A DNA stretch of 64,000 nt from Klenkia soli. GTDB taxonomy: Bacteria; Actinomycetota; Actinomycetes; Mycobacteriales; Geodermatophilaceae. The stretch covers positions 248,001-312,000 of the forward strand of contig NZ_FNIR01000002.1 in NCBI RefSeq assembly GCF_900103975.1. The letters run 5' to 3'. The notes under the pieces were generated by a model that saw only the letters and a program-made list of their open reading frames with translations, ran no database searches and was not told where the DNA came from. This document shows, one piece after another, positions 1 to 64,000 of this stretch (the first letter of the stretch is position 1; the number at the start of each line of letters is the position of its first letter). Both the position numbers and the translations under genes were made by a program.

Positions 1-1129
1 CCCCACCGACCTGGGGCGCACCCCGAACGGGACGGCGACCACGCAGGCCGCCCTGGGCCGCACCCTGCTCGACCTCAACCGGGCCGCCCCCGAGGCCGGC
101 GCCCGCGTGGTGACGGTCAGCCCGGACGTGTCCAGCTCCACCAACCTGGGCGGCTGGGTGAACAAGGTCGGCGTCTGGTCGGCCGAGGACCGCCGCGACT
201 GGTTCTCCGACGACCCCGAGACGATCCTGCACTGGCGCGAGCGGCCCAGCGGCCAGCACGTCGAGCTGGGCATCGCCGAGGTCAACCTGGTCGGGCTGAT
301 GGGCGAGCTGGGTTCCACGTGGAACCGGTGGTCGCAGCCCCTGTTGCCGATCGGCGTCATGTACGACCCGTTCGTCTCCCGGGCGCTCGAGCCGTGGAGC
401 TTCGGGGTCTACGCCGGTGGTCAGTCGATCCTGGTCGGGACGCCGTCCGGGGTGACGCTGGCCGGCGAGGGCGGGGCGCACCAGTCGATCACCACGCCGT
501 CCATCGGGTTGGAGCAACCCGGCGTGGTCACCTACGAGCCCGGGTTCGCCCTCGACACCGAGTGGTGCCTGCTCGCCTCGCTGGGCCGGCTGGGGCGACC
601 CGACGGCACGAGCGCCTACCTGCGGCTGTCCACCCGGCCGGTCGACCAGACCCTGGCCGCGGTCCCCGACGACCCGGCCGCCCGTGAGCGGCGCCGTCGG
701 CAGGTGGTGGCCGGGGCGTACGTGCTGCGCCGGGTCGCCGAGCCCGCCGTCACGGTGGTGACGATGGGCGCGATGATCACCGAGGGCCTGGCCGCGGCCG
801 ACCGGCTCACCGGGCTCGGCCACCCCGCCGACGTCGTGGTCGTCACGAGCCCGGGCCTGCTGTTCCGCGCGCTGCAGGCCCGCCGGGGCCAGGACGACGC
901 CGCCACCGCCGTCCTCGACCAGGCCTTCCCCGCCGACCGGGCCGTGCCGATGGTGACCGTGCTCGACGGCCACCCGCACACCCTGGCCTTCCTGGCCGGC
1001 ATCCACCGGGTGCCCGCGGTGCACCTGGGCGTGACCCGGTTCGGCCAGTCCGGCGACCTGGCCAGCGTGTACCGCCACCACGGCATCGACACCGACGCGG
1101 TGGTCGCCGCCGCCCTGGACCTCGTCTGA
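1..1129 (+). CDS. Transketolase-like / pyruvate dehydrogenase E1-type enzyme, C-terminal part (5' truncated)
   Basis: The reading frame is open from base 2, so the gene begins outside the window. What remains covers the pyrimidine-binding and C-terminal domains of a thiamine-diphosphate enzyme. It contains GIAEVNLVGLMGELG, with the conserved glutamate that activates the cofactor, then an AGEGGAHQSI segment and a C-terminal Rossmann-like fold. The family acts on 2-keto acids or ketose phosphates in central carbon metabolism. The sequence differs clearly from classical AceE around the GEGGAHQ segment, so the substrate is uncertain. The gene ends in TGA at 1127-1129 and faces the small gene at 1227, with an inverted repeat between them. 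Confidence 0.75.
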   Translation, partial: PTDLGRTPNGTATTQAALGRTLLDLNRAAPEAGARVVTVSPDVSSSTNLGGWVNKVGVWSAEDRRDWFSDDPETILHWRERPSGQHVELGIAEVNLVGLMGELGSTWNRWSQPLLPIGVMYDPFVSRALEPWSFGVYAGGQSILVGTPSGVTLAGEGGAHQSITTPSIGLEQPGVVTYEPGFALDTEWCLLASLGRLGRPDGTSAYLRLSTRPVDQTLAAVPDDPAARERRRRQVVAGAYVLRRVAEPAVTVVTMGAMITEGLAAADRLTGLGHPADVVVVTSPGLLFRALQARRGQDDAATAVLDQAFPADRAVPMVTVLDGHPHTLAFLAGIHRVPAVHLGVTRFGQSGDLASVYRHHGIDTDAVVAAALDLV

Positions 1130-1168
1130 GGCCCGGCGCCCAGCGTCGATCAGGGGGGTGCGCGGGAA

Positions 1169-1225
1169 TCCGTCCTCCTGCACGAGATCTGGTGGGGGAG
1201 GACGGACCTCCGCGCAGGAGGACGG
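1169..1225. terminator. Inverted repeats between convergent genes
   Basis: TCCGTCCTCC at 1169-1178 pairs perfectly with GGAGGACGGA at 1197-1206. The alternative arm CCGTCCTCCTGC at 1170-1181 pairs with GCAGGAGGACGG at 1214-1225. Two mutually exclusive hairpins without a T-tract, placed between converging coding regions, suggest a bidirectional terminator of the U-less actinobacterial kind. That role is inferred from position and structure only. Confidence 0.5.
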
Positions 1226-1226
1226 C

Positions 1227-1454
1227 TCAGCGGCGGTTGCGCGGGTGCTGCCGGGCGGTGCGTTCGTTGCCCCGGGCGTAGTTGCCGGTCACCCGGGCCA
1301 TGAGCTGCTGGGGGTCGGCGCCGGCCTCGAGCTGGGCGAGGAACCGGGCCGCGGCGTCCCCGCGCAGGGTGGTGGCCGCCCGCCCGTGGTGCTGGATCTC
1401 GACGTCGCCGCTGGCCCGCACCTGGTGCACGAAGCCGTCCGGAGGAGCTGCCAC
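1227..1454 (-). CDS. Small conserved hypothetical protein (75 aa)
   Basis: This short protein has the coding bias of its neighbours. It starts at GTG 1454, preceded by GCGAGGA at normal spacing; an in-frame ATG at 1475 lacks a ribosome-binding site. The sequence is hydrophilic, with AGDPQQLMARVTGNY-like and NERTARQHPRN segments that I associate with a short uncharacterised actinobacterial family. There is no signal peptide or membrane segment. It lies 43 bp downstream of ilvA on the same strand and could be cotranscribed with it. Function is unknown. Confidence 0.6.
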   Translation of the reverse strand: MAAPPDGFVHQVRASGDVEIQHHGRAATTLRGDAAARFLAQLEAGADPQQLMARVTGNYARGNERTARQHPRNRR

Positions 1455-1497
1455 GGCGGGGATCCTCGCCCGCATCCGGCGCGCGGTCGAGCCGGTT

Positions 1498-2733
1498 TCA
1501 GACCAGGAAGCGGTAGGCCGTCGTCCCCGGGGCCAGGTGCTGGATGCGCAGCGGGCCGGCGGCGATCCGGGCCAGCAGCGGGGTCAGCCCGGCGGCGGCG
1601 CCGAGCTCGATGCCGACCAGGGCGGCGCCGGTCTCGCGGTTGTCCCGCTTCTGGTACTCGAACAGCACGATGTCGTCGTCCGGGCCGAGCACCTCGTGCA
1701 GGAACCGGCGCAGCGCTCCGGGCTCCTGCGGGAACTCGACCAGGAAGTAGTGCTTGAGCCCGCGGTGCACCAGCGAGCGCTCGACCACCTCGGCGTAGCG
1801 GCTGACGTCGTTGTTGCCGCCCGAGAGCAGCGCGAGCACCGTCGTCCCGGGGTCGACGACGACGGCCCCCGACGCCAGCGCCGCGCTGGCCAGGGCGCCG
1901 GCGGGCTCGGCGATGACGCCGTCCACCTGGTACAGGTCGAGCATCTCGGTGCAGACGGCGCCCTCGGGCACGGCGACCAGCTCGACCCCGGCGTCCCGGA
2001 TCAGCGGGAAGGTGACCTCGCCGGCCCGGCGCACCGCGGCGCCGTCGACGAAGGTGTCGATCTCGGCCAGCGTCACCGGCTCGCCGGCGACCAGCGCGGC
2101 GGCCATGCCCGCGGCCCCGCTCGGCTCCACACCCACGATCCTCGTGCCGGGCGCGTGCTCGCGCAGCCAGGTCGCGCACCCGGCCAGCAAGCCGCCGCCG
2201 CCCACCGGCAGGACGACGACGTCGGGCACCCGGTCGAGCTGGGCGAGGAACTCGACGGCGACCGTCGCCTGCCCGGCGACGGTGGACAGCGCGTCGAACG
2301 CCGGGACGACGACGGCGCCCGACGCGGTGGCCAGCTCGGCGGCGATGCGGGCTGCGTCGTCGTAGGTGTCGCCCTCGACCCGCAGCGTGATCGCGTCCCC
2401 GCCGAGCGCGGCGATCCGCTGCCGCTTCTGCTTGGGCGTCGTGCCCGGGACGACGACCGTGCCGCGGACGCCGAGCGTCGCGCAGGCGTGCGCGAAGCCC
2501 TGGGCGTGGTTGCCGGCGCTGGCGGTGATCACCTCGCTGCCCCGGTCGAGCTGGGCGATCGTGTTGTACGCGCCGCGCACCTTGTATGAGCGGCCGACCT
2601 GGAGGTCCTCGCGCTTGGTCCAGACGTCGGCGCCGCTGAGGTCCGACAGCCGCGGGTTGCGCTGCACGGGGGTGCGCAGGGCGACGCCGTCCAGCCGGGC
2701 GACGGCGTCCTCGACCAACTGGCTGAAGTCCAC
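1498..2733 (-). CDS. ilvA: Threonine ammonia-lyase (threonine deaminase), biosynthetic, short ACT form
   Basis: This PLP enzyme converts L-threonine to 2-oxobutanoate and ammonia, the first step of isoleucine synthesis. The lysine motif SYKVRGAYN is near residue 47, the SAGNHAQG phosphate-binding loop near 70, and the glycine-rich PVGGGGLLAG near 180. One C-terminal ACT-like domain (from about residue 330, starting HYFLVEFPQEPGALRRFL) provides feedback control, as in the roughly 430-aa Corynebacterium form. I chose GTG 2733 because GGGAGG lies 10 bases upstream; the longer ORF to 2805 would run through a palindrome. The protein is 411 aa. Confidence 0.93.
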   Translation of the reverse strand: MDFSQLVEDAVARLDGVALRTPVQRNPRLSDLSGADVWTKREDLQVGRSYKVRGAYNTIAQLDRGSEVITASAGNHAQGFAHACATLGVRGTVVVPGTTPKQKRQRIAALGGDAITLRVEGDTYDDAARIAAELATASGAVVVPAFDALSTVAGQATVAVEFLAQLDRVPDVVVLPVGGGGLLAGCATWLREHAPGTRIVGVEPSGAAGMAAALVAGEPVTLAEIDTFVDGAAVRRAGEVTFPLIRDAGVELVAVPEGAVCTEMLDLYQVDGVIAEPAGALASAALASGAVVVDPGTTVLALLSGGNNDVSRYAEVVERSLVHRGLKHYFLVEFPQEPGALRRFLHEVLGPDDDIVLFEYQKRDNRETGAALVGIELGAAAGLTPLLARIAAGPLRIQHLAPGTTAYRFLV

Positions 2734-2760
2734 GGGGGTACATCCTCCCGGCCCGCTGTC

Positions 2761-2817
2761 GATCATCGGCGGGTGGCTGCCCGGCACGCCGCCGGCGCCG
2801 ACCACCTGCCGATGATC
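2761..2817. repeat. Intergenic palindrome upstream of ilvA
   Basis: GATCATCGGCGGGTGG (2761-2776) pairs with CCACCTGCCGATGATC (2802-2817) with one mismatch, around a GC-rich centre that can itself fold. The right edge supplies the TGA stop codon of the upstream oxygenase gene (2816-2818), the same arrangement seen at the two repeats near 35.1 and 36.5 kb. It may act as a terminator for the upstream gene. Confidence 0.6.
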
Positions 2818-3745
2818 AACTCGCCAGGGAGGCCGCCCAGGCGGGAGCCGGGCCCGTGCCCAGACGCCACCGGGCGGCTTCCTCGCTCGGGCTGTGCGAG
2901 CCCAGGGCCAGGCTCAGCGCGCGCAGCTGGGCCTCGGTGACCAGCAGCTGGGCGCGGTCGAGCGGGTTGCGCGATCCGCGCCCGGGCACCCGGGCCAGCG
3001 GCGCGATCGTGGGGGACACCAGCCGCGCCGCGCCGCCGGAGAACCCGGCGTAGACCAGCCGCTCGGGCGGGGACAGCCCGGGCGGGGCCTGCAGGAACGC
3101 CAGCAGGTCGTCGGGCACCGGCTCCAGCACCGGCCGGTAGCCGCGGATCGCCTCGGCGAGCTCGGCCCGGGTGGCGGGCAGGTCGGTGGCGCCCAGCCGC
3201 TCCGCGGTGCGGGCCCACTCGCGCACGTAGTCGTCGCCCCAGCGCGGGCCGAACCGGCTCATGTCCCGGCCGACGGCGGTCTGGGCGGCCAGGAAGGCGT
3301 CGGTGAAGGCCAGGTGCACCCAGCGCAGCAGGTCGGGGTCGCCCGCGGAGTAGCTGCGGCCGTCGTCCAGCGTGCCCTTCACCCGGCGGTGCATGCCGCG
3401 CACCCGGGCGGACTCCCGCTCGGCCAGCTCCGCCGAGCCGAACGTGCTCACGACCAGCCAGCGGGCGGTGCCGGCCAGCCGCTTCCAGGGGTCCTCGCGG
3501 TAGGCCGAGTGCCGCTGCACCCCGGCCAGCGCGAGGGGGTGCGCGCCCTGGCCGAGCAGCGCGGCGACCCCGCCGACGAGGGTGGAGAGGTCGCCGTGCA
3601 CCCGCCAGACCACGCCGTCGGGGTCGAACCAGCCGTCGCCGCTGCCGACGGTGCCGATCTCGCGCACCCAGTCGGGCGCCCCGGTCGGGTCGCCGGAGAC
3701 GCGGCCACGGAACGCGGACCGCGCTGCGGAAAGAGGATTCACCAC
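2816..3745 (-). CDS. DUF2236 / MpaB-like oxygenase family protein
   Basis: The family (MpaB and latex-clearing-protein relatives) comprises haem-b oxygenases or similar oxidoreductases. The hallmark stretch HPLALAGVQRHSAYREDPW is followed by a TFG motif and by MHRRVKG, a histidine-containing segment typical of the family. The protein is 309 aa from GTG 3745; an ORF extending to 3835 would overlap the DUF1772 gene upstream, so I rejected that start. Its neighbours on the same strand are the DUF1772 and SDR genes, a plausible small redox operon. The substrate cannot be read from the sequence. Confidence 0.8.
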   Translation of the reverse strand: MVNPLSAARSAFRGRVSGDPTGAPDWVREIGTVGSGDGWFDPDGVVWRVHGDLSTLVGGVAALLGQGAHPLALAGVQRHSAYREDPWKRLAGTARWLVVSTFGSAELAERESARVRGMHRRVKGTLDDGRSYSAGDPDLLRWVHLAFTDAFLAAQTAVGRDMSRFGPRWGDDYVREWARTAERLGATDLPATRAELAEAIRGYRPVLEPVPDDLLAFLQAPPGLSPPERLVYAGFSGGAARLVSPTIAPLARVPGRGSRNPLDRAQLLVTEAQLRALSLALGSHSPSEEAARWRLGTGPAPAWAASLAS

Positions 3746-3765
3746 CCCACTGTGCGGGATGGCGC

Positions 3766-4182
3766 TCAGCCGAGCAGCAGGAGGACGGCGGCGGCCCCTG
3801 CGGCTGCGGTGCGGAGGGTGTTCCACCGCGTCCACGCCCGCAGGTAGGCCGGCCAGGTGATCGGGTCGCGCTCCAGGCGGTCGTTCAGCGGCACGTTGGC
3901 CGCGATGGTCACCCCGACGGTGCCGGCCAGGTAGAGCCCCGCGCCGACCCGCGGCACCACGCCCGGCCCGACCACCAGGACGGCGACGCAGGCGGCCGCC
4001 GTCCCGAACAGCAGAACCATCAACGGCGGCCGGACGGCGGTCACGTTCACCGCCCGCATCGCCGCGGCGCCGTCCGGGGCAGGCAGGCGGCCGAGCGCCG
4101 GCATCACGAGCCCGCTGAACGCGAAGAACACCCCGCCCACCAGCGCGCAGCCGACGGCCGTGAGGGTGCCCAGCAGCTCCAC
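3766..4182 (-). CDS. DUF1772 (anthrone oxygenase-like) membrane protein
   Basis: This 138-aa protein has about four hydrophobic segments, at roughly residues 5-27, 52-72, 78-95 and 122-138. The FFAFSGLVMPAL motif near the N terminus and NVPLND near residue 100 are typical of DUF1772. Some fungal members oxidise anthrones; bacterial roles are largely unknown. Its stop lies 20 bp before the DUF2236 start and its own start lies 19 bp after the SDR stop, so the three genes probably form one transcript. Confidence 0.78.
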   Translation of the reverse strand: MELLGTLTAVGCALVGGVFFAFSGLVMPALGRLPAPDGAAAMRAVNVTAVRPPLMVLLFGTAAACVAVLVVGPGVVPRVGAGLYLAGTVGVTIAANVPLNDRLERDPITWPAYLRAWTRWNTLRTAAAGAAAVLLLLG

Positions 4183-4201
4183 GCCGGCACCGTAGCGGTC
4201 C

Positions 4202-5071
4202 TCAGATGTCGCGCCAGGGGCCCGTCGCGGCGTTCTCCTGCGGCTTCGACTCGAAGACGTTGCCGTCGGTGGGCGGCACCGAGTCCTTCGACATCCCGAA
4301 GACCTTCAGCAGCGGGCCGACGAGGGCGTCGAACACCGGCGGCGCCACCCGGTACCCCAGGATGATCAGCGGGTTCGCGATGCCGGACTGCCGCAGCCGC
4401 CGCGGCCGGTCGACCGCGGCCAGGACCGCCCGGCCCACCCGGCGCGGGGAGTAGACCGGCGGCGGCGGGTGCCCGGTGTTCCCCAGCACGGTCGCGGCCT
4501 GGTAGTAGATCGGCGTGTTCACCCCGCCCGGCGAGACGGCCGAGACGTGGACGCCCGGCACGTCCCGGGTCTCCTGCTGCAGGGTGCGGACCAGCCCCAG
4601 CTGGCCCCACTTGGCGGTCGCGTAGGCGCCCATCGTGGGCGCGGTGATCGAGGCCAGCAGCGAGCTGACGACGACGAGGTCGCCGCGGCCCTGCCGGCGG
4701 AAGGTGGCCAGCACCGGGCGGGCCAGGTTCGCCGTCCCCTTGATCGCGGTGTCCACGACCTGGTCGAACACCTCGGCGGGGAGGTCCTCGACGTCGCCGT
4801 AGGCCATGACGGTGGCGGCGTGCACGACGAGGTCCAGCGCGCCGGCCCGCTGCACGACGGCGGCCACGCCGGCGCGGTCGTTGACGTCGCAGGGCTCGAC
4901 GACGACGTCGGCGGCACCGGCTGCCCGGCACTCCGCGGCGGTCTCCTCCAGGGCCGACCGCCCCCGGGCGAGCAGCACCAGCGAGGCCCCGTCGGCCGCG
5001 AGCAGGAGGGCGGTGGCGCGGCCGATGCCGCTGGAGGCACCGGTCACGAGGGCCGTGCGGGGAGAGGTCAC
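4202..5071 (-). CDS. Short-chain dehydrogenase/reductase
   Basis: This is a classical SDR of 289 aa. The N-terminal TGASSGIG binds NAD(P), a D-V pair follows beta-3, and the catalytic Ser and YATAK (Tyr-x-x-x-Lys) are in place. The C-terminal extension of about 60 residues after the core is longer than usual and ends ENAATGPWRDI. GTG 5071 is preferred (AGGAC upstream) over the ORF start at 5104. It heads a same-strand group with DUF1772 and DUF2236 and diverges from pyc. Confidence 0.82.
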   Translation of the reverse strand: MTSPRTALVTGASSGIGRATALLLAADGASLVLLARGRSALEETAAECRAAGAADVVVEPCDVNDRAGVAAVVQRAGALDLVVHAATVMAYGDVEDLPAEVFDQVVDTAIKGTANLARPVLATFRRQGRGDLVVVSSLLASITAPTMGAYATAKWGQLGLVRTLQQETRDVPGVHVSAVSPGGVNTPIYYQAATVLGNTGHPPPPVYSPRRVGRAVLAAVDRPRRLRQSGIANPLIILGYRVAPPVFDALVGPLLKVFGMSKDSVPPTDGNVFESKPQENAATGPWRDI

Positions 5072-5130
5072 CGTCCTGTCGTGCCCTCCCGCTACGGTGC
5101 GCACACCCGTCGCCGTCCCCGGGAGTGCCC

Positions 5131-8100
5131 GTGTTCCAGAAGGTCCTGGTCGCCAACCGCGGGGAGATCGCCGTCCGGGCGTTCCGCGCCTCCTACGAGC
5201 TGGGGGCCGGCACCGTCGCCGTCTTCCCGCACGAGGACCGCAACTCGGTGCACCGGCTCAAGGCCGACGAGTCCTACGAGATCGGCGAGCCCGGCCACCC
5301 GGTGCGCGCCTACCTCGACGTCTCGGCCATCGTCACCGCGGCCCGCCGCGCCGGGGCCGACGCCGTCTACCCGGGCTACGGCTTCCTGTCCGAGAACCCC
5401 GACCTGGCCGCGGCCTGCGCCGACGCCGGCATCACCTTCGTCGGTCCCAGCGCCGCGGTGCTCGAGCTGACCGGGAACAAGGCCCGTGCGATCGCCGCCG
5501 CGAAGGGCGCCGGGCTGCCGGTGCTGGGCTCCACCGACCCGACCGACGACGTCGACACCCTGCTCGAGCAGGCGCGTGGCATGGCCTACCCGCTGTTCGT
5601 GAAGGCGGTCGCCGGCGGTGGCGGCCGCGGCATGCGCAAGGTGGACGACGAGGGCGCCCTGCGCGGGTCCGTCGAGGCGGCCATGCGCGAGGCCGAGTCG
5701 GCGTTCGGCGACCCCACGGTGTTCATCGAGCAGGCCGTGGTGAACCCGCGGCACATCGAGGTGCAGATCCTGGCCGACACCCAGGGCAACGTGATCCACC
5801 TCTTCGAGCGCGACTGCTCGGTGCAGCGCCGGCACCAGAAGGTCATCGAGCTGGCCCCGGCGCCCAACCTCGACCCGGCCCTGCGCGAGCGCATCTGCGC
5901 CGACGCCGTCGCCTTCGCCCGGGCGATCGACTACACCTGCGCCGGCACGGTCGAGTTCCTGCTCGACGAGGCGGGCAAGCACGTGTTCATCGAGATGAAC
6001 CCGCGCATCCAGGTCGAGCACACGGTCACCGAGGAGGTCACCGACGTCGACCTCGTGCAGGCCCAGCTGCGCATCGCGTCGGGGGAGTCCCTCACCGACC
6101 TGGGGCTGTCGCAGGACACCGTCCAGCTGCGCGGGGCCGCGCTGCAGTGCCGCATCACCACCGAGGACCCGGCGAACGGCTTCCGCCCCGACACCGGCCG
6201 CATCACCGCCTACCGCTCGCCGGGCGGTGCCGGCGTGCGGCTGGACGGCGGCTCGTCGATGGGCGCCGAGGTGGGCGCCCACTTCGACTCCATGCTGGTC
6301 AAGCTCACCTGCCGCGGGCGCGACTTCGGCGTCGCGGTGGCCCGGGCCCGCCGGGCGGTGGCCGAGTTCCGCATCCGCGGCGTCTCCACCAACATCCCGT
6401 TCCTGCAGGCCGTGCTCGACGACCCCGACTTCCGGGCCGGCCGGGTCACCACCAGCTTCATCGAGGAGCGGCCCGAGCTGCTCACCGCGCGGCAGTCCGC
6501 CGACCGCGGCACCCGGCTGCTGGCCTACCTGGCCGACGTCACGGTCAACGCCCCGCACGGCGAGCGGCCGCACCTGGTCGACCCCACCGACAAGCTTCCC
6601 GCCGTCGAGCTGGTGGGCACCCCGCCGGCCGGTTCGCGGCAGCGGCTGCGCGACCTGGGTCCGGTGGGCTTCGCCGCCGACCTGCGCGCGCAGACCGCCC
6701 TGGCGGTCACCGACACCACCTTCCGCGACGCCCACCAGTCGCTGCTGGCCACCCGGGTGCGCACCAGGGACCTCCTGGCCGTCGCCCCGCACGTGGCGCG
6801 CACGGTGCCGCAGCTGCTCAGCCTCGAGGCCTGGGGCGGGGCGACCTACGACGTCGCGCTGCGCTTCCTGCACGAGGACCCGTGGGAGCGGTTGGCCGCC
6901 CTGCGCGAGGCGGTGCCCAACATCGCGTTGCAGATGCTGCTGCGCGGCCGCAACACCGTGGGCTACACGCCCTACCCGACCCAGGTGACCACCGCGTTCG
7001 TGCACGAGGCCGCCCGCACCGGCATCGACGTGTTCCGGGTGTTCGACGCCCTCAACGACGTCTCGCAGATGCGGCCGGCGATCGAGGCCGTGCGCGAGAC
7101 CGGCACGGCGCTGGCCGAGGTGGCGCTCTGCTACACCGGCGACCTCTCCGACCCCGCCGAGCAGCTCTACACGCTGGACTACTACCTGCGGTTGGCCGAG
7201 CAGATCGTCGGGGCCGGCGCGCACGTGCTGGCGATCAAGGACATGGCCGGGCTGCTCCGCCCGCCGGCCGCGGCCACCCTGGTCACCGCGCTGCGCGAGA
7301 ACTTCGACCTGCCCGTGCACCTGCACACCCACGACACCGCGGGCGGTCAGCTGGCCACGCTGATGGCGGCCTGGCAGGCCGGGGTCGACGCCGTCGACGG
7401 CGCCGTGGCGAGCATGGCGGGCACCACGTCGCAGCCGCCGCTGAGCGCGATCGTCGCGGCCACCGACCACACGCCGTACGAGACCGGCCTCGACCTGGCT
7501 GCGGTGAACGACCTCGAGCCGTACTGGGAGGCCGTGCGGCGGGTGTACGCGCCGTTCGAGTCGGGCCTGCCCAGCCCCACCGGGCGGGTGTACACGCACG
7601 AGATCCCCGGCGGGCAGCTCTCGAACCTGCGGCAGCAGGCGATCGCGCTGGGCCTGGGCCAGCGGTTCGAGGAGGTCGAGAACGCCTACGCCGCGGCCGA
7701 CCGGCTGCTCGGCCACCTGGTGAAGGTCACGCCGTCGTCCAAGGTGGTCGGCGACCTCGCGCTGCAGCTGGTGGGCGCCGGGGTCGACGTCACCGAGTTC
7801 GCGGCCGAGCCGGGTCGGTTCGACGTCCCCGACTCCGTCGTCGGGTTCCTGCGCGGTGAGCTCGGCGACCCGCCCGGCGGGTGGCCCGAGCCGTTCCGCA
7901 GCAGGGCGCTCGAGGGCCGCCGGGCGGCCGAGCCGGCCGCCGAGCTGACCGACACCGACCTCGCGGGCCTGCGCGACGCCCCCCAGCCCACGCTGAACCG
8001 GTTGCTGTTCCCCGGGCCCACCAAGGAGTTCGAGGCGCACCGCGAGACCTACGGCGACACCTCGATCCTGCCCAGCAAGGAGTTCCTCTACGGCCTGCGG

Positions 8101-8505
8101 CGGGGCACCGAGCACGCCGTCGACCTCGAGCCCGGGGTGCGGCTGCTGATCGGCGTCGAGGCGGTCGGCGAGCCTGACGAGCGCGGCATGCGCACCGTGA
8201 TGTGCACGCTCAACGGCCAGCTGCGGCCGGTCAGCGTGCGCGACCGCTCGGTCGACTCGCAGGTCAAGGCCGCCGAGAAGGCCGACCGCGCCGACCCGGG
8301 CCAGGTGCCGGCGCCGTTCGCCGGCGTGGTCACGCTGCAGGTGGCCGAGGGCGACCAGGTCGCGGCCGGAGACCCGCTGGCCACCATCGAGGCGATGAAG
8401 ATGGAGGCCGGCATCACCGCCCCCCGGGCCGGCACCGTCTCCCGCGTCGCGATCGGCCGGGTCCAGCAGGTCGAGGGCGGTGACCTGCTCGTCGTGGTGA
8501 ATTGA
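5131..8505 (+). CDS. pyc: Pyruvate carboxylase
   Basis: This biotin enzyme carboxylates pyruvate to oxaloacetate (anaplerosis). The domains are in the usual order for a single-chain enzyme of 1124 aa. An ATP-grasp biotin carboxylase comes first (residues 1-450, VLVANRGEIAVR, GGGGRGMR, IEMNPRIQVEHTV). The carboxyltransferase barrel spans about 525-800 (TDTTFRDAHQSLLATR, HTHDTAGGQ), followed by the PYC/OADA domain. The C-terminal biotinyl domain has EAMKMEA, with the biotin lysine near residue 1090. GGGAG at 5121-5125 favours GTG 5131 over GTG 5125. All catalytic parts look intact. Confidence 0.97.
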   Translation: MFQKVLVANRGEIAVRAFRASYELGAGTVAVFPHEDRNSVHRLKADESYEIGEPGHPVRAYLDVSAIVTAARRAGADAVYPGYGFLSENPDLAAACADAGITFVGPSAAVLELTGNKARAIAAAKGAGLPVLGSTDPTDDVDTLLEQARGMAYPLFVKAVAGGGGRGMRKVDDEGALRGSVEAAMREAESAFGDPTVFIEQAVVNPRHIEVQILADTQGNVIHLFERDCSVQRRHQKVIELAPAPNLDPALRERICADAVAFARAIDYTCAGTVEFLLDEAGKHVFIEMNPRIQVEHTVTEEVTDVDLVQAQLRIASGESLTDLGLSQDTVQLRGAALQCRITTEDPANGFRPDTGRITAYRSPGGAGVRLDGGSSMGAEVGAHFDSMLVKLTCRGRDFGVAVARARRAVAEFRIRGVSTNIPFLQAVLDDPDFRAGRVTTSFIEERPELLTARQSADRGTRLLAYLADVTVNAPHGERPHLVDPTDKLPAVELVGTPPAGSRQRLRDLGPVGFAADLRAQTALAVTDTTFRDAHQSLLATRVRTRDLLAVAPHVARTVPQLLSLEAWGGATYDVALRFLHEDPWERLAALREAVPNIALQMLLRGRNTVGYTPYPTQVTTAFVHEAARTGIDVFRVFDALNDVSQMRPAIEAVRETGTALAEVALCYTGDLSDPAEQLYTLDYYLRLAEQIVGAGAHVLAIKDMAGLLRPPAAATLVTALRENFDLPVHLHTHDTAGGQLATLMAAWQAGVDAVDGAVASMAGTTSQPPLSAIVAATDHTPYETGLDLAAVNDLEPYWEAVRRVYAPFESGLPSPTGRVYTHEIPGGQLSNLRQQAIALGLGQRFEEVENAYAAADRLLGHLVKVTPSSKVVGDLALQLVGAGVDVTEFAAEPGRFDVPDSVVGFLRGELGDPPGGWPEPFRSRALEGRRAAEPAAELTDTDLAGLRDAPQPTLNRLLFPGPTKEFEAHRETYGDTSILPSKEFLYGLRRGTEHAVDLEPGVRLLIGVEAVGEPDERGMRTVMCTLNGQLRPVSVRDRSVDSQVKAAEKADRADPGQVPAPFAGVVTLQVAEGDQVAAGDPLATIEAMKMEAGITAPRAGTVSRVAIGRVQQVEGGDLLVVVN

Positions 8506-8552
8506 GTGTCATAACAGGCCGGATCGGTCCGGACAGGGCACCCTTCGATCAC

Positions 8553-8582
8553 GCCACACCGAGTGGTGTGCTGTCGAAAGGT
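8553..8582 (+). promoter_or_regulatory. Stem-loop and ribosome-binding region before the 69-aa gene
   Basis: CACACC-GAGT-GGTGTG forms a short hairpin whose flanks (CCTTCGA and TCGAAAGG) also pair in part. GAAAGG then sits just before ATG 8588. The structure lies in the leader of the small gene, close to its ribosome-binding site, and could affect initiation. This is only a structural observation. Confidence 0.3.
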
Positions 8583-8587
8583 GCTCG

Positions 8588-8797
8588 ATGACCGCCACCG
8601 CGTTGGATCCGCTCGGCCACGTCCTGGGGCGGCTGCAGCGGCTGCTGGGGGTGGGTGTGCCGGCCGAGGACCTCGCGGTCAGCGTCGTGACCCGGTTCCT
8701 GACCGGTGACGAGCCGACGTGGCTGCGACGGTGCACCGAGGAGGTCCGGCTGGACGTGCTGACGGTGCACGGGGTGCTGGCGGCGCGCCGCGGCTGA
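8588..8797 (+). CDS. Small hypothetical protein (69 aa)
   Basis: This small soluble protein starts at ATG 8588 with GAAAGG upstream. Its third codon positions are strongly GC, as in its neighbours, while the competing antisense ORF has no good start site. It is predicted mostly helical, with no signal peptide, membrane helix or recognisable motif. It sits between pyc and the convergent GGDEF-EAL gene. Function is unknown. Confidence 0.5.
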   Translation: MTATALDPLGHVLGRLQRLLGVGVPAEDLAVSVVTRFLTGDEPTWLRRCTEEVRLDVLTVHGVLAARRG

Positions 8798-8805
8798 GTG
8801 AGCGG

Positions 8806-11124
8806 TCAGCTCCCGACCGTCGCCGGTTCGACACGGGCGGGCGGCGGGGTCTGCTCGGCCAGCCAGGTCGTCCAGTCCGCCAACGGCATGGGCCGGCCGG
8901 TCAGGTACCCCTGCACGGTGTCGCAGCCCAGCTCGACCAGGGCGTCCAGGCCCTCGGGGTCCTCGATGCCCTCGCCGACCACCCGCAGGCCCAGGTCGTG
9001 GGCCAGGGCGATGCTGTGCCGGGTGATGGCCGCCGCGGTGGGGCTGGTGGCCAGGTCCTGGGTCAGCGAGCGGTCGAGCTTGAGCTCGTCCACCGGCAGC
9101 TGGTGCAGGTAGGACAGCGAGCTGTACCCCGTGCCGTAGTCGTCGATGGCGATGCCCACGCCCATCTCCCGCAGCCGGCCCAGCACGTCGGCGACCCGCA
9201 GCGGGTCGAGCATGAGGGTGTCCTCGACGACCTCGACGGTGAGCGCCCACGGCGGCAGGCGGTGCGCCAGCAGCAGCTGGAAGACCCGGTCGGGCAGGCG
9301 GCGGTCGCCCAGGTCGGTGGCCGAGAGGTTGACCGAGACCGGGACGGGGGTGTGGTGCCACCAGGTCGCGGCGGCGGCCACGGCCATGCCGAGCACGGCG
9401 TCGCCGAGGGCCGGGAGCAGCCGGCCGTGCTCGGCGGCACCCAGGATGTGGTCGGGGCCGAGCATGCCGCGGGTGGGGTGGGCCCAGCGGACCAGGGCCT
9501 CGCAGCCGGCGACGGTGGTGACCCGCCCGCCGCGGGCGACCGGGCACGCCGGGGCGACGTGCAGCTGCGGCTGGAACCAGAGCACCAGCTGGCCCTCGGC
9601 GATCGCGGTGTCCAGCTCGCCGGCCAGCTGCAGCCGGGAGACCTCGACCTCGGGCTGCTGGTCGGTCACGTGCACCACGACGGCCTCGGCCCGGCGCTTG
9701 GCCTGGGTGAGGGCGTCGTCGGCGCGGCGCAGCAGGGTGGCCGGGGCGGAGGGCTGGCCGGCCGGGGCGACGGCGACCCCCACGCTGGCGGTCAGCCGCA
9801 CGCGGGTCCCGCCGACGTGCATCGGCAACCGCAGCCGGGCGGCCATCTCGTCGGCCACCGCACGGGCACCAGCGGGCCCGGTGCCGGGGAGCACCAGGGC
9901 GAAGGTGTCACCCTCCAGCCGGACGGCCACCCGCCCGGGGGGCTCCTCGTCACCGGTCAGCCGCGCGGCCTGCAGGCGCAGCACCTCGTCGCCGGCGGCG
10001 TGCCCCAGGCCGTCGTTGACGTCGTGGAAGCTGTCGAGGTCGAGCAGCAGGAGCGCGGTGGGGACGTCGTCCGGCAGCCCGGCCAGCGCCGCGTCCAGCG
10101 TGCGCCGGTTGCCCAGCCCGGTCAGCGGGTCGGTCAGCGCCTGGGCCCGCAGCTCGTAGAAGTTCTCGGTCGCGCGCAGGGTGAGCACGGTGCGGACGGC
10201 CATGGAGACCAGCGCGGCCACGGCCAGCAGGACGGGGACGGCGCCGAGGGGCGCCAGTGCGCTCCACGTGAGCACCAGCAGGGCGGCGGTCGACCCGCCC
10301 AGGGGCAGGACGATGCGACGCACCTCGAGCCGCAGCCGCCACGACTGCTCCCGGATGGTCCACTCCGGGGGGCAGCGGTGGGCGGCCCAGGCGAGCAGCA
10401 CCGGGCCGGTGACGTAGAGCAGGTCGGTGGGGGCGCCGTTCCCGCCGGCGAGGTACTGGCCCAGGTCGGCGACCAGCTGGAGGCCGACGGCGAGCGCGGG
10501 CAGCAGCACGCTGCGGAAGGAGCCCACCACCGAGCCCAGGCTGGCCAGCAGGGCGAGCAGCAGCAGGTCGGCGGCGACGTAGCCGAGGGCCAGCAGGGTC
10601 GCCGCGTCCGCGTCGTGGACCGTGGAGAGCACGACGGCGAGGGCGAGCGCGAGGGCGCCGAGACCGGTGGTGAGGCCGTCCACCCACACGGTGGGGTGCG
10701 GTCGCAGCCGCAGCCGCCGGAGGAGCAGGAACGGCATGCCGACCAGCGCCAGGTAGCCGACCCCGTAGAGGCCGTCCGCCCAGCTCGGCTCGAGCCCGGA
10801 GGGCGGGTCGGCCGCGTAGGCCAGGTTGGCCGAGGTGAACAGCAGCATGACGGCGGCCAGTGCGGTCCAGACGGGTGCCATCGTGGTCGCCCGCACGGCG
10901 GCGCACCCGGCCACCACGGCGCACGTTGTGGCGAGCACGCCGAACGCGACGGGGACGGCGGGGTCGTCCCACACGCCCGACAGGTCGGCGGCGAACACGG
11001 ACCCGACGACGACGAGCAGCGCGAAGCCGGTCGCCGACCAGACGGCGACCCGGCTGGCGGTGAGCCACCCGGGGTGCTGGCGCCGGCGGCCGGTACGCGG
11101 AGCCGTGGCCGCCCTCTCCTGCAT
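8806..11124 (-). CDS. Membrane GGDEF-EAL protein (cyclic-di-GMP phosphodiesterase likely)
   Basis: The protein is 772 aa. The N-terminal 300 residues contain about nine or ten hydrophobic helices. A GGDEF-fold domain follows (DPLTGLGNRRTL), but its signature reads EGDTF instead of GGDEF, so cyclase activity is unlikely. The EAL domain keeps its key residues: EALVRW, the Asn of SVNLSA, Glu of VEVVED, IDDYGTGYSS, the Lys of ELKLD, Glu of VVGEGIED and VQGY. The expected role is hydrolysis of cyclic-di-GMP to pGpG in response to a membrane signal. The start is uncertain: ATG 11124 is chosen, with GTG 11169 also possible. Confidence 0.85.
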   Translation of the reverse strand: MQERAATAPRTGRRRQHPGWLTASRVAVWSATGFALLVVVGSVFAADLSGVWDDPAVPVAFGVLATTCAVVAGCAAVRATTMAPVWTALAAVMLLFTSANLAYAADPPSGLEPSWADGLYGVGYLALVGMPFLLLRRLRLRPHPTVWVDGLTTGLGALALALAVVLSTVHDADAATLLALGYVAADLLLLALLASLGSVVGSFRSVLLPALAVGLQLVADLGQYLAGGNGAPTDLLYVTGPVLLAWAAHRCPPEWTIREQSWRLRLEVRRIVLPLGGSTAALLVLTWSALAPLGAVPVLLAVAALVSMAVRTVLTLRATENFYELRAQALTDPLTGLGNRRTLDAALAGLPDDVPTALLLLDLDSFHDVNDGLGHAAGDEVLRLQAARLTGDEEPPGRVAVRLEGDTFALVLPGTGPAGARAVADEMAARLRLPMHVGGTRVRLTASVGVAVAPAGQPSAPATLLRRADDALTQAKRRAEAVVVHVTDQQPEVEVSRLQLAGELDTAIAEGQLVLWFQPQLHVAPACPVARGGRVTTVAGCEALVRWAHPTRGMLGPDHILGAAEHGRLLPALGDAVLGMAVAAAATWWHHTPVPVSVNLSATDLGDRRLPDRVFQLLLAHRLPPWALTVEVVEDTLMLDPLRVADVLGRLREMGVGIAIDDYGTGYSSLSYLHQLPVDELKLDRSLTQDLATSPTAAAITRHSIALAHDLGLRVVGEGIEDPEGLDALVELGCDTVQGYLTGRPMPLADWTTWLAEQTPPPARVEPATVGS

Positions 11125-11194
11125 GACCCGACCATCGGCAGGACCCGGCGCTGGGTGGAGTCCCTCCACCGACGATCACCCGGCCGGGGTGGGG

Positions 11195-12091
11195 TCAGCC
11201 GGCGAAGCGGGCCTCGTCGGCGCGCAGCTCGGGCAACCCGATGGTCTGCAGGAACCCGTCGAAGTCACCCATGGTGGCCCCGGCGGTCGAGGAGGTCTGC
11301 TTCAGCGTCGACAGCACGGCCTGCATGGCGTGCGAGGCGGCCAGCAGGGTGCTGATCGGGAACAGCACGAGCGAGAAGCCCAGCTCGGCGACGGTGTCCA
11401 TGGTCAGGCCCTCGGTCTGGCCGCCCTCGACCCAGTTGAAGAGCAGGTGGTGGCCCTTCAGCTCGGTGGCGACCAGCTCGACGTCCTCGGCGGTGCGCGG
11501 GGCCTCGACGAACAGCACGTCGGCGCCGGCGTCGGCGAACCGCAGCGCCCGGTCGATCGCGGCCCGGGTGCCCTCGACCTGGGCGACGTCGGTGCGGGCG
11601 ATGACCACGAGGTCGGGGTCGGTGCGGGCGGCGACGGCGGCCCGCACCTTGGCGACGGCCTCGTCGGCGTCGATCACCGCCTTGCCGGTCATGTGCCCGC
11701 AGCGCTTGGGCGAGACCTGGTCCTCCAGCTGCAGCCCGGCGACGCCGGCCTGCTCGTACTCGCGCACGGTGCGGACGACGTTGAGCGCGTTGCCGTAGCC
11801 GGTGTCGGCGTCGGCGATGAGCGGGACCTCGACGGCCTGGGCCATGCGCCGGGCGTTGTCGGTCATCTCCGCGCCGCCGAGCAGCCCGATGTCGGGGCGG
11901 CCCAGCAGCGAGGCCGAGGTGCCGAAGCCGGTCATGTAGACGACGTCGAACCCGGCCTGCTGCACCAGCCGAGCGCTCAGGGCGTCGTAGGCGCCCGGGG
12001 CGATCAACGGGCTGCGGGTGTCCTGGGCGGCGGCCAGCAGCTCGCGCAGCCGGGCGCGCGGGTTGGTGCGGGGGGTGACGAACGAGGTCAC
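11195..12091 (-). CDS. Isocitrate lyase/PEP mutase family enzyme (PrpB-like lyase)
   Basis: This 298-aa barrel enzyme of the ICL/PEPM family makes or breaks C-C bonds alpha to a carboxylate. Members include methylisocitrate lyase, 2,3-dimethylmalate lyase and oxaloacetate decarboxylase. The loop SPKRCGHMTGK carries the catalytic cysteine (KKCGH type). DADTGYGN and LEDQ provide the metal-binding acids, and VIARTD follows. It is last in the group prpD-like, RutA-like, lyase, so it may split the product of the PrpD-like step into pyruvate or a related keto acid. The exact substrate is unknown. Confidence 0.85.
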   Translation of the reverse strand: MTSFVTPRTNPRARLRELLAAAQDTRSPLIAPGAYDALSARLVQQAGFDVVYMTGFGTSASLLGRPDIGLLGGAEMTDNARRMAQAVEVPLIADADTGYGNALNVVRTVREYEQAGVAGLQLEDQVSPKRCGHMTGKAVIDADEAVAKVRAAVAARTDPDLVVIARTDVAQVEGTRAAIDRALRFADAGADVLFVEAPRTAEDVELVATELKGHHLLFNWVEGGQTEGLTMDTVAELGFSLVLFPISTLLAASHAMQAVLSTLKQTSSTAGATMGDFDGFLQTIGLPELRADEARFAG

Positions 12092-12158
12092 GCGGGGTCC
12101 TTCCAGGAGGTGGGCCGACGGGGCTCCGCACGGGGGAACGGGAGCCCCGTCGGCGGCA

Positions 12159-13211
12159 TCAGCCGAGCAGGGGCTTGACCTTCTCGCCGAAGGTCTTCAC
12201 GCCCTTCTCGAAGTCGTCGAAGGTGAACATCATCCCCTTGACCCCGGGCATCTTCGCCACCTCGTCGATCTGCCGGGCGACGGTCTCGGGCGAGCCCACG
12301 AGGGTGGCCATGTTGAAGTTGACCGCCCCCTCGGGCAGGTTGATCGTCCGCGCGGTGCCGCCGGAGTCGGCCGAGGTGTCCTTGGACCCCTCCTCGTTCA
12401 TGTAGCCGAGCGCGGCCAGGTCAGCGCCGTCGTGGTAGCTCTTCCACTTCGCCTGGGCCTCCTCGTCGGTGTCGGCGATGATCGCCATGAACAGCGGCAG
12501 CGACCCGACGTCCCGGCCGGTCTTCGCAGCGGCCGCGGCCAGCTTCTCGGTGGGCTCCCGGTAGGTCTCGGGGGTGTTCACGCCCGGCGAGAGGATGAAG
12601 TTGTAGTCGCCGTGCTCGGCGCAGAACCGCATGCCGCGCTCGCTCTGGCCGGCGCAGACGATGTCGACGTGCGCGCTGGGCCGCGGCGACAGCTTGCAGT
12701 CGGTCATCTGGAAGTACGTGCCGTCCAGGTCGCAGGTGCCCTTCTCCCAGAGGTCGCGCAGCACCTGCACGTACTCGGTGGAGTAGTCGTAGCGCTCGCC
12801 GAAGTACTGGTCGCCTGGCCACAGGCCCATCTGCGAGTACTCGCCCGAGGCCCAGCCCGACACGATGTTGACGCCGAACCGTCCGGGCGCGATCGAGTCG
12901 ATGGTGGTGGCCATGCGGGCCACCAGGGCCGGCGGCAGGGTGAGGACGGCCGTCGATGCGTAGAGCTTGATCGTCGAGGTGACGGCGGCCAGGCCGGCCA
13001 TCAACGTGAACGACTCGAGGTTGTGGTCCCAGAACTCGGTCTTCCCGCCGAACCCGCGCAGCTTGATCATCGACAGCGCGAAGGCGAAGTCCTGCGCCTC
13101 GGCCTCCTGCACGATCCGCTTGTTCAGCTCGAAGCTCGGCATGTACTGCGGAGCGTTCTCGCTGATCAACCAGCCGTTGTTGCCGATCGGGATGAAGACG
13201 CCGAAGTCCAT
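12159..13211 (-). CDS. LLM-class flavin monooxygenase, RutA-like
   Basis: This 350-aa luciferase-like flavoenzyme resembles E. coli pyrimidine oxygenase RutA along its whole length. Shared blocks include [50 protein letters not shown]-like, ICAGQS-like and TFDDF near the end. RutA opens the uracil ring using FMN peroxide chemistry. ATG 13211 has GAGGAG at good spacing; the longer ORF to 13733 runs into the prpD-like gene and was rejected. The other rut genes (rutC, rutD, rutF) are absent here, so the substrate could be another N-heterocycle. Confidence 0.88.
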
Positions 13212-13239
13212 GCCTGCTCCTCTGGGTGGAAGGGGTGGG

Positions 13240-14610
13240 TCAGCCTGCTGCGCAGGCTTCTGCGAAGTCGCGGGCGGAGCCGCCGTCCCCCAGGGAGAGG
13301 ACGGCGGCGAGCACGCGTTCGGTGGTGGCCTCGTCGGCGACCGGGGCCATCGACCCGCGGTACTTGGTGACGACGTCGGCGTCGCTGAGCGGTCGGTCGG
13401 CGTGCCCGCGGTTGACCTGCTCGCGGTGGGTGAGCACCCGGCCGTCGGTCGTGATGATCTGCACCCACCCGGAATAGGCCCGCGGGAAGGCGCTCTCGTC
13501 GTCGGGCACGACCTCGACCTTGCGGGCCAGGGCGAGCACCTCGGGGTCGCGGAGGGCCTCGTCGGAGAGCTCGGCGAGGGTGAACCGGCCGCGGGCCAGC
13601 GCGGTCGAGACGATGTAGGGCAGCGAGAACTTGGCGTCGTACTCGTCGCGGGGTGCCCACTTGGCGGCGGCGGGCTCGCACACGACCTTGCCGGGGGTGG
13701 GGTGGATCGCGCACCGCACGGCGGCGACGTCATCCGCGGTGAGGCCGTGCTCGGCGCGCAGCAGCAGGACGGCGTCGGCGAAGGCGTGCGCGAAGTGGCA
13801 GACCGGGTACGGCTTCACGGCCGTCTCGGGGGTCTCCCACCGCTCGCCGAGGCCGTCGGCGACCAGCTCGGGGTGGGCGTCGCGGCCGGCCAGGTGGGTG
13901 GCGAACAGGCCGAAGCGGCCCTCGTAGACCGCCTCCGGACCGGTCCAGCCGGCCCTGGCGAAGGTGGCGGCGGTGATGCCGCTCTGCGCGGCCCAGCCGG
14001 GGTGCAGGCGCTTGGTCCAGGAGCCGTCCTCGAGGAACTCCAGCAGCCCGGCCGCCATCGAGCCGACCACGCCCTGCGCGGCGACGAGCTGGTCCGGGCC
14101 GAGCCCGAGGATCTTCCCCGCGGCGACGGCGGAGCCGAAGGCCCCGGCGACGGCGGTGGGGTGGTAGCCCAGGTCGTGGAAGTGGCCGGCCCCGGCCAGC
14201 CCGACCCGGGCGGCCACCTCGACGCCGAGGATGTAGCCCAGCAGCAGGTCGCGGGCCGAGGCGTCGGCCGCCACGGCGGCGCTCAGGGCGGCGGGCAGGG
14301 CGGAGGCCGACACGTGGGTGACGGCGCCGATGTGGGTGTCGTCGAAGTCGAGGCCGTGCACGAGCACGCCGTTCAGGACGGCGGCGTCGCGCGCAGGCAG
14401 CCGGGTCTTGCTGCCCAGCACCGGGACGTCGCCGGCGCCGAAGCTGCCCAGGGCGTCGGCGGCGACGTCGGCGAAGGGGTGGGCCGACGCGGCGAAGGCC
14501 AGGCCCACGGCGTCGAGCACGAGGTGGCGGGCGCGCTGCAGCACGGGGGCGGGGACGTCGTCCCAGGTGGTGCGGGCCACGACGTCGGCGACCTGGCGGG
14601 CGATGCTCAT
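13240..14610 (-). CDS. MmgE/PrpD family protein
   Basis: This 456-aa protein belongs to the family of 2-methylcitrate dehydratase (PrpD) and cis-aconitate decarboxylase. [11 protein letters not shown] near the N terminus, [12 protein letters not shown] near residue 85 and [10 protein letters not shown] in the C-terminal half are typical. ATG 14610 follows AGGAGGG. The gene starts about 34 bp from a putative GntR operator at 14644-14660. With the ICL-type lyase downstream it forms a PrpD/PrpB-like pair without a citrate-synthase partner, hinting at dehydration or hydration followed by cleavage of a substituted dicarboxylate. This is inference. Confidence 0.85.
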
Positions 14611-14643
14611 CGGTGGGCTCCCTCCTGTGACGGCGACCATAGG

Positions 14644-14660
14644 TCAGACGTTTAACGCTG
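14644..14660 (-). promoter_or_regulatory. Putative FadR/GntR operator upstream of the prpD-like gene
   Basis: TCAGACGTTTAACGCTG matches the sites at 15884 and 31258 in its TCAGAC, TT and CG positions. The core GACG-N5-CG(C)T is an imperfect inverted repeat. It overlaps the stop codon of the isochorismatase-type gene and lies 34-50 bp upstream of ATG 14610, where an operator or promoter would be expected. Confidence 0.5.
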
Positions 14661-15257
14661 TGAAGACCTCACGGTCCGGAACCAGTCGTCGGTGCTCGGG
14701 ACGACGTCGGCGTACCGGGCGTCGAGGTCGACGAGTGCGGCGTCGTGGATGGCCGTGGACCGGTCGGCGACGGCGTCGGCCAGGACGACGGGGGCGTAGT
14801 CGAGCGAGGCGGCGTCGACGACGGTGGCGCGCACGCAGCCGGCGGTGGTGAACCCGGCGACGGCGAGGGTGTGCACGTCGAGGTCGTGCAGCAGGTCGTC
14901 GAGCTCGGTGCGGACGAAGCCCGAGGCGCGCTTCTTGGTGACGACCGGCTCGCCGTCGACGTACCCGACGCGGGGGTCGAACTCGGCGAGCTCCGCCCCG
15001 GGGCGCAGCTGCTTCAGCGCGGGGGCCTTCGTCGTCCAGACCGGGCCGAGCTCGGCGTCGTCGTCGAAGAGAACCCGCAGCCAGACGACGGGGACGCCGG
15101 CCTCGCGGGCGGCCGCGGCGGCGCGTCCGCAGGCCTTCGCCGCAGCGTCGACGGCGGGGTCGAGGGTGAAGAGGTTCTGGCAGTCGACGAGGACCAGCCC
15201 GGGCCGGTCGGTGGTGTCGAGCCGACCCATGCCGACCCGGACGGCCTCGGCGGTCAT
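14652..15257 (-). CDS. Isochorismatase-family cysteine hydrolase
   Basis: This 201-aa alpha/beta protein has the catalytic triad of the family: Asp in LVLVDCQN, Lys in VVTKKRASGF, and Cys in TTAGCVRATVVDA. Relatives include N-carbamoylsarcosine amidase and ureidoacrylate hydrolase RutB. The TAGCVRAT segment looks more like carbamoylsarcosine amidase, but context with a RutA-like monooxygenase suggests hydrolysis of a ureido or amide ring-cleavage product. ATG 15257 overlaps the wrbA stop (ATGA), so the two genes are translationally coupled; the longer ORF beginning at 15704 was rejected. Confidence 0.85.
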   Translation of the reverse strand: MTAEAVRVGMGRLDTTDRPGLVLVDCQNLFTLDPAVDAAAKACGRAAAAAREAGVPVVWLRVLFDDDAELGPVWTTKAPALKQLRPGAELAEFDPRVGYVDGEPVVTKKRASGFVRTELDDLLHDLDVHTLAVAGFTTAGCVRATVVDAASLDYAPVVLADAVADRSTAIHDAALVDLDARYADVVPSTDDWFRTVRSSQR

Positions 15258-15868
15258 GCCTCGAGCCCGGCCGCGACGAACCCGGCGAACGTCGCGAGGC
15301 GGACGCCCTGGAGGCGGCAGGCCTCGATCGAGACGTCGTCGGGGGCGGCGCCGGAGCGGGAGACGAAGGAGCCGCCGTAGGGGTTGCCCGACTCCTTCAT
15401 GAGGTGGCGCTCGCCGTAGCCGAGCGGGAGGACCAGCGAGCCCCAGTGGTAGAGCACGTTGTTCATCGCCAGGATCGTCGACTCCAGGCCGCCGTGGCCG
15501 GTGGAGGCGCTGGTGAACGCCGTCCCGACCTTGTCCGCCAGCTTGCCCTGGAACCAGAGCCCGCCGGTGGTGTCGAGGAACTCCTTGAGCTGGCCGGCGG
15601 GGAGGCCGAACCGGGTGGGGCTGCCGAGGGCGATGCCGTTGGCCCACTCGAGGTCGTCGAGGGTGGCGGTCTCGTACCGCGCCTCGTCGACGAAGGCCTG
15701 CCACTTCGGGTTGGCGGCGATGGCCTGCGGGGGTGCGAGCTCGGGGACGATGCGCACCCGGACCTCGGCGCCCTGCTCCTCGGCACCCCGCCCGATGGCC
15801 TCGGCCATGGCGGCCAGGTTGCCGGTGGAGCTGTAGAAGACGACGGCGACGCGGGGGGTGACGGGCAC
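15254..15868 (-). CDS. wrbA: WrbA-type NAD(P)H:quinone oxidoreductase / flavodoxin-like protein
   Basis: This 204-aa flavodoxin-fold protein has an FMN-phosphate loop (YSSTGNLAAMAEAI), the GSPTRFG motif near residue 80 and FTSASTGHGGLEST near 115, all typical of type IV NQO/WrbA. It reduces quinones with two electrons using NAD(P)H. No RutF-type flavin reductase is visible beside the RutA-like enzyme, so this protein might supply reduced flavin or detoxify a quinone intermediate; that is speculative. It starts 88 bp from the divergent gntR, with an operator-like site between them. Confidence 0.85.
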   Translation of the reverse strand: MPVTPRVAVVFYSSTGNLAAMAEAIGRGAEEQGAEVRVRIVPELAPPQAIAANPKWQAFVDEARYETATLDDLEWANGIALGSPTRFGLPAGQLKEFLDTTGGLWFQGKLADKVGTAFTSASTGHGGLESTILAMNNVLYHWGSLVLPLGYGERHLMKESGNPYGGSFVSRSGAAPDDVSIEACRLQGVRLATFAGFVAAGLEA

Positions 15869-15883
15869 GGCCCCATCAAAGTG

Positions 15884-15900
15884 TCAGACGATTGGCGTCG
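15884..15900. promoter_or_regulatory. Putative FadR/GntR operator in the wrbA-gntR divergent region
   Basis: TCAGACGATTGGCGTCG contains the inverted repeat GACG-ATTGG-CGTC. It lies 16 bp from the wrbA start and 57 bp from the gntR start, so it could control both. A second inverted repeat, GGTGT-CA-ACACC at 15912-15923, lies in the same gap. Confidence 0.55.
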
Positions 15901-15956
15901 TCAACGCCTGAGGTGTCAACACCGTGTGAACCCGTTCCGCTGGCACACTGCGCAGC

Positions 15957-16658
15957 GTGACCGGGCCCGCGTACGCCGTGCTGGCCGGGAACATCCGCGC
16001 CCGGATCGTGAGCGGCGAGCTGGCCCCGGGGGAGCGGCTGCCCAACGAGCAGGAGCTCTCGGCCGAGTTCGGGGTCGGGCGGTCGACCGTGCGCGAGGCG
16101 TTGCGGTCGCTGGCGTCGCAGGACCTCATCCAGACCACGCGTGGGGTGGCGGGGGGCAGCTTCGTGAGCGTGCCGACGGCGGCGCACCTGTCGGCCCACC
16201 TGGAGACGGGGGTGGCCCTGATGGCGGCCGCCGAGCGGGTGACGGTCGGGCAGCTGATGTCGTTGCGTCACCTGCTCGAGGTGCCGGCGGCCGGTGAGGC
16301 GGCTCGGCACCGGACGGACGAGCAGCTGGAGGACCTGCGGCGAGCCGAGTTCGACCCGGCGACTGCGGTCGGCGAGGCGACGTATGCGGCGAACCAGGAC
16401 TTCCACCTGGTGCTGCTGCGAGCCAGCGGGAACCCGCTGCTGGAGGTCATCACGGCGCCGCTGTTCCGGGTGCTGGCGACGCGGTTCGGTCGCGACCACG
16501 CGCCGGACGGGTTCTGGGCGTGTGTGGCGGACGACCACGCGGAGCTGCACGACCTCGTCGCTGCTCGGGATGCGGACGGTGCTGTCACCGCCATGCGGCG
16601 CCACCTCGACCACCTCACCGGCGCCTACCAGCAGATGGACCGGTTGAGCCGGGGCTGA
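15957..16658 (+). CDS. FadR-family GntR transcriptional regulator (FCD domain)
   Basis: The 233-aa protein has an N-terminal winged helix (about residues 5-70: RIVSGELAPGERLPNEQELSAEFGVGRSTVREALRSL in pattern). The C-terminal helical FCD ligand-binding domain has the metal-site style histidines in NQDFHLVLL and DDHAELHD and in the last helix MRRHLDHL. The GTG start at 15957 is 88 bp from the divergent wrbA gene. It is probably a local repressor that responds to a carboxylate substrate and binds the TCAGACnnTTnnCG sites. A decayed copy of its 3' half occurs at 18690-18956. Confidence 0.9.
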   Translation: MTGPAYAVLAGNIRARIVSGELAPGERLPNEQELSAEFGVGRSTVREALRSLASQDLIQTTRGVAGGSFVSVPTAAHLSAHLETGVALMAAAERVTVGQLMSLRHLLEVPAAGEAARHRTDEQLEDLRRAEFDPATAVGEATYAANQDFHLVLLRASGNPLLEVITAPLFRVLATRFGRDHAPDGFWACVADDHAELHDLVAARDADGAVTAMRRHLDHLTGAYQQMDRLSRG

Positions 16659-16810
16659 GTACTGTTCGGGGCTGTATCTGACTTATCACCAGTCGTGGTG
16701 GCTCCAGCGCTGAGAGCCTCAACCAGCGGCCCATCTGGGCTGTGAACACTCTGAACTCGATGTGAGGTCTCCGCCTTTCGGGTCGATCACAGCCAGGGGG
16801 ACCCCTAACG

Positions 16811-17935
16811 TTATGCCTGTCCGCCGCGAATGACCCGTAGGCCCGTGGGCCCATTCAAAACTGCGCCGCCTTGATTGCCTCCTGCAATGGCCACCGGCAC
16901 GAGCCCGAACACGTGACGGTTCAACTCGTCCTGGGTGATGTTCAACTGTCCAGCGACTTCAATGGGCAGAAGATCCTGACTGCGAAGCGCTTTGAAGACC
17001 TTGGCGAGTAGCTGAGAGGTCTCGGGGACGATAGCGCCACGCGGTTCGCTGCTTCGGTAGCCCATCTGCGACAGCCGAACGCATAGGTCGCGATAGCCCC
17101 ACTCGGACAGGAGGTCCAGCTCATGGAGACGGTGGGTCAAGGCCATCGCCGCCACCTTCCAATGGCGCTTGGCTTTTAAAATGTGGTCAATCGAAGCATT
17201 GCGGAGACCCGCACCGAGCACGCTTTGCCGCGGCATTAGAAACGCCGCCGCGAAGGCCTGTGCCTCCTGTTCGGCTGGTTTTCCATGAGGAACCTCGTCG
17301 CCGCAGTGCAGGACCAAGTGACCCAACTCATGGGCCGCATCGAAGCGGCGCCGCTCTCCCGTCTTGGACGTATTTAGGAAAACGTAGGGGGCATCGTTGA
17401 GTTGGAAGCTATAGGCGTCCACGCTGGCGACGTCGGTTGCAAGCGAGAAAACGCGAACGCCGTGCGCCTCCATCAGGTGAACCATATTCGAGATCGGGGC
17501 CAGCCCTAGGCCCCAGCGCTCACGTACGACCGCCGCTGCGCGCTCGGGGTCGTATCCCTCCAGAGTGGGCAGGTCGGGCCCGGGCAGGCGAAAGCGCTGG
17601 TCGAGCCATTCGGCCAGATCCATCGCAATTGCACCTGCCGCGGTCGCGGAGTCGCGCTGTCGGGCGGTCATCTTGCTGAGAGCTCGAAAGCTGACCGCGT
17701 CGACGGGAACGAAGTCGATGTCGCTGGCAGCGAAGAATGACGGCGGCATTTCAAGAGCTTTCGCGAGCGCCTCGATGTTGTGCGGCAACGGGTCAACCTC
17801 GCCCCGCTCCCAGCGCGCGACGGTTCTTGCGGCAACCTCCACAGCCTGTCCGAGGGCAGTCTGCGAGAGTCCTCGCCGCTGCCGCGCCAGGGTGAGCCGC
17901 GCGGGATTGAAAGAACTTGGGGGGTCCTGGGTCAT
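16811..17935 (-). CDS. XRE-family regulator fused to ImmA/IrrE-type metallopeptidase
   Basis: The 374-aa protein has a helix-turn-helix of XRE type at residues 13-65 and a zinc peptidase domain with HELGH at residues 202-206. In phage and ICE systems such proteins cleave or antagonise repressors; in stress systems they act as regulators themselves. Base composition is AT-richer than the chromosome around it, marking the left part of an accessory island. ATG 17935 overlaps the stop of the preceding 218-aa gene (ATGA), so the two form an operon. Confidence 0.88.
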   Translation of the reverse strand: MTQDPPSSFNPARLTLARQRRGLSQTALGQAVEVAARTVARWERGEVDPLPHNIEALAKALEMPPSFFAASDIDFVPVDAVSFRALSKMTARQRDSATAAGAIAMDLAEWLDQRFRLPGPDLPTLEGYDPERAAAVVRERWGLGLAPISNMVHLMEAHGVRVFSLATDVASVDAYSFQLNDAPYVFLNTSKTGERRRFDAAHELGHLVLHCGDEVPHGKPAEQEAQAFAAAFLMPRQSVLGAGLRNASIDHILKAKRHWKVAAMALTHRLHELDLLSEWGYRDLCVRLSQMGYRSSEPRGAIVPETSQLLAKVFKALRSQDLLPIEVAGQLNITQDELNRHVFGLVPVAIAGGNQGGAVLNGPTGLRVIRGGQA

Positions 17936-18588
17936 CGAGGCTCGACAGGCACGACGATTCCGCCGCCTTCCTCGTCACCGTCGTCGATGATGGGCTCATC
18001 GGCTATGCCGCCGTCGTTGCTCAGCGGCGGGAGAATGTATCGCTGGTGCCAGTCGGTGATGAAGCCGCGGTGGTTGATCGCGGCAGGGAGTGACAGCTCC
18101 GCCCGAACCTCCTCGCGATCGGCGTACTGGAGAAGGAGCCAAGTCTCCAGTGGGCGGATGGGCTCCTCGTCTTCGTCCAGCTCGTCGAAAAACGTCATCT
18201 GTTCGTTATTTCGGGCCACCGCGACGGCGGTCCGCTCGCCCTTGGGCCACTTGGTCGTCGGGTATTTTCGGGCCAGCATGAACGGCACGCCGGTGACGGG
18301 ATTGCCCGCGGCGCAGACGATGGCCAGGCCGCGCTCTCGGTGGATGACCTTCGAGATGAGGTCCGTGTCGTTGGGCTCGTACCCCAGCGCTGAGAGCGCC
18401 TCCCGGGTGTACGCGACGCTGTGCATCCACCGTGCCATTCCGGACGCGGCGGGAGGGTAGAGACCCCCTGCATAGCTACGGGCCGCAGCAGCTGCGCGCG
18501 CGACAACCGCATCGCGCAGGAAGGCGGCGGTGAAGCCGAACTTTGACACCATCTGGTCGGCCGACTGCTCGTACGCGAACTCGGGCAT
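17932..18588 (-). CDS. Unknown 218-aa protein coupled to the XRE-ImmA protein
   Basis: I do not recognise a family. The N-terminal half is helical (MPEFAYEQSADQMVSKFGF, then an Ala-rich helix), the middle has RERGLAIVCAAGNPVTG, and the C terminus is very acidic (DDGDEEGGG). There is no signal peptide or membrane segment. It is translated first in a two-gene operon with the XRE-ImmA gene (4-bp overlap) and its start lies 21 bp from the edge of a perfect 42-bp palindrome. Possible roles include a toxin, effector or regulatory partner of the peptidase; none is shown. Confidence 0.7.
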   Translation of the reverse strand: MPEFAYEQSADQMVSKFGFTAAFLRDAVVARAAAAARSYAGGLYPPAASGMARWMHSVAYTREALSALGYEPNDTDLISKVIHRERGLAIVCAAGNPVTGVPFMLARKYPTTKWPKGERTAVAVARNNEQMTFFDELDEDEEPIRPLETWLLLQYADREEVRAELSLPAAINHRGFITDWHQRYILPPLSNDGGIADEPIIDDGDEEGGGIVVPVEPR

Positions 18589-18609
18589 GCTGCACCGTTC
18601 CTCGCCTAG

Positions 18610-18651
18610 TGTCTGCTTTTCTTACCTCATCTGAGGTAAGAAAAGCAGACA
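18610..18651. promoter_or_regulatory. Perfect 42-bp palindrome upstream of the 218-aa/XRE-ImmA operon
   Basis: The left arm TGTCTGCTTTTCTTACCTCA (18610-18629) is matched exactly by its reverse complement at 18632-18651 around a TC centre. It is strikingly AT-rich in this genome and lies 22-63 bp upstream of ATG 18588. The most likely role is an operator bound by the XRE protein of the same operon. A recombination site or RNA hairpin are alternatives. Confidence 0.75.
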
Positions 18652-18689
18652 GGCGCCCTTCTGTCCACCTGCGTGGCCTGTGGGACGGC

Positions 18690-18956
18690 GCGGCGCCGCA
18701 CAGAGCAACAGTGGGAGGACCTGCGCCGGGCGGAGCTAAGTTCGACCCCCCGTTGCAGGTGGGTGGGGCAGCCTACCTCCCGGGTGCTGGGGACCTGGGC
18801 CGGGCGCGACCTTGCGTCGGACGGGTTCTGGTCGTGCGTGGTCGACGACCACGCGGGACTGCACGACCTGATGGCCCGACGGTGCCCTTGTCGCCATGCG
18901 GAGGTACCTGGACCACTTGACCGGCGCCTACTGGCAGATTGACAGCCTCACTCGTG
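18690..18956 (+). pseudogene. Decayed 3' fragment of a gntR/FadR gene
   Basis: The translation carries EQQWEDLRRAEL, GFWSCVVDDHAGLHDLMA and, after a frameshift near 18870-18885, ALVAMRRYLDHLTGAYWQID. These match EQLEDLRRAEF, GFWACVADDHAELHDLVA and AVTAMRRHLDHLTGAYQQMD of the intact regulator at 15957. The middle, from the VGEATY region to the segment before GFWAC, is largely missing, and the DNA-binding half is absent. It is therefore a frameshifted, internally deleted remnant of a second copy. Confidence 0.85.
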
Positions 18957-19217
18957 CGCAGGACCAGAGTCCTCGCTAGGAACACCTGTGAGGATGGGCA
19001 ACTGCCGAGCTGTAGGGGTCGGCTTGCGTACCCGTCTAGTTCGAACGGGCTGCTTGGCAACAGTGTGCAACTCGGCTTTTTCGACGGGGCTTATCCACTG
19101 CTCGGCGACCGTTTGCAGCATCCGGGCGGCTGGACTCAGTAGTTGATAGGGAGTCTCGGCCAGCCGGCGAGCAGATATTGTCGCTTGGATACTTAGCCAG
19201 TTTTCAGGCGAGGTCAC
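18948..19217 (-). CDS. Small unknown protein (89 aa) coupled to the AvcD-like deaminase
   Basis: GTG 19217 overlaps the deaminase stop codon (GTGA), which is the main support for its being translated. The protein is basic in the middle (VRTRRVRKPTPTARQLP), starts MTSPENWLSIQATISARRL, and has no recognisable domain. Its 3' end runs a few bases into the decayed gntR fragment, so the C terminus may be recent. It could be an accessory protein of the anti-phage module or a spurious ORF. The ATGA/GTGA coupling common in this window favours the first. Confidence 0.5.
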   Translation of the reverse strand: MTSPENWLSIQATISARRLAETPYQLLSPAARMLQTVAEQWISPVEKAELHTVAKQPVRTRRVRKPTPTARQLPILTGVPSEDSGPAHE

Positions 19218-20887
19218 GATGCTGCTCCATCTCGGTTTTCGGCCTGCTGCTCGTTTAAGTCAGGCGAGGTGCCGGTGGTGGACGAATCCTTTATTGTCGA
19301 TTTCGCTAGCAGGTCAGCCGAAACTGCGACCGCCACAACTACAGCATCTTCCTGTTCTCGCACGGCCAATTCGCTCCAGGCGATTCCTACGGGAACTGAG
19401 TTCGCCGGGTCGTGGCGATTTATCGTCGACCCAAGTTTCCTCTTACCGGCAGTGAAAACCTCATCGTAGCGACTGGGACCAAAACCCAAGAATGCCTTGA
19501 AGGGGATCTTGTCACCCGCGGAACGGCTGCCCCCTTCTAAGGGTGGCCGGGTGTCGATCAAGTCGGCATACATGTCTCCGGCCAGGCTTTTAGGGTACGG
19601 CTCAACATATTGCACCTCGGACACACCCGCACCGACAATGAACTTCGTACACTCGTGACACGGAAAAGTAGTTGTATACAGCTTAGAATCCTGTATAGCC
19701 GTGCCCGTCCTCGCTGCTTCGACGATAGCTGCCTGCTCGGCATGCAAGCATCGTGTGAACTCGATCAGGGATTTGGCTCGCGTTCCGTCAAGTAGTGACT
19801 TGCCATCTTCGCCAGGCTTTCTGGCCTCTTTTAGGACTGCCGCACCACCCGCTTGGTTTCTGGCGGCGGTGAAGAAGTTCGCCTTGGCTAGACGGTCGAA
19901 AAGCTCACGAATAACGCTTTCGGTGTAGGCCGGATTCGGATCCGTACCCGACTGAAAGTCTCGGAAGTCCGGGATGTCACCTTCTCGGAATTGCCCTCCG
20001 CCAGGTCTGGGGACCTCATTTGTGCCGACGATGACAGGCGATCCAGCGGGAGGGACAATGGCGGCCCCGACCTGACGACCGACGGCCGCTGACCTTAAGG
20101 CGGCTGCGCTCGCAAATCTCATGGCCTCTTCGTCGGCGGACGGCGAAATGAACGGCGAGTCGAAGGCTCCGGACAGAAAACGATCAAGCCCGTCTGTCCA
20201 TGGTCGCCCTCGATTGACGGCTAGATAAAAGTCGGATTGAGCGAATGTATCGCGGACATTCTGACCGTGCTTGGCATCCACGTCGGCTTCGTCGCGGTCG
20301 ATTAAGCTTTGCGCTCGGCCCAGTGGTGCGCTATCGAACGTTTTATCCGCCTCGCCGAGTACTCGAGCCAGATTTCGAATTCTTTCGTCCCCATCCTCAA
20401 CTATCGATATTTGCCAGTAGGCGGCGCCGTAGACATTTCGTAGTAATTGAGCTTCGCGGGGGTGCTTTAGGCTGTCAAAGATGTACGCAATCGGAGGTGG
20501 GTCCGTAAGTGAACCCTCGTCGATCGCTTTTGAGCGGCGCGCTTGTCTGTGTCTGGCGACGTATGCGATAGCGAGCGCTGCTAATGCACTATGGTCCCCT
20601 GCCTCCTTGCGCAGGCGATCGCCGGCATCCATCCGGAGTTTGTGATAGTCGGGATTGTCGCGACTCGGAAGGGGAGAGCCAAAGTTCAAGTCATCTAGGA
20701 GGCCGGCAAGGTGCGCCCGTTCCGTGCTGTAGCCGTATGTCGTGAGCTTTCCTTCTAGGGACTCGCGAACCTCTTTGTTGCTGCTACCAAGCGGTGCAAC
20801 GAGCCCGATGAAGAGGTCATGGCGCTGACGGTCCGCTTGGGCGAGTTGCTGCAGGCTTCGTTGTGGACCGCTCGACCCGTCGACCAT
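19214..20887 (-). CDS. Anti-phage deoxycytidylate deaminase, AvcD/DcdV type
   Basis: The 557-aa protein has the two-part layout of AvcD/DcdV. An N-terminal P-loop-like nucleotide domain comes first (LFIGLVAPLGSSNKEV at about residues 25-40, AYIFDSLKHPREAQLLRNVYG at 134-154). A C-terminal cytidine-deaminase fold follows (ALRSAAVGRQVGAAIV near 263, TNEVPRPGGG near 289). The zinc site is intact: H382-A-E384 and P409-C-H-E-C413. Known members deplete dCTP/dCMP during phage infection and are held in check by a small RNA. Base composition is AT-richer than its neighbours, as expected for a transferred defence gene. ATG 20887 is the start used. Confidence 0.87.
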   Translation of the reverse strand: MVDGSSGPQRSLQQLAQADRQRHDLFIGLVAPLGSSNKEVRESLEGKLTTYGYSTERAHLAGLLDDLNFGSPLPSRDNPDYHKLRMDAGDRLRKEAGDHSALAALAIAYVARHRQARRSKAIDEGSLTDPPPIAYIFDSLKHPREAQLLRNVYGAAYWQISIVEDGDERIRNLARVLGEADKTFDSAPLGRAQSLIDRDEADVDAKHGQNVRDTFAQSDFYLAVNRGRPWTDGLDRFLSGAFDSPFISPSADEEAMRFASAAALRSAAVGRQVGAAIVPPAGSPVIVGTNEVPRPGGGQFREGDIPDFRDFQSGTDPNPAYTESVIRELFDRLAKANFFTAARNQAGGAAVLKEARKPGEDGKSLLDGTRAKSLIEFTRCLHAEQAAIVEAARTGTAIQDSKLYTTTFPCHECTKFIVGAGVSEVQYVEPYPKSLAGDMYADLIDTRPPLEGGSRSAGDKIPFKAFLGFGPSRYDEVFTAGKRKLGSTINRHDPANSVPVGIAWSELAVREQEDAVVVAVAVSADLLAKSTIKDSSTTGTSPDLNEQQAENRDGAAS

Positions 20888-21119
20888 GACGTCCTCCCAA
20901 GCTTCTTCGAGTCAGCAGTATGACTGGGCGCACCGACAGGCTGGGCGGATTGACGGGCGGTCTAGGTCGTCTTGTGAGGCTTGCGGTTCCAACGTGCGCT
21001 AGGAGCGGGTCCGCTGTGGGCGTGCCTGCCTGCACGCCGTGCTCGCGCGCGTAGCGCCAGCTGGGGTCGTGCGCAGGTCGTGAAGTCTCCGATTGCTCGT
21101 CGAGGGTCAGTCGGCGTGA
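20888..21119. other. Gene-free interval upstream of the deaminase
   Basis: No convincing ORF lies in these 232 bp between the deaminase start and the tetR stop. The half next to the deaminase should hold its promoter. In Vibrio the homologous gene is preceded by the inhibitory AvcI RNA, so a small RNA here is possible, but I see no sequence or structure that I can identify as one. Confidence 0.4.
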
Positions 21120-21710
21120 TCATCGAGCTCCTCGCAGGCGTGACAGGACGCTGCGCACCACGTCGCGTTGGGTCGGTCCCGGTTCGTCGGCGAGGCTGTC
21201 GACCTCCAGACCGGAGATGACGGCGAGCAGCAGGCGGGCGTCGATCTCCGGGTCCGCTGACCCCAGCGCGGTCATCGCCTCGACCATCTGCGCCCGCAGG
21301 CTGCGCAGCCACCCCGCCGTCGACTCCTGTAGCGCGGGCCGGCGGGCCGACTCGACCATCAGCTCGTACTCGGTGATCAGCTGCCGCCGGCGCACCGTGC
21401 AGCCCTCGACCACGAAGTCGGCCACCGCGTCCGCCGCCTCGTCGGGCGTCCCGGCGCCCACGCGGCGGATCATGGCTGCCATTCGCTCGCCCTCGATCTC
21501 GGAGTGGCGAGCGAACGCGGCCTCCACCAGCTCGTCCTTGCCGGCGAAGTAGTAGCTCACCGCCCCCAGCGGCGCCCCGGCCTCGGCGGCCAGCCCGCGC
21601 ATCGACAGCCCGGCCAGGCCGTCGCGGGCGATGATCCGCAGCGTCGCGTCGAGCAGCTCGATCTTGCGCGCGGCGCCCTTGCGGCTCGGCGGCTCGGTCA
21701 CGTCGTCCAT
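21120..21710 (-). CDS. TetR-family regulator
   Basis: This 196-aa regulator has a helix-turn-helix near residues 20-65 (ATLRIIARDGLAGLSMRGLAAEAG, then GAVSYYFAGKDEL). The C-terminal ligand domain is helical. It is divergent from the kinase/aminotransferase fusion gene, and the 76-bp gap contains a perfect operator-like repeat at 21752-21767, so autoregulation and control of that gene are likely. GC content returns to the chromosomal norm here, marking the right side of the island. Confidence 0.88.
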   Translation of the reverse strand: MDDVTEPPSRKGAARKIELLDATLRIIARDGLAGLSMRGLAAEAGAPLGAVSYYFAGKDELVEAAFARHSEIEGERMAAMIRRVGAGTPDEAADAVADFVVEGCTVRRRQLITEYELMVESARRPALQESTAGWLRSLRAQMVEAMTALGSADPEIDARLLLAVISGLEVDSLADEPGPTQRDVVRSVLSRLRGAR

Positions 21711-21751
21711 CCTGCCTGGGCCTTGTGGCCCACGGTCCCGTTGTGCTCAAC

Positions 21752-21767
21752 TTGGACGTTCGTCCAA
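21752..21767. promoter_or_regulatory. TetR operator candidate
   Basis: TTGGACG-TT-CGTCCAA is a perfect inverted repeat with 7-bp arms. It lies 42 bp from the tetR start and 20 bp from the fusion-gene start. Size and placement suit a TetR dimer site. Confidence 0.7.
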
Positions 21768-21786
21768 TTCTGAGTGGAGCACGAGC

Positions 21787-24660
21787 ATGGCGCTGTTCGA
21801 CTTCTTCGCCGCACCGGCCCTGCCCGTGCCCACCGTCGACCACGCTGGTGCCGCCGCCCTCGGGTCGCAGCTCACCGGTCGCCCCGTGCAGGCCCACGAG
21901 CTGGGCAGCCAGCAGGACGCCAACTTCCTGCTCACCGACGGCGACGACGTGGTCGGCGTCCTCAAGATCGCCAACGTCGGGTTCGGCGACGACGACGCCG
22001 ATGCCCAGGACGCCGTCGCCGACCACCTCGCCGCCGTCCTCCCCGACCTCCGGTTCGCCACCGCGCTGCCCGGCACCCGCGGTCACCTCGACCAGGCCGA
22101 GGGCACCTGCACCGCCCGCGTGCTGCGCCACCTGTCTGGCGGCACCCTGCATGGCTCCGGTCACCTCGCCCCCGTCGTCGTGACGGAACTCGGCCGGATG
22201 GCCGGGGAGGTCTCGGTCGCCCTGCGCGACGTCGACCACCCCGCCCTGCGCCGCACCCTGCAGTGGGACCTGCAGCACGCCGCCCGCGCCCTGGACGTCC
22301 TCGCCGACCACGTCACCGACCCGACCGACCGCGCCCGTGTGCAGCAGGTGCGCGACGAGGCCTGGCCGTTGATCCCCGACGGCCTCCCGCAGCAGGCCGT
22401 GCACGGCGACCTCACCGACGACAACGTGGTCTGCCGCGACGACGACGGGCTGAGCATCCCCGACGGCGTCATCGACTTCGGCGACGTCGTCCGCACCTGG
22501 GCCGTCGGCGAGCTGGCCATCACGATCTCCTCGCTGCTGCACCACGAGGGCATGACCCCGGTCGGCGCGCTGCGGGCCGCGGTCGCGTTCCACCAGGTGC
22601 GCCCGCTCAGCGAGGCCGAGGCCGACGCGCTGTGGCCGCTCGTCGCGCTGCGCGGCGCCGTCCTCGTGGCCAGCGGCTACCAGCAGACCGGTCTGGACGG
22701 CGACGCCAACCAGTACGCCATCGCCGGTCTGGAGCAGGAGCGCCGCATCCTCGCCGCGGCCGTCGCCGTCCCGCTGCCGGTCATGCAGCAGGCCACCCGG
22801 CTCGCGCTCGGCCTGCCCGCCGAGCCCGCCGCCCTGCCCGCCGGGCACGGCTCACTCGCCCGCCCCGGGGACGTCACCCTGCTCGACCTCTCGGCCGAGT
22901 CCGACGACCTGGACGGCGGCCGCTGGCTCGAGCCCGGCATCGAGGACGACCTCGCGGCCCGCGAGCACACCGCAGTGGCCCGGGCCATCGAGCACCGCGC
23001 GACCCGCGCCGTCCCGCTGTCCCGCACCGCCCCCGCCACCGTGCCGACCGGTCTCCACCTGTGGACCTCAGCGCCATTGGAGCTCACCGCCCCCTGGGCC
23101 GGGCGCGTGCACCGCGACGGCGACGCGCTGGTCGTGACGGGTGCGTCGCACGTGCTCCGGGTCGAGAGCGCCGATCTCGCGGCCGGCCCGGAGGTGGCGG
23201 CCGGGCAGCCGCTCGGCACGGTGCCGCCGCGCACCCGGGTGCGGATCACCGTGACCACCACGCCGGACGTCGTCCCGACGTTCGTGACCCCCGAGCTGGC
23301 CGCCCCGTGGCGGGGCGTGGTCTGCGATCCCGCGCCCCTGCTCGGCCTCGACACCGTGGACGACGACCCGCACGCCCGGGCCCGTGAGCTGCAGGAACGG
23401 CGCGAGGTGAGCCTGGCCGAGGTGCAGGAGCACTACTACGCCGCGCCGCCGCAGATCGAGCGCGGCTGGCGCGAGCACCTGCTGGCCACCGACGGTCGCG
23501 CCTACCTCGACATGGTCAACAACGTCGCCGTCCTCGGGCACGGCCACCCCGGCTTCGCCGATGCGGTCGCCACGCAGCTGCGCCGGTTCAACAGCAACTC
23601 GCGGTTCCACTACCGGGCCGTCGTCGAGTTCGCCGAGAAGCTGACCGCCACCCTGCCCGCGCCGCTGGACCAGGTCTTCCTCGTCAACTCCGGCTCCGAG
23701 GCGGTCGACCTGGCGCTGCGCATCGCGATGGCCGCAACCGGCCGGCGCGACGTCTGGGCGGTGGGGGAGGCCTACCACGGCTGGACCTACGCCTCCGATG
23801 CCGTCTCCACCTCGATCGCCGACAACCCCAACGCCCTGGACAGCCGGCCCGACTGGGTGCACGTGCTCGACACCCCCAACCCCTACCGGGGCAAGCACCG
23901 GGACGGCGACGCCGCCGCGTACGCCCCCGAGGCCGTGACCCGCATCGACGCCCTGGCCGCCGCCGGCACGCTGCCCGCCGGGTTCGTCGCCGAGCCGGTG
24001 TACGGCAACGCGGGCGGCATGGCGCTGCCCGAGGGCTACCTGGCCGCCGTCTACGGGGCGATCCGCCGGCACGGCGGGCTGGCCATCGCCGACGAGGTGC
24101 AGGTCGGCTACGGGCGCCTGGGCCACTGGTTCTGGGGCTTCGAGCAGCAGGGCGTCGTCCCCGACGTCGTCGCCGTCGCCAAGGCGATGGGCAACGGGCA
24201 CCCGCTGGGCGCCGTCATCACCTCGGCAGCCGTCGCCGAGCGGTACCGCACGCAGGGCTACTTCTTCTCCTCGGCCGGCGGCAGCCCGGTCTCCAGCGTG
24301 GTCGGGACGGCGGTGCTCGACGCGATCCGCACCGAGCGGCTGCAGGAGAACGCCCGCGAGGTCGGCGACCACCTGCACGCCCGGCTGCGCGCGCTGGGCG
24401 AGAAGCACGAGGTGATCGGGGCCGTGCACGGCTTCGGGCTCTACTGCGGCGTCGAGCTCGTGACCGACCGGACGACGCGCGCCCCCGCCACCGCGCTCAC
24501 CGGCCGGTTGTGCGACCGGCTGCTGGAGCTGGGCGTGGTCATGCAGCCCACCGGCGACGGCCAGAACATCCTCAAGGTCAAGCCGCCGCTGGTGCTCACG
24601 CGCGAGTCCGCCGACTTCTTCGTCGACGCCCTCGACCATGCGCTGACCACGGGGGTCTGA
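21787..24660 (+). CDS. Fusion of APH-type kinase and class III aminotransferase-fold enzyme (amino-alcohol kinase/phospholyase type)
   Basis: The protein is 957 aa. Residues about 25-350 form an aminoglycoside-phosphotransferase-like kinase with HGD at 206-208 and IDFGD at 229-233. Residues about 430-520 form a small beta domain. Residues 540-957 form a class III PLP enzyme with NSGSEAVDLALRIA, EAYHGWTYAS, DEVQVGYGRLG and the PLP lysine near 799 (AKAMGNGHP). In animals, hydroxylysine kinase and its PLP phospholyase are separate relatives of these two parts; bacteria can fuse them. Phosphorylation then elimination of an amino alcohol is the likely chemistry. The substrate is unknown. ATG 21787 is preferred over the longer ORF. 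Confidence 0.85.
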   Translation: MALFDFFAAPALPVPTVDHAGAAALGSQLTGRPVQAHELGSQQDANFLLTDGDDVVGVLKIANVGFGDDDADAQDAVADHLAAVLPDLRFATALPGTRGHLDQAEGTCTARVLRHLSGGTLHGSGHLAPVVVTELGRMAGEVSVALRDVDHPALRRTLQWDLQHAARALDVLADHVTDPTDRARVQQVRDEAWPLIPDGLPQQAVHGDLTDDNVVCRDDDGLSIPDGVIDFGDVVRTWAVGELAITISSLLHHEGMTPVGALRAAVAFHQVRPLSEAEADALWPLVALRGAVLVASGYQQTGLDGDANQYAIAGLEQERRILAAAVAVPLPVMQQATRLALGLPAEPAALPAGHGSLARPGDVTLLDLSAESDDLDGGRWLEPGIEDDLAAREHTAVARAIEHRATRAVPLSRTAPATVPTGLHLWTSAPLELTAPWAGRVHRDGDALVVTGASHVLRVESADLAAGPEVAAGQPLGTVPPRTRVRITVTTTPDVVPTFVTPELAAPWRGVVCDPAPLLGLDTVDDDPHARARELQERREVSLAEVQEHYYAAPPQIERGWREHLLATDGRAYLDMVNNVAVLGHGHPGFADAVATQLRRFNSNSRFHYRAVVEFAEKLTATLPAPLDQVFLVNSGSEAVDLALRIAMAATGRRDVWAVGEAYHGWTYASDAVSTSIADNPNALDSRPDWVHVLDTPNPYRGKHRDGDAAAYAPEAVTRIDALAAAGTLPAGFVAEPVYGNAGGMALPEGYLAAVYGAIRRHGGLAIADEVQVGYGRLGHWFWGFEQQGVVPDVVAVAKAMGNGHPLGAVITSAAVAERYRTQGYFFSSAGGSPVSSVVGTAVLDAIRTERLQENAREVGDHLHARLRALGEKHEVIGAVHGFGLYCGVELVTDRTTRAPATALTGRLCDRLLELGVVMQPTGDGQNILKVKPPLVLTRESADFFVDALDHALTTGV

Positions 24661-24662
24661 GC

Positions 24663-24680
24663 GCGTTTCCGCGGAAACGC
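24663..24680. repeat. Perfect 18-bp palindrome after the fusion gene
   Basis: GCGTTTCCGCGGAAACGC begins 2 bp after the stop codon at 24660 and is exactly self-complementary. It may be a terminator hairpin or a protein site for the promoter of the 156-aa gene that starts 33 bp further on. Confidence 0.55.
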
Positions 24681-24713
24681 CTTCCCGCTTGACCGGACCG
24701 GTTCCATGCATGC

Positions 24714-25184
24714 GTGGGACGACGGCGGGACGAGCAGGAGCCGAGGCTGGTCTTCCTGAGCCCCGAGCAGTACCGGGAGCGGTTCGGGCGGGACCCCGAG
24801 CCGCCCGAGGAGTCGACCGAGCCGTGGCCGGACCCGGGGAACTGGGTCGGCTGGACCCAGCCCTGGCCGCCGCCCACGGTCGTGGTGGTCATGGCCGAGC
24901 ACGCCGACGTCGTCCTGTGGAACCGGTCGCCCGGGCGGGACCCCTGGCGGGACAGATACACCCTCGACCCGGCGGTCCTCGGCATTAGCCCTGGCCTGGC
25001 AGGTCGGCTCCGGGGGTGGAACGGGCGGTACGGCCTGCACGAGATGCCGGCCGCCTGGGTCGACGAGGGCTGGACGCTCGCGCACGACGTCCAACGGGAG
25101 TTCGATGCCCGCGGTCTGGACGTCGAGGTCCGCTACCACGACGCCGACGGAACCGAACCCGCCGTGCGAGGCCGCCACCGCTGA
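24714..25184 (+). CDS. Hypothetical protein (156 aa)
   Basis: The GTG-started ORF has good coding bias but no family I recognise. The N terminus is charged and proline-rich (SPEQYRERFGRDPEPPEES), followed by a Trp-rich segment (NWVGWTQPWPPP). A hydrophobic strand VVVVMA comes next, then a C-terminal region (WVDEGWTLAHDVQREF) that looks like a compact alpha/beta fold. It is followed 46 bp later by the NYN nuclease gene on the same strand, so they may share a transcript. Confidence 0.55.
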   Translation: MGRRRDEQEPRLVFLSPEQYRERFGRDPEPPEESTEPWPDPGNWVGWTQPWPPPTVVVVMAEHADVVLWNRSPGRDPWRDRYTLDPAVLGISPGLAGRLRGWNGRYGLHEMPAAWVDEGWTLAHDVQREFDARGLDVEVRYHDADGTEPAVRGRHR

Positions 25185-25230
25185 GATGCCTCGGACTTGC
25201 TGCTCTCGCCGGAGCAGGTAGACACCGCAG

Positions 25231-25968
25231 ATGCGCATCGGTCTGTACGTGGATGCCTACAACGTCTACTACGGCGCCCGGTCCCACTGCGGCCGCGGCA
25301 CCTCGGGCTGGCGGTGGCTGGACCTACCGGCGCTGGCCCTAGGACTGGTCAACCCGCATCTGTGGCCGGACCCGTCCCTCGCCCGGTTCGTCTACTGCAC
25401 GGCCGACCGTGACCGGGAGGGCGATCCGACGTCCATCGCGGACCAGGCCACGTACATCGGTGCGTTGCAGGCCGCCTACCCGCAGGCCGTCATCGCGAAG
25501 GGCTACTACGTCCCGCGCGTCAAGACCGGCGTGCTGGTCGACCAGGATCACCCACCCCGGAGGGTCCTGTCGCCAGGTGCAGCGGACATCCCCGGTTGGC
25601 TGCCGGCGCGGGAGACGGAGGGACCATCGGGTGACGACGAGCTGTTGGTGTCGCTGACGACGTTCGAGGAGAAGGGCTCCGACGTGAACGTCGCGAGTCA
25701 CCTGCTCATCGACGTGCTGGTCGGGAAGGTCGATGCCGCGGTCGTGGTCTCCAACGACAGCGACCTCCAGTTCCCGCTCCAGCAGGCCCGACTGCACGTG
25801 CCGGTGGCCACGATCAACCCCACCAAGCGTCCGACCCCGGCCGCGTTGAAGGGGCAGCCCACGGACGGGGTGGGGCGGCACTGGTGGCGCAGGCTCACCC
25901 CGGCCCACTTTCGCGCCCATCAGCTCCCTGACCCCATGGGAGGACTGTCGCGACCCGAGGGCTGGTAG
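25231..25968 (+). CDS. NYN domain protein (PIN-like ribonuclease fold)
   Basis: This 245-aa protein of the NYN/LabA type has the acidic site residues of a PIN-like metal nuclease: Asp of [12 protein letters not shown] at the N terminus, the [16 protein letters not shown] stretch and [13 protein letters not shown]. Such proteins cleave structured or modified RNA, or act in defence. The 70 residues inserted between the first two motifs are longer than in small NYN proteins. The gene is followed directly by a strong terminator at 26011, so it ends its transcript. Confidence 0.83.
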
Positions 25969-26010
25969 CTCGACACCGACCGAGCGTGGTCACTACAGTG
26001 GCGTCATACC

Positions 26011-26050
26011 ACCCGGTTCTCTCGCCCTCGGGCGAGGGGCCGGGTCTTTT
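26011..26050 (+). terminator. Rho-independent terminator after the NYN gene
   Basis: ACCCGG pairs with CCGGGT and CTCGCCC with GGGCGAG to form a GC-rich hairpin with a 2-nt loop and small internal bulge. TCTTTT follows immediately. It lies 43 bp beyond the stop codon at 25968 and is the most canonical terminator in the window. Confidence 0.85.
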
Positions 26051-26093
26051 CGTTGAGGTGCGCGACGAGGCCTGCCCGCCGGGGTCCGGCGGG

Positions 26094-26513
26094 CTATCCG
26101 GCGGTGGGCGGAGTGCGGCGTCCACCAGCGGGCGGGGAGAACAGGTTGACCAGGGTGCCGTCGGGATCGCGCAGCAGGGCCGACCGGTTGCCCCACGGCA
26201 TGGTCGTCGGGGGCAGCACCCAGGTGGCCCCGGGGAGCGCGCGCTGGATGCGGGCGACCTCGGCGTCGACGTCCTCGACCCGGAACTCGACGATGCTCGC
26301 CCGGTTGCCGGTCGTCGGGTCGAGGTGGTCGCCCAGCCGGGCCACGGTGCTCGCACTGGCGATGGCCAGGGTGACGCCCGGCCACCGCAGCTCGGCGAAC
26401 TCGGGGGTGGCCCAGGCGGGCACCACCCCGGTGACCTCGGCGTAGAAGCCGACCAGGTTGTCGATGCGGTCGGTGATCAGGCGGATCGAGGCGAACGGGA
26501 TCGAGCTGGACAC
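26094..26513 (-). CDS. VOC-family (glyoxalase/bleomycin-resistance fold) protein
   Basis: This 139-aa protein has the two beta-alpha-beta-beta-beta repeats of the VOC fold. The first is IRLITDRIDNLVGFYAEVTGV and the second contains VEFRVEDVDAEVARIQRAL, then NRSALLRDPDGTLVNLFSPP. Metal ligands of true glyoxalases are only partly present, so it may bind rather than convert a small molecule. GTG 26513 has GGGAGG upstream; the ORF extending to 26711 was rejected. It is divergent from the WYL regulator. Confidence 0.82.
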   Translation of the reverse strand: MSSSIPFASIRLITDRIDNLVGFYAEVTGVVPAWATPEFAELRWPGVTLAIASASTVARLGDHLDPTTGNRASIVEFRVEDVDAEVARIQRALPGATWVLPPTTMPWGNRSALLRDPDGTLVNLFSPPAGGRRTPPTAG

Positions 26514-26595
26514 GGGTTCCTCCCGGGGTCGGTGGGTGCGGCAGGGCCACGCTCGCACCGCACCAGGACGCAATCCGCCCGGTATCGATGACACG

Positions 26596-27570
26596 ATGTC
26601 GCTCGTGGCCAAGCCGACCGCGCGGGTGCTGGCGCTGCTGGAGACGTTGCAGTCCGGCGGCCGGTGGACCGTCGCCGACCTCGCCGGCCGGCTGGGCGTC
26701 GACGAGCGCACGGTCCGGCGCTACGTGCAGCACCTGCTCGAGCTGGACGTGCCGGTCCGCTCGGTGCGCGGCCGCCACGGCGGCTACCAGCTCGCCCCGG
26801 GGTTCCGGCTGCCCCCGCTGATGTTGACCGACGACGAGGCGGTGGCGGTCGTGCTGGGCCTGGTCGCCGCGCGCCGCCTGATCCCCTCGGTCGTGCTGGA
26901 CGAGGCGTCGGCGACGGCGGCAGCCAAGATCCGCCGGGTGCTGCCCGAGGCGCTGGGGCGACGACTGACCGCACTGCTGCAGGCAGCTCGGTTCACCGGT
27001 CCGGACGGCGACGCCGACGGCGCAGTGGCCCGCACGTTGCTGGTGCTGGCCGACGCGGCGGCGGCCCGGCAGCCGGTGGTGGTCGACTACACCGACCGGC
27101 ACGGCGCACAGACCGAGCGGACGCTGCACCCCTACGGCCTGGTCGTCCACTCGGGTCGGTGGTACGTGGTGGCCGCCGACGCGGGCGACGACGGGATGCG
27201 CAACTTCCGGCTGGACCGGATCTCCGCCCCGTCGCCGAGGCCGGGGACGTTCGCCGTCCCCGAGGGGTTCGACCCGGTCGAGTACGTCACCGCGGGGCTG
27301 GCCGCGACACCGTGGCGGCAGGAGGTCGAGGTGCTCGTGGACGGTGTCGTCGACGACGTCGTGCAGCGCCTGCCCCCGGGCCTGGCCGACGTGCGGGAGG
27401 AGCCAGGCCGGCCGGGATGGGTCCGGTTGCAGCTGCGGGCCGAACGGCTGGACTGGGTGCCGGCCCTGCTCGCCGGACTGCAGCGCCCCTTCGTGGTGGA
27501 GGCACCCGAGGAGCTGAGGCGCGAGGTGGCAGCCGTCGGTCGCCGGTTGACCAGCGCCGCTGCCCGGTGA
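26596..27570 (+). CDS. WYL-domain transcriptional regulator (YafY-like)
   Basis: This 324-aa regulator has an N-terminal HTH (residues 8-60, LQSGGRWTVADLAGRLGVDERTVRRYV in pattern), a WYL domain at about 150-220 (HPYGLVVHSGRWYVVAADAG, then NFRLDRI) and a C-terminal WCX extension. WYL domains sense nucleotides or other ligands. It is divergent from the VOC gene across 82 bp and probably controls it. ATG 26596 is used, because the ORF beginning at 26458 would overlap the VOC coding region. Confidence 0.87.
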   Translation: MSLVAKPTARVLALLETLQSGGRWTVADLAGRLGVDERTVRRYVQHLLELDVPVRSVRGRHGGYQLAPGFRLPPLMLTDDEAVAVVLGLVAARRLIPSVVLDEASATAAAKIRRVLPEALGRRLTALLQAARFTGPDGDADGAVARTLLVLADAAAARQPVVVDYTDRHGAQTERTLHPYGLVVHSGRWYVVAADAGDDGMRNFRLDRISAPSPRPGTFAVPEGFDPVEYVTAGLAATPWRQEVEVLVDGVVDDVVQRLPPGLADVREEPGRPGWVRLQLRAERLDWVPALLAGLQRPFVVEAPEELRREVAAVGRRLTSAAAR

Positions 27571-27605
27571 TCCCGGGGGCGCCGACGACGTGCACCTCGC
27601 GCCGA

Positions 27606-27637
27606 CCCGGGGCGACGAGCTGGTCGTCGCCCCCGGG
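27606..27637. terminator. GC-rich hairpin between convergent genes
   Basis: CCCGGGGCGACGA (27606-27618) pairs with TCGTCGCCCCCGGG (27624-27637) with one bulged C. It lies between the converging WYL and SDR genes and has no T-tract. A bidirectional terminator is likely. Confidence 0.55.
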
Positions 27638-27644
27638 TGAGCCC

Positions 27645-28352
27645 TCAGGCCTGGGCGAGCTGGGGGTACACCGCCTCGAGCGGGGCGCTCAGACCGGCCT
27701 TGAGCTGCACCGACGTCTCGTCGGCCAGCACCTCGTACGCCCCGGCCTCCAGGCCGTCGAGCACGCGCTGCACCAGCACGGCGGGGTCGAGCTTGGGGTC
27801 GGTGGCGTGCTCGGCCATGGGGGTGTCGACGTAGCCGACGTGGACGCCGAGCACGTGCACCCCGGCGGGCTGCAGCTCCAGGCGCAGCGAGTTGGTCGCC
27901 GACCACAGGGCCGCCTTCGTCGCGCTGTAGATGCCGGCGACGGCGTACCAGCTCAGCGCCGAGTGGACGTCGACCAGCGCGGCCCCCTCGGCGGCCGACA
28001 GGGTCGGGGCGAAGGCGCGGGCGAGGACGAGCGGGCCGAGGAAGTTGGTCTCGACGTTGCGCCGGATCTCCTCGTCGGTGTGCTGCAGGATCCCCGGGCT
28101 GGAGACGGAGGTCCCGGCGTTGTTGACCAGCACGGTCACGTCGGGGGCGGCGGCGACGGCCGCCCGGACCGACGCCGGGTCGGTCACGTCGAGCTGCAGC
28201 GGGACGACGCGGTCGTCGTCCCAGGTGCGGGGGGTGCGGGCGCTGGCGTAGACCTTGGCCGCGCCGCGGGCGAGGGCCTGGTGCACGAACTGGGTGCCGA
28301 TGCCGCCGTTGGCGCCGGTGACGAGGACGACGGATCCGTCGAGGGAGGGCAT
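27645..28352 (-). CDS. Short-chain dehydrogenase/reductase
   Basis: This 235-aa SDR has TGANGGIG near residue 12, the D-V pair LDVTD, NNAG, and YSATK in the active site. The catalytic Ser lies in VHSALSW. ATG 28352 has AGGAG upstream. It follows the tetR and alcohol dehydrogenase genes on the same strand with a 38-bp gap, so it probably belongs to the same TetR-controlled operon. The substrate is unknown. Confidence 0.87.
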   Translation of the reverse strand: MPSLDGSVVLVTGANGGIGTQFVHQALARGAAKVYASARTPRTWDDDRVVPLQLDVTDPASVRAAVAAAPDVTVLVNNAGTSVSSPGILQHTDEEIRRNVETNFLGPLVLARAFAPTLSAAEGAALVDVHSALSWYAVAGIYSATKAALWSATNSLRLELQPAGVHVLGVHVGYVDTPMAEHATDPKLDPAVLVQRVLDGLEAGAYEVLADETSVQLKAGLSAPLEAVYPQLAQA

Positions 28353-28390
28353 GGCTGTGCTCCTGTGCTGGTGAGGGGTGGGGTGGTGGG

Positions 28391-29386
28391 TCAGGAGCGG
28401 GTGATCGTGACCTTGCCCTTGGCCCGGCCGGTCTCGACGTGGGCCAGGGCTACGGGCGTCTGCTCGAAGGGGAAGTCGCGGTCGAGCACCGGGGTGAGCA
28501 CGCCGGCGTCGACGAGGGCGGCGATCTCGGCCAGCTGGGTGCCCGAGGCGCGCATGAAGAGGAACGAGTAGCGGACGCCGAGCTTCGCGGCCTTGCGGCG
28601 GACCCCGGCGCTGAGCAGGCGGAACACCGTGCGCAGCACCGGGTTCAGCCCCGCCCGGACGCCGAAGTCGTGGTCGGGCGGGCCGGCGATGCCGATGGCC
28701 AGGCCGCCCTTGCGCAGCACGCCGAGGGAGCGGGTGAGGTTCTCCCCGCCCTGGCCGTCGAGCGCGAGGTCGTAGCCGCGCACGAGGTCGGTGAAGTCCT
28801 GGGTGCGGTAGTCGACGACCAGGTCGGCGCCCAGGGCGCGCACCCACTCGACGTTCGACGTCCCGGTCGTGGTGGCGACCGTCGCGCCCAGGTGCTTCGC
28901 GAGCTGGATCGCGACCGTGCCGACCCCGCCGGACCCGGCGTGCACGAGCACCTGCTGGCCGGGCTGGACCCGCGCCACCTCGACGAGCGCCTGCCAGGCG
29001 GTCAGGGCGACCAGGGGCAGCGCGGCGGCCTCGGTCATCGAGAGGGTGGCGGGCTTGGTGGCCAGGTCGTCCTGGTGGACGGCGATGCGCTCGGCGAAGG
29101 TGCCGATGCGGTGGTCGCGCGGCCGCCCGAACACCTCGTCACCGACGCTGAACCGGGTGACCGCGTCGCCCACCCGCAGCACGACGCCGGCGAGGTCGTG
29201 GCCCAGCGTCAGCGGGGTGCGGTAGGGCAGGAGCTGCCTGAACTCGCCGTCCCGGATCTTGGCGTCGAGCACGTTGACGCTCGCCGCCCGGACGTCGACC
29301 AGCACGTCGTGCGGCCCGACCTCGGGCTCGGCGACCTCCGCCAGGTGCAGCGGGCGCTTGTAGCGGTCGACGACGAAGGCCTTCAC
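28391..29386 (-). CDS. Zinc-independent alcohol dehydrogenase / quinone oxidoreductase
   Basis: This 331-aa MDR-family protein has an N-terminal GroES-like domain (LTLGHDLAGVV, VGDEVFG). Its Rossmann domain contains VLVHAGSGGVGTVAIQLAKHLGA. Structural-zinc cysteines are missing, which fits the NADPH quinone oxidoreductase branch. GTG 29386 overlaps the tetR stop (GTGA), giving translational coupling with its presumed regulator. Confidence 0.88.
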   Translation of the reverse strand: MKAFVVDRYKRPLHLAEVAEPEVGPHDVLVDVRAASVNVLDAKIRDGEFRQLLPYRTPLTLGHDLAGVVLRVGDAVTRFSVGDEVFGRPRDHRIGTFAERIAVHQDDLATKPATLSMTEAAALPLVALTAWQALVEVARVQPGQQVLVHAGSGGVGTVAIQLAKHLGATVATTTGTSNVEWVRALGADLVVDYRTQDFTDLVRGYDLALDGQGGENLTRSLGVLRKGGLAIGIAGPPDHDFGVRAGLNPVLRTVFRLLSAGVRRKAAKLGVRYSFLFMRASGTQLAEIAALVDAGVLTPVLDRDFPFEQTPVALAHVETGRAKGKVTITRS

Positions 29387-29961
29387 GGGGTGTCCTCTGC
29401 GGGGGCGAGCTGGGCGGTAAGGGTGGCGAGGGCACCGTCGAGGACGGCGGCCGACAACGCCGGGTCGTCGAGGGAGCGGGCGAGCTGGAGGGTGCCGACG
29501 AGCGTGGCCAGCACCTGCAGCGCCGCAACCCGGCCGAGGCCCGGCAGCAGCTCACCCATCGCGTCGGCCATCTGGACCAGGCCGGCGGTGTAGGCGGCCT
29601 GGACCGCCGGGGAGCTGCGGGCGATCTCGTCGAGCAGCGCCCCCGACGGGCACCCGCTCGCCGGGTCGTCGCGGTGCGTCGCGGACAGGTAGCTGCCCAG
29701 GTAGGTGCGGACCGAGTCGGCGCCGGGCGGCAGCGACCGGAGCACCTCGGTCTGGGCCCGCAGCTGGTCGGCCACCGTCGCGGCCACCAGGTCGTCCTTC
29801 GAGGCGAAGTGTGCGTAGAAGGCGCCGTTGGTCAGCCCGGCGTCGGCCATCAGGGTCTTGACCCCGGAGCCGTCGATGCCGTCGCTCTTCAGCCGCCGGC
29901 CCGCGGTCTCCAGGATCCGCCGCCGGGTCTGCTCCTTGTGCTCGCCGTCGTAGCGCGCCAT
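29383..29961 (-). CDS. TetR-family regulator of the MDR/SDR operon
   Basis: This 192-aa TetR-type protein has an HTH at residues 12-58 (RRILETAGRRLKSDGIDGSGVKTLMADAGLTNGAFYAHFASKDDL in pattern). It is first in an operon with the MDR and SDR genes, an arrangement typical of regulators of electrophile or quinone stress. The palindromic region at 29975-30012 directly upstream is the likely operator. Confidence 0.88.
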   Translation of the reverse strand: MARYDGEHKEQTRRRILETAGRRLKSDGIDGSGVKTLMADAGLTNGAFYAHFASKDDLVAATVADQLRAQTEVLRSLPPGADSVRTYLGSYLSATHRDDPASGCPSGALLDEIARSSPAVQAAYTAGLVQMADAMGELLPGLGRVAALQVLATLVGTLQLARSLDDPALSAAVLDGALATLTAQLAPAEDTP

Positions 29962-29974
29962 GTCGACCTCCTTT

Positions 29975-30012
29975 GTCGTACGACCGTCATCTAATCACCG
30001 TACGACCGTACG
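29975..30012. promoter_or_regulatory. TetR operator region
   Basis: GTCGTACGAC (29975-29984) is a perfect palindrome, and CGTACG-AC-CGTACG (29999-30012) is a second set of half-sites. They lie 14-51 bp upstream of the tetR start. Two phased sites suggest binding by two dimers. Confidence 0.65.
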
Positions 30013-30030
30013 CGCAAGGCTCTGCGCAGG

Positions 30031-31224
30031 TCAGCGGTTCGTCGGTGGGCGGCGGGTGTGGTGGTCGGTCCGCTGCTGGAACCAGAGGCCGGCGGCGAAC
30101 AGCACGTCCTCGGCGTCCTCGGGCGCGGTGAGCTGCACCCCGACCGGCATCCCCGACACCGGGTGGAAACCGACCGGCAGCGCGAGCGTGGGCCCGGCGT
30201 GCAGCGACCACGGGTAGGTGAGCTGGCCCAGGCGGCGGGAGACCCGCAGGACGTCGTCGGGGTCCCGGCGGGGGACGTCGACCGGCATCGTCGGCGTGAG
30301 CAGCAGGTCCACGTCGTCCAGGGCGGCGGAGATCTGGCCCTGCAGTACCCGTCGCGCCTCGACCGCCTCGGCCCGCTGAGCTGCGGTGATGTCCCGCCCC
30401 AGGCCGATGCGCACCAGGCTGTCCGGGTGGAACCGGTCGGGCTCCTCGGCGAGCCGGGTGGCGTGGATGCGGGCCAGGTCGGCGTAGACCAGCGTGTAGA
30501 CGATGTCCTGCGCGTCGAGCAGACCCTCCACCTCCACCGGCACCACCTCGGCGCCGAACGCGGCCAGCGCGGCGTCGACCACCGCCTGCACCCCGGGGTC
30601 GACGTCGGTCATCAGCTGCACCGGGATGCCGATCCTGCGCGGAGCCGTGGGCACCGGCAGCCCTGCCGTCGATCCGGTGAGCACCCGCTGGGCCCGCGCC
30701 ACCAGGTCGACGGTCCGGGCCAGCGGGCCCACGGTGTCGACGTCGTCGCAGACCGGGAAGACGCCGTCCAGCGGGATCGAGCCGTGCGTGGGCCGCAGGC
30801 CGACCACCCCGCAGCACGACGCCGGCAGCCGGATCGAGCCGCCGGTGTCGGTGCCCAGCGCCAGGTCGACGACCCCCGCGGCCACCGCCGCGCCCGAGCC
30901 GCCCGACGAGCCGCCGGGGATGCGGTCGAGGTCCCACGGGTTGGCGCACGGTCCGGCGGCCGAGTTCTGGTTGGTCACCCCGACCGCGAACTCGCTCAGG
31001 TTCAGCGTCGCGACGAGGGAGGCCCCCGCGGAGGTCAGCCGCCGCACCACCTCGGCGTCCTCGGCAGGGACCCGATCGGCGAAGAACGCCGAGCCGCACG
31101 TCGTCGGTCCGCCCGCGACGTCGACGTTGTCCTTGACCCCCACCCGGACGCCGGCCAGCGGGCCATCGCCAGCGGGCCGGTCCACCCACCTGATCACCGC
31201 GTTCACCGGGTCGTCCACCAGCAC
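30031..31224 (-). CDS. Amidase-signature family hydrolase
   Basis: This 397-aa enzyme has the Ser-cisSer-Lys triad of the amidase family. The Lys is in GVKDNVDV, the cis-Ser in the GGSSGGSG loop and the nucleophile Ser in GTDTGGSIRLPAS. It hydrolyses a carboxamide or carbamate. It is divergent from the MaoC/CoA operon across 72 bp holding a GntR-type site, so it may release the acid that the CoA-transferase activates. The exact amide is unknown; GatA is unlikely because gatB/gatC are not nearby. Confidence 0.87.
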   Translation of the reverse strand: MLVDDPVNAVIRWVDRPAGDGPLAGVRVGVKDNVDVAGGPTTCGSAFFADRVPAEDAEVVRRLTSAGASLVATLNLSEFAVGVTNQNSAAGPCANPWDLDRIPGGSSGGSGAAVAAGVVDLALGTDTGGSIRLPASCCGVVGLRPTHGSIPLDGVFPVCDDVDTVGPLARTVDLVARAQRVLTGSTAGLPVPTAPRRIGIPVQLMTDVDPGVQAVVDAALAAFGAEVVPVEVEGLLDAQDIVYTLVYADLARIHATRLAEEPDRFHPDSLVRIGLGRDITAAQRAEAVEARRVLQGQISAALDDVDLLLTPTMPVDVPRRDPDDVLRVSRRLGQLTYPWSLHAGPTLALPVGFHPVSGMPVGVQLTAPEDAEDVLFAAGLWFQQRTDHHTRRPPTNR

Positions 31225-31257
31225 TCCAGTCGTCGCAGGGGCTTGCGCACCTAATCA

Positions 31258-31274
31258 TCAGACAATTAGCGTCG
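31258..31274. promoter_or_regulatory. Putative FadR/GntR operator between amidase and MaoC operon
   Basis: TCAGACAATTAGCGTCG agrees with the site in front of wrbA at 12 or more of 17 positions and keeps the GAC-N7-GTC symmetry. It lies 22 bp upstream of ATG 31297 and 33 bp from the amidase start, suitable for control of both. It is the third site of the set and lies more than 14 kb from the regulator gene. Confidence 0.55.
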
Positions 31275-31296
31275 CGGTGTCGAGGGAGGCACACAC

Positions 31297-31842
31297 ATGG
31301 CCACGCACCCCGCCGTCCTGGGGCGGTTCTTCGAGGACTACGTCGTCGGCGACGTCTACCAGCACCCGCTCGGCCGCACGATCTCCGAGGCCGACAACAC
31401 CTGGCTGACGATGCTGACGATGAACACCAACCAGCAGCACGTCAATGCGCACCTGGCCGCGCAGAACCCGATCACCGGGGGCCGGGTGATCGTCAACTCC
31501 GGGCTGACGATCGCGCTGACGCTGGGGCTGAGCGTGCTGGACATGAGCCAGAACGCCGTCGCCAACCTGGAGATGACCGACGTCCGGCTGACCCACCCGG
31601 TCTACGTCGGCGACACGATGTACGCCGAGAGCCTCTGCACCGGGCTGCGGGCATCGAAGTCCCGCCCCTACGCGGGCATCGTCTCGATGGTCACCCGCGG
31701 GCTGAACGCCGAGGGCGACGAGTGCATCTCGTTCAAGCGGTCGGTCATGGTCGCGACACGGGAGAGCGGGATCGGGCAGGGGCACTTCCCCGAGGCCAAG
31801 ACCGGGCCCCTGCAGGACCCGGCAGCATCGGCGCAGCAGTGA
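31297..31842 (+). CDS. MaoC-family dehydratase (enoyl-CoA hydratase 2 / mesaconyl-CoA hydratase-like)
   Basis: This 181-aa hot-dog-fold protein begins FFEDYVVGDVYQHPLGRTISEAD, the pattern of MaoC-type hydratases. The hydratase-2 region reads NTNQQHVNAHLA, keeping the His of the usual active site. It would add water to an alpha,beta-unsaturated acyl-CoA. It is first of four genes joined by GTGA overlaps or a 1-bp gap, ending with a CitE-like lyase, so its product is probably a 3-hydroxyacyl-CoA that the lyase splits. Confidence 0.85.
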   Translation: MATHPAVLGRFFEDYVVGDVYQHPLGRTISEADNTWLTMLTMNTNQQHVNAHLAAQNPITGGRVIVNSGLTIALTLGLSVLDMSQNAVANLEMTDVRLTHPVYVGDTMYAESLCTGLRASKSRPYAGIVSMVTRGLNAEGDECISFKRSVMVATRESGIGQGHFPEAKTGPLQDPAASAQQ

Positions 31843-33041
31843 GGCCGCTCGAGGACGTCCGGATCATCGCGCTCGAGCAGTACGGCGCCGGCCCCTTCGG
31901 CAGCGTGCACCTGGCCGACCTCGGCGCCCAGGTGATCAAGATCGAGGACCCGCGCACCGGCGGCGACATCGGCCGCTACGTGCCGCCCTACGTGCACGGC
32001 GAGGACTCGCTGTTCTACGAGACCTTCAACCGCAACAAGCAGAGCCTGAGCCTCGACATCTCCACGCCCGCCGGCCGCGAGGTGTTCGAGGACCTCGTGC
32101 GCACCAGCGACGCCGTCTGGTCGAACCTGCGCGGCGACGTCCCGGCCAAGATCGGCATCCGGTACGCCGACCTCGCCCACCTCAACCCGGCGATCGTCTG
32201 CTGCAGCCTGACCGGCTTCGGCATGACCGGGCCGCGGGTGAACGAGCCCGGCTACGACTACGTGCTGCAGGGCATCGCCGGCTGGATGAGCCTCACCGGC
32301 GACCCCGACGGCCCGCCCACAAAGACCGGTCTCTCCCTCGTCGACTTCTCCAGCGGCTTCGTGGCCGCGCTCAGCCTGCTGTCGGGCCTGCACGCCGCAC
32401 GGCGGGACGGCGTCGGCGGCGACTGCGACGTCTCGCTCTACGACACCGCCATGTCGCTGCTGACCTACCCGGCCACCTGGGCGATGACGGCGGGGTACGA
32501 ACCGGTCCGCACCGTCGACTCCGCCCACCCCTCGCTGGTCCCCTTCCAGGCGTTCCGGGCCGCCGACGGCTGGCTGGTCGTCGGCTGCGCCAAGGAGAAG
32601 TTCTGGCAGCGGCTGGTCGCCGTCCTGGGGCGGCCGGACCTCGGGGACGACGAACGGTTCGCGTCGTTCGCGCTCCGCGACCGGAACCGCGACGAGCTGC
32701 TGCCCACGCTCAAGGCGGTCTTCGCCAGCGGCACGGTGGAGCACTGGCTCACCCAGCTGCAGGCCGCGGGGGTGCCGTCGTCCCCGATCAACGACGTGGT
32801 CCAGGCGCTGGCCGACCCGCAGGCCGCCGCCCGCGGGCTGCTGCTGGAGACGGAGCACCCGCACTGGGGCACCGTGAAGCAGGTGGGCAGCCCGGTGCGC
32901 TTCGGCGAACCCTTCACCGAGCACCGCCGCGCCCCGCACCGCAACGAGCACCAGGACGACGTGACGACCTTGCTCGGCTACTCCCCGGACAAGGTGGCCG
33001 CCCTGGCCGCCGCCGGGGCCTTCGGACGACAGGAGAGCTGA
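31839..33041 (+). CDS. CaiB/BaiF (class III) CoA-transferase
   Basis: This 400-aa protein starts at GTG 31839, which overlaps the MaoC stop. Class III features are DVRIIALEQYGAGPFGSVHLADLGAQVIKIE in pattern at the N terminus, NRNKQSLSLD, and the catalytic aspartate in PGYDYVLQGIAGWM. It moves CoA from a donor such as succinyl-CoA to a carboxylic acid. In this operon it would activate the acid that the following enzymes oxidise, hydrate and cleave. Confidence 0.9.
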   Translation: MRPLEDVRIIALEQYGAGPFGSVHLADLGAQVIKIEDPRTGGDIGRYVPPYVHGEDSLFYETFNRNKQSLSLDISTPAGREVFEDLVRTSDAVWSNLRGDVPAKIGIRYADLAHLNPAIVCCSLTGFGMTGPRVNEPGYDYVLQGIAGWMSLTGDPDGPPTKTGLSLVDFSSGFVAALSLLSGLHAARRDGVGGDCDVSLYDTAMSLLTYPATWAMTAGYEPVRTVDSAHPSLVPFQAFRAADGWLVVGCAKEKFWQRLVAVLGRPDLGDDERFASFALRDRNRDELLPTLKAVFASGTVEHWLTQLQAAGVPSSPINDVVQALADPQAAARGLLLETEHPHWGTVKQVGSPVRFGEPFTEHRRAPHRNEHQDDVTTLLGYSPDKVAALAAAGAFGRQES

Positions 33042-33042
33042 C

Positions 33043-34206
33043 GTGGACTTCACCCTGAACGAGGAGCAGCGGGACTTCCAGCAGACGCTGCGCCGCTTCG
33101 TCGACCGCGAGATCGTGCCGGTGGCCTCGGAGTGGGAGCGCACCGGCCGCTACCCGACCGAGATCGTCGAGCACCTGAAGCAGCTGGGCCTGTTCGGGCT
33201 CACCACGCCCGAGGAGTACGGCGGCCTGGCGCTGGACATGGTCAGCTTCACGCTGGTCTACGAGGAGATCGCCCGCGGCTGGATGGGCATCGCCGGCATC
33301 CTCGGCAGCCACGGCCTGTCGGCCTGGATGATCGCCAAGCACGGCACCCAGGAGCAGAAGGACCGCTTCCTGCCCAAGCTCGCGACCGGTGAGTGGCGCA
33401 CCGGCGTCGGCCTCACCGAACCCGGCGCCGGCACCGACCTGCAGGGCATCGCCACCACCGCGGTGCGCGACGGCGACCACTACGTCGTCAACGGCACCAA
33501 GACCTGGATCACCAACGCCCGGCACGCGGACGTGCTGCCGGTGCTGGTGAAGACCGACCCGAAGGCCGAGCCCCGGCACCGCGGCATGTCGCTGCTGCTG
33601 GTGGACACGTCGTCCGAGGGCTTCGAGGTCAGCCGCGACCTGGGCAAGCTCGGCTACAAGGGCACCGAGTCGTGCGAGATCAGCCTGGTCGACGTCCGGG
33701 TGCCGGTGGGGGACCTCCTCGGCGGGGTCGAGGGCCTGGGCATGAAGCAGGCGTTGAGCGGGCTGGAGATCGGCCGGCTGAACATCGCCGGCCGCTCGGT
33801 CGGGGTCGCGCAGGCCGCCTACGACGCCGCGCTGAAGTACGCCGGCGAGCGCGAGGCGTTCGGCCACCCGATCGCCGAGTTCCAGGCCATCGCGCTCAAG
33901 CTCGCCGAGATGGCCACCCAGCTGCAGGCCGCCCGGCTGCTCACCTACTGGGCCGCCTCCCAGGCCGACGCCGGCAAGCGGGTCGACGCCGAGTCGGGCA
34001 TGGCCAAGGTGTTCGCCTCGGAGACCGCGCTGACCCTGTCGCTGGAGTCGATGCGCATCCACGGCGGCTACGGCTACTCCACCGAGTTCGTCGTCGAGCG
34101 GCTCTACCGCGACGCCCCGCTCATGGCCATCGGCGAGGGCACCAACGACGTGCTGCGCACCGTCATCGCGAAGTCTCTGGTCAGCGGCGCGACGGTCGTC
34201 GGGTGA
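33043..34206 (+). CDS. Acyl-CoA dehydrogenase
   Basis: This 387-aa FAD enzyme has the typical blocks GLTEPGAGTDLQ, GTKTWITNA and RLYRDAPLMAIGEGTNDVLR. The glutamate in GEGTND takes the place of the catalytic base used by many short-chain members. It introduces the double bond next to the CoA thioester. GTG 33043 lies 1 bp after the CoA-transferase stop, and the next gene overlaps by 4 bp. The context suggests a dicarboxylyl-CoA substrate such as a succinyl- or glutaryl-type thioester. Confidence 0.9.
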   Translation: MDFTLNEEQRDFQQTLRRFVDREIVPVASEWERTGRYPTEIVEHLKQLGLFGLTTPEEYGGLALDMVSFTLVYEEIARGWMGIAGILGSHGLSAWMIAKHGTQEQKDRFLPKLATGEWRTGVGLTEPGAGTDLQGIATTAVRDGDHYVVNGTKTWITNARHADVLPVLVKTDPKAEPRHRGMSLLLVDTSSEGFEVSRDLGKLGYKGTESCEISLVDVRVPVGDLLGGVEGLGMKQALSGLEIGRLNIAGRSVGVAQAAYDAALKYAGEREAFGHPIAEFQAIALKLAEMATQLQAARLLTYWAASQADAGKRVDAESGMAKVFASETALTLSLESMRIHGGYGYSTEFVVERLYRDAPLMAIGEGTNDVLRTVIAKSLVSGATVVG

Positions 34207-35039
34207 CCGTCCGGTCCTGGCTCTACGTGCCCGGCGACCGGCCCGACCGGTTCGCCAAGGCGCTGGCCACCGGCACAGGAGCCGTCGTCCTCGACCTGGA
34301 GGACGCCGTCCCCCCGGCCGGCAAGGACGCCGCCCGCGCAGCCGTCGTCGACTGGCTGGCCGGCGACCGCGTCGACGCGCAGGTCTGGGTGCGGGTCAAC
34401 ACCGGCAGTCGAGGTCAGGACGACGTCGCCGCGGTCGCCCGGGGTGCCCGGCTCACCGGTGTGGTGCTGCCGAAGGCGTCGTCCCGGGCGCTGCTGGAAC
34501 GGGTGCACGACCAGCTGCTGGCCGCCGAGGAGAGCGCGGGTCGTCCGCCGGGCAGCATCGGGGTGAGCCCGCTGGTCGAGAGCGCTGCCGGCGTGCTGGC
34601 CGCGCCCGCCCTGGCCGGCGGGCCGCGGGTGCGGTGCCTGCAGCTGGGCGAGGTCGACCTGGCCGCCGACCTGGGCGTGCACCCCGGACCCGAGGGCGCC
34701 GAGCTGCTGCTGGCCCGCTCCGCCGTGGTGCTGGCCTCGGCCGCGGCCGGCATCGCGCCCCCGCCGGCCGCGGTGTCGGTGGAGTTCCGCGACCTGGCCG
34801 CGTTCGAGGCCGAGACCCGGCGGCTGACCGCGCTGGGCTTCCGCGGCCGGGCCTGCATCCACCCCGCGCAGGTCGAGGTGGTCGAGCGGGTCTGCCGGCC
34901 GACGCCCGACGAGATCGCCGCCGCCCGCGACGTGCTCGCCCGGCTCGAGGCCAGCCCCGGGGTGGCCGTGGGCGCCGACGGGAAGCTGCTCGACGAGGCG
35001 GTCGCCCGCCAGGCCCGCAGCACCCTCGCCCTCGCCTGA
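34203..35039 (+). CDS. HpcH/HpaI-CitE family acyl-CoA lyase
   Basis: This 278-aa barrel enzyme is related to citrate lyase beta, malyl-CoA and citramalyl-CoA lyases. SWLYVPGDRPDRFAKA opens the protein. VVLDLEDAV and the Glu/Asp of LGEVDLAADLG bind Mg2+, and GRACIHPAQ is the conserved C-terminal block. GTG 34203 overlaps the dehydrogenase stop. As the last enzyme it should cleave a 3-hydroxy-acyl-CoA into acetyl-CoA or propionyl-CoA and a 2-oxoacid such as glyoxylate or pyruvate. Confidence 0.88.
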   Translation: MTVRSWLYVPGDRPDRFAKALATGTGAVVLDLEDAVPPAGKDAARAAVVDWLAGDRVDAQVWVRVNTGSRGQDDVAAVARGARLTGVVLPKASSRALLERVHDQLLAAEESAGRPPGSIGVSPLVESAAGVLAAPALAGGPRVRCLQLGEVDLAADLGVHPGPEGAELLLARSAVVLASAAAGIAPPPAAVSVEFRDLAAFEAETRRLTALGFRGRACIHPAQVEVVERVCRPTPDEIAAARDVLARLEASPGVAVGADGKLLDEAVARQARSTLALA

Positions 35040-35067
35040 GCCTCGGTGCGGGGCTGGGGCGGGCGCG

Positions 35068-35157
35068 GCGTGGATCAGCTGGGTGCACCACCGGCCGTCC
35101 TGGCGCGCCGGCGTCGGCGCGCCAGGACGGAGGTGGATCAACCCAGCTGATCCACGC
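35068..35157. repeat. 90-bp nested palindromic repeat, copy A
   Basis: The outer arms GCGTGGATCAGCTGGGT (35068-35084) and ACCCAGCTGATCCACGC (35141-35157) match perfectly over 17 bp. The inner arms CCGTCCTGGCGCGCC (35095-35109) and GGCGCGCCAGGACGG (35116-35130) match over 15 bp. The right arm encodes the last residues (VDQLG) and stop codon of the tetR gene. It lies between convergent transcription units. Confidence 0.8.
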
Positions 35158-35695
35158 CCAGCAGCGCGACGAAGTGGCCGAACGCCGCGTCGGTGCGGGC
35201 CGTGTCGCCGGTGGCGTCGAGGTCGGCCAGCAGCCCGCGGATCACCGCCAACGCCAGGGTGGCGGGCCCGGGTCCGCCGAGGCCCTCGTGCAGCGGGGCG
35301 AGCCAGTCCGTGGTGGCCACCTGCCGGAAGCCGGGCCACAGCTCGTCGACCGCGCCCTCGCGCCGCTCGCCGAAGATCCGCAGGTAGGGCCGCCCGGCGG
35401 CACCGCTGATCCCGTCCCACGCCCGCTGCAGCGTCACCGGGTACGCCTCGCCCGCGCGCACCCGCAGCAGGTCGCCGAAGACCGCGAGCTGGCGCTCCCG
35501 CGCTCGGCGCAGGACGGCCCGGAGCAGGGTGTCCCGGTCGCCGAAGTGGTAGACGAGCATCCTGGTCGAGGTACCGGCCGCGGCGGCCAGCGGGCCCATG
35601 CGGTCGGGCAGGCCGTGCTCGAGGGCGTGGTCCGTGCACGCGTCGAGCAAGGCCTCTCGCAGGTGCGGCTGCGGTCGTCGTCCCACGGTCCGCAT
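35138..35695 (-). CDS. TetR-family regulator
   Basis: This 185-aa regulator has an HTH in residues 10-55 (REALLDACTDHALEHGLPDRMGPLAAAAGTSTRMLVYHFGDRDTL in pattern). Its extreme C terminus is encoded by repeat copy A. ATG 35695 is preferred to the upstream TTG in the ORF at 35710, because the latter would overlap the operator at 35703. It is divergent from the alpha/beta hydrolase that it probably controls. Confidence 0.85.
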   Translation of the reverse strand: MRTVGRRPQPHLREALLDACTDHALEHGLPDRMGPLAAAAGTSTRMLVYHFGDRDTLLRAVLRRARERQLAVFGDLLRVRAGEAYPVTLQRAWDGISGAAGRPYLRIFGERREGAVDELWPGFRQVATTDWLAPLHEGLGGPGPATLALAVIRGLLADLDATGDTARTDAAFGHFVALLGVDQLG

Positions 35696-35702
35696 CTTTT
35701 CG

Positions 35703-35718
35703 CGTAACAACCGTTACG
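35703..35718. promoter_or_regulatory. TetR operator candidate
   Basis: CGTAAC-AACC-GTTACG is an inverted repeat with 6-bp arms in the 61-bp gap between tetR and the hydrolase gene. It is 7 bp from the regulator start, consistent with autorepression. Confidence 0.65.
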
Positions 35719-35756
35719 TCTACCGTTCCCGGCAGGGTCGAGGACGGGAGATCGGG

Positions 35757-36452
35757 ATGCGGATCGTGTTCGTGCACGGGGCGTGCGTGCGGGACGGCGA
35801 CTGGTGGTGGCACCGCACGGCGGCGCTGCTGGCCGAGCGGGGCGTGCTCAGCACGGCTCCGGCGCTGCCCAGCTGCGGGGAGACCGGGCTGGCCGTCGGA
35901 CCCGGAGGCCCGGGCCTGCCCGAGGACGTCGCCGCCGTGCGGTCGGTGCTCACCGCCTCGGACGAGCCCACCGTGGTGGTCGCGCACAGCTACGGCGGCG
36001 TCGTGACCGCGCAGGCCGCAGCCGGGGTGCCGGCGGTGGCCCACCTGTTGCTGATCTCCAGCTACCTGCCCGAGGTGGGCCAGGGCCTGGCCGACTTCGG
36101 CGACGACGCCCCCGCGCCGTTCCTGGACGTCGACCCCGACGCCGGCACCCTCGCCGTCCGGCCCGAGCTGCTGGTCGAGACCTTCCTCGCCGACTGCGAC
36201 CCCGACGTGCAGCAGCAGGGAGTCGACCACCTGGCCCGGCAGTCCCTGCAGGTCGTGGGCCAGACGGTCACCGCCGCGGCGTGGCACGACGTCCCCTCGA
36301 CCTACCTGGTCTGCGCGGGCGACCGCGGCACCTCCGCCGCCCGCCAGCGGCGCTACGCGGAGCGGGCCGGCACCGTGGTCGAGGTCGACGCCGGTCACCA
36401 CCCGTTCCTGTCCCGCCCCGAGGTGGTGCGCGACCTGGTCCTCGGGCTCTGA
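35757..36452 (+). CDS. Alpha/beta-hydrolase
   Basis: This 231-aa hydrolase opens with FVHGACVRDGDWWWHRTAALL, the oxyanion-hole region of esterases of the hydroxynitrile-lyase/MenH-like group. The nucleophile Ser is in VAHSYGGVV, and the His is in DAGHHPFLSRP near the C terminus. ATG 35757 is used because the ORF beginning at 35598 would overlap the divergent tetR coding region. It is probably regulated by the neighbouring TetR; the ester substrate is unknown. Confidence 0.85.
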   Translation: MRIVFVHGACVRDGDWWWHRTAALLAERGVLSTAPALPSCGETGLAVGPGGPGLPEDVAAVRSVLTASDEPTVVVAHSYGGVVTAQAAAGVPAVAHLLLISSYLPEVGQGLADFGDDAPAPFLDVDPDAGTLAVRPELLVETFLADCDPDVQQQGVDHLARQSLQVVGQTVTAAAWHDVPSTYLVCAGDRGTSAARQRRYAERAGTVVEVDAGHHPFLSRPEVVRDLVLGL

Positions 36453-36460
36453 CGCCGCGC

Positions 36461-36552
36461 GGCGTGGATCAGCTGGGTTCACCACCGTGCGTCCTGGCTC
36501 ACCGGCGTCGACGAGCCAGGACGGAGTTCGATCAACCCAGCTGATCCATGCC
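36461..36552. repeat. 92-bp nested palindromic repeat, copy B
   Basis: GGCGTGGATCAGCTGGGTT (36461-36479) pairs with AACCCAGCTGATCCATGCC (36534-36552) with one mismatch. The inner arms CGTCCTGGCTC and GAGCCAGGACG enclose a short loop. It clearly belongs to the same family as copy A 1.4 kb away. It supplies the C-terminal MDQLG and the stop codon of the SDR gene and separates it from the converging hydrolase gene. Confidence 0.8.
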
Positions 36553-37488
36553 GCCCGGGGCGGCGAGGGCGGGCACCCCGGCCATCGCCACCGAGACGTC
36601 CCAGATGCGGGCGGCGTCGTCCGGGCTGGTCAGCCGGCCGTACAGCTGCTGCTCGGCCGGGTGGCCGCCCAGGTGACCCGGGCCGGCCGGGCCGAAGAAC
36701 CGGCCACCGGCGCCCGGGGCCGTGGCGGCCAGCAGTGCCGGCTCGGCCGCGCTCTCGACGGTGCCCACCAGGCCGATCGCCGACAGCGCGCGCACGGCCC
36801 GGCGGCCGACGGTGTCGCGGCTGCGGCCGAGCTCGGGCCGGGCGGCCAGCAGGTTGGTGGGGGCGATCCCGGGGTGGGAGAGGGTGCTGGTCAGGCCCCA
36901 GCCGTGCGCCCGGCTGCGCCGGTCCAGCTCCAGCCCGAACAGGCCCATGGCGATCTTGGAGGAGCTGTAGGCGCGTCCGCCGCTGTAGTCGCGAACCCAG
37001 TCCAGGTCGTCCCAGTGCACCGCCCCCTGGTTCGCGGCCACGCTGATCTGCCACACCACCCGCGCCCGGCCGGCCTGCAGCAGCGGGAGCAGCTGCCCGA
37101 CCAGGGCGACGTGGCCGAGGTGGTTGGTGCCGAACTGCAGCTCGTGGCCGTCGGCGGTGGTCTGCCGCTGCGGCGGGGTCATGACGCCGGCGTTGTTCAC
37201 CAGCAGCCCGATCGGCGTCCCCTCGTCCCGCAGTACCCGGCCGAGCTCGGCGACCGAGGCCAGCGACGAGAGGTCCAGCTCGCGCAACGAGACGTCGACA
37301 CCGGGCACCTGGGCCCGGATGCCGTCCACGGCAGCGCGGCCCTTCGCCGGGTTGCGCACCGGCAGCACCACCTCGGCGCCGGCGGCGGCCAGCCGGGTGG
37401 CGATGACCCGGCCGGTGCCGTCGCTGCCGCCGGTGACGACGGCGCGGGTGCCGGTGAGGTCGGGGATCTGGATCGGGGTGCGGGCCAC
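36532..37488 (-). CDS. Short-chain dehydrogenase/reductase (retinol-dehydrogenase-like)
   Basis: This 318-aa SDR has TGGSDGTG in place of the usual TGxxx[12 protein letters not shown], and a YSSSK active site. The catalytic Ser position reads [11 protein letters not shown] 37488 has GAGGAG upstream, whereas the overlapping long ORF to 40356 is a shadow. The gene is divergent from an MmyB-type XRE regulator, a pairing common in actinobacteria. Its C-terminal residues come from repeat copy B. Confidence 0.87.
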
Positions 37489-37632
37489 GGGGAGCTCCTC
37501 GGTGTCGGGGGACTCCAGGCTGGGTGCGCGCAGGCACCCGCACCACGGCCTCCTCAGCCGGGGATCGGCAGGCCCTGCCTGCGCGGACCCCCGCCCGGTA
37601 GAACGGGGGGACACCGACCCGGGGAGCGCAGC

Positions 37633-38463
37633 GTGGACATGGACCGCAGCGGGCTGGCGGACTTCCTCCGCCGGTGCCGCGAGTCGCTGCAGCCCGAGGA
37701 CGTCGGCCTGCCGCGCGGGCAACGCCGCCGCACGTCCGGCCTGCGCCGGGAGGAGGTCGCCGCGCTGGCCCACATGTCGGTCGACTACTACGCCCGCATC
37801 GAGCGCCAGCGAGGCCCGCAGCCCTCGGGGTCGATGGTGGCCTCGATCGCCCAGGCGCTGCACCTGTCCCTCGACCAGCGCGACCACCTGTACCGGCTGG
37901 CCGGCCACCACCCGCCGGTGCGCGGCGGCGCCGGCGAGCACCTGAGCCCCGGCGTGCTGCGCATCCTCGACCGGCTCGACGACACCCCGGCCGAGGTGGT
38001 CACCGAGCTGGGGGAGACCCTGCGCCAGACCCGGCCGGGCGTCGCCCTGCTCGGCGACGCGTCGCTGCGCACGGGGCCGGCGCGCAGCCTGGGCTACCGG
38101 TGGTTCACCGACCCCACGACCCGCGACCGGTACCACCCCGACGACCACGACCTGCTCGGCCGCGCGTGGGCGTCGGGTCTGCGGCACGTGCTCGCCCTGC
38201 GCGGCCCGGGCTCGCGGGCCGCCACCCTGACCGAGGACCTGCTGGCCCGCAGCGCGGAGTTCCGCCGGGTGTGGGAGCTGCACGAGGTCGGCGTGCACCC
38301 CGGCGAGCGCAAGCGCCTCGTGCACCCCGAGCTGGGCCTGCTGGAGCTGCAGTGCCAGACGCTGCAGGACCCGCACCAGGGCCACTCCCTGCTGGTCTAC
38401 ACCGCAGCGCCCGGGACCGAGACCTACGAGAAGCTGCAGCTCCTGGCGGCGGTCAGCACCTGA
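37633..38463 (+). CDS. XRE regulator with MmyB-like ligand-binding domain
   Basis: The 276-aa protein has an HTH at residues 8-75 ([25 protein letters not shown] in pattern) and an MLTR/MmyB PAS-like domain (ANxxFxRxWxxHEV style, here [26 protein letters not shown]). It probably senses a small hydrophobic ligand and represses the divergent SDR gene across a 144-bp gap. GTG 37633 with GGGGAG upstream is used; ATG 37639 is possible. Confidence 0.87.
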
Positions 38464-38589
38464 CCGCGCTGCTGTGCGGCCGATGGGGCCGCTGGTGCGG
38501 GCGGGTCCCCGTGCAGCCGATGGACCCCGGAGACCGCCGATGACCAGGGGGACCAGGCGCCTGCCGGTCGGTGGACCCGAGGGGGAGCG

Positions 38590-40143
38590 ATGCGGCTGCG
38601 CAGCATCGGACGCGCTGTGCTGGTCGGCACGCTGACGGCGGTCGTCGTCGGCATGGCCGGCCCCGCCTCCGCGGGTGTGTCGGGCAACGGGCCGGTGGGG
38701 TCCGGATCGTTGCTGGTGGACGAGACCTTCACCGGCGCCTCGGTGGACGACCCCGAGCTGCGTGCGCTGGGCGATGCCTGCCTGACCGCCGCCACGGCAC
38801 CGGCCACCGGCACCGGCCCGGGGTCGTGCACGTCCACGACGCCGGCGGCCGACGGCCGGGGCGGATGGCTGCAGTTGACCCCTGCCGTCGACTTCCGCTC
38901 CGGTGCGGTGCTGGCCAACCGTCCGCTGCCGGCTGGCAACGGCCTGGTCGTGCAGTTCGACCAGCTCCAGTACGGCGGGTCGGGCGGCGGCGACGGCATC
39001 GGGTTCTTCCTGGTCGACGGTGACACCGAGGTGACGGCCCCGGGCTCGAACGGCTCCGGCCTCGGCTACGCCCAGCGCACCTACGGCGGCGTGCAGTACC
39101 CGGGCGTGGCCGGTGGGTACCTGGGCGTCGGCGTCGACGCGGTGGGCAGCTTCGCCGTCGACGACGAGGGCAAGGGCGCGGGCTGCAGCACCCCGTCCCC
39201 GGTCGCCTCCCGCATGCCCAGCAGCGTGTCGGTCCGCGGGCCCGGCGACGGCATGACCGGGTACTGCTACCTCGCCAGCGCCGCGATCGGCGCGCCCGGG
39301 GTGCGGGGCTCCTCGCCCGCGGATGCCGTGCGCACCATCCGGGTCACCGTGTCCCCCGAGGCGCTCCCGCTGGTCACCGTCGCCGTCGACCAGCACGACG
39401 GCACCGGCCTGCACACCGTGCTGTCCGTGCGCACCACGCAGGCGCCCCCGCCCACCTACCGGTTCGGTCTGGCGGCCTCGACCGGCACCTTCAACGACGT
39501 GCACCTGGTCCGGGACCTCCGGGTCAGCAGCGTCGACCCCCTGGGGGACCCCGACCTGCTGGGTCAGGTCGTCTCCACCCCGGCCGACGGCAACGCCTAC
39601 ACCGCCGGCGAGACCATCCGCACCCGGTACGTGGTCACCAACACCGCCCCGGCGGCCGTCAGCGGGGTGGGTGTGGCGCTCTCCTCGCCCCGGGGGGCGG
39701 CGGCCGACCCGGTCACCTGCCCGCGGACCACGCTCGGCGTCGCCGGTTCCGGCACCGCCTCCATGGTGTGCACCGCCGGCCACGTGGTGACCGCCGACGA
39801 CCTCGCCCACGGCCCTGCGTGGCGCACCACCGCGACGGCGTCGGCGTCCAGCGGCGGTGGTGCCCCCACCCGCGCCTCCGCCCCTGTCGAGCTGTCCGCG
39901 GTCGTGGTGGTGGGGCCACCGGTGCCGCCGGGGTCGACCGGCACCACCGGGACGACCAGCGCCACGGGGACCACGGCTCCCGTGGCGCCACCGGTGCCCC
40001 AGCTGGCCGCCACGGGAGCCACCCCGGGGCCGGCGCTCCTCGCGGCGGGGCTCATGCTCGGCGCGGGTGCCGTCCTGCTCGGGGCCGGTCGCCGCTCGGA
40101 GGGAGCCAGCCGGCTCCGACCTGGGTCTCGTACCGGTCCGTAG
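38590..40143 (+). CDS. Secreted lectin-like surface protein with sortase signal
   Basis: The 517-aa protein has a signal peptide ending near ASAG at residues 27-29. An L-type lectin-like beta-sandwich follows (about 60-310, [26 protein letters not shown]), the fold of bacterial and legume lectins. A second region with Cys pairs looks like a DUF11/CARDB-type beta domain. A Thr/Gly/Pro-rich linker, the sortase motif LAATG, a membrane helix and an Arg-rich tail close the protein. It is thus exported and anchored to the wall, perhaps binding polysaccharide. LAATG deviates from LPxTG. Confidence 0.82.
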
Positions 40144-40153
40144 CCTGCGGAGG

Positions 40154-41545
40154 GTGAGCGAGCGGTCGCAGGGATGGGGACGGCTGCCCGAGCGGGCCCG
40201 CCGGGCGGTGTCCGGCTCCGGGCCGCCCACCGAGCCGCTCGCGCTGCGGGCCGCGCCCAGCGGGGTCGACGCCGCCACCGCCCGGTCGGCGCTGTCGCTG
40301 GGCCTCCGGGTCGGCGAGGCGATGATGGCCGTGGGCGCCTCCGCCGCCGACGTCACCGCGACCGTGCTGCGGGTGGCCGCCGCCTACGGGCTGACCAGCT
40401 GCCAGGTGGACATGACCTTCACCTCGCTGACCATCGGCTACGACCCCGACGACGTGCCGCCGATCGTGCTCATGCGCATCGTGCGGCCCCGCGGGGTCGA
40501 CTACGAACGGCTGCAGGGCATCACCGACCTCGCTGCCCGGGTCACCGGCGGTCGGCTGGGGCTCGAGGACGCCCACCGCGGTCTGGACGAGGTCCTCTCC
40601 GCCCCGCACCCCTACCGGCGGGCCATCCACGCCCTGGGCTGGCCCGGCGTCGCGGCCTGCGTGGCCTTCCTGCTGGGCGGGAGCTGGCTGGTCGCGGTCG
40701 TCGCCGGCACCACCACGGCCGTCGTCGAGCGGACCATCCGGCTGCTCAACCGGCGCGGGCTGCCGGTGTTCTTCCAGCAGGCCGCGGGTGCGGCCATCGC
40801 CACCGGCACCGCCGTCCTCCTCGTGGTGGCCGGGGCGCAGATCCGCGCCTCGCTGGTGGTCGCCGCCGGCATCGTCGTCCTGCTGGCCGGGCTCTCGCTG
40901 GTGGGCGCGGCCGAGGACGCCATCAGCGGGTTCCCCGTCACCGCGGCGGCCCGGGCGTTCGAGGTGGTCACGCTGACCACCGGCATCGTCGTCGGCATCG
41001 CCGCGGTGCTCGACGTCGCGCGGCGCTGGGAGGTGCCGCTGCGGGTGATCGACCCGGCCACGGTCACCGTGCCGTTCGCGGTGTCGCTGGCCGCCGCCGC
41101 GGCGATGGGCGGCTCGTGGGCGCTGGCCTCGTACGGCCGGCCGCGGGCCATCGGGGTCGCCGTGGCCGCCGGGGCGCTGGCCTGGGCCACCGCGGCCGCC
41201 GCCGACCTGGTCGGGGCCGGGCCCGCCGTCGCCGGGGGAGCCGCGGCGGCGGTCGTCGGCTTCTGCGGCGAGGCGCTGGGCGACCGGCTGCGGGTGCCGG
41301 CGCTGCTCGTCGCGGTCTGCGGCATCGTCCCGCTGCTGCCGGGTCTGGCGATCTACCGCGGGCTGTTCGCCGTGGTGGTGGACGGCGACGTCGCCGGGGG
41401 CACCGCCGGTCTCGTGGGGGCCGCCGCCGTCGGGTTGGCGCTGGCCGCGGGCGTCGTGCTGGGCCGCTACCTCGGCCGACCGCTGGGTGGCGGGCTGGAC
41501 CGCTTCGAGCGTCGGGTGCGCCGGCGGGCGTCGCTCGTCGACTGA
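40154..41545 (+). CDS. thrE: Threonine/serine exporter family protein, ThrE type
   Basis: This 463-aa membrane protein has both halves of ThrE. The soluble N-terminal part with [20 protein letters not shown] opens the DUF1212 domain, followed by a stretch of hydrophobic helices. The C-terminal DUF3815-like half contains [36 protein letters not shown] in pattern. Corynebacterium ThrE exports L-threonine and L-serine by proton antiport. GTG 40154 begins 10 bp after the lectin gene. The Lrp regulator gene follows 69 bp later and could control it. Confidence 0.9.
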
Positions 41546-41614
41546 TACCGGCCCGGCCGTCTACTGTTCCCGTCGCCGGGGGACCGGCGGGCGACGGGAT
41601 CCGTAGGGGGAGAC

Positions 41615-42088
41615 ATGGGCGAACGGCAGCCGGTGGTCCTGGACGACACCTCACGCGCGATCATCGAGCAGCTGCAGCAGGACGGCCGCCGTCCCTACGC
41701 CCGGATCGCCGAGGCCGTGGGCCTGAGCGAGGCCGCCGTCCGGCAGCGCGTGCAGCGGCTGCAGGACGCCGGGGTCATGCAGATCGTCGCGGTGACCGAC
41801 CCGCGGCAGGTCGGCTTCCCGCGGCAGGCGATGGTCGGCATCCGGGTGCGCGGCGACTCCCGCGTGGTCGCCGACGTGATCGCCACCTTCGACGAGGTCG
41901 ACTACGTGGTCATCTCCGCCGGCTCGCTGGACCTGCTCGTCGAGGTGGTGTGCACCGACGACACCCAGCTGCTGGACACCGTCAGCCGCATCCGCGCCGT
42001 CGAGGGCGTCGAGTCCACCGAGACGTTCCTGTACCTCGGCCTGGCCAAGCAGACCTACGCCTGGGGGACGCGGCGCGTCGAGCCCTGA
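41615..42088 (+). CDS. Lrp/AsnC-family regulator
   Basis: This 157-aa protein has an N-terminal HTH (RAIIEQLQQDGRRPYARIAEAVGLSEAAVRQRVQRL in pattern) and a C-terminal RAM ligand-binding domain (GIRVRGDSRVVADVIATFDEVDYVVISAGSLDLLVEV in pattern). Amino acids are the usual effectors. Its position right after thrE suggests it senses an amino acid and regulates export. ATG 41615 follows GGGGGAG. Confidence 0.9.
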   Translation: MGERQPVVLDDTSRAIIEQLQQDGRRPYARIAEAVGLSEAAVRQRVQRLQDAGVMQIVAVTDPRQVGFPRQAMVGIRVRGDSRVVADVIATFDEVDYVVISAGSLDLLVEVVCTDDTQLLDTVSRIRAVEGVESTETFLYLGLAKQTYAWGTRRVEP

Positions 42089-42155
42089 TCCACAGGCTGC
42101 GCACACGTGCACATGGGTTGATGGGGGCCACCCGTCACCACGCCCGGAGGACCCT

Positions 42156-42638
42156 GTGCCCGAGACCCTGTTCGGCCTGCCCGCGCACCCGCTGATCGTG
42201 CACGCCACCGTGGTCCTCGTACCGCTGGGCGCGTTGCTCGTGCTGCTGCACGCCCTCTGGCCGGCGGCCCGCCGCCGGCTGGGCATCGTGACCCCGCTGG
42301 TCGCGCTCGTCGGCCTCGTGCTCACGCCGTTGTCGACCGCGAGCGGCGAGAACCTCGAGCACGCGCTGGGTCGCAGCGAGCTGATCGAGAAGCACTCCGA
42401 GCTGGCCGACGGCCTGCTGCCCTGGATGATCGGCCTGTTCGTCGTGGCGGTGGCCGTCTACGTCCTGGGCCGACGCGCAGTGGGCCCGCGGGCGCTCGGC
42501 ATCGTCGCGGCCGTGCTCGCGGTGGTCGCCGTCGTCGGGGTGACCCAGCAGGTCGTGCGGATCGGCCACTCCGGGGCCGAGGCCACCTGGTCCGACGTCG
42601 ACACCAGCGCGCCGGCCCAGGGCGGGGACGGCGACTGA
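42156..42638 (+). CDS. DUF2231 membrane protein
   Basis: This 160-aa protein opens with GLPAHPLIVHATVVLVPLGALL, the DUF2231 hallmark whose two histidines may bind haem or metal. Four hydrophobic helices lie at about 13-35, 45-63, 88-106 and 113-131. GTG 42156 is preceded by GGAGG. The family is poorly characterised and often sits near redox genes. Confidence 0.85.
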   Translation: MPETLFGLPAHPLIVHATVVLVPLGALLVLLHALWPAARRRLGIVTPLVALVGLVLTPLSTASGENLEHALGRSELIEKHSELADGLLPWMIGLFVVAVAVYVLGRRAVGPRALGIVAAVLAVVAVVGVTQQVVRIGHSGAEATWSDVDTSAPAQGGDGD

Positions 42639-42699
42639 CCCCGCTGAGCCCAGGCTCGCCTTCGTGGCAGGGGGCGCGCGGACGCCCTACCGTCGCGCC

Positions 42700-43419
42700 G
42701 TGACCGAGCTGCCCGTGACCCACTCGAACGAGCCGCACGCCGGTGCCCTCGGCACCCGGTTGAACTGGCTGCGGGCCGGTGTCCTCGGCGCGAACGACGG
42801 GATCGTGTCCACCGCCGGCCTGGTGGTGGGCGTCGCCGGCGCGACCACGGCGCACGCCCCGGTGCTCACCGCCGGGGTCGCCGGTCTCGTCGCGGGCGCG
42901 GTCTCCATGGCGCTGGGCGAGTACGTGTCGGTGAGCAGCCAGCGCGACAGCGAGCAGGCGCTGCTGGAGAAGGAGCGCCGCGAGCTGGTCGAGATGCCCG
43001 AGCAGGAGCTCGCCGAGCTGGCCGCGATCTACGAGACCAAGGGGCTCTCGCCGGCCACCGCGCGCACCGTCGCCGAGGAGCTGACCGCCCACGACGCGTT
43101 CGCCGCGCACGTCGAGGCCGAGCTGGGCATCGACCCCGACGAGCTGACCAACCCCTGGCACGCCGCGGGCGCCTCGGCGCTGGCGTTCACCGTCGGCTCG
43201 CTGCTGCCGCTGGCCGCGATCCTGCTCGCCCCCACCGGCCTGCGGGTGCCGGTGACGTTCGTCGTCGTGCTGCTCGCCCTGGCCCTCACCGGCGCGGTGA
43301 GCGCCCGGCTGGGCGGCTCGCGCACCGGCCGCGCCGTCGTCCGGCTGGTGGCGGGCGGTGCGGTGGCCATGGCGGTCACCTACGCCATCGGCGCGCTGGT
43401 CGGCGGGGTCGGTCTCTGA
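42700..43419 (+). CDS. VIT1/CCC1-family metal transporter
   Basis: This 239-aa protein matches the VIT1/CCC1 family of Fe2+/Mn2+ transporters. LRAGVLGANDGIVSTAGLVVGVAGA forms the first helix, SMALGEYVSVSSQRDSEQALL the next, and a charged cytoplasmic metal-binding segment follows. Two or three hydrophobic helices close the protein. GTG 42700 is chosen, as the ORF start at 42664 adds a charged leader not seen in the family. It should move Fe or Mn out of the cytoplasm. Confidence 0.88.
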   Translation: MTELPVTHSNEPHAGALGTRLNWLRAGVLGANDGIVSTAGLVVGVAGATTAHAPVLTAGVAGLVAGAVSMALGEYVSVSSQRDSEQALLEKERRELVEMPEQELAELAAIYETKGLSPATARTVAEELTAHDAFAAHVEAELGIDPDELTNPWHAAGASALAFTVGSLLPLAAILLAPTGLRVPVTFVVVLLALALTGAVSARLGGSRTGRAVVRLVAGGAVAMAVTYAIGALVGGVGL

Positions 43420-43450
43420 CCGAGGTGATCACGGACCTGGGGGAGGGACC

Positions 43451-44431
43451 ATGCCGGTGACCGATGACCCGGGGTCCGTGCTCGCCGACGTGGCCCGGCG
43501 GTGGCGGCACTTCGCCGAGCTCGAGGCGCCGGTCCGGTCGCCGCACTACGCGCGGCTGGCCGCGGGTCTCGCCGGGGACGACGACCTGCTCGGCTTCCTG
43601 GCCGCGCTGCCCCCGCTCAAGTGCCAGCCGAACCTGCTGCTCGGCGTCCTGGCGCTGCTGCACGGTCGCGCCGCCACCGATCCCGACGAGCTGCGCCGGT
43701 GGGTGCTGGACGACGCCGACCGGGTGCGCGCCGAGGTGCTGGCCCGGTCCACCCAGACCAACGAGCCGGCCCGCTGCGCCGCGCTGCTGCCGGCGATCGC
43801 CGACCTGCCCGGTCCGCTGGCGCTGATCGAGGTTGGCGCCTCGGCGGGGCTGTGCCTGCACCCGGACCGGTACGCCTACGACTACCGGCCGGGCGGGTCG
43901 ATCGGCGACTCCCCGGTGCGGATCACCTGTGCGGTCACGGGCTCCCCGCCGCTGCCGGCCCGGCTGCCCGAGGTCGCCGTCCGGGTCGGCATCGACCTGA
44001 ACCCGCTCGACCCCGCCGCGGACGCCGACTGGCTGCGTGCCCTCGTGTGGCCCGGCCCGGGGCACGACGAGCGGGTGCAGCGGCTCGGTGCGGCCGCCGG
44101 CATCGCCGCGCAGGAGCCCGCCCGCATGATCGCCGGCGACCTGGTCGACGCGCTGCCCGCGGTCGTCGCCGGGCTGCCCGCCGGGGTCACGCCCGTCGTG
44201 CTCCACACCGCCGTGCTCACCTACCTGCCGGCCGACCGGCGCTCGGCGTTCGTCGACCTCGTGCGCGGCCTGCCGGTGCGGTGGGTGTCGCAGGAGGGCC
44301 CGGGGGTGCTCGCCGAGATCCCGGTGCCGGACCGGGCGGAGGACGACGAGCGGTTCCTGCTCGCCGTGGACGGCTGCCCGGTGGCGTGGACCGCCCCGCA
44401 CGGCGGCGCGCTCGACTGGCTGCCCGGCTGA
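43451..44431 (+). CDS. DUF2332 family protein
   Basis: This 326-aa protein starts at ATG 43451 with GGAGGG upstream. KCQPNLLLGVLALLHGRA, QTNEPARCAALLPAI and LIEVGASAGLCL are hallmark DUF2332 blocks. The EVGASAGLCL stretch resembles a nucleotide- or SAM-binding loop, so a methyltransferase-like fold is possible, but no activity is known to me. The stop overlaps the ATG of the sugar kinase, so the two are translated together. Confidence 0.85.
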   Translation: MPVTDDPGSVLADVARRWRHFAELEAPVRSPHYARLAAGLAGDDDLLGFLAALPPLKCQPNLLLGVLALLHGRAATDPDELRRWVLDDADRVRAEVLARSTQTNEPARCAALLPAIADLPGPLALIEVGASAGLCLHPDRYAYDYRPGGSIGDSPVRITCAVTGSPPLPARLPEVAVRVGIDLNPLDPAADADWLRALVWPGPGHDERVQRLGAAAGIAAQEPARMIAGDLVDALPAVVAGLPAGVTPVVLHTAVLTYLPADRRSAFVDLVRGLPVRWVSQEGPGVLAEIPVPDRAEDDERFLLAVDGCPVAWTAPHGGALDWLPG

Positions 44432-45762
44432 TGACCGACGTCGTGCTCGGGGCGGACTCGGGCACCAGCGGGCTGAAGCTGGCCGCGCTGGACACCACCG
44501 GCGCGGTGGTGGCCGAGGCGGAGGTCGGCCACGACGTCGACACCCCCGAGGTCGGCTGGGCGCAGACCGACGTCGCCGTCTGGCGGGCCGCGTTCGACGC
44601 CGCGCTGGGCCGGCTGGACCTCGCCGGGCACACGGTGCGGGCGCTCGGGCTGGCCGGGCAGATGCACGGCGCCGTGCTGGTCGACGGCGCGGGCGCGGCG
44701 CTGGCCCCGGCCCTGCTCTGGCCCGACCAGCGGGCCGCCGCGCAGGTCGAGCGGTGGCGCGGGCTCGCGGACCACGACCGGGCCGCGCTGGCCAACCCGC
44801 TGGTGCCCGGGATGACCGGCCCGCTGACCGCCTGGCTCGCCGAGCACCGGCCCGACCTGGTCGCGCGGGCGGCCGGCGTCCTGCTGCCCAAGGACGCGCT
44901 GCGCGCCACGCTGCTCCCCGACGCCCACCCGCTGGTCACCGATCGCAGCGACGCCTCGGCCACCCTGCTGTGGGACGTGCCCGCCGACGACTGGTCGGCG
45001 CCCGCCCTCGCGCTCGCCCGCGCCCGGGCGCCGGAGGTGCGGCCGTCGGACGAGGTCGTGGGGACGACGGTGCTCCGCGGGGTCGGCGAGGTACCCGTGG
45101 TGGTCGGCGGGGCGGACACACCGCTCGCGCTGCTGGCCACCGGCACCGCGTCCGGTCTGCAGGTCAACCTCGGCACCGGCGTCCAGCTGCTCCGCCCGGG
45201 TGCCACCCCGGCGCCGGTGCTCGACCCGGTGGTGCACACCTACGCCGACGCCGGCGAGGGCTGGTACGCCATGGCCGCGCTGCAGAACGGCGGCCTGGCC
45301 TGGGACTGGGTCCGCCGGGTGCTCGGGTTCGACTGGGCGGAGCTGCTGGCCACCCTGGAGGCTCCCGGCGCCGGCGGGGTGCGGTTCGCGCCGTGGCTGA
45401 CCGGTGAGCGCGGCGGGGTCGCCGGCCCCGACGACCGCGGCGCCTGGACCGGCCTGCACCCCGGCACGACCCGCGCCGACCTGGGCCGGGCCGCGCTGGA
45501 GGGCGTGGCCACCGCCGTCGCGGCGGCGGCCGACCTGCTGGGGACCGCCGACGACGCCCCCGTGGTGCTCACCGGGGGTGGGGCCCGCACGCCGGCGGTG
45601 CAGCAGCTGCTGGCCGACGCCCTGGGACGCCCGGTGCAGCACGTGCAGGTGCGCAGCGCCTCGGCCACCGGCGCCGCGCTGCTCGCCGCCCGCGGGGTCG
45701 GCCTCGCCGTCGCCCCGCACCGGCAGCTCGGCCCGGTGGTCGACCCCCGGGTCAGCGGTTGA
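44431..45762 (+). CDS. xylB: FGGY-family sugar kinase, xylulokinase-like
   Basis: This 443-aa kinase has the FGGY fold. [15 protein letters not shown] forms the first phosphate loop, [13 protein letters not shown] is characteristic of xylulokinases, and the catalytic Asp lies in [34 protein letters not shown] closes the C-terminal domain. It phosphorylates a ketose such as D-xylulose with ATP. ATG 44431 overlaps the DUF2332 stop. No isomerase or sugar transporter is nearby, so the physiological substrate is open. It converges on the ureohydrolase gene with an 11-bp overlap. Confidence 0.82.
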
Positions 45763-46693
45763 GGGCCAGGACGCTGAGCAGCTCGTAGGCGACGTGCGAG
45801 GCGGCGACCGCGGTGAGCTCGGCGTGGTCGTAGGCGGGGGACACCTCGACGACGTCGGCGCCGACCACGTCCAGCCCGACCAGCCCGCGCAGGGTGTTCA
45901 GCAGCTCGCGGCTGGTCAGCCCACCGGCCTCGGGCGTGCCGGTGCCCGGGGCGTGCGCGGGGTCCAGCACGTCGATGTCCACCGAGACGTAGACCGGGCC
46001 GTCGCCCAGCCGCCGGCGCATGCGCTCGACCACGCTGGCCACGCCGTCCACCTCGTAGTCGTCGCTGCGCACCACCTGGAAGCCGAGCACGGCGTCGTCC
46101 TCGAGGTCCTGCTTGGAGTACAGGGGGCCGCGGATGCCCACGTGCATCGACCGCTCGAGGTCGATCAGCCCCTCCTCGCTGGCCCGGCGGAACGGGGTGC
46201 CGTGCGTGTACGGGGCGCCGAAGTAGGTGTCCCAGGTGTCGAGGTGGGCGTCGAAGTGCAGGACGGCGACCGGGCCGTGGTCGCGGGCCACCGAGCGCAG
46301 GATCGGCAGCGCCACGGTGTGGTCGCCGCCCAGGGTGAGCACCTGGGCGCCGTCGGCCCGCAGGGCCGAGATCCCGGCGTCGATGGTGCCGATCGCCTCC
46401 TCGATGTCGAACGGGTTGACCCCGAGGTCGCCGGCGTCGGCGACCTGCTGGGTGCCGAAGGGCATCGCGTCCAGCGCCGGGTTGTAGGGCCGCAGCAGCT
46501 TCGACCCCGCCCGCACGTGCCCCGGGCCGAACCGGGCGCCGGGCCGGTAGCTGACGCCGGAGTCGAACGGGATGCCGACCACGGCGACGTCGGCCCGCGA
46601 CACCTCGTCCAGCCGGGGCAGCCGGGCGAAGGTGGCCGGGCCGCCGTAGCGGGGGACCTGCGTCGCGTCGACGGGGCCGATCGGGGTGCTCAC
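45752..46693 (-). CDS. Ureohydrolase (agmatinase/guanidino-acid hydrolase family)
   Basis: This 313-aa manganese enzyme of the arginase/agmatinase fold has all metal-ligand motifs: [18 protein letters not shown] and [19 protein letters not shown]. It releases urea from a guanidino compound such as agmatine, 4-guanidinobutanoate or 3-guanidinopropionate. It is the last gene of the NCS1 permease, NTF2-like, ureohydrolase operon (GTG 46693 overlaps the preceding stop), so its substrate is probably what the permease imports. Confidence 0.9.
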
Positions 46694-47070
46694 TGCGGGT
46701 CTCCTGAGGGTGAGAGGTGCTCGTGCGCGACCAGCCAGCGGTCGCCGTCCCGGGTGAGGACGACGGTCTCCCGCTCCTGCGTGGTGGCCTCGCCCTCGTG
46801 GGTGGCCACCGTGGTGGTCACGTGGTGGGTGAGCACCGGAGTCTCCCCGACCCACTGCAGCTGCTGGTCGGTCGAGGTGCAGGCCAGCACCCGGAAGCCG
46901 TCGTCGGCCACCCAGCTGCGCCAGGCCGCGCGGTACTCCTCGCGCGAGCCGAACCGCGGGCTGCCGGGCAGCACGAAGGTGGCGTCGGGGTGCAGGCAGG
47001 CGAAGTAGGCGTCCTCCTGCGACGACGCGAACGCCGCGACCAGGGCGTCGAGGGCATCCAGCGGGCTCAT
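46690..47070 (-). CDS. NTF2-like (SnoaL/DUF4440) protein
   Basis: This 126-aa alpha+beta cone-fold protein begins [14 protein letters not shown] and contains [32 protein letters not shown] in pattern, typical of NTF2-like domains. It has no clear catalytic residues. Both ends overlap its neighbours by 4 bp (ATGA and GTGA), locking it between the permease and the ureohydrolase. It may be a small binding or isomerase-like partner. Confidence 0.8.
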
Positions 47071-48593
47071 GCCGGCAGGTCCGCGCCGGGCCGGCGGACC
47101 GGGTCGGTGATCGGCGGCGCCTCACCCGGCGCGCTGGGCACCCAGCGCGGGCCCTGCGGGCCGAAGACGTAGCGCGGCTCGGGGAACAGGAACAGCGACC
47201 CCAGGTAGATCACCGCGGCCAGCAGCAGCGCCACCGGCAGGCTGACGTCCACCCCGCCGAACGCGTCGGTGAACGGCCCGACGATCAGCGGCGGGTAGTT
47301 GGCGAACAGCAGCCCGATGACCGCCGAGGGGATCCAGGCGACCATGCCGCGCCAGTTGACCCCGCCGGAGAACCAGTAGACGCCGCCCTCGCGGCCCTGG
47401 TTGAACACCTGCACGGCGGCGGGGTCGTAGAACCCGCGGCGGGTGACGTAGCCCAGCGTCATGATCACCATCCACGGCGTCGTGCAGATGACGATGGCGC
47501 CGATGAAGGCGTTCACGCTGCCGACCAGGTCGAACGCCAGCCGGCCGACCACGATGAACACGAAGCTGATCGCCCCGATGACCAGCGAGGCCCGCACCCG
47601 CGACAGCCGCGGCAGCACCGAGGAGAAGTCCAGCCCGGTGCCGTAGAGCGAGGTCACACCGGTCGAGAGGCCACCCAGGACGGCGACCACCATCAGCAGC
47701 AGCGCGTACCAGAGCGGCGAGGCCTGGACCAGGGCGAACACGTAGTCGGCCTCCCCGGCCACCAGCGTCGCCGTCCCCACGCCGAACAGGAACGGGACCA
47801 GCGTGGCCAGCTGGGCCACCACCGTGGCCGACAGTTGCGACCGGCGGGAGGTGTCGGCCGGGATGTAGCGCGACCAGTCGCCGAGGAAGGCGCCGAAGGA
47901 GACCGGGTTGCCCATGACGATGAGCACGCTGAGCACGAAGGTCGGGGCGAACGAGCCCAGCGCGTAGGCGTCGGGGCCCGGGTCGTAGGAGAGGTCGAAG
48001 ACGCTCGCGTAGGCCACCAGCCCGAGCAGGATCAGCACCGTGTTGCCGACCACGACGACCTTGTTGACCAGCAGCATGAACTGGTAGCCGTAGACCACCA
48101 CCACGATCACCAGCGCGCCGAGCACCGCGTAGACCAGCGCGCGGGTCAGGTCGCCGTCGGGCAGCCCGAACAGCCGGTTGCCGGCCGCGACCAGGGCGTC
48201 GCCGGAGACCCAGACCGAGATCGAGTAGAACGCGATCGCGGTGAGCAGCGACAGGAACGAGCCCAGGATCCGGCCGCGGACGCCGAAGTGCGCCGAGGAG
48301 GACACCGCGTTGTTCGTGCCGGTCCGCGGCCCGAACAGGCCCATCGGCGAGAGCACCAGCCCGCCCAGCACGACGCCGAGCACCGTGGCGAGCACGGCCT
48401 GGCCCAGCGACAGCCCCAGCAGGACGGGGAAGGTGCCCAGGATGATGGTGGCGAAGGTGTTGGCCCCGCCGAACTGGATGCGCAGCAGGTCCAGCGGCCG
48501 CGACGTGCGTTCGGCGTCGGGGATGGTGTCGATGCCGTGCTGCTCGACCTCCAGCGCGCGGGGGCGCTTGGTCGGGTCTGCGCTGCGGGCCAT
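47067..48593 (-). CDS. NCS1-family permease (nucleobase/cation or guanidino-compound symporter)
   Basis: This 508-aa membrane protein with about 12 helices belongs to the cytosine/purine/allantoin (NCS1) family. The first helix has [16 protein letters not shown], and the motif [17 protein letters not shown] follows. [19 protein letters not shown] and [17 protein letters not shown] are typical of the fold. ATG 48593 has GAGGAG upstream. Being first in an operon with a ureohydrolase, it may import a guanidino compound rather than a base. It is divergent from the cyclase/XRE-cupin pair. Confidence 0.87.
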
Positions 48594-48649
48594 GGCGCTC
48601 TCCTCGCTCGGGGGTGACGGGGGCCACCCACCGGTACCGTAGAGCCTGG

Positions 48650-48666
48650 GTTGCACCAGAGGCAAC
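48650..48666. promoter_or_regulatory. Operator-like repeat in the permease/cyclase divergent region
   Basis: GTTGC-ACCAGAG-GCAAC is an inverted repeat with a 7-bp spacer, halfway between NCS1 (ATG 48593) and the cyclase (GTG 48696). XRE-cupin regulators often bind such GTTGC sites, and one is encoded just downstream at 49355. Confidence 0.55.
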
Positions 48667-48695
48667 GAATGTTCACCGGGACGAAACGAGGACAT

Positions 48696-49358
48696 GTGCG
48701 CGTCACACGGCTGGTCGACCTCTCCGTGCCGGTCGACGCCGGCACGCAGGTGTTCCCGGGCGACCCCGTGGTCGCCTCGCACCCGCACACCACGGTGGCC
48801 GCCGACGGCTACAACGTGCAGGCGCTGACGATGGGCTCGCAGTCGGGCACGCACGTCGACGCCCCGTTCCACTTCGTCGAGGGCGGGCTGCGGGTCGACG
48901 AGCTGGACCTCACCCGGCTGACCGGCTCCGCCGTGGTGGTCGACGTCCGGGGCCGGGCGCCGCGCAGCCGGCTGACCTGGGCCGACCTCGAGCACGCGAC
49001 GATCCCGCCCGGCGCGCTCGTCCTGCTGCACACCGGCTGGTCGGCGCACTACGGCACGCCGGCCTACTTCGACCACCCGTTCCTGGACGCCGACGCCTGC
49101 CGCCGGCTGCTCGACGACGGGGTGCGCACGATCGGGCTGGACGCCCCCAACATCGACCTCACGCCCACCGCCGACGACCCCGGCGAGGGCTACCCGGTGC
49201 ACCACCTGGTCGCCGCCGTCGACGGGGTGGTCTGCGAGAACCTGACCAACCTGGCCGCGGTCGACTTCCCCGACCCGTTCGTCTCCCTCCTGCCGCTGCG
49301 GCTGACCGGCGCCGACGGCGCCCCGGTGCGCGCGGTGGCGATGCAGGTCCGCCCGTGA
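48696..49358 (+). CDS. Cyclase-family hydrolase (kynurenine formamidase/isatin hydrolase-like)
   Basis: This 220-aa metal-dependent hydrolase of the cyclase family has the motif QSGTHVDAPFHF, with the His and Asp metal ligands. DLSVPVDAGTQVFPGDP is at the start and APNIDLTP in the middle. Members open or close amide or lactone rings. GTG 48696 is preceded by CGAGGAC. It forms an operon with the XRE-cupin regulator (GTGA overlap) and is divergent from the NCS1 permease operon; a role in the same amide/guanidino pathway is likely. Confidence 0.85.
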   Translation: MRVTRLVDLSVPVDAGTQVFPGDPVVASHPHTTVAADGYNVQALTMGSQSGTHVDAPFHFVEGGLRVDELDLTRLTGSAVVVDVRGRAPRSRLTWADLEHATIPPGALVLLHTGWSAHYGTPAYFDHPFLDADACRRLLDDGVRTIGLDAPNIDLTPTADDPGEGYPVHHLVAAVDGVVCENLTNLAAVDFPDPFVSLLPLRLTGADGAPVRAVAMQVRP

Positions 49359-49915
49359 GTCGCCCGACCCCGCCCGAGGCGCGGATCGGCGGCCGGCTGC
49401 GGGCCGCCCGGCAGGCCCGCGGGCTGACCCTGGACCAGGTGGCGTCGGCCACCGAGCTGACCAAGGGCTTCATCAGCCGGCTCGAGCGCGACGAGGTGTC
49501 GCCGTCGGTGGCCTCGCTGGTCGCCGTCGCCGGGGTGCTGGGCCTGGGCATGGGCGAGCTGTTCGACCCGCCCGCGACCCAGCTGGTGCGGGCCGGCACG
49601 GGCACGCCGATCGCGTTCGGCGGCCAGCGCGTGCACGAGACGCTGCTGACCCCCGGCCCCCAGCGCGAGCTGCAGGTCATCCACTCCGACCTGGCCCCGG
49701 GCGGCACCGGGGGCACCGACCTGTACACGCTGCGGTCGGCCGTGGAGTTCGTCTACGTCGTGGCCGGGGCGCTGGACGTCGTCCTGGGCGACGAGACCGT
49801 GTCGCTGTCCGCCGGCGACGCGCTGACCTTCCCGGGCCGGACGCCGCACACCTGGCGCAACGGGTCCGACACCGCACCGGCCGAGGTGCTCTGGGTGCTC
49901 AGCCCGGCGCCCTGA
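49355..49915 (+). CDS. XRE-cupin transcriptional regulator
   Basis: The 186-aa regulator has an HTH at residues 10-65 (IGGRLRAARQARGLTLDQVASATELTKGFISRLERDEVSPS in pattern) and a C-terminal cupin (about 105-180, SAVEFVYVVAGALDVVLGDETVSLSAGDALTFPGRTPHTWRN in pattern) that binds an effector. The GTG start overlaps the cyclase stop. It probably acts on the GTTGC repeat at 48650 to control both divergent operons. Confidence 0.9.
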   Translation: MSRPTPPEARIGGRLRAARQARGLTLDQVASATELTKGFISRLERDEVSPSVASLVAVAGVLGLGMGELFDPPATQLVRAGTGTPIAFGGQRVHETLLTPGPQRELQVIHSDLAPGGTGGTDLYTLRSAVEFVYVVAGALDVVLGDETVSLSAGDALTFPGRTPHTWRNGSDTAPAEVLWVLSPAP

Positions 49916-50009
49916 CCCCCCGTGCGGGTCGGGCCAGGCCGTTCGCCCGGGCGACGGCGCCCGTCGGCTGGTCTACTTGCCGGTACCAGGTCGGGGCGAG
50001 GAACGGGGG

Positions 50010-50882
50010 GTGTGCGTGGCGCTGTCGTTGAACGCCGCCGCGCGCTCGCACACCGGGCCCCGGCCGGACAACCAGGACTCCGGGCTGGTGTCGCCCTGCC
50101 TGGTCGCCGTCGCGGACGGCGTCGGCGGCAACGTGGGCGGGGCCGTCGCCTCGTCGCTGGTCATCGGGTGGCTGGCCCCGATGGGCCGCGAGCTGAGCGC
50201 CGACGAGCCCGACGGCGATCTGGCCAGCCTGGTCGCCGCGTGCAACGAGCGGATCCGCACCGCGGTGGGTCACCGCCCGCGGCTCGAGGGCATGGCCACC
50301 ACGCTGTCGGCGATCGGCGTGCTGGGCGACCGGGCCGTGCTGGTGCACATCGGCGACTCCCGCGCCTACCGCTGGCGGGCCCCCGAGCTCGTGCAGCTCA
50401 CCCGCGACCACACCCTCGTGCAGGCCCTGATCGACGCCGGCTCCATCACCGAGGCCGAGGCGCTGGTGCACCCGCAGCGGTCGGCGGTCTACGCCGCGCT
50501 GCACGGCGGCACCGACGACGTCGAGGGCCTCGAGGTGCTGTCGGTCGACCTGCTGCCCGGCGACCGGCTGCTGGTCTGCTCCGACGGCCTGTCGGGGGCG
50601 CTCCCGCCGCAGGTCATGGCCGAGCTGCTGGCGGTCGCCGAGAACCCCGACCAGGCCGCGGCCACCCTGCTGGGCGCGGCGCTGGCCGCCCCGGCGTCGG
50701 ACAACGTGACCGTCGTGGTCGCCGACGTGCTCGACGACATGGTCGACGGCATCCCGCCCACCCGGTACCGCACGGTGGGCGCGGCGTCCTCGGCCCGCGA
50801 CGAGACCGTCGAGGTGCTCGAGGCGCTGTGGCCGGGGCCCGCCACCGGTGCGTTCCGCCCGGTGACCGCCCCGATCGGCTGA
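50010..50882 (+). CDS. PP2C-family protein phosphatase
   Basis: This 290-aa PPM serine/threonine phosphatase has every metal-binding motif: PDNQDSG, VADGVGGN, HIGDSRAYRW, the SDGLSG segment and ASDNVTVVV. It removes phosphate from Ser/Thr residues and usually opposes Pkn kinases. GTG 50010 is used, with GTG 50016 also possible. No kinase is adjacent. The 40-residue C-terminal tail after the core has no motif. Confidence 0.9.
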   Translation: MCVALSLNAAARSHTGPRPDNQDSGLVSPCLVAVADGVGGNVGGAVASSLVIGWLAPMGRELSADEPDGDLASLVAACNERIRTAVGHRPRLEGMATTLSAIGVLGDRAVLVHIGDSRAYRWRAPELVQLTRDHTLVQALIDAGSITEAEALVHPQRSAVYAALHGGTDDVEGLEVLSVDLLPGDRLLVCSDGLSGALPPQVMAELLAVAENPDQAAATLLGAALAAPASDNVTVVVADVLDDMVDGIPPTRYRTVGAASSARDETVEVLEALWPGPATGAFRPVTAPIG

Positions 50883-50924
50883 GCCCCGCTACAGCTCGGG
50901 CGGGTTCCCGCCGACAGTGCCTGC

Positions 50925-51347
50925 GTGACCACGCTGCTGGAACGCCCCGCCACGGTGGAGCTCGACGCCATCACCCTGCTGCCCGGTCGGGCCGCGCTGC
51001 TCGACGTCCTGGCCCTGCGCCGCCCCGCCGCCGGCCGACCCGCCGACACCGGGGTGGTCGTCGTCGGCCTGCTGTCGGCGACCGTGGTGCCGCTGGGCGC
51101 CGCCCTCCTGCTCGACGTCACCGCCGCGCTGTCCGGTGCGCTGGTCGAGGGCGAGTGGCTGGCCCGCTACGGCCCGGCCGCGTTCGCCGTCGTCACCGAC
51201 GAGCCGCTGCCCGCGGCCGCGGGCCGGCTGCTCGCCGCGCTCGACCTGCCCGCCGCCGTCGGGCAGTGCCCGCTGACCCACGACCTGGACGCCGTCGCCG
51301 TCCTGCAGCGGGCCGCCGCCGACCTCGTGGCGACCCGCTCCGCCTGA
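50925..51347 (+). CDS. Short GGDEF-like domain protein, degenerate
   Basis: The 140-aa protein reads like a stripped GGDEF domain. TLLPGRAALLDVLAL corresponds to TGLPNRAAL, and VVVVGLL follows. WLARYGPAAFAVVTDEP aligns with the region WxARYGGDEFAVL, where GGDEF has become GPAAF. The nucleotide-binding and catalytic residues are therefore lost. It starts at GTG 50925, 42 bp after the phosphatase stop, and may be an inert scaffold or regulator. The assignment rests on pattern similarity only. Confidence 0.6.
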   Translation: MTTLLERPATVELDAITLLPGRAALLDVLALRRPAAGRPADTGVVVVGLLSATVVPLGAALLLDVTAALSGALVEGEWLARYGPAAFAVVTDEPLPAAAGRLLAALDLPAAVGQCPLTHDLDAVAVLQRAAADLVATRSA

Positions 51348-51350
51348 CCC

Positions 51351-53237
51351 CTAGTGGCAGTGCGGTGCGCCGGAGGCCGACGGGGGCATCGACAGCGTGG
51401 GGTTGCGGTCGAAGAAGCCGGTCGGCTTGAGCTCGAACCGCACGACGTCCACCGGCATGACCGGCCAGTCCTCGACCCGCGGCACGTGGTGCAGGCCGAA
51501 CACGTGCCACAGGACGACGTCGGTCGCCTCGGTGGAGCGGCCGGCCTGCGTCCACTCGGGCAGCCCGGCGTCCCGTGAGCTCTGGTTGCAGAACTCGCCC
51601 GAGGGCCAGCGCTCCTCGGCGTCGAACGGCGTGACCCACACCGGGTGCGCCACCACGCCGGCCCGCTGGATGAGCGGGGACTCCGGCCCGGCCAGTGCGG
51701 GGATCGCCGCGGTCGGCACCAGCTTGTAGCTCGTCGGCGCACCCCACGCGTTGCGCCGCGAGGCCGAGGTGACCGAGAAGCCGCGCTGCGAGGCCCAGTC
51801 CAGGTCGAACCCGCCCTCGGTGGTGATCGGCGCCTTCCGCGGCGTCAGCGCCATGCCGTAGGGGTTGCCCGGCCCGATGGGCGGCACCTCGGTGTGCGAC
51901 TGCACGACCGTGTTGTCGGGGGTGTCGACCTCCATGTCCAGCCGCGCCACGATGAAGTGCTGGTGCACCGGGGCGTAGGTGTGGTCGTCGACGACGGTGC
52001 CGTGCTCGGGCGGCGTGTCCTCGAACGCCGAGGTCACCATGATCCCGGTGGCCCGCACCTCGCACTCGATCTGGCCATCGGGGTAGAAGCGCCAGTAGAC
52101 GAGGTACTCGTAGTTGGCCACGGTCGCGTGGAAGCTGACCACCAGCCGGCGCGAGCGCCGCACCTCGGCGCCGGCGTGCTCGTCGACGTGCTTCCAGAGG
52201 ACGCCGTCGTCCTCCTCGTGGATGCAGATCGCGTTGGTGATCGTGTACGGCTCGCCGTGGCTGTCGTGCAGCACGGCGTCGAGGTAGGTGATCTCGCCCA
52301 GGCAGTCGCAGCCCAGCTCGAGCGAGGTGGTCATGAAGCCCAGGCCCCACTCGCCGATGTCGAAGGCGGTGCGGCGGTAGTGGTCCTCGCTGGGGTCGCG
52401 GTAGGGCACGACCATCTCGGCGAAGCTCATGCGGTGGGCGACCGACCGGCCGTCGATCGAGACCCGGTGCAGCACCAGGCCCTCGCGGTGGTTGAAGCCG
52501 ATGCGCATCGACCAGTCCAGCCAGCGCAGCTCGTTGCCCTCGACCGACAGCGAGACGCCGTCGGGCTGGGTGAGCTCGAACTTCTTGACGTCCGTTCGCT
52601 CGACCAGGCCGGGCACCAGGGCGGGGACGTACTCGCCCATCGCGTTCGCCGGCGCCGGCACCGAGAACGTGTCCTCGACGTCCAGCAGCTCCATGGTGTT
52701 GAGGTCGACCACGTGGTGCAGGCCGTTGACCGGGTGCGCGTAGGGGTTGCCGTTCGGGGTCTCGCGGACCCAGACGTCGGTCCAGCCCACCCGGCGGTCG
52801 GCGAACTGCTGCGGGATGAGCGAGTGCCCGTAGGCCCAGGTGTCGATGAGCACCAGGTCGAGATCGGTGATGCCGCGGGCGGCCAGCGACTCGATGACCT
52901 GCGGGTGCGCGATCAGCGCGACGTGCGCCTCGTGCCACTCGTCGACGGTCATGTTCGGCTGCTCGCCGGGGACCGGCGTCCACTCGAGCACGGCGTCGTC
53001 GGTCAGCGACACGACCGCCTTGTACGCCGCGTTCGCGGCGGTCTCGAAGCAGGTCACCCGGGCCTCGCGCGGGTTCGGGTCGCCGGCCGACCAGGTGCGG
53101 ACGACGTCCTTGGCCGGCTCGCGCAGCTCGATGCTCGCGAACCGCCACCCGTCGCCGACCCCCTTCTCGCGGCGCAGGATCGCCGCCGCGGCGCGGAACT
53201 CGTCGGCGGACAGCGGGTCGAGCGGGTGCGCGGTCAT
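51351..53237 (-). CDS. Copper amine oxidase (primary-amine oxidase)
   Basis: This 628-aa enzyme oxidises primary amines (for example tyramine, phenethylamine, agmatine or diamines) to aldehyde, NH3 and H2O2. The topaquinone tyrosine is Y376 in ANYEYLVYW, the catalytic Asp lies in AFDIGEWGLG near 293, and copper His residues are in HQHF (425, 427) and near LHHVPRVEDW. Length matches the Arthrobacter enzyme. ATG 53237 overlaps the ureohydrolase stop (ATGA). No signal peptide is evident, so it is cytosolic. Confidence 0.93.
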   Translation of the reverse strand: MTAHPLDPLSADEFRAAAAILRREKGVGDGWRFASIELREPAKDVVRTWSAGDPNPREARVTCFETAANAAYKAVVSLTDDAVLEWTPVPGEQPNMTVDEWHEAHVALIAHPQVIESLAARGITDLDLVLIDTWAYGHSLIPQQFADRRVGWTDVWVRETPNGNPYAHPVNGLHHVVDLNTMELLDVEDTFSVPAPANAMGEYVPALVPGLVERTDVKKFELTQPDGVSLSVEGNELRWLDWSMRIGFNHREGLVLHRVSIDGRSVAHRMSFAEMVVPYRDPSEDHYRRTAFDIGEWGLGFMTTSLELGCDCLGEITYLDAVLHDSHGEPYTITNAICIHEEDDGVLWKHVDEHAGAEVRRSRRLVVSFHATVANYEYLVYWRFYPDGQIECEVRATGIMVTSAFEDTPPEHGTVVDDHTYAPVHQHFIVARLDMEVDTPDNTVVQSHTEVPPIGPGNPYGMALTPRKAPITTEGGFDLDWASQRGFSVTSASRRNAWGAPTSYKLVPTAAIPALAGPESPLIQRAGVVAHPVWVTPFDAEERWPSGEFCNQSSRDAGLPEWTQAGRSTEATDVVLWHVFGLHHVPRVEDWPVMPVDVVRFELKPTGFFDRNPTLSMPPSASGAPHCH

Positions 53238-54247
53238 GGCAGGTTCCGATCTGCGAGCAGGGGGAGCGAGGGGTCGAACGGGGGGAGCGCCGAGCGGCGC
53301 CGGGCGATGGCGCTCAACGCCTCGAGGACGACGCGGTTGGCCAGGGCGGCGGTGATGTCGGCGTGGTCGTAGGGCGGGGAGACCTCGACGACGTCGATGC
53401 CCACGACCGGCAGCTCCAGGCAGATCCGGCGGACGGCGTCCAGCAGCTCGCGCGCGGTCAGCCCGCCGGGCTCGGGGGTGCCGGTGCCCGGCGCGTGCCC
53501 GGGGTCGCAGACGTCGATGTCGACGGAGAGGAAGACGCCGTCGCAGTCGTCGGTGGCGATGGTGAACGCCTCGGTCAGGCAGGCGGCCAGGCCGCGGTGC
53601 CCGATCTCGGTCATCTCGTAGGAGCGCATGCGCTGCTGCGCCATCCAGTCCAGCGTCTCGGGCGGTGGCCAGTAGCCGCGCAGCCCGACCTGCAGGAACC
53701 GGTCGCCGCGCAGCGCGCCGCTCTCGATCAGCCGGCGCATCGGCTGGCCGTGGCCCCACAGCGAGCCGAACTCGATGTCGCCGGTGTCGGCGTGCGCGTC
53801 GAAGTGGATCATCGACACCCGGCCGTGGCCCAGCACGTCGGCCACCCCGCCGGCGTCGGGGAAGGCGATGGAGTGGTCGCCGCCGAGGACCACCGGCATC
53901 GCCCCGGCCCGCACGACGTCGGCCACCGCCGAGCGCAGCGCGGGCAGTGCCACCTCGATGTCGCCGGAGTACATCTCGACGTCCCCGGCGTCCAGCACCT
54001 TCAGGTCGCGCAGGCCGTCGGTGCGCAGCGCCAGCGAGGGCCGCGAGCCGTCGTGCGGGAGGTAGTCGGTCATCCGGATCGCCTGCGGCCCGAACCGGGT
54101 GCCGGGGCGGTGGCTCGTCCCGCCGTCGAACGGGGCGCCCAGGATCACCACGTCGGCACCGGCCATCGTGGCCGGGTCGGTGTGGTCGCACCGGTCGACC
54201 CCGAGGTAGGTGATGTCGGGGCCGAACTGCGAGCCGTAGCGGACCAT
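53234..54247 (-). CDS. Ureohydrolase (agmatinase family), second copy
   Basis: This 337-aa agmatinase-fold enzyme has GGDHSIAFPDAGG, IHFDAHADTGD and [22 protein letters not shown], so the metal site is intact. It is first in an operon with the amine oxidase (ATGA overlap). The product of amine oxidation, for instance 4-guanidinobutanal oxidised to the acid, could be its substrate, or it may act on the guanidino amine before the oxidase. It is a different sequence from the ureohydrolase at 45752. A palindrome at 54264-54278 lies 17 bp upstream. Confidence 0.9.
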   Translation of the reverse strand: MVRYGSQFGPDITYLGVDRCDHTDPATMAGADVVILGAPFDGGTSHRPGTRFGPQAIRMTDYLPHDGSRPSLALRTDGLRDLKVLDAGDVEMYSGDIEVALPALRSAVADVVRAGAMPVVLGGDHSIAFPDAGGVADVLGHGRVSMIHFDAHADTGDIEFGSLWGHGQPMRRLIESGALRGDRFLQVGLRGYWPPPETLDWMAQQRMRSYEMTEIGHRGLAACLTEAFTIATDDCDGVFLSVDIDVCDPGHAPGTGTPEPGGLTARELLDAVRRICLELPVVGIDVVEVSPPYDHADITAALANRVVLEALSAIARRRSALPPFDPSLPLLADRNLP

Positions 54248-54263
54248 CTCTCCCCCTCGCGCA

Positions 54264-54278
54264 CGACGGAAACCGTCG
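54264..54278. promoter_or_regulatory. Shared inverted repeat, copy 1 (ureohydrolase-amine oxidase operon)
   Basis: CGACGG-AAA-CCGTCG lies between the ureohydrolase start (54247) and the tetR stop (54300). The identical sequence, plus one more matching base at its left, recurs at 58167-58181 before the aldehyde dehydrogenase. An exact 16-bp match at two promoters of one pathway suggests a common regulator. Confidence 0.6.
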
Positions 54279-54299
54279 ATCGGATGTGCTGCGGCGACG

Positions 54300-54998
54300 C
54301 TATCCGTTGTCGGCGGCCGCGTCGAGGTGTGCCCGCATGCCGGCGACCAGGGCGGTCAACCCGAGCTCGAAGGCGGCGTCGGCCCGCTCGCGCCCGCGGG
54401 GAGCGGCCCGCACGGCGGCGTCCATGCGCGGGGTGGGGCTCGCCCCGCCCGCCGGGGCCGAGGGCAGCCACACGTCGTCCGGCGCGGCGAGGTCCAGGGC
54501 CGAGCCGAGGGTGAAGTTGTCGACCACGCTGAGCCACAGCACGACCTCGTCCTCGGCGAACCCGCCGCGCAGCAGCATCCCGGTGACCTGCTCGTACGAG
54601 GCCAGCACGGCGGGGTCGGTGATGGTCTGCCCGGTCAGCATCGGGATGAGGTTGGGGTGGGCGGCGAAGGCGTCGCGGTAGCGGCGCAGCCAGGTGGCCA
54701 GCCCGGCGTCCCAGGGCTGGTCGACCGGGATCGGCCCGATGTCCTGGCCGAGCCGGTCGCGCAGCGCCTCGAGGATCGCGTCGCGCCCGGGCAGGTGGTG
54801 GTAGATCGACGACGCGCTGCTGCCCAGCCGGGTCGCCAGCTCGGTCATCGTCAGCCGGCCGTTCTCGTCGACCAGGGCCAGGGCCGCGCCGAGGATCGCG
54901 TCGACGCTGAGCAGCCGCCTGCGCCGCCGCTTCGGGACGTCGTCGGGATCTGGCACGACGTTCACGTCGTCGCAACCCTTGACGGTGATGCTGCCCAC
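54300..54998 (-). CDS. TetR-family regulator
   Basis: The 232-aa protein has a basic leader (PKRRRRRLLSVD) and an HTH at about residues 29-76 (ALALVDENGRLTMTELATRLGSSASSIYHHLPGRDAIL in pattern), then a TetR C-terminal domain with a disordered Pro-Ala segment near 180. It is divergent from the APC permease across 63 bp containing the operator at 55008, and lies upstream of the ureohydrolase operon on the same strand. GTG 54998 is the start used. Confidence 0.87.
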   Translation of the reverse strand: MGSITVKGCDDVNVVPDPDDVPKRRRRRLLSVDAILGAALALVDENGRLTMTELATRLGSSASSIYHHLPGRDAILEALRDRLGQDIGPIPVDQPWDAGLATWLRRYRDAFAAHPNLIPMLTGQTITDPAVLASYEQVTGMLLRGGFAEDEVVLWLSVVDNFTLGSALDLAAPDDVWLPSAPAGGASPTPRMDAAVRAAPRGRERADAAFELGLTALVAGMRAHLDAAADNG

Positions 54999-55007
54999 AC
55001 CCCACAG

Positions 55008-55028
55008 TAACCGAACGTCATTCGGTTA
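55008..55028. promoter_or_regulatory. TetR operator candidate
   Basis: TAACCGAA-CGTCA-TTCGGTTA has perfect 8-bp arms. It lies 10 bp from the tetR start and 34 bp from ATG 55062 of the permease, a good position to control both. Confidence 0.75.
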
Positions 55029-55061
55029 AGAGTGCCCAGCGTCCCCGGGAGGACCCCGTCC

Positions 55062-56537
55062 ATGGCCACCGATCTCCCTTCGTCCCCCGCCGTCGCGGCG
55101 CCCGATGCACCGGGTCTCCGGCGCAACGCCCTCGGCACCGGCGGCATCGTCTTCCTGGTCGTCGCCGCGGCTGCCCCGCTGACCGTGATGGCCGGGGTCG
55201 CCCCGCTGGCCCTCCTGGTCGGCGGGATCGGCGCCCCGGTGGGGTACCTCGCCGCCGGCGTCGTGCTGACCATCTTCGCCGTCGCGTTCACCGCCATGAC
55301 CAAGCACGTCGGCAGCGCCGGCGCGTTCTACTCCTACGTCACCCGCGGGCTGGGGCAGACCGCCGGCCTCGCGGCCGCCGTCCTGGCGCTGGTGTCCTAC
55401 AGCGGGCTGCAGGTCGGGGTCTACGGGCTGCTCGCCCAGCAGACCCAGGCCACGCTGCTCGACGTCTTCGGCATCTCGCTGCCGTGGCCGGTCATCGCGC
55501 TGGTCGGCATCGCGATCGTCACCGCGGTCTGCTGGTTCGGCATCGACGTCGGCGCCAAGGTGCTCGGCGTGCTGCTGGTCGCCGAGACCGCGATCCTCGC
55601 CCTCATGGCCGGCGGGGTCATCGCGCGGGGCGGCGCCGAGGGGCTGTCGGCCGGGTCGTTCGCGCCGTCCAGCCTGACCGGGCCCGGCATGGCGGCCATC
55701 CTCGCGCTCTGCTTCGCCGCGTTCATGGGCTTCGAGTCCACCGCGATCTACCGCAGCGAGGCCCGACGTCCCGAGCGGACCATCCCGCGGGCCACCTACG
55801 TCGCGGTCGGCTTCATGGCGGTCTTCTACTGCGTCGTCGTGTGGTCGGTCGTGCAGGCGTTCGGCGAGGCCGGCGTGCAGGGCGCCGCGGCGGCCGACCT
55901 GCCGGGGCTCTTCTTCCAGGTCATCGCCACCTACGTGGGCCCCTGGGCAGCCACGCTCATGCAGCTCCTCGTCGTCACCAGCGTGCTGGCCTCCCAGATC
56001 GCCTTCCACAACGCCGTCACCCGCTACGCCCTCGCGCTGTCCGAGGACGGCGTCCTCCCCGCCGGCGCCGGTCGGCTGCACCCCCGCCACCAGTCGCCCA
56101 CCACCGCGGGCCTGGTGCAGAGCGGCATCGCCGCACTCGCCGTGATCGCCTTCGGCCTGGCCGGCGCGGACCCCTTCCGCGGTCTGCTCGTCTGGATCAA
56201 CACCCCCGCGGTCGTCGGCGTCCTGCTGCTGCAGGTGCTCACCGCCGTCTCGGTCGTCGTCTTCTTCACCCGGGCCGACCGGCCGACCCGGCACCCCGTC
56301 GCCGTCGTCGCCGGCGTCGTGTCCGCGGTGCTGCTGGCCGGTGCCACCGCCCTGCTGGTGGACAACATCGGCCTGCTCACCAACACCGAGTCGGCGGCGA
56401 ACTGGATCGTGGTGGGGCTCGTGCCGGTGGTGCTGGTCGTCGGGGTCGTGGTGGCCCGCTGGCTGCGGACGGCCCGCCCCGAGGTCTACGCCCGGATCGG
56501 CCGCGGCACCGCACCGACCGCCGAGGCGCACTCGTGA
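55062..56537 (+). CDS. APC-family amino acid/amine permease
   Basis: This 491-aa permease has about 12 helices. TGGIVFLVVAAAAPLTVMAGVAP carries the first unwound helix and SAGAFYSYVTRGLG the third. ALCFAAFMGFESTAIYRSEARRPERTIPRA in pattern is a signature of the amino acid-polyamine group. ATG 55062 has GGGAGG at 9 bp; the ORF start at 55032 is less likely. It is divergent from tetR and overlaps the amidohydrolase gene, so it may import the amine or amide used by the neighbouring enzymes. Confidence 0.88.
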   Translation: MATDLPSSPAVAAPDAPGLRRNALGTGGIVFLVVAAAAPLTVMAGVAPLALLVGGIGAPVGYLAAGVVLTIFAVAFTAMTKHVGSAGAFYSYVTRGLGQTAGLAAAVLALVSYSGLQVGVYGLLAQQTQATLLDVFGISLPWPVIALVGIAIVTAVCWFGIDVGAKVLGVLLVAETAILALMAGGVIARGGAEGLSAGSFAPSSLTGPGMAAILALCFAAFMGFESTAIYRSEARRPERTIPRATYVAVGFMAVFYCVVVWSVVQAFGEAGVQGAAAADLPGLFFQVIATYVGPWAATLMQLLVVTSVLASQIAFHNAVTRYALALSEDGVLPAGAGRLHPRHQSPTTAGLVQSGIAALAVIAFGLAGADPFRGLLVWINTPAVVGVLLLQVLTAVSVVVFFTRADRPTRHPVAVVAGVVSAVLLAGATALLVDNIGLLTNTESAANWIVVGLVPVVLVVGVVVARWLRTARPEVYARIGRGTAPTAEAHS

Positions 56538-58141
56538 ACCCCGACCTGGTGGTGCTCGCCGGCACCGTGCACACGATGGACGGCGACTCCGCGGTGCAGG
56601 CCGTCGCGGTGACGGACGGGCTCGTCACGGCGGTCGGCTCCGCCGCCGACGTGCAGGACTGGCGCGCACCGCGCACCGAGGTGCTCGACCTCGGGACGGC
56701 GACGCTGATGCCCGGCCTCACCGACGGCCACCTGCACCCGGTCAGCGGCCTGCAGATGGCCGCCGGCACCGACCTGTCCGCGGTCACCGACCTCGGCCAC
56801 CTGCGGTCGGTGCTCGCCGAGGCGGCGCGCGGACGCCGACCCGACGAGTGGGTGCTCGGCTGGGGCCTGGACCCCAACGTCTTCGGCCGCACCCCGGTCG
56901 CGGCCGTCGAGGTCGAGGAGGCCCTCGGCGGGCGCCCGGCGCTGCTGCGGCTGTTCGACGCGCACGGCGCGCTGGCCACCGCCGCGGCGCTGCGGATCGC
57001 CGGGGTCGACGGCCCGCGGGAGTTCGACCAGCGCGCCCGGGTGGTCTGCGACGCCGACGGCGTGCCCACCGGGCTGCTGCTGGAGTGGGCCGCGATCGAG
57101 CTGGTCGCCCAGGTCGCGCCCGTGGCACCGGTGGCCGAGCGGGCCGCCGAGCTCGGCGAGCTGCTGCGCGGCATGGCCGCCAGCGGGCTCACCGGCGGCC
57201 ACGTCATGGACTTCATCGGTGACAGCGCCGAGGTGCTGGCCGCCGTCGAGGCCGCCGGTGACCTGCCGTTGCGGCTGCGGTTCGCCCCGTGGTGCATGCC
57301 CGGGGTGGACGACGACGGCCTGGCCGAGCTGGTGCACCTGCAGGCGACGGCGGGCCGGCGCTGGCAGGTCGGCGGGGTCAAGTTCATGGTCGACGGCACG
57401 ATCGACGGCGGCACCGCCTGGCTCGCCGAGCCCGATGCCTTCGGCGAGTCCACCGAGTCGTTCTGGCCGGACCCGCAGGCCTACACCCGAGCGGTGCGGC
57501 ACCTGGCCGAGGCGGGCGTGCCCACCGCCACGCACGCCATCGGCGACGCCGCGGTCGCGCACGTCGTCCGGTCGCTGGCGGGCGTCGCGGGCGGGGCCAC
57601 CCACCGGGTGGAGCACCTGGAGACCCTGCCGGGCGAGCTGGTGCGCCGGTTCGCCGCCAGCGGCCTGGTGGCGAGCATGCAGCCCAGCCACTGCACGCTG
57701 TACTCGAAGGCCGACCACAGCGACAACTGGTCGCACCGGCTGGGCGCCGAGCGGGCCGACCGGGCGTGGCGGTGCGGCGACCTGCGCCGGGCCGGGGTCA
57801 CCCTGGCGCTGGGCTCGGACTGGCCGGTGGCGCCCTACGACCCCCGGCCGATCATGGCCGACGCCCAGCTGCGCCGGCCGGCGGGCCGACGGGACAGCCC
57901 CCCGGTCCAGCCGGGCCAGGCGCTCACCGCCCGGCAGGCGCTGGAGGGGTACACCAGCCACGCCGCGGCGGCGGCCGGCGAGGCCCGCGTCGCCGGGCGG
58001 ATCGCGGTCGGCATGCGGGCCGACCTCACCGCGCTGGCGCTGGACCCGCTCATCACCCCGCCCGACGAGTCCGCCGAGAGCCCGGTGCTGCTCACCGTCG
58101 TCGGCGGGGCGCCGGTGCACCGGGCGGTGACGGTGGGCTGA
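56534..58141 (+). CDS. Amidohydrolase family protein (YtcJ-like)
   Basis: This 535-aa metallohydrolase of the AepA/YtcJ group has MPGLTDGHLHPVSGLQ with the HxH metal ligands. GGVKFMVDGTIDGGTAW follows, and the C-terminal ASMQPSHCTLYSKAD and LGSDWPVAPYDP carry the remaining ligands. GTG 56534 overlaps the permease stop (GTGA). It would hydrolyse an amide or cyclic amide entering by the permease; the substrate is unknown. Confidence 0.87.
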   Translation: MNPDLVVLAGTVHTMDGDSAVQAVAVTDGLVTAVGSAADVQDWRAPRTEVLDLGTATLMPGLTDGHLHPVSGLQMAAGTDLSAVTDLGHLRSVLAEAARGRRPDEWVLGWGLDPNVFGRTPVAAVEVEEALGGRPALLRLFDAHGALATAAALRIAGVDGPREFDQRARVVCDADGVPTGLLLEWAAIELVAQVAPVAPVAERAAELGELLRGMAASGLTGGHVMDFIGDSAEVLAAVEAAGDLPLRLRFAPWCMPGVDDDGLAELVHLQATAGRRWQVGGVKFMVDGTIDGGTAWLAEPDAFGESTESFWPDPQAYTRAVRHLAEAGVPTATHAIGDAAVAHVVRSLAGVAGGATHRVEHLETLPGELVRRFAASGLVASMQPSHCTLYSKADHSDNWSHRLGAERADRAWRCGDLRRAGVTLALGSDWPVAPYDPRPIMADAQLRRPAGRRDSPPVQPGQALTARQALEGYTSHAAAAAGEARVAGRIAVGMRADLTALALDPLITPPDESAESPVLLTVVGGAPVHRAVTVG

Positions 58142-58166
58142 GGCATGCCGCACGGGAGGCCGGGGA

Positions 58167-58181
58167 CGACGGAAACCGTCG
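58167..58181. promoter_or_regulatory. Shared inverted repeat, copy 2 (aldehyde dehydrogenase)
   Basis: CGACGG-AAA-CCGTCG, identical to the sequence at 54264-54278, lies 77 bp upstream of the aldehyde dehydrogenase start and 26 bp after the amidohydrolase stop. It is consistent with a promoter-proximal operator for the same regulator. Confidence 0.6.
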
Positions 58182-58257
58182 GCTCCGGCTTCCCCGACCA
58201 CCGGATCCGTCGCTAGTCTCCCCGCACGGACGTCGTCCCCCTGATCGGAGCACAGCC

Positions 58258-59628
58258 TTGACCGAGTACGTCGTCGTGGACCCAGCCACGGGCGAGACCG
58301 TGGCCAGCTACCCCACCGCCACCGACGAGCAGGTCGAGGAGGCGATCGCCGCGGCCACCGCCGCCCACCGGGGGTGGTCCCGCAGCTCCTCGGCGGCCGA
58401 GCGCGGGGCGCTGATCCGCCGGGTGGCGGAGCTGCACCGCGAGCGCAAGGACACCCTGGCTGCGCTGATCGTGCGCGAGATGGGCAAGACGATCACCGCT
58501 GCCGAGGGCGAGGTCGACTTCGCCGCCGACATCTACGAGTACTACGCCGACAACGCCGAGCGGATCACCGCCGACCAGCCGATCGACCTGGTCGAGGGCT
58601 CGGCGGGCACCGCGGTCATCCGCCGCGCCTCGCTGGGGCCGCTGCTGGGCGTCATGCCGTGGAACTTCCCGTACTACCAGGTGGCCCGGTTCGCCGGCCC
58701 CAACCTGGCGATCGGCAACACCATCATCCTCAAGCACGCCCCGCAGTGCCCGGAGTCCGCCGCCGCGATCGAGCAGGTGTTCCTCGACGCCGGGTTCCCC
58801 GAGGGTGCCTACGTCAACGTCTACGCCAGCAACGACCAGGCCGCCACGATCATCGGCGACCCCCGCGTGCAGGGCGTCTCCCTCACCGGCTCCGAGCGGG
58901 CCGGCACCGCGGTGGCCGAGGTGGCCGGCCGGCACCTGAAGAAGGTGGCCCTGGAGCTGGGTGGCTCCGACCCGTTCATCCTGCTGTCGACCGACGACCT
59001 CGACGCCGCCGTCTCCGCCGCCGTCGAGGCGCGCATGGACAACAGCGGCCAGTCCTGCAACGCGGCCAAGCGCTTCGTCGTCCACGCCGACCTGTACGAC
59101 GAGTTCCTGGCCGGGATCACCGCGAAGATGACGGCGATCGTCCCCGCGGACCCGACGAAGGCCGAGACCGAGCTGGGCCCGCTGTCCTCGCTGCGGGCCG
59201 CGGAGACCCTCGACCAGCAGGTGCAGCGCGCCGTCGCCGCCGGCGCCACCCTGGTCGCCGGCGGGAAGCGCGAGGGCGCCTACTTCGAGCCCACGGTGCT
59301 CACCGGGGTCACCGCCGACAACCCCGCCTACGGCGAGGAGTTCTTCGGCCCGGTCGCCGTCGTCTACTCGGTTCCCGACGAGGACGCCGCGGTCGAGCTG
59401 GCCAACGACACCGGCTTCGGCCTGGGCTCCTACGTGTTCACCACCGACCCCGAGCAGGGCGAGCGGGTGGCGAACCGCATCGAGGCCGGCATGGTCTACG
59501 TGAACCTGGTGCTCGCCGACTCCCCGGAGCTGCCCTTCGGCGGCATCAAGCGCAGCGGCACCTCGCGCGAGATGGGCCTGCTGGCCGCCGACGAGTTCGT
59601 GAACAAGAAGCTGGTCCGCATCGGCTGA
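58258..59628 (+). CDS. Aldehyde dehydrogenase (succinate-semialdehyde dehydrogenase-like)
   Basis: This 456-aa enzyme oxidises an aldehyde with NAD(P)+. MPWNFPYYQ is the N-terminal block, VALELGGSDPF carries the general-base Glu and SGQSCNAAKR the catalytic Cys. The best start is an unusual TTG at 58258, with GGAG 8 bp upstream. It would remove the aldehyde made by the amine oxidase (for example 4-aminobutanal or 4-guanidinobutanal), and a shared palindrome at 58167 supports joint regulation. Confidence 0.9.
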   Translation: MTEYVVVDPATGETVASYPTATDEQVEEAIAAATAAHRGWSRSSSAAERGALIRRVAELHRERKDTLAALIVREMGKTITAAEGEVDFAADIYEYYADNAERITADQPIDLVEGSAGTAVIRRASLGPLLGVMPWNFPYYQVARFAGPNLAIGNTIILKHAPQCPESAAAIEQVFLDAGFPEGAYVNVYASNDQAATIIGDPRVQGVSLTGSERAGTAVAEVAGRHLKKVALELGGSDPFILLSTDDLDAAVSAAVEARMDNSGQSCNAAKRFVVHADLYDEFLAGITAKMTAIVPADPTKAETELGPLSSLRAAETLDQQVQRAVAAGATLVAGGKREGAYFEPTVLTGVTADNPAYGEEFFGPVAVVYSVPDEDAAVELANDTGFGLGSYVFTTDPEQGERVANRIEAGMVYVNLVLADSPELPFGGIKRSGTSREMGLLAADEFVNKKLVRIG

Positions 59629-59667
59629 CGCTGGGCGACTGCTCAGGGAGGGCCGAGCTCCGGCACA

Positions 59668-59712
59668 GCGCGGGGTCCGATGGTGGTCAGGACGCACCAC
59701 CGGACCCCGCGC
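59668..59712. terminator. GC-rich inverted repeat after the aldehyde dehydrogenase
   Basis: GCGCGGGGTCCG (59668-59679) pairs perfectly with CGGACCCCGCGC (59701-59712) over a 21-nt loop with partial extra pairing. It ends 10 bp before GTG 59723. It may end the aldehyde dehydrogenase transcript or fold in the leader of the next gene. Confidence 0.5.
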
Positions 59713-59722
59713 AGGAGCAGAC

Positions 59723-60190
59723 GTGACCGACCCCCAGCACCCCGACCAGTTCCCCTCCACCACCCCGCCGGCGGACCCGCCCACCCAGGCGGAGCCGTAC
59801 CGCGGGACCGAGCCGCGGGTCGAGGCGCACCCCTACACCGGGGAGCCGACCTGGTCGGCCACCCCGGCCGCGACGCCGACGGAGCCGCGCCCCCGCCGCC
59901 GCGGTCGGGCCCGCATAGCCCTGGTGGCCGCTGCGGCGGTCGGGCTGGTCGCCGTGGGCGGGGGCGGGTTCGCCGTGGGCCGGGCCACCGCACCGGAGAC
60001 GGCGGCCACCACGTCGACCACCGACCAGCAGTTCCCCGGTGGGGGCGGCGGTCCGATGGGCACCCCGCCCGACGGCAGCCAGTTCGGCACCCCGCCCGGC
60101 CAGGACGGCACCACGGACGGGACGACGTCGGACGGGACGACGTCGGACGGCACGACGTCGGACGGCACGACGTCCGATCCGACCACCTGA
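59723..60190 (+). CDS. Small membrane-anchored protein with low-complexity tail
   Basis: This 155-aa protein has a Pro/Thr-rich cytoplasmic leader, basic residues RPRRRGRAR at about 57-65, one transmembrane helix (about 66-87), and a Gly/Thr/Ser-rich outer tail ending in four DGTTS repeats. A type II membrane topology is expected. There is no catalytic domain. GTG 59723 follows CAGGAGCAG. The function is unknown. Confidence 0.65.
   Translation: MTDPQHPDQFPSTTPPADPPTQAEPYRGTEPRVEAHPYTGEPTWSATPAATPTEPRPRRRGRARIALVAAAAVGLVAVGGGGFAVGRATAPETAATTSTTDQQFPGGGGGPMGTPPDGSQFGTPPGQDGTTDGTTSDGTTSDGTTSDGTTSDPTT
60116..60175 (+). repeat. 15-bp tandem repeat, four units
   Basis: The unit GACGGSACGACGTCG (S = G or C) occurs at 60116, 60131, 60146 and 60161, with the last base of unit 4 changed. 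It encodes repeats of DGTTS at the end of the small membrane protein. Unit number is likely variable among strains. Confidence 0.85.
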
Positions 60191-60318
60191 TCTCCCGGCC
60201 CCGGCGCGTCCCCCGCGCGCCGGCGGCCGGGTCCGGCAGCGATGAGTTCTGGACGGCGTGGTCGTCTTGCTGGTGACGGGGCCGGGAGGGCCGGCCCGAC
60301 CACCTCAGGGAGCACCCC

Positions 60319-60726
60319 GTGCGCATGATCTTCGTCAACCTGCCGGTCACCGACATCGAGGCCGCGAAGGCGTTCTACGCCGGACTGGGCTTCGAGCAGA
60401 ACATGCAGTTCAGCGACGAGAACACCGCGTCGTTCGAGATCGCCGAGAACATCACGGCGATGGTCCTGACCCGGGAGAGGTTCGCCAGCTTCCTGCCCGC
60501 GGGTGCGACCACGGGCGACCCGGCGCAGACGGTGTCGGTGATGAACGCCCTGTCGGCCGAGAGCCGTCAGGAGTGCGACGACCTGCTGGCGAAGGCGATC
60601 GAGCACGGCGGCAGCAAGTACAACGAGTCCCAGGACCACGGCTTCATGTACGGCACCGCGTTCGCCGACCCGAGCGGCAACGTCTGGGAAGCCGTCTGGA
60701 TGGACCCGTCGGCCATCGCCGGCTGA
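60319..60726 (+). CDS. VOC-family protein (glyoxalase-like)
   Basis: This 135-aa protein of the type seen in many actinobacteria begins MIFVNLPVTDIEAAKAFYAGLGFEQN in pattern. Its second half carries FMYGTAFADPSGNVWEAVWMDP. These are the two VOC modules; the metal His/Glu set is partly conserved. GTG 60319 follows CTCAGGGAG. The substrate is unknown. A strong hairpin follows the stop. Confidence 0.85.
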   Translation: MRMIFVNLPVTDIEAAKAFYAGLGFEQNMQFSDENTASFEIAENITAMVLTRERFASFLPAGATTGDPAQTVSVMNALSAESRQECDDLLAKAIEHGGSKYNESQDHGFMYGTAFADPSGNVWEAVWMDPSAIAG

Positions 60727-60729
60727 GCT

Positions 60730-60771
60730 GTGGAGTCGCAGCGCTCGGAGAACGATGCGCTGCGACTCCAC
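60730..60771. terminator. Perfect 15-bp-arm hairpin between convergent genes
   Basis: GTGGAGTCGCAGCGC (60730-60744) and GCGCTGCGACTCCAC (60757-60771) pair perfectly around a 12-nt loop. It lies between the converging VOC and PRC-barrel genes, a likely bidirectional terminator. Confidence 0.7.
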
Positions 60772-60777
60772 CAGGCC

Positions 60778-61125
60778 TCAGCGGCGGGCGAGCTGCCGTT
60801 CGCCGTTGGCGCCCGTGGAGTAGGGCAGCTGGTAGTGCGCGAACACCTTCGGCTCCTCGTCGGCGGTGAGCTCGCCGTCGGTGTCGATGTTCGGGGCCGC
60901 CTTGGCCAGGTCGCGGGGGTAGGACACCCGGACCTCGCGCGGGCCGACGGTGGAGTCCTTGAGCGGGATGAACACGATGCTCTTGCCGCCGATCTCGACG
61001 CCGATGAACGAGGGCTCGTCGGACACGACGTCGACGTAGATCGACTCCAGGGTGCCGATCTTGTGGCCCTCGGGGTCGACGACGTTCTCGCCGCGCCAGT
61101 CGCGGATGTTGCCTGCCGGGATCAT
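60778..61125 (-). CDS. PRC-barrel domain protein
   Basis: This 115-aa protein has a PRC-barrel in its N-terminal 80 residues: IPAGNIRDWRGENVVDPEGHKIGTLESIYVD in pattern, then FIGVEIGGKSIVFIPLKD. PRC-barrel proteins act in RNA processing or membrane association. The tail DGELTADEEPKVFAHYQLPYS is typical of a family widespread in actinobacteria. ATG 61125 has GGAGGAC upstream; the ORF to 61206 was rejected. Confidence 0.83.
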   Translation of the reverse strand: MIPAGNIRDWRGENVVDPEGHKIGTLESIYVDVVSDEPSFIGVEIGGKSIVFIPLKDSTVGPREVRVSYPRDLAKAAPNIDTDGELTADEEPKVFAHYQLPYSTGANGERQLARR

Positions 61126-61225
61126 GCGGTGTCCTCCATGTCGGGGGAGAGCTCCGGGGGCCCGGAGCACGTCGCGGCGAGGATGCCCAGCATCGATCGC
61201 GCGCAACCATCCGTCGGCGTGTGAC

Positions 61226-61729
61226 TTACAGCGTCAACTGCGCCTCGACGGCGGCCCGCACCGCGGGGTCGGTGGGCTCGGTGCGGGGGCGGAACCGGGC
61301 CACCACCTCACCGGATGCCGAGAGCAGGAACTTCTCGAAGTTCCACTGCACGTCGCCCGCCTCGCCGTCGGCGTCGGGCACCGCGGTCAGGGCCCGGTAG
61401 AGCGGGTCGGCGTCGGGGCCGTTGACCTCGACCTTCGCCGTCATCGGGAACGTCACGCCGTAGGTGGCGGAGCAGAACTCCTCGATCTCGGCGGAGGTGC
61501 CCGGCTCCTGGCCGGCGAACTGGTTGCACGGCACCCCGACGACGGTGAACCCGCGGTCGCCGTACTCCTGCTGCAGCTGCTCGAGCTGGGTGTACTGCGG
61601 CGTCAGCCCGCACCGGCTGGCCACGTTCACCACGAGCGCGGGGCGGCCGCCGGTCAGCTCGCCGAGCGTGCTCGGGTCGCCCTGCAGGGTGGTCACGGGC
61701 AGCGTGCGCAGATCGGTCACGCCGGTCAC
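61226..61729 (-). CDS. Glutathione peroxidase-like thiol peroxidase
   Basis: This 167-aa thioredoxin-fold protein has the GPx signature NVASRCGLTPQYTQLEQL, with Cys in place of selenocysteine. VVGVPCNQFAGQEPG and WNFEKFLLS complete the triad. In actinobacteria such enzymes use thioredoxin rather than glutathione to reduce peroxides. GTG 61729 overlaps the DUF2237 stop (GTGA). It is the last gene of the GH15-zwf operon, linking NADPH supply to peroxide removal. Confidence 0.88.
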   Translation of the reverse strand: MTGVTDLRTLPVTTLQGDPSTLGELTGGRPALVVNVASRCGLTPQYTQLEQLQQEYGDRGFTVVGVPCNQFAGQEPGTSAEIEEFCSATYGVTFPMTAKVEVNGPDADPLYRALTAVPDADGEAGDVQWNFEKFLLSASGEVVARFRPRTEPTDPAVRAAVEAQLTL

Positions 61730-62157
61730 GAACCGGCGACGGGGGGCGGGGATTCCCCCCACCCGGACAGGTCGTCGGGGACGTCGACCGCGTGGGCGCG
61801 CAAGAGCTCGAGCGGGACGACGTCCAGGGACTTCACGTTCGTCGCGGCCAGCACGACCCCGGCGGGCGCCCCGGCCTCGGCCGCCTGCCGCCAGCGGGCG
61901 GCCACCACGCACCACCGGTCGCCGGGGGTGAGTCCGCGGAAGCCGAACTCGGGGCGCGGGGTGGTCAGGTCGTTGCCCAGGGCGGCCTGCATCGCCAGGA
62001 ACTCGGCGGACACCACGGCGCAGACGGTGTGGCTGCCGATGTCCTCGGGGCCGGTGCAGCAGTGGCCGTCGCGGTAGAAGCCGGTGACCGGGTCGCTGCC
62101 GCACTCCTCGAGCGGGCCACCCAGCACGTTCCGCTCGCCCGGCACGTAGGGGCTCAT
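61726..62157 (-). CDS. DUF2237 family protein
   Basis: This 143-aa protein carries the family hallmark NVLGGPLEECGSDPVTGFYRDGHCCTGPEDIGSHTVCA in pattern, with the conserved cysteines. GNDLTTPRPEFGFRGLTPGDRWCVVAARW in pattern follows. Many homologues are encoded next to zwf or redox genes; the function is unknown. ATG 62157 overlaps the zwf stop and its own stop overlaps the GPx start. Confidence 0.85.
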   Translation of the reverse strand: MSPYVPGERNVLGGPLEECGSDPVTGFYRDGHCCTGPEDIGSHTVCAVVSAEFLAMQAALGNDLTTPRPEFGFRGLTPGDRWCVVAARWRQAAEAGAPAGVVLAATNVKSLDVVPLELLRAHAVDVPDDLSGWGESPPPVAGS

Positions 62158-63497
62158 GCCGGACCGTCGGAGCCGGCGGGGTAGTCGACCAGCGGGATCC
62201 GGTCGGCGGCCCAGGCGTCGAGCACCGGCTGCACGATCCGCCAGCCCTGCTCGGCCTCGACGTCCGAGATCGACAGCGTCGGGTCCCCGGCCAGCATCTC
62301 GCGCAGCAGCAGGCCGTAGGCCGGGAGGTCCTGCTCGGGCGAGGTCGCCCGCAGCACCTCGCGCTCGAGGTCGAAGGGGTCGCCGGCACCGTTGAGGTTG
62401 ATCTCCAGCGCGATGCCGTCGGGGCTCAGCTGCAGACGCAGGACGTCGGCCTCGGGCTGCTCGTCGGCGAAGGCCAGGTGCGGCACCGGCTTGAACCGGA
62501 CCACGATCTCCTTGCGCTGGGTGCCCAGCGCCTTGCCGGTGCGCAGCCGGAACGGCACCCCGCTCCAGCGCCAGTTCTCGATGGTCACGGTGAACTCGGC
62601 GTAGGTCTCGGTGCCGCGGGTGGGGTCGACCCCCTCCTCGTCGGCGTACGCGGGCAGCTCGCGGTCGCCGATCGTGCCGGCGGTGTACCGCCCGCGCACG
62701 CTGTGCTCGGGGTAGGAGCGGACGGCGCGCAGCACGTCGGCCTTGCGGGCCTGCAGGGTGCCGGAGTCCAGCGACTGCGGGGGTTCCATCGCGACGACGG
62801 CGAGCAGCTGCAGCAGGTGGTTCTGCAGCATGTCCCGCAGCGCGCCGGCCTTGTCGTAGTAGCCGGCCCGCCCCTCCAGGCCGAGGTCCTCGTCGAACAC
62901 GATCTCGACGGAGTCGACGTGCTGGGCGTTCCACACCGGCTCGAACACCCGGTTGGCGAAGCGCAGGCCCAGCACGTTGAGCACGGTCTGCTTGGCCAGG
63001 AAGTGGTCGATCCGGAAGACCGCCTCCTCGGGGACCAGCCCGTGCAGCACCTCGTTGAGCTCGCGGGCGTCCTCGATGCCGGTGCCGAACGGCTTCTCCA
63101 CCACGACGCGGGCGCCCTCGGGCAGCCCCACCTCGCGCAGCGCGGTGAGCGTGGGCAGGAAGACGGTGTTGGGCAGCGCCAGGTAGACCACCGGCACGCC
63201 GTCCACCCGGTCGAGCGCGCGGCGCAGGTCGTCGGGGCTGGTGACGTCGCCGTGCTCGTGGCCCAGCTGGGCGACCACGCGCTCGCGGGCGTCCTCGGCC
63301 AGGCCCTCGGCGTGGGCGGTGAGCCGCTCCCGCGCCCAGTCCCGGTAGGCCTCGTCGTCCCAGTCCTGCTGGCTGACCGCGAGCACCTCGACGGCCTCGT
63401 CGAGCACCCCGCGCTCGTACAGCTCGGCCAGGCTGGGGAGGAGCAGGCGGCCGGTCAGGTCACCGGATCCGCCGAGGACGACGAAGGAACGCTTCAC
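62154..63497 (-). CDS. zwf: Glucose-6-phosphate dehydrogenase
   Basis: This 447-aa enzyme oxidises glucose-6-phosphate to 6-phosphogluconolactone with NADP+. The cofactor loop is VVLGGSGDLTGR, VVVEKPFGTG follows, and the active-site block RIDHFLAKQ (RIDHYLGKE in most) contains the catalytic His. The C-terminal beta domain is complete. GTG 63497 overlaps the GH15 stop (GTGA). The operon order GH15, zwf, DUF2237, GPx suggests coordinated glucan use, NADPH supply and peroxide defence. Confidence 0.93.
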   Translation of the reverse strand: MKRSFVVLGGSGDLTGRLLLPSLAELYERGVLDEAVEVLAVSQQDWDDEAYRDWARERLTAHAEGLAEDARERVVAQLGHEHGDVTSPDDLRRALDRVDGVPVVYLALPNTVFLPTLTALREVGLPEGARVVVEKPFGTGIEDARELNEVLHGLVPEEAVFRIDHFLAKQTVLNVLGLRFANRVFEPVWNAQHVDSVEIVFDEDLGLEGRAGYYDKAGALRDMLQNHLLQLLAVVAMEPPQSLDSGTLQARKADVLRAVRSYPEHSVRGRYTAGTIGDRELPAYADEEGVDPTRGTETYAEFTVTIENWRWSGVPFRLRTGKALGTQRKEIVVRFKPVPHLAFADEQPEADVLRLQLSPDGIALEINLNGAGDPFDLEREVLRATSPEQDLPAYGLLLREMLAGDPTLSISDVEAEQGWRIVQPVLDAWAADRIPLVDYPAGSDGPA

Positions 63498-64000
63498 GAG
63501 CGGCCTGCCTCTGCGCGTCGGGCACGGGCGATCTTCCACCCCGAGGCGATGACGCCCAGGTGGCTGAAGGCCTGCGGGAAGTTGCCCAGGAACGAGCCGT
63601 CCCGGGGGTCGATCTCCTCGCTGAGCAGGCCCAGCGGGGTGGCGCGGGCGCACAGCGAGTCGTACAGGGCCTCGGCCTCGTCCAGCCGGCCCTGGCCGGT
63701 GAGGTTGTCCACCAGCCAGAAGCTGCACAGCAGGAACGCGCCCTCCTGCCCGGGCAGCCCGTCGTCGGACTCGCTGTGCAGGTACCGGTAGAGCAGGCCG
63801 TCGCCGGCGTCGAGGTGCTCGGTCACCTTCTCGACCGTCGCGACCATGCGCGGGTCGTCGAAGGGGACGACGCCGCGCAGCGGCAGGGCCAGCAGCGAGC
63901 CGTCCAGCCCGCCGTCGTTCGCCTGCCCGTCCTCGGCCAGGTGCTCGGTGAAGGTGCCGCGCTCGCCGTCCCACGACCGCTCGAGGACGGCGGCCCGCAT
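63494..64000 (-). CDS. Glycoside hydrolase family 15 protein (glucoamylase/trehalase-like), 5' truncated
   Basis: The last 168 residues of a GH15 (alpha/alpha)6-barrel protein are visible and the frame is open at base 64000. DGLPGQEGAFLLCSFWLVDNL, with the Glu that can act as catalytic base, and the C-terminal EEIDPRDGSFLGNFPQAFSHLG are typical of the family. Members release glucose from alpha-glucans or trehalose. No statement on the N terminus is possible from this window. Confidence 0.88.
   Translation of the reverse strand: MRAAVLERSWDGERGTFTEHLAEDGQANDGGLDGSLLALPLRGVVPFDDPRMVATVEKVTEHLDAGDGLLYRYLHSESDDGLPGQEGAFLLCSFWLVDNLTGQGRLDEAEALYDSLCARATPLGLLSEEIDPRDGSFLGNFPQAFSHLGVIASGWKIARARRAEAGRS

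Follow-up and report, generated by a model that had tools for sequence, protein, structure and literature searches.

A conserved small protein encoded beside an AvcD-like deaminase of Klenkia soli: a candidate regulatory partner with a clamp-binding-like motif

The deaminase gene, its small neighbour and the surrounding island

The window, i.e. the whole stretch of DNA analysed here (64,000 nucleotides from Klenkia soli), carries on its minus strand a gene for an AvcD-like deaminase directly followed by a gene for a protein of 89 amino acids, called the partner below. The features concerned are the following, L029 being the locus of a relative whose deaminase is 59% identical.

20888..21119, minus strand: leader between a TetR-type gene and the deaminase, the expected place of the promoter and of any RNA regulator
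19214..20887, minus strand: AvcD-like two-domain dCTP/dCMP deaminase, 557 aa (PADLOC, NF041025, Pfam PF00383)
19736..19744, minus strand: HAE zinc-site motif, deaminase residues 382-384 (invariant in alignments of 5 and of 24 rows)
19649..19663, minus strand: PCHEC zinc-site motif, deaminase residues 409-413 (invariant in the 5-row alignment)
19214..19217, minus strand: GTGA, shared by the partner start and the deaminase stop (read from the sequence; an overlap peculiar to the window)
18948..19217, minus strand: partner protein, 89 aa, GTG start (homologues beside 10 of 10 close relatives; leave-one-out profiles)
19110..19199, minus strand: helix module, partner residues 7-36, W..A..L..P..L.PA.R.L (conserved columns; predicted helices in L029)
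18984..19004, minus strand: QLPILTG, clamp-binding-like C-terminal motif, partner residues 72-78 (pattern counts; putative function)

The deaminase ORF starts with an ATG preceded by GGGAGGA. An initial annotation of this DNA had recognised an anti-phage deaminase of the AvcD/DcdV type that keeps both domains and the zinc-site motifs HAE and PCHEC, and our searches agree with this. The PADLOC dCTPase profile matched full-length (1.5e-129, residues 17-529), as for a member of the broad family, and Pfam PF00383 (cytidine deaminase zinc region) gave 1.5e-16. With NCBIfam NF041025, the equivalog for anti-phage dCTP deaminases, 3.6e-106 and 355.6 bits were obtained. Since this score lies below the cut-off of 400, the enzyme is filed here as AvcD-like and not as an NF041025 equivalog, a point of difference from AvcID (DcdV) of Vibrio and E. 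coli; it belongs to the same two-domain deaminase family and has kept the zinc-site motifs. Foldseek searches with a model of the L029 deaminase returned the dCMP deaminase 2w4l (1.0e-6) and the adenylate-kinase-related 3h0k (4.2e-5), and the modelled architecture is a kinase-like N domain followed by the deaminase domain. A PDB sequence search yielded six distinct sequences, each covering about 50-65 residues around the zinc site only. In the 24-row alignment the P, C, H and second C of PCHEC are invariant. Judged from these alignments the catalytic motifs are intact, and by analogy the chemistry is probably the same as that of AvcD.

The locus lies in AT-richer DNA, as had been noted before, with a GC content of 56.6% and 59.1% at 19-21 kb, whereas bins lying beyond 16-21 kb have about 69-79%. 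A second defence-type pair adjoins the deaminase and its partner on the minus strand (16811-18588). It consists of RmrA, with HTH and IrrE-like peptidase parts (16811-17935, PADLOC 1.2e-147), and RmrT (17932-18588, PADLOC 2.3e-46), the two genes overlapping by 4 nt; a published study names RmrT/RmrA in a toxin-antitoxin network (PMC10440598). A perfect inverted repeat with 20-nt arms and a 2-nt spacer is located just upstream of rmrT (18610-18651) and is perhaps an operator of the HTH protein RmrA. The pair is flanked by an intact GntR/FCD regulator gene (15957-16658, plus strand) and by a second copy of the 3' end of that gene, diverged and broken (18675-18943, plus strand, with blocks 75-83% identical), which ends 4 bases before the partner stop codon. 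This arrangement looks like a trace of the assembly of the island.

A protein gene conserved on one branch of the deaminases

Deaminase relatives were collected from 5 of 397 genomes of the order and 11 of 394 genomes of the class (the window's own included), from 59 plasmid records, a few of which were used, and from genome contigs (75 loci) and viral contigs (3 loci, all with 34-35% identity). Ten of them, L009 and L021-L029, count as close relatives, being 40% or more identical along most of the deaminase; L093 was not counted among these because its 48% identity spans 109 residues only. Left aside in counting partners were duplicates of the window, L021, L024 and L052 (L001, L004, L005, L006, L007) and L010, where the deaminase is split into two ORFs.

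The initial annotation had named lack of conservation of the 89-aa ORF as an outcome that would speak against it. A homologue was found directly downstream and on the same strand in 10 of 10 close relatives; with the window added, all 11 loci on the branch have it, an adjacency of the kind seen in type II toxin-antitoxin loci. When the ORFs downstream of the deaminases in the collected loci were searched with a seed profile built from four of them (window, L005, L006, L009), seven more partners were detected, with E-values from 1.1e-18 to 0.0023. When whole loci were searched in six frames, six of these seven ranked next after the seeds and their duplicates, and the seventh, L026 (E 0.044), was narrowly outranked by a weak match in L094 that is unrelated (E 0.034). 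In leave-one-out profiles all 11 partners scored above the best of 2000 shuffles, at a median pairwise identity among partners of 27%. In a FastTree phylogeny of 88 deaminases, from which L043, L080, L082, L087, L088, L089, L093, L094 and L095 were omitted as duplicate, short or cut, the 11 partner-bearing loci form one branch (support values left aside). Its hosts include Nocardioides carbamazepini, a Rhodococcus plasmid, Frankiales/Frankiaceae and Actinomycetes MAGs, Acidimicrobiia MAGs and one unassigned MAG.

The ORF might nevertheless be a chance frame in the 3' flank of an enzyme regulated by RNA, the more so as the GC-rich window holds many spurious ORFs of such length and searches of Pfam, PADLOC and NCBIfam gave no match to the small ORF at E-values up to 0.1. 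The presence of a homologue at this position in 11/11 loci, each scoring above 2000 shuffles, speaks against this explanation, which we reject as highly improbable. Instead, the comparisons identify the 89-aa ORF as a real, branch-conserved protein-coding gene family kept in place beside the nearest deaminase relatives, and the partner is almost certainly translated.

The GTGA overlap, for which translational coupling had been proposed, is present in the window but not in the other 10 loci. In those, the ATG taken as partner start is 16-112 nt away from the deaminase stop, counted from its first base. The conserved feature is therefore the same-strand adjacency and not the overlap. In some relatives alternative GTG or TTG starts lie closer to the deaminase stop, and some partner starts have a clear Shine-Dalgarno sequence (AGGAGG in L026). 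The description of the product as a small basic protein was borne out in so far as it is mildly basic (11 K/R and 8 D/E, counted by hand).

No partner separate from a deaminase was seen in the genomes searched. Among 325 genomes of the class, with 16 candidates scored in each genome listed, the only strong match was in the window's own genome, and two others were weak (4e-4 and 9e-4). A deeper search of four genomes of the branch gave a single strong partner match, adjoining the deaminase, the next best having E 0.008; a single-sequence search of 97 relatives gave the window's own protein and two weak matches (E 0.007 and 0.008). An out-of-sample search of 396 genomes of the phylum added no independent case, since its sole other match was the sequence already in the set as L027.

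Partner anatomy and partner types beside other AvcD relatives

The partner alignment has two conserved parts joined by a variable linker. The N-terminal part has the consensus W[LF]...A..A..L...P...LxPAxRxL. The C-terminal part carries a short motif reading QLPIL in the window, QLPLL in three partners, and QLPLV, QLPLI, QLPLA, QLPLK, QAPLM and QDPLL in others. L024 has no clear tail motif, and position 5 varies across the partners (L, V, I, A, M, K). A pattern picked after looking at the alignment, QLP[LI] within the last 40 residues, was present in 8/11 partners and in 0/612 control ORFs, the controls being the longest non-overlapping ORFs of at least 150 aa in the same loci.

Modelling with AF2 of the L029 pair, joined across the natural stop, gave confidence values of 85-90 for the partner helices and below 50 for the tail. 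When the partner was modelled by itself, on the same five rows, its helices reached 78-83 and its tail 51-59. These values, joined and alone, make the helix module credible and suggest a disordered tail. The slightly higher confidence of the helices in the joined chain weakly suggests a docking of the partner onto the deaminase.

Partners of other kinds were found elsewhere in the tree. On another branch, 32 loci encode a larger coupled downstream partner (169-210 aa in 28/32), which starts at -1 relative to the deaminase stop in 13/32. Three short members were searched against Pfam; one gave below-cut-off matches (peptidase N-domain, rhodanese, DUF488) and two gave none. Most of the larger partners carry a QLSLF/QLSLPF-like motif about 30 residues in, with QLSLF, QLSLPF, QTDLF, QASLF, QLELDL and the like. 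Within the first 80 residues QLxLF occurred in 4/32 larger partners versus 0/612 controls, QxxLF in 14/32 versus 3/612, Q[LM]xLx[LFYW] in 11/32 versus 4/612, the loosest pattern Qxx[LMI][FL] in 15/32 versus 22/612, and a pattern fitted by eye in 27/32 versus 3/612; these counts are not independent because the rows are related by descent.

Four of the larger proteins (L059, L073, L081, L084) have 642-667 aa. Scans of two of them, L081 and L084, showed TIR and APAZ-type domains fused to the partner domain. In L084 (7512-10954) the deaminase is followed by the fusion of clamp-motif-type partner, TIR and APAZ and then by a short pAgo (pAgo_I 4.3e-202). This locus is a deaminase joined to a SPARTA-like operon. 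L059, L073 and L081 have a similar arrangement, as judged by eye for L059 and L073.

A third type, of 47-83 aa and with a W...P pattern, accompanies the deaminase in 17/88 tree loci, Vibrio nigripulchritudo included (E-value limit 0.005; five weaker rows are uncounted). The spacing W[LFIMV]x14P is found in 11/17 of these partners and in 7/11 of the window type, and a profile comparison of the two types gave E 0.0025 and a probability of 12%, which is only suggestive of one family.

None of the three types was detected in 29/88 tree loci, a set to which the plasmid loci of E. coli and Klebsiella and the group L011-L018 belong. These plasmid loci have a terminator-like hairpin soon 3' of the deaminase, as seen by eye. 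L011-L018 represent eight genomes of one actinobacterial genus and encode a divergent deaminase. Other small ORFs are present in some of the 29 loci, e.g. L038, L039 and L092, which are related and have a different small downstream ORF in common (MSESRMMAEFARA...).

Possible roles of the partner

In the cited parts of the AvcID literature dCTP/dCMP is depleted by the enzyme, which the AvcI RNA keeps in check (PMC10511110; review PMC12409362). The published systems, as far as these sources describe them, use this RNA as antitoxin, whereas on the branch of the window a protein gene is conserved downstream. No such protein partner of AvcD was described in titles and abstract openings among the matches listed in a search of the open literature, and we regard an AvcD-like enzyme with a conserved protein partner, beside known systems described as RNA-regulated, as a new variant. 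Small proteins encoded beside or within the gene of a toxic defence enzyme have been reported for Rpn and Sofic, in the portions of the papers available to us (PMC10327210, PMC12249575). In this arrangement the pair resembles type II toxin-antitoxin systems, Rpn and Sofic alike; these involve other enzymes, and the likeness is one of gene order. It would be most economical to read the small protein as the regulator of the deaminase.

We propose a two-gene anti-phage operon of deaminase and partner. The active enzyme, to judge from known AvcD, would turn dCTP/dCMP into dUTP/dUMP and starve phage DNA synthesis. The partner would be a regulatory subunit whose N-terminal helix module holds the deaminase, while its predicted disordered QLPL tail may contact a further protein, for which the sliding clamp DnaN is the likeliest candidate. 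Deaminase activity would thereby be tied to the state of the replisome. To this reading as a whole we assign a probability of about 0.4. Its parts differ: that the partner binds and regulates the deaminase is probable on the sequence evidence, and that its tail binds the clamp is a tentative suggestion.

The clamp is suggested by the resemblance of QLPL to QLPLWG, the clamp-binding motif of mycobacterial ImuB (PMC10421592), and to the consensus QLxLF, validated with E. coli beta (PMC4549789). The likeness to ImuB is confined to a QLPL(W/L)G-like linear motif; ImuB is a large polymerase-like protein, unlike the 89-aa partner, whose putative motif QLPIL fails strict QLxLF. Indeed, 0/11 window-type partners fit QLxLF, which argues against the clamp. 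The strongest argument for it is that a better motif match recurs in a second family of partners of this enzyme, one unrelated to the first. In the window's genome a codon pattern for QLPLLG-like peptides gave 1 match versus 7 in the backward control. As context on clamp motifs of the host, PF00817 gave four matches in that genome, one ORF containing QGDLF and one QLELG.

Alternatively, the partner might simply be a protein antitoxin in the role of AvcI, binding and inhibiting the deaminase until infection, when it is lost; QLPL would then be part of the binding surface and have nothing to do with the clamp. We consider this possible, if somewhat improbable. It accords with the studied AvcD, held off by an antitoxin that is an RNA in the available account (PMC10511110), and with the lack of all three partner types in the loci examined from E. 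coli and Klebsiella, organisms in which such an RNA would be anticipated. It leaves unexplained the clamp-like motifs in two unrelated partner families. The RNA searches of the window's branch lend it little, as the null result there is matched by that of control leaders. The window's leader had no Rfam match, blastn among the leaders found no nucleotide conservation upstream of the deaminase, and fold z-scores ranged from -0.7 to 1.7 in 11 leaders; the E. coli (0.6) and Klebsiella (0.2) controls, in which AvcI is assumed, were equally null, so that the test has no power to tell leaders with an RNA from those lacking one. Where AvcI RNA would be expected, immediately 5' of the deaminase, both plasmids have small annotated ORFs of about 60 aa (L100, 2700-2885, and L101, 2228-2410).

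An activator or phage sensor required for deaminase action is a further alternative. The fusions to TIR and APAZ-type defence domains on the other branch (L081, L084) count in its favour, as they might be expected of a sensing or scaffolding part, but that partner family is unrelated to the window's by any test made and toxic enzymes usually need a brake. We hold such a role to be unlikely.

A regulatory subunit with a clamp-contacting tail may be extended to the family. AvcD-family deaminases would then commonly be two-protein systems, in which partners stand in for the RNA antitoxin and, via clamp motifs, tie the deaminase to the replisome; we find this generalisation rather unlikely. If it were true, clamp motifs would have arisen in at least two unrelated partner families, as a QLPL tail in the window's branch and as QLSLF/QLSLPF near the N-terminus in the other. 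The deaminase would then be more than a free enzyme that depletes the pool, being switched or positioned at replication forks. To link a defence enzyme to the replisome is to infer boldly. A working clamp motif would mean that it is wired to the replication machinery which phages hijack or replace. Hold-off and release of AvcD-type enzymes are described, in the sources as available, for RNA-regulated examples, and the conserved partners on other branches are candidate regulators that provide ready-made pairs for experiments. Defence-finding tools could gain as well, as PADLOC and NCBIfam, in the searches made here, recognise the deaminase and miss the partner in the window.
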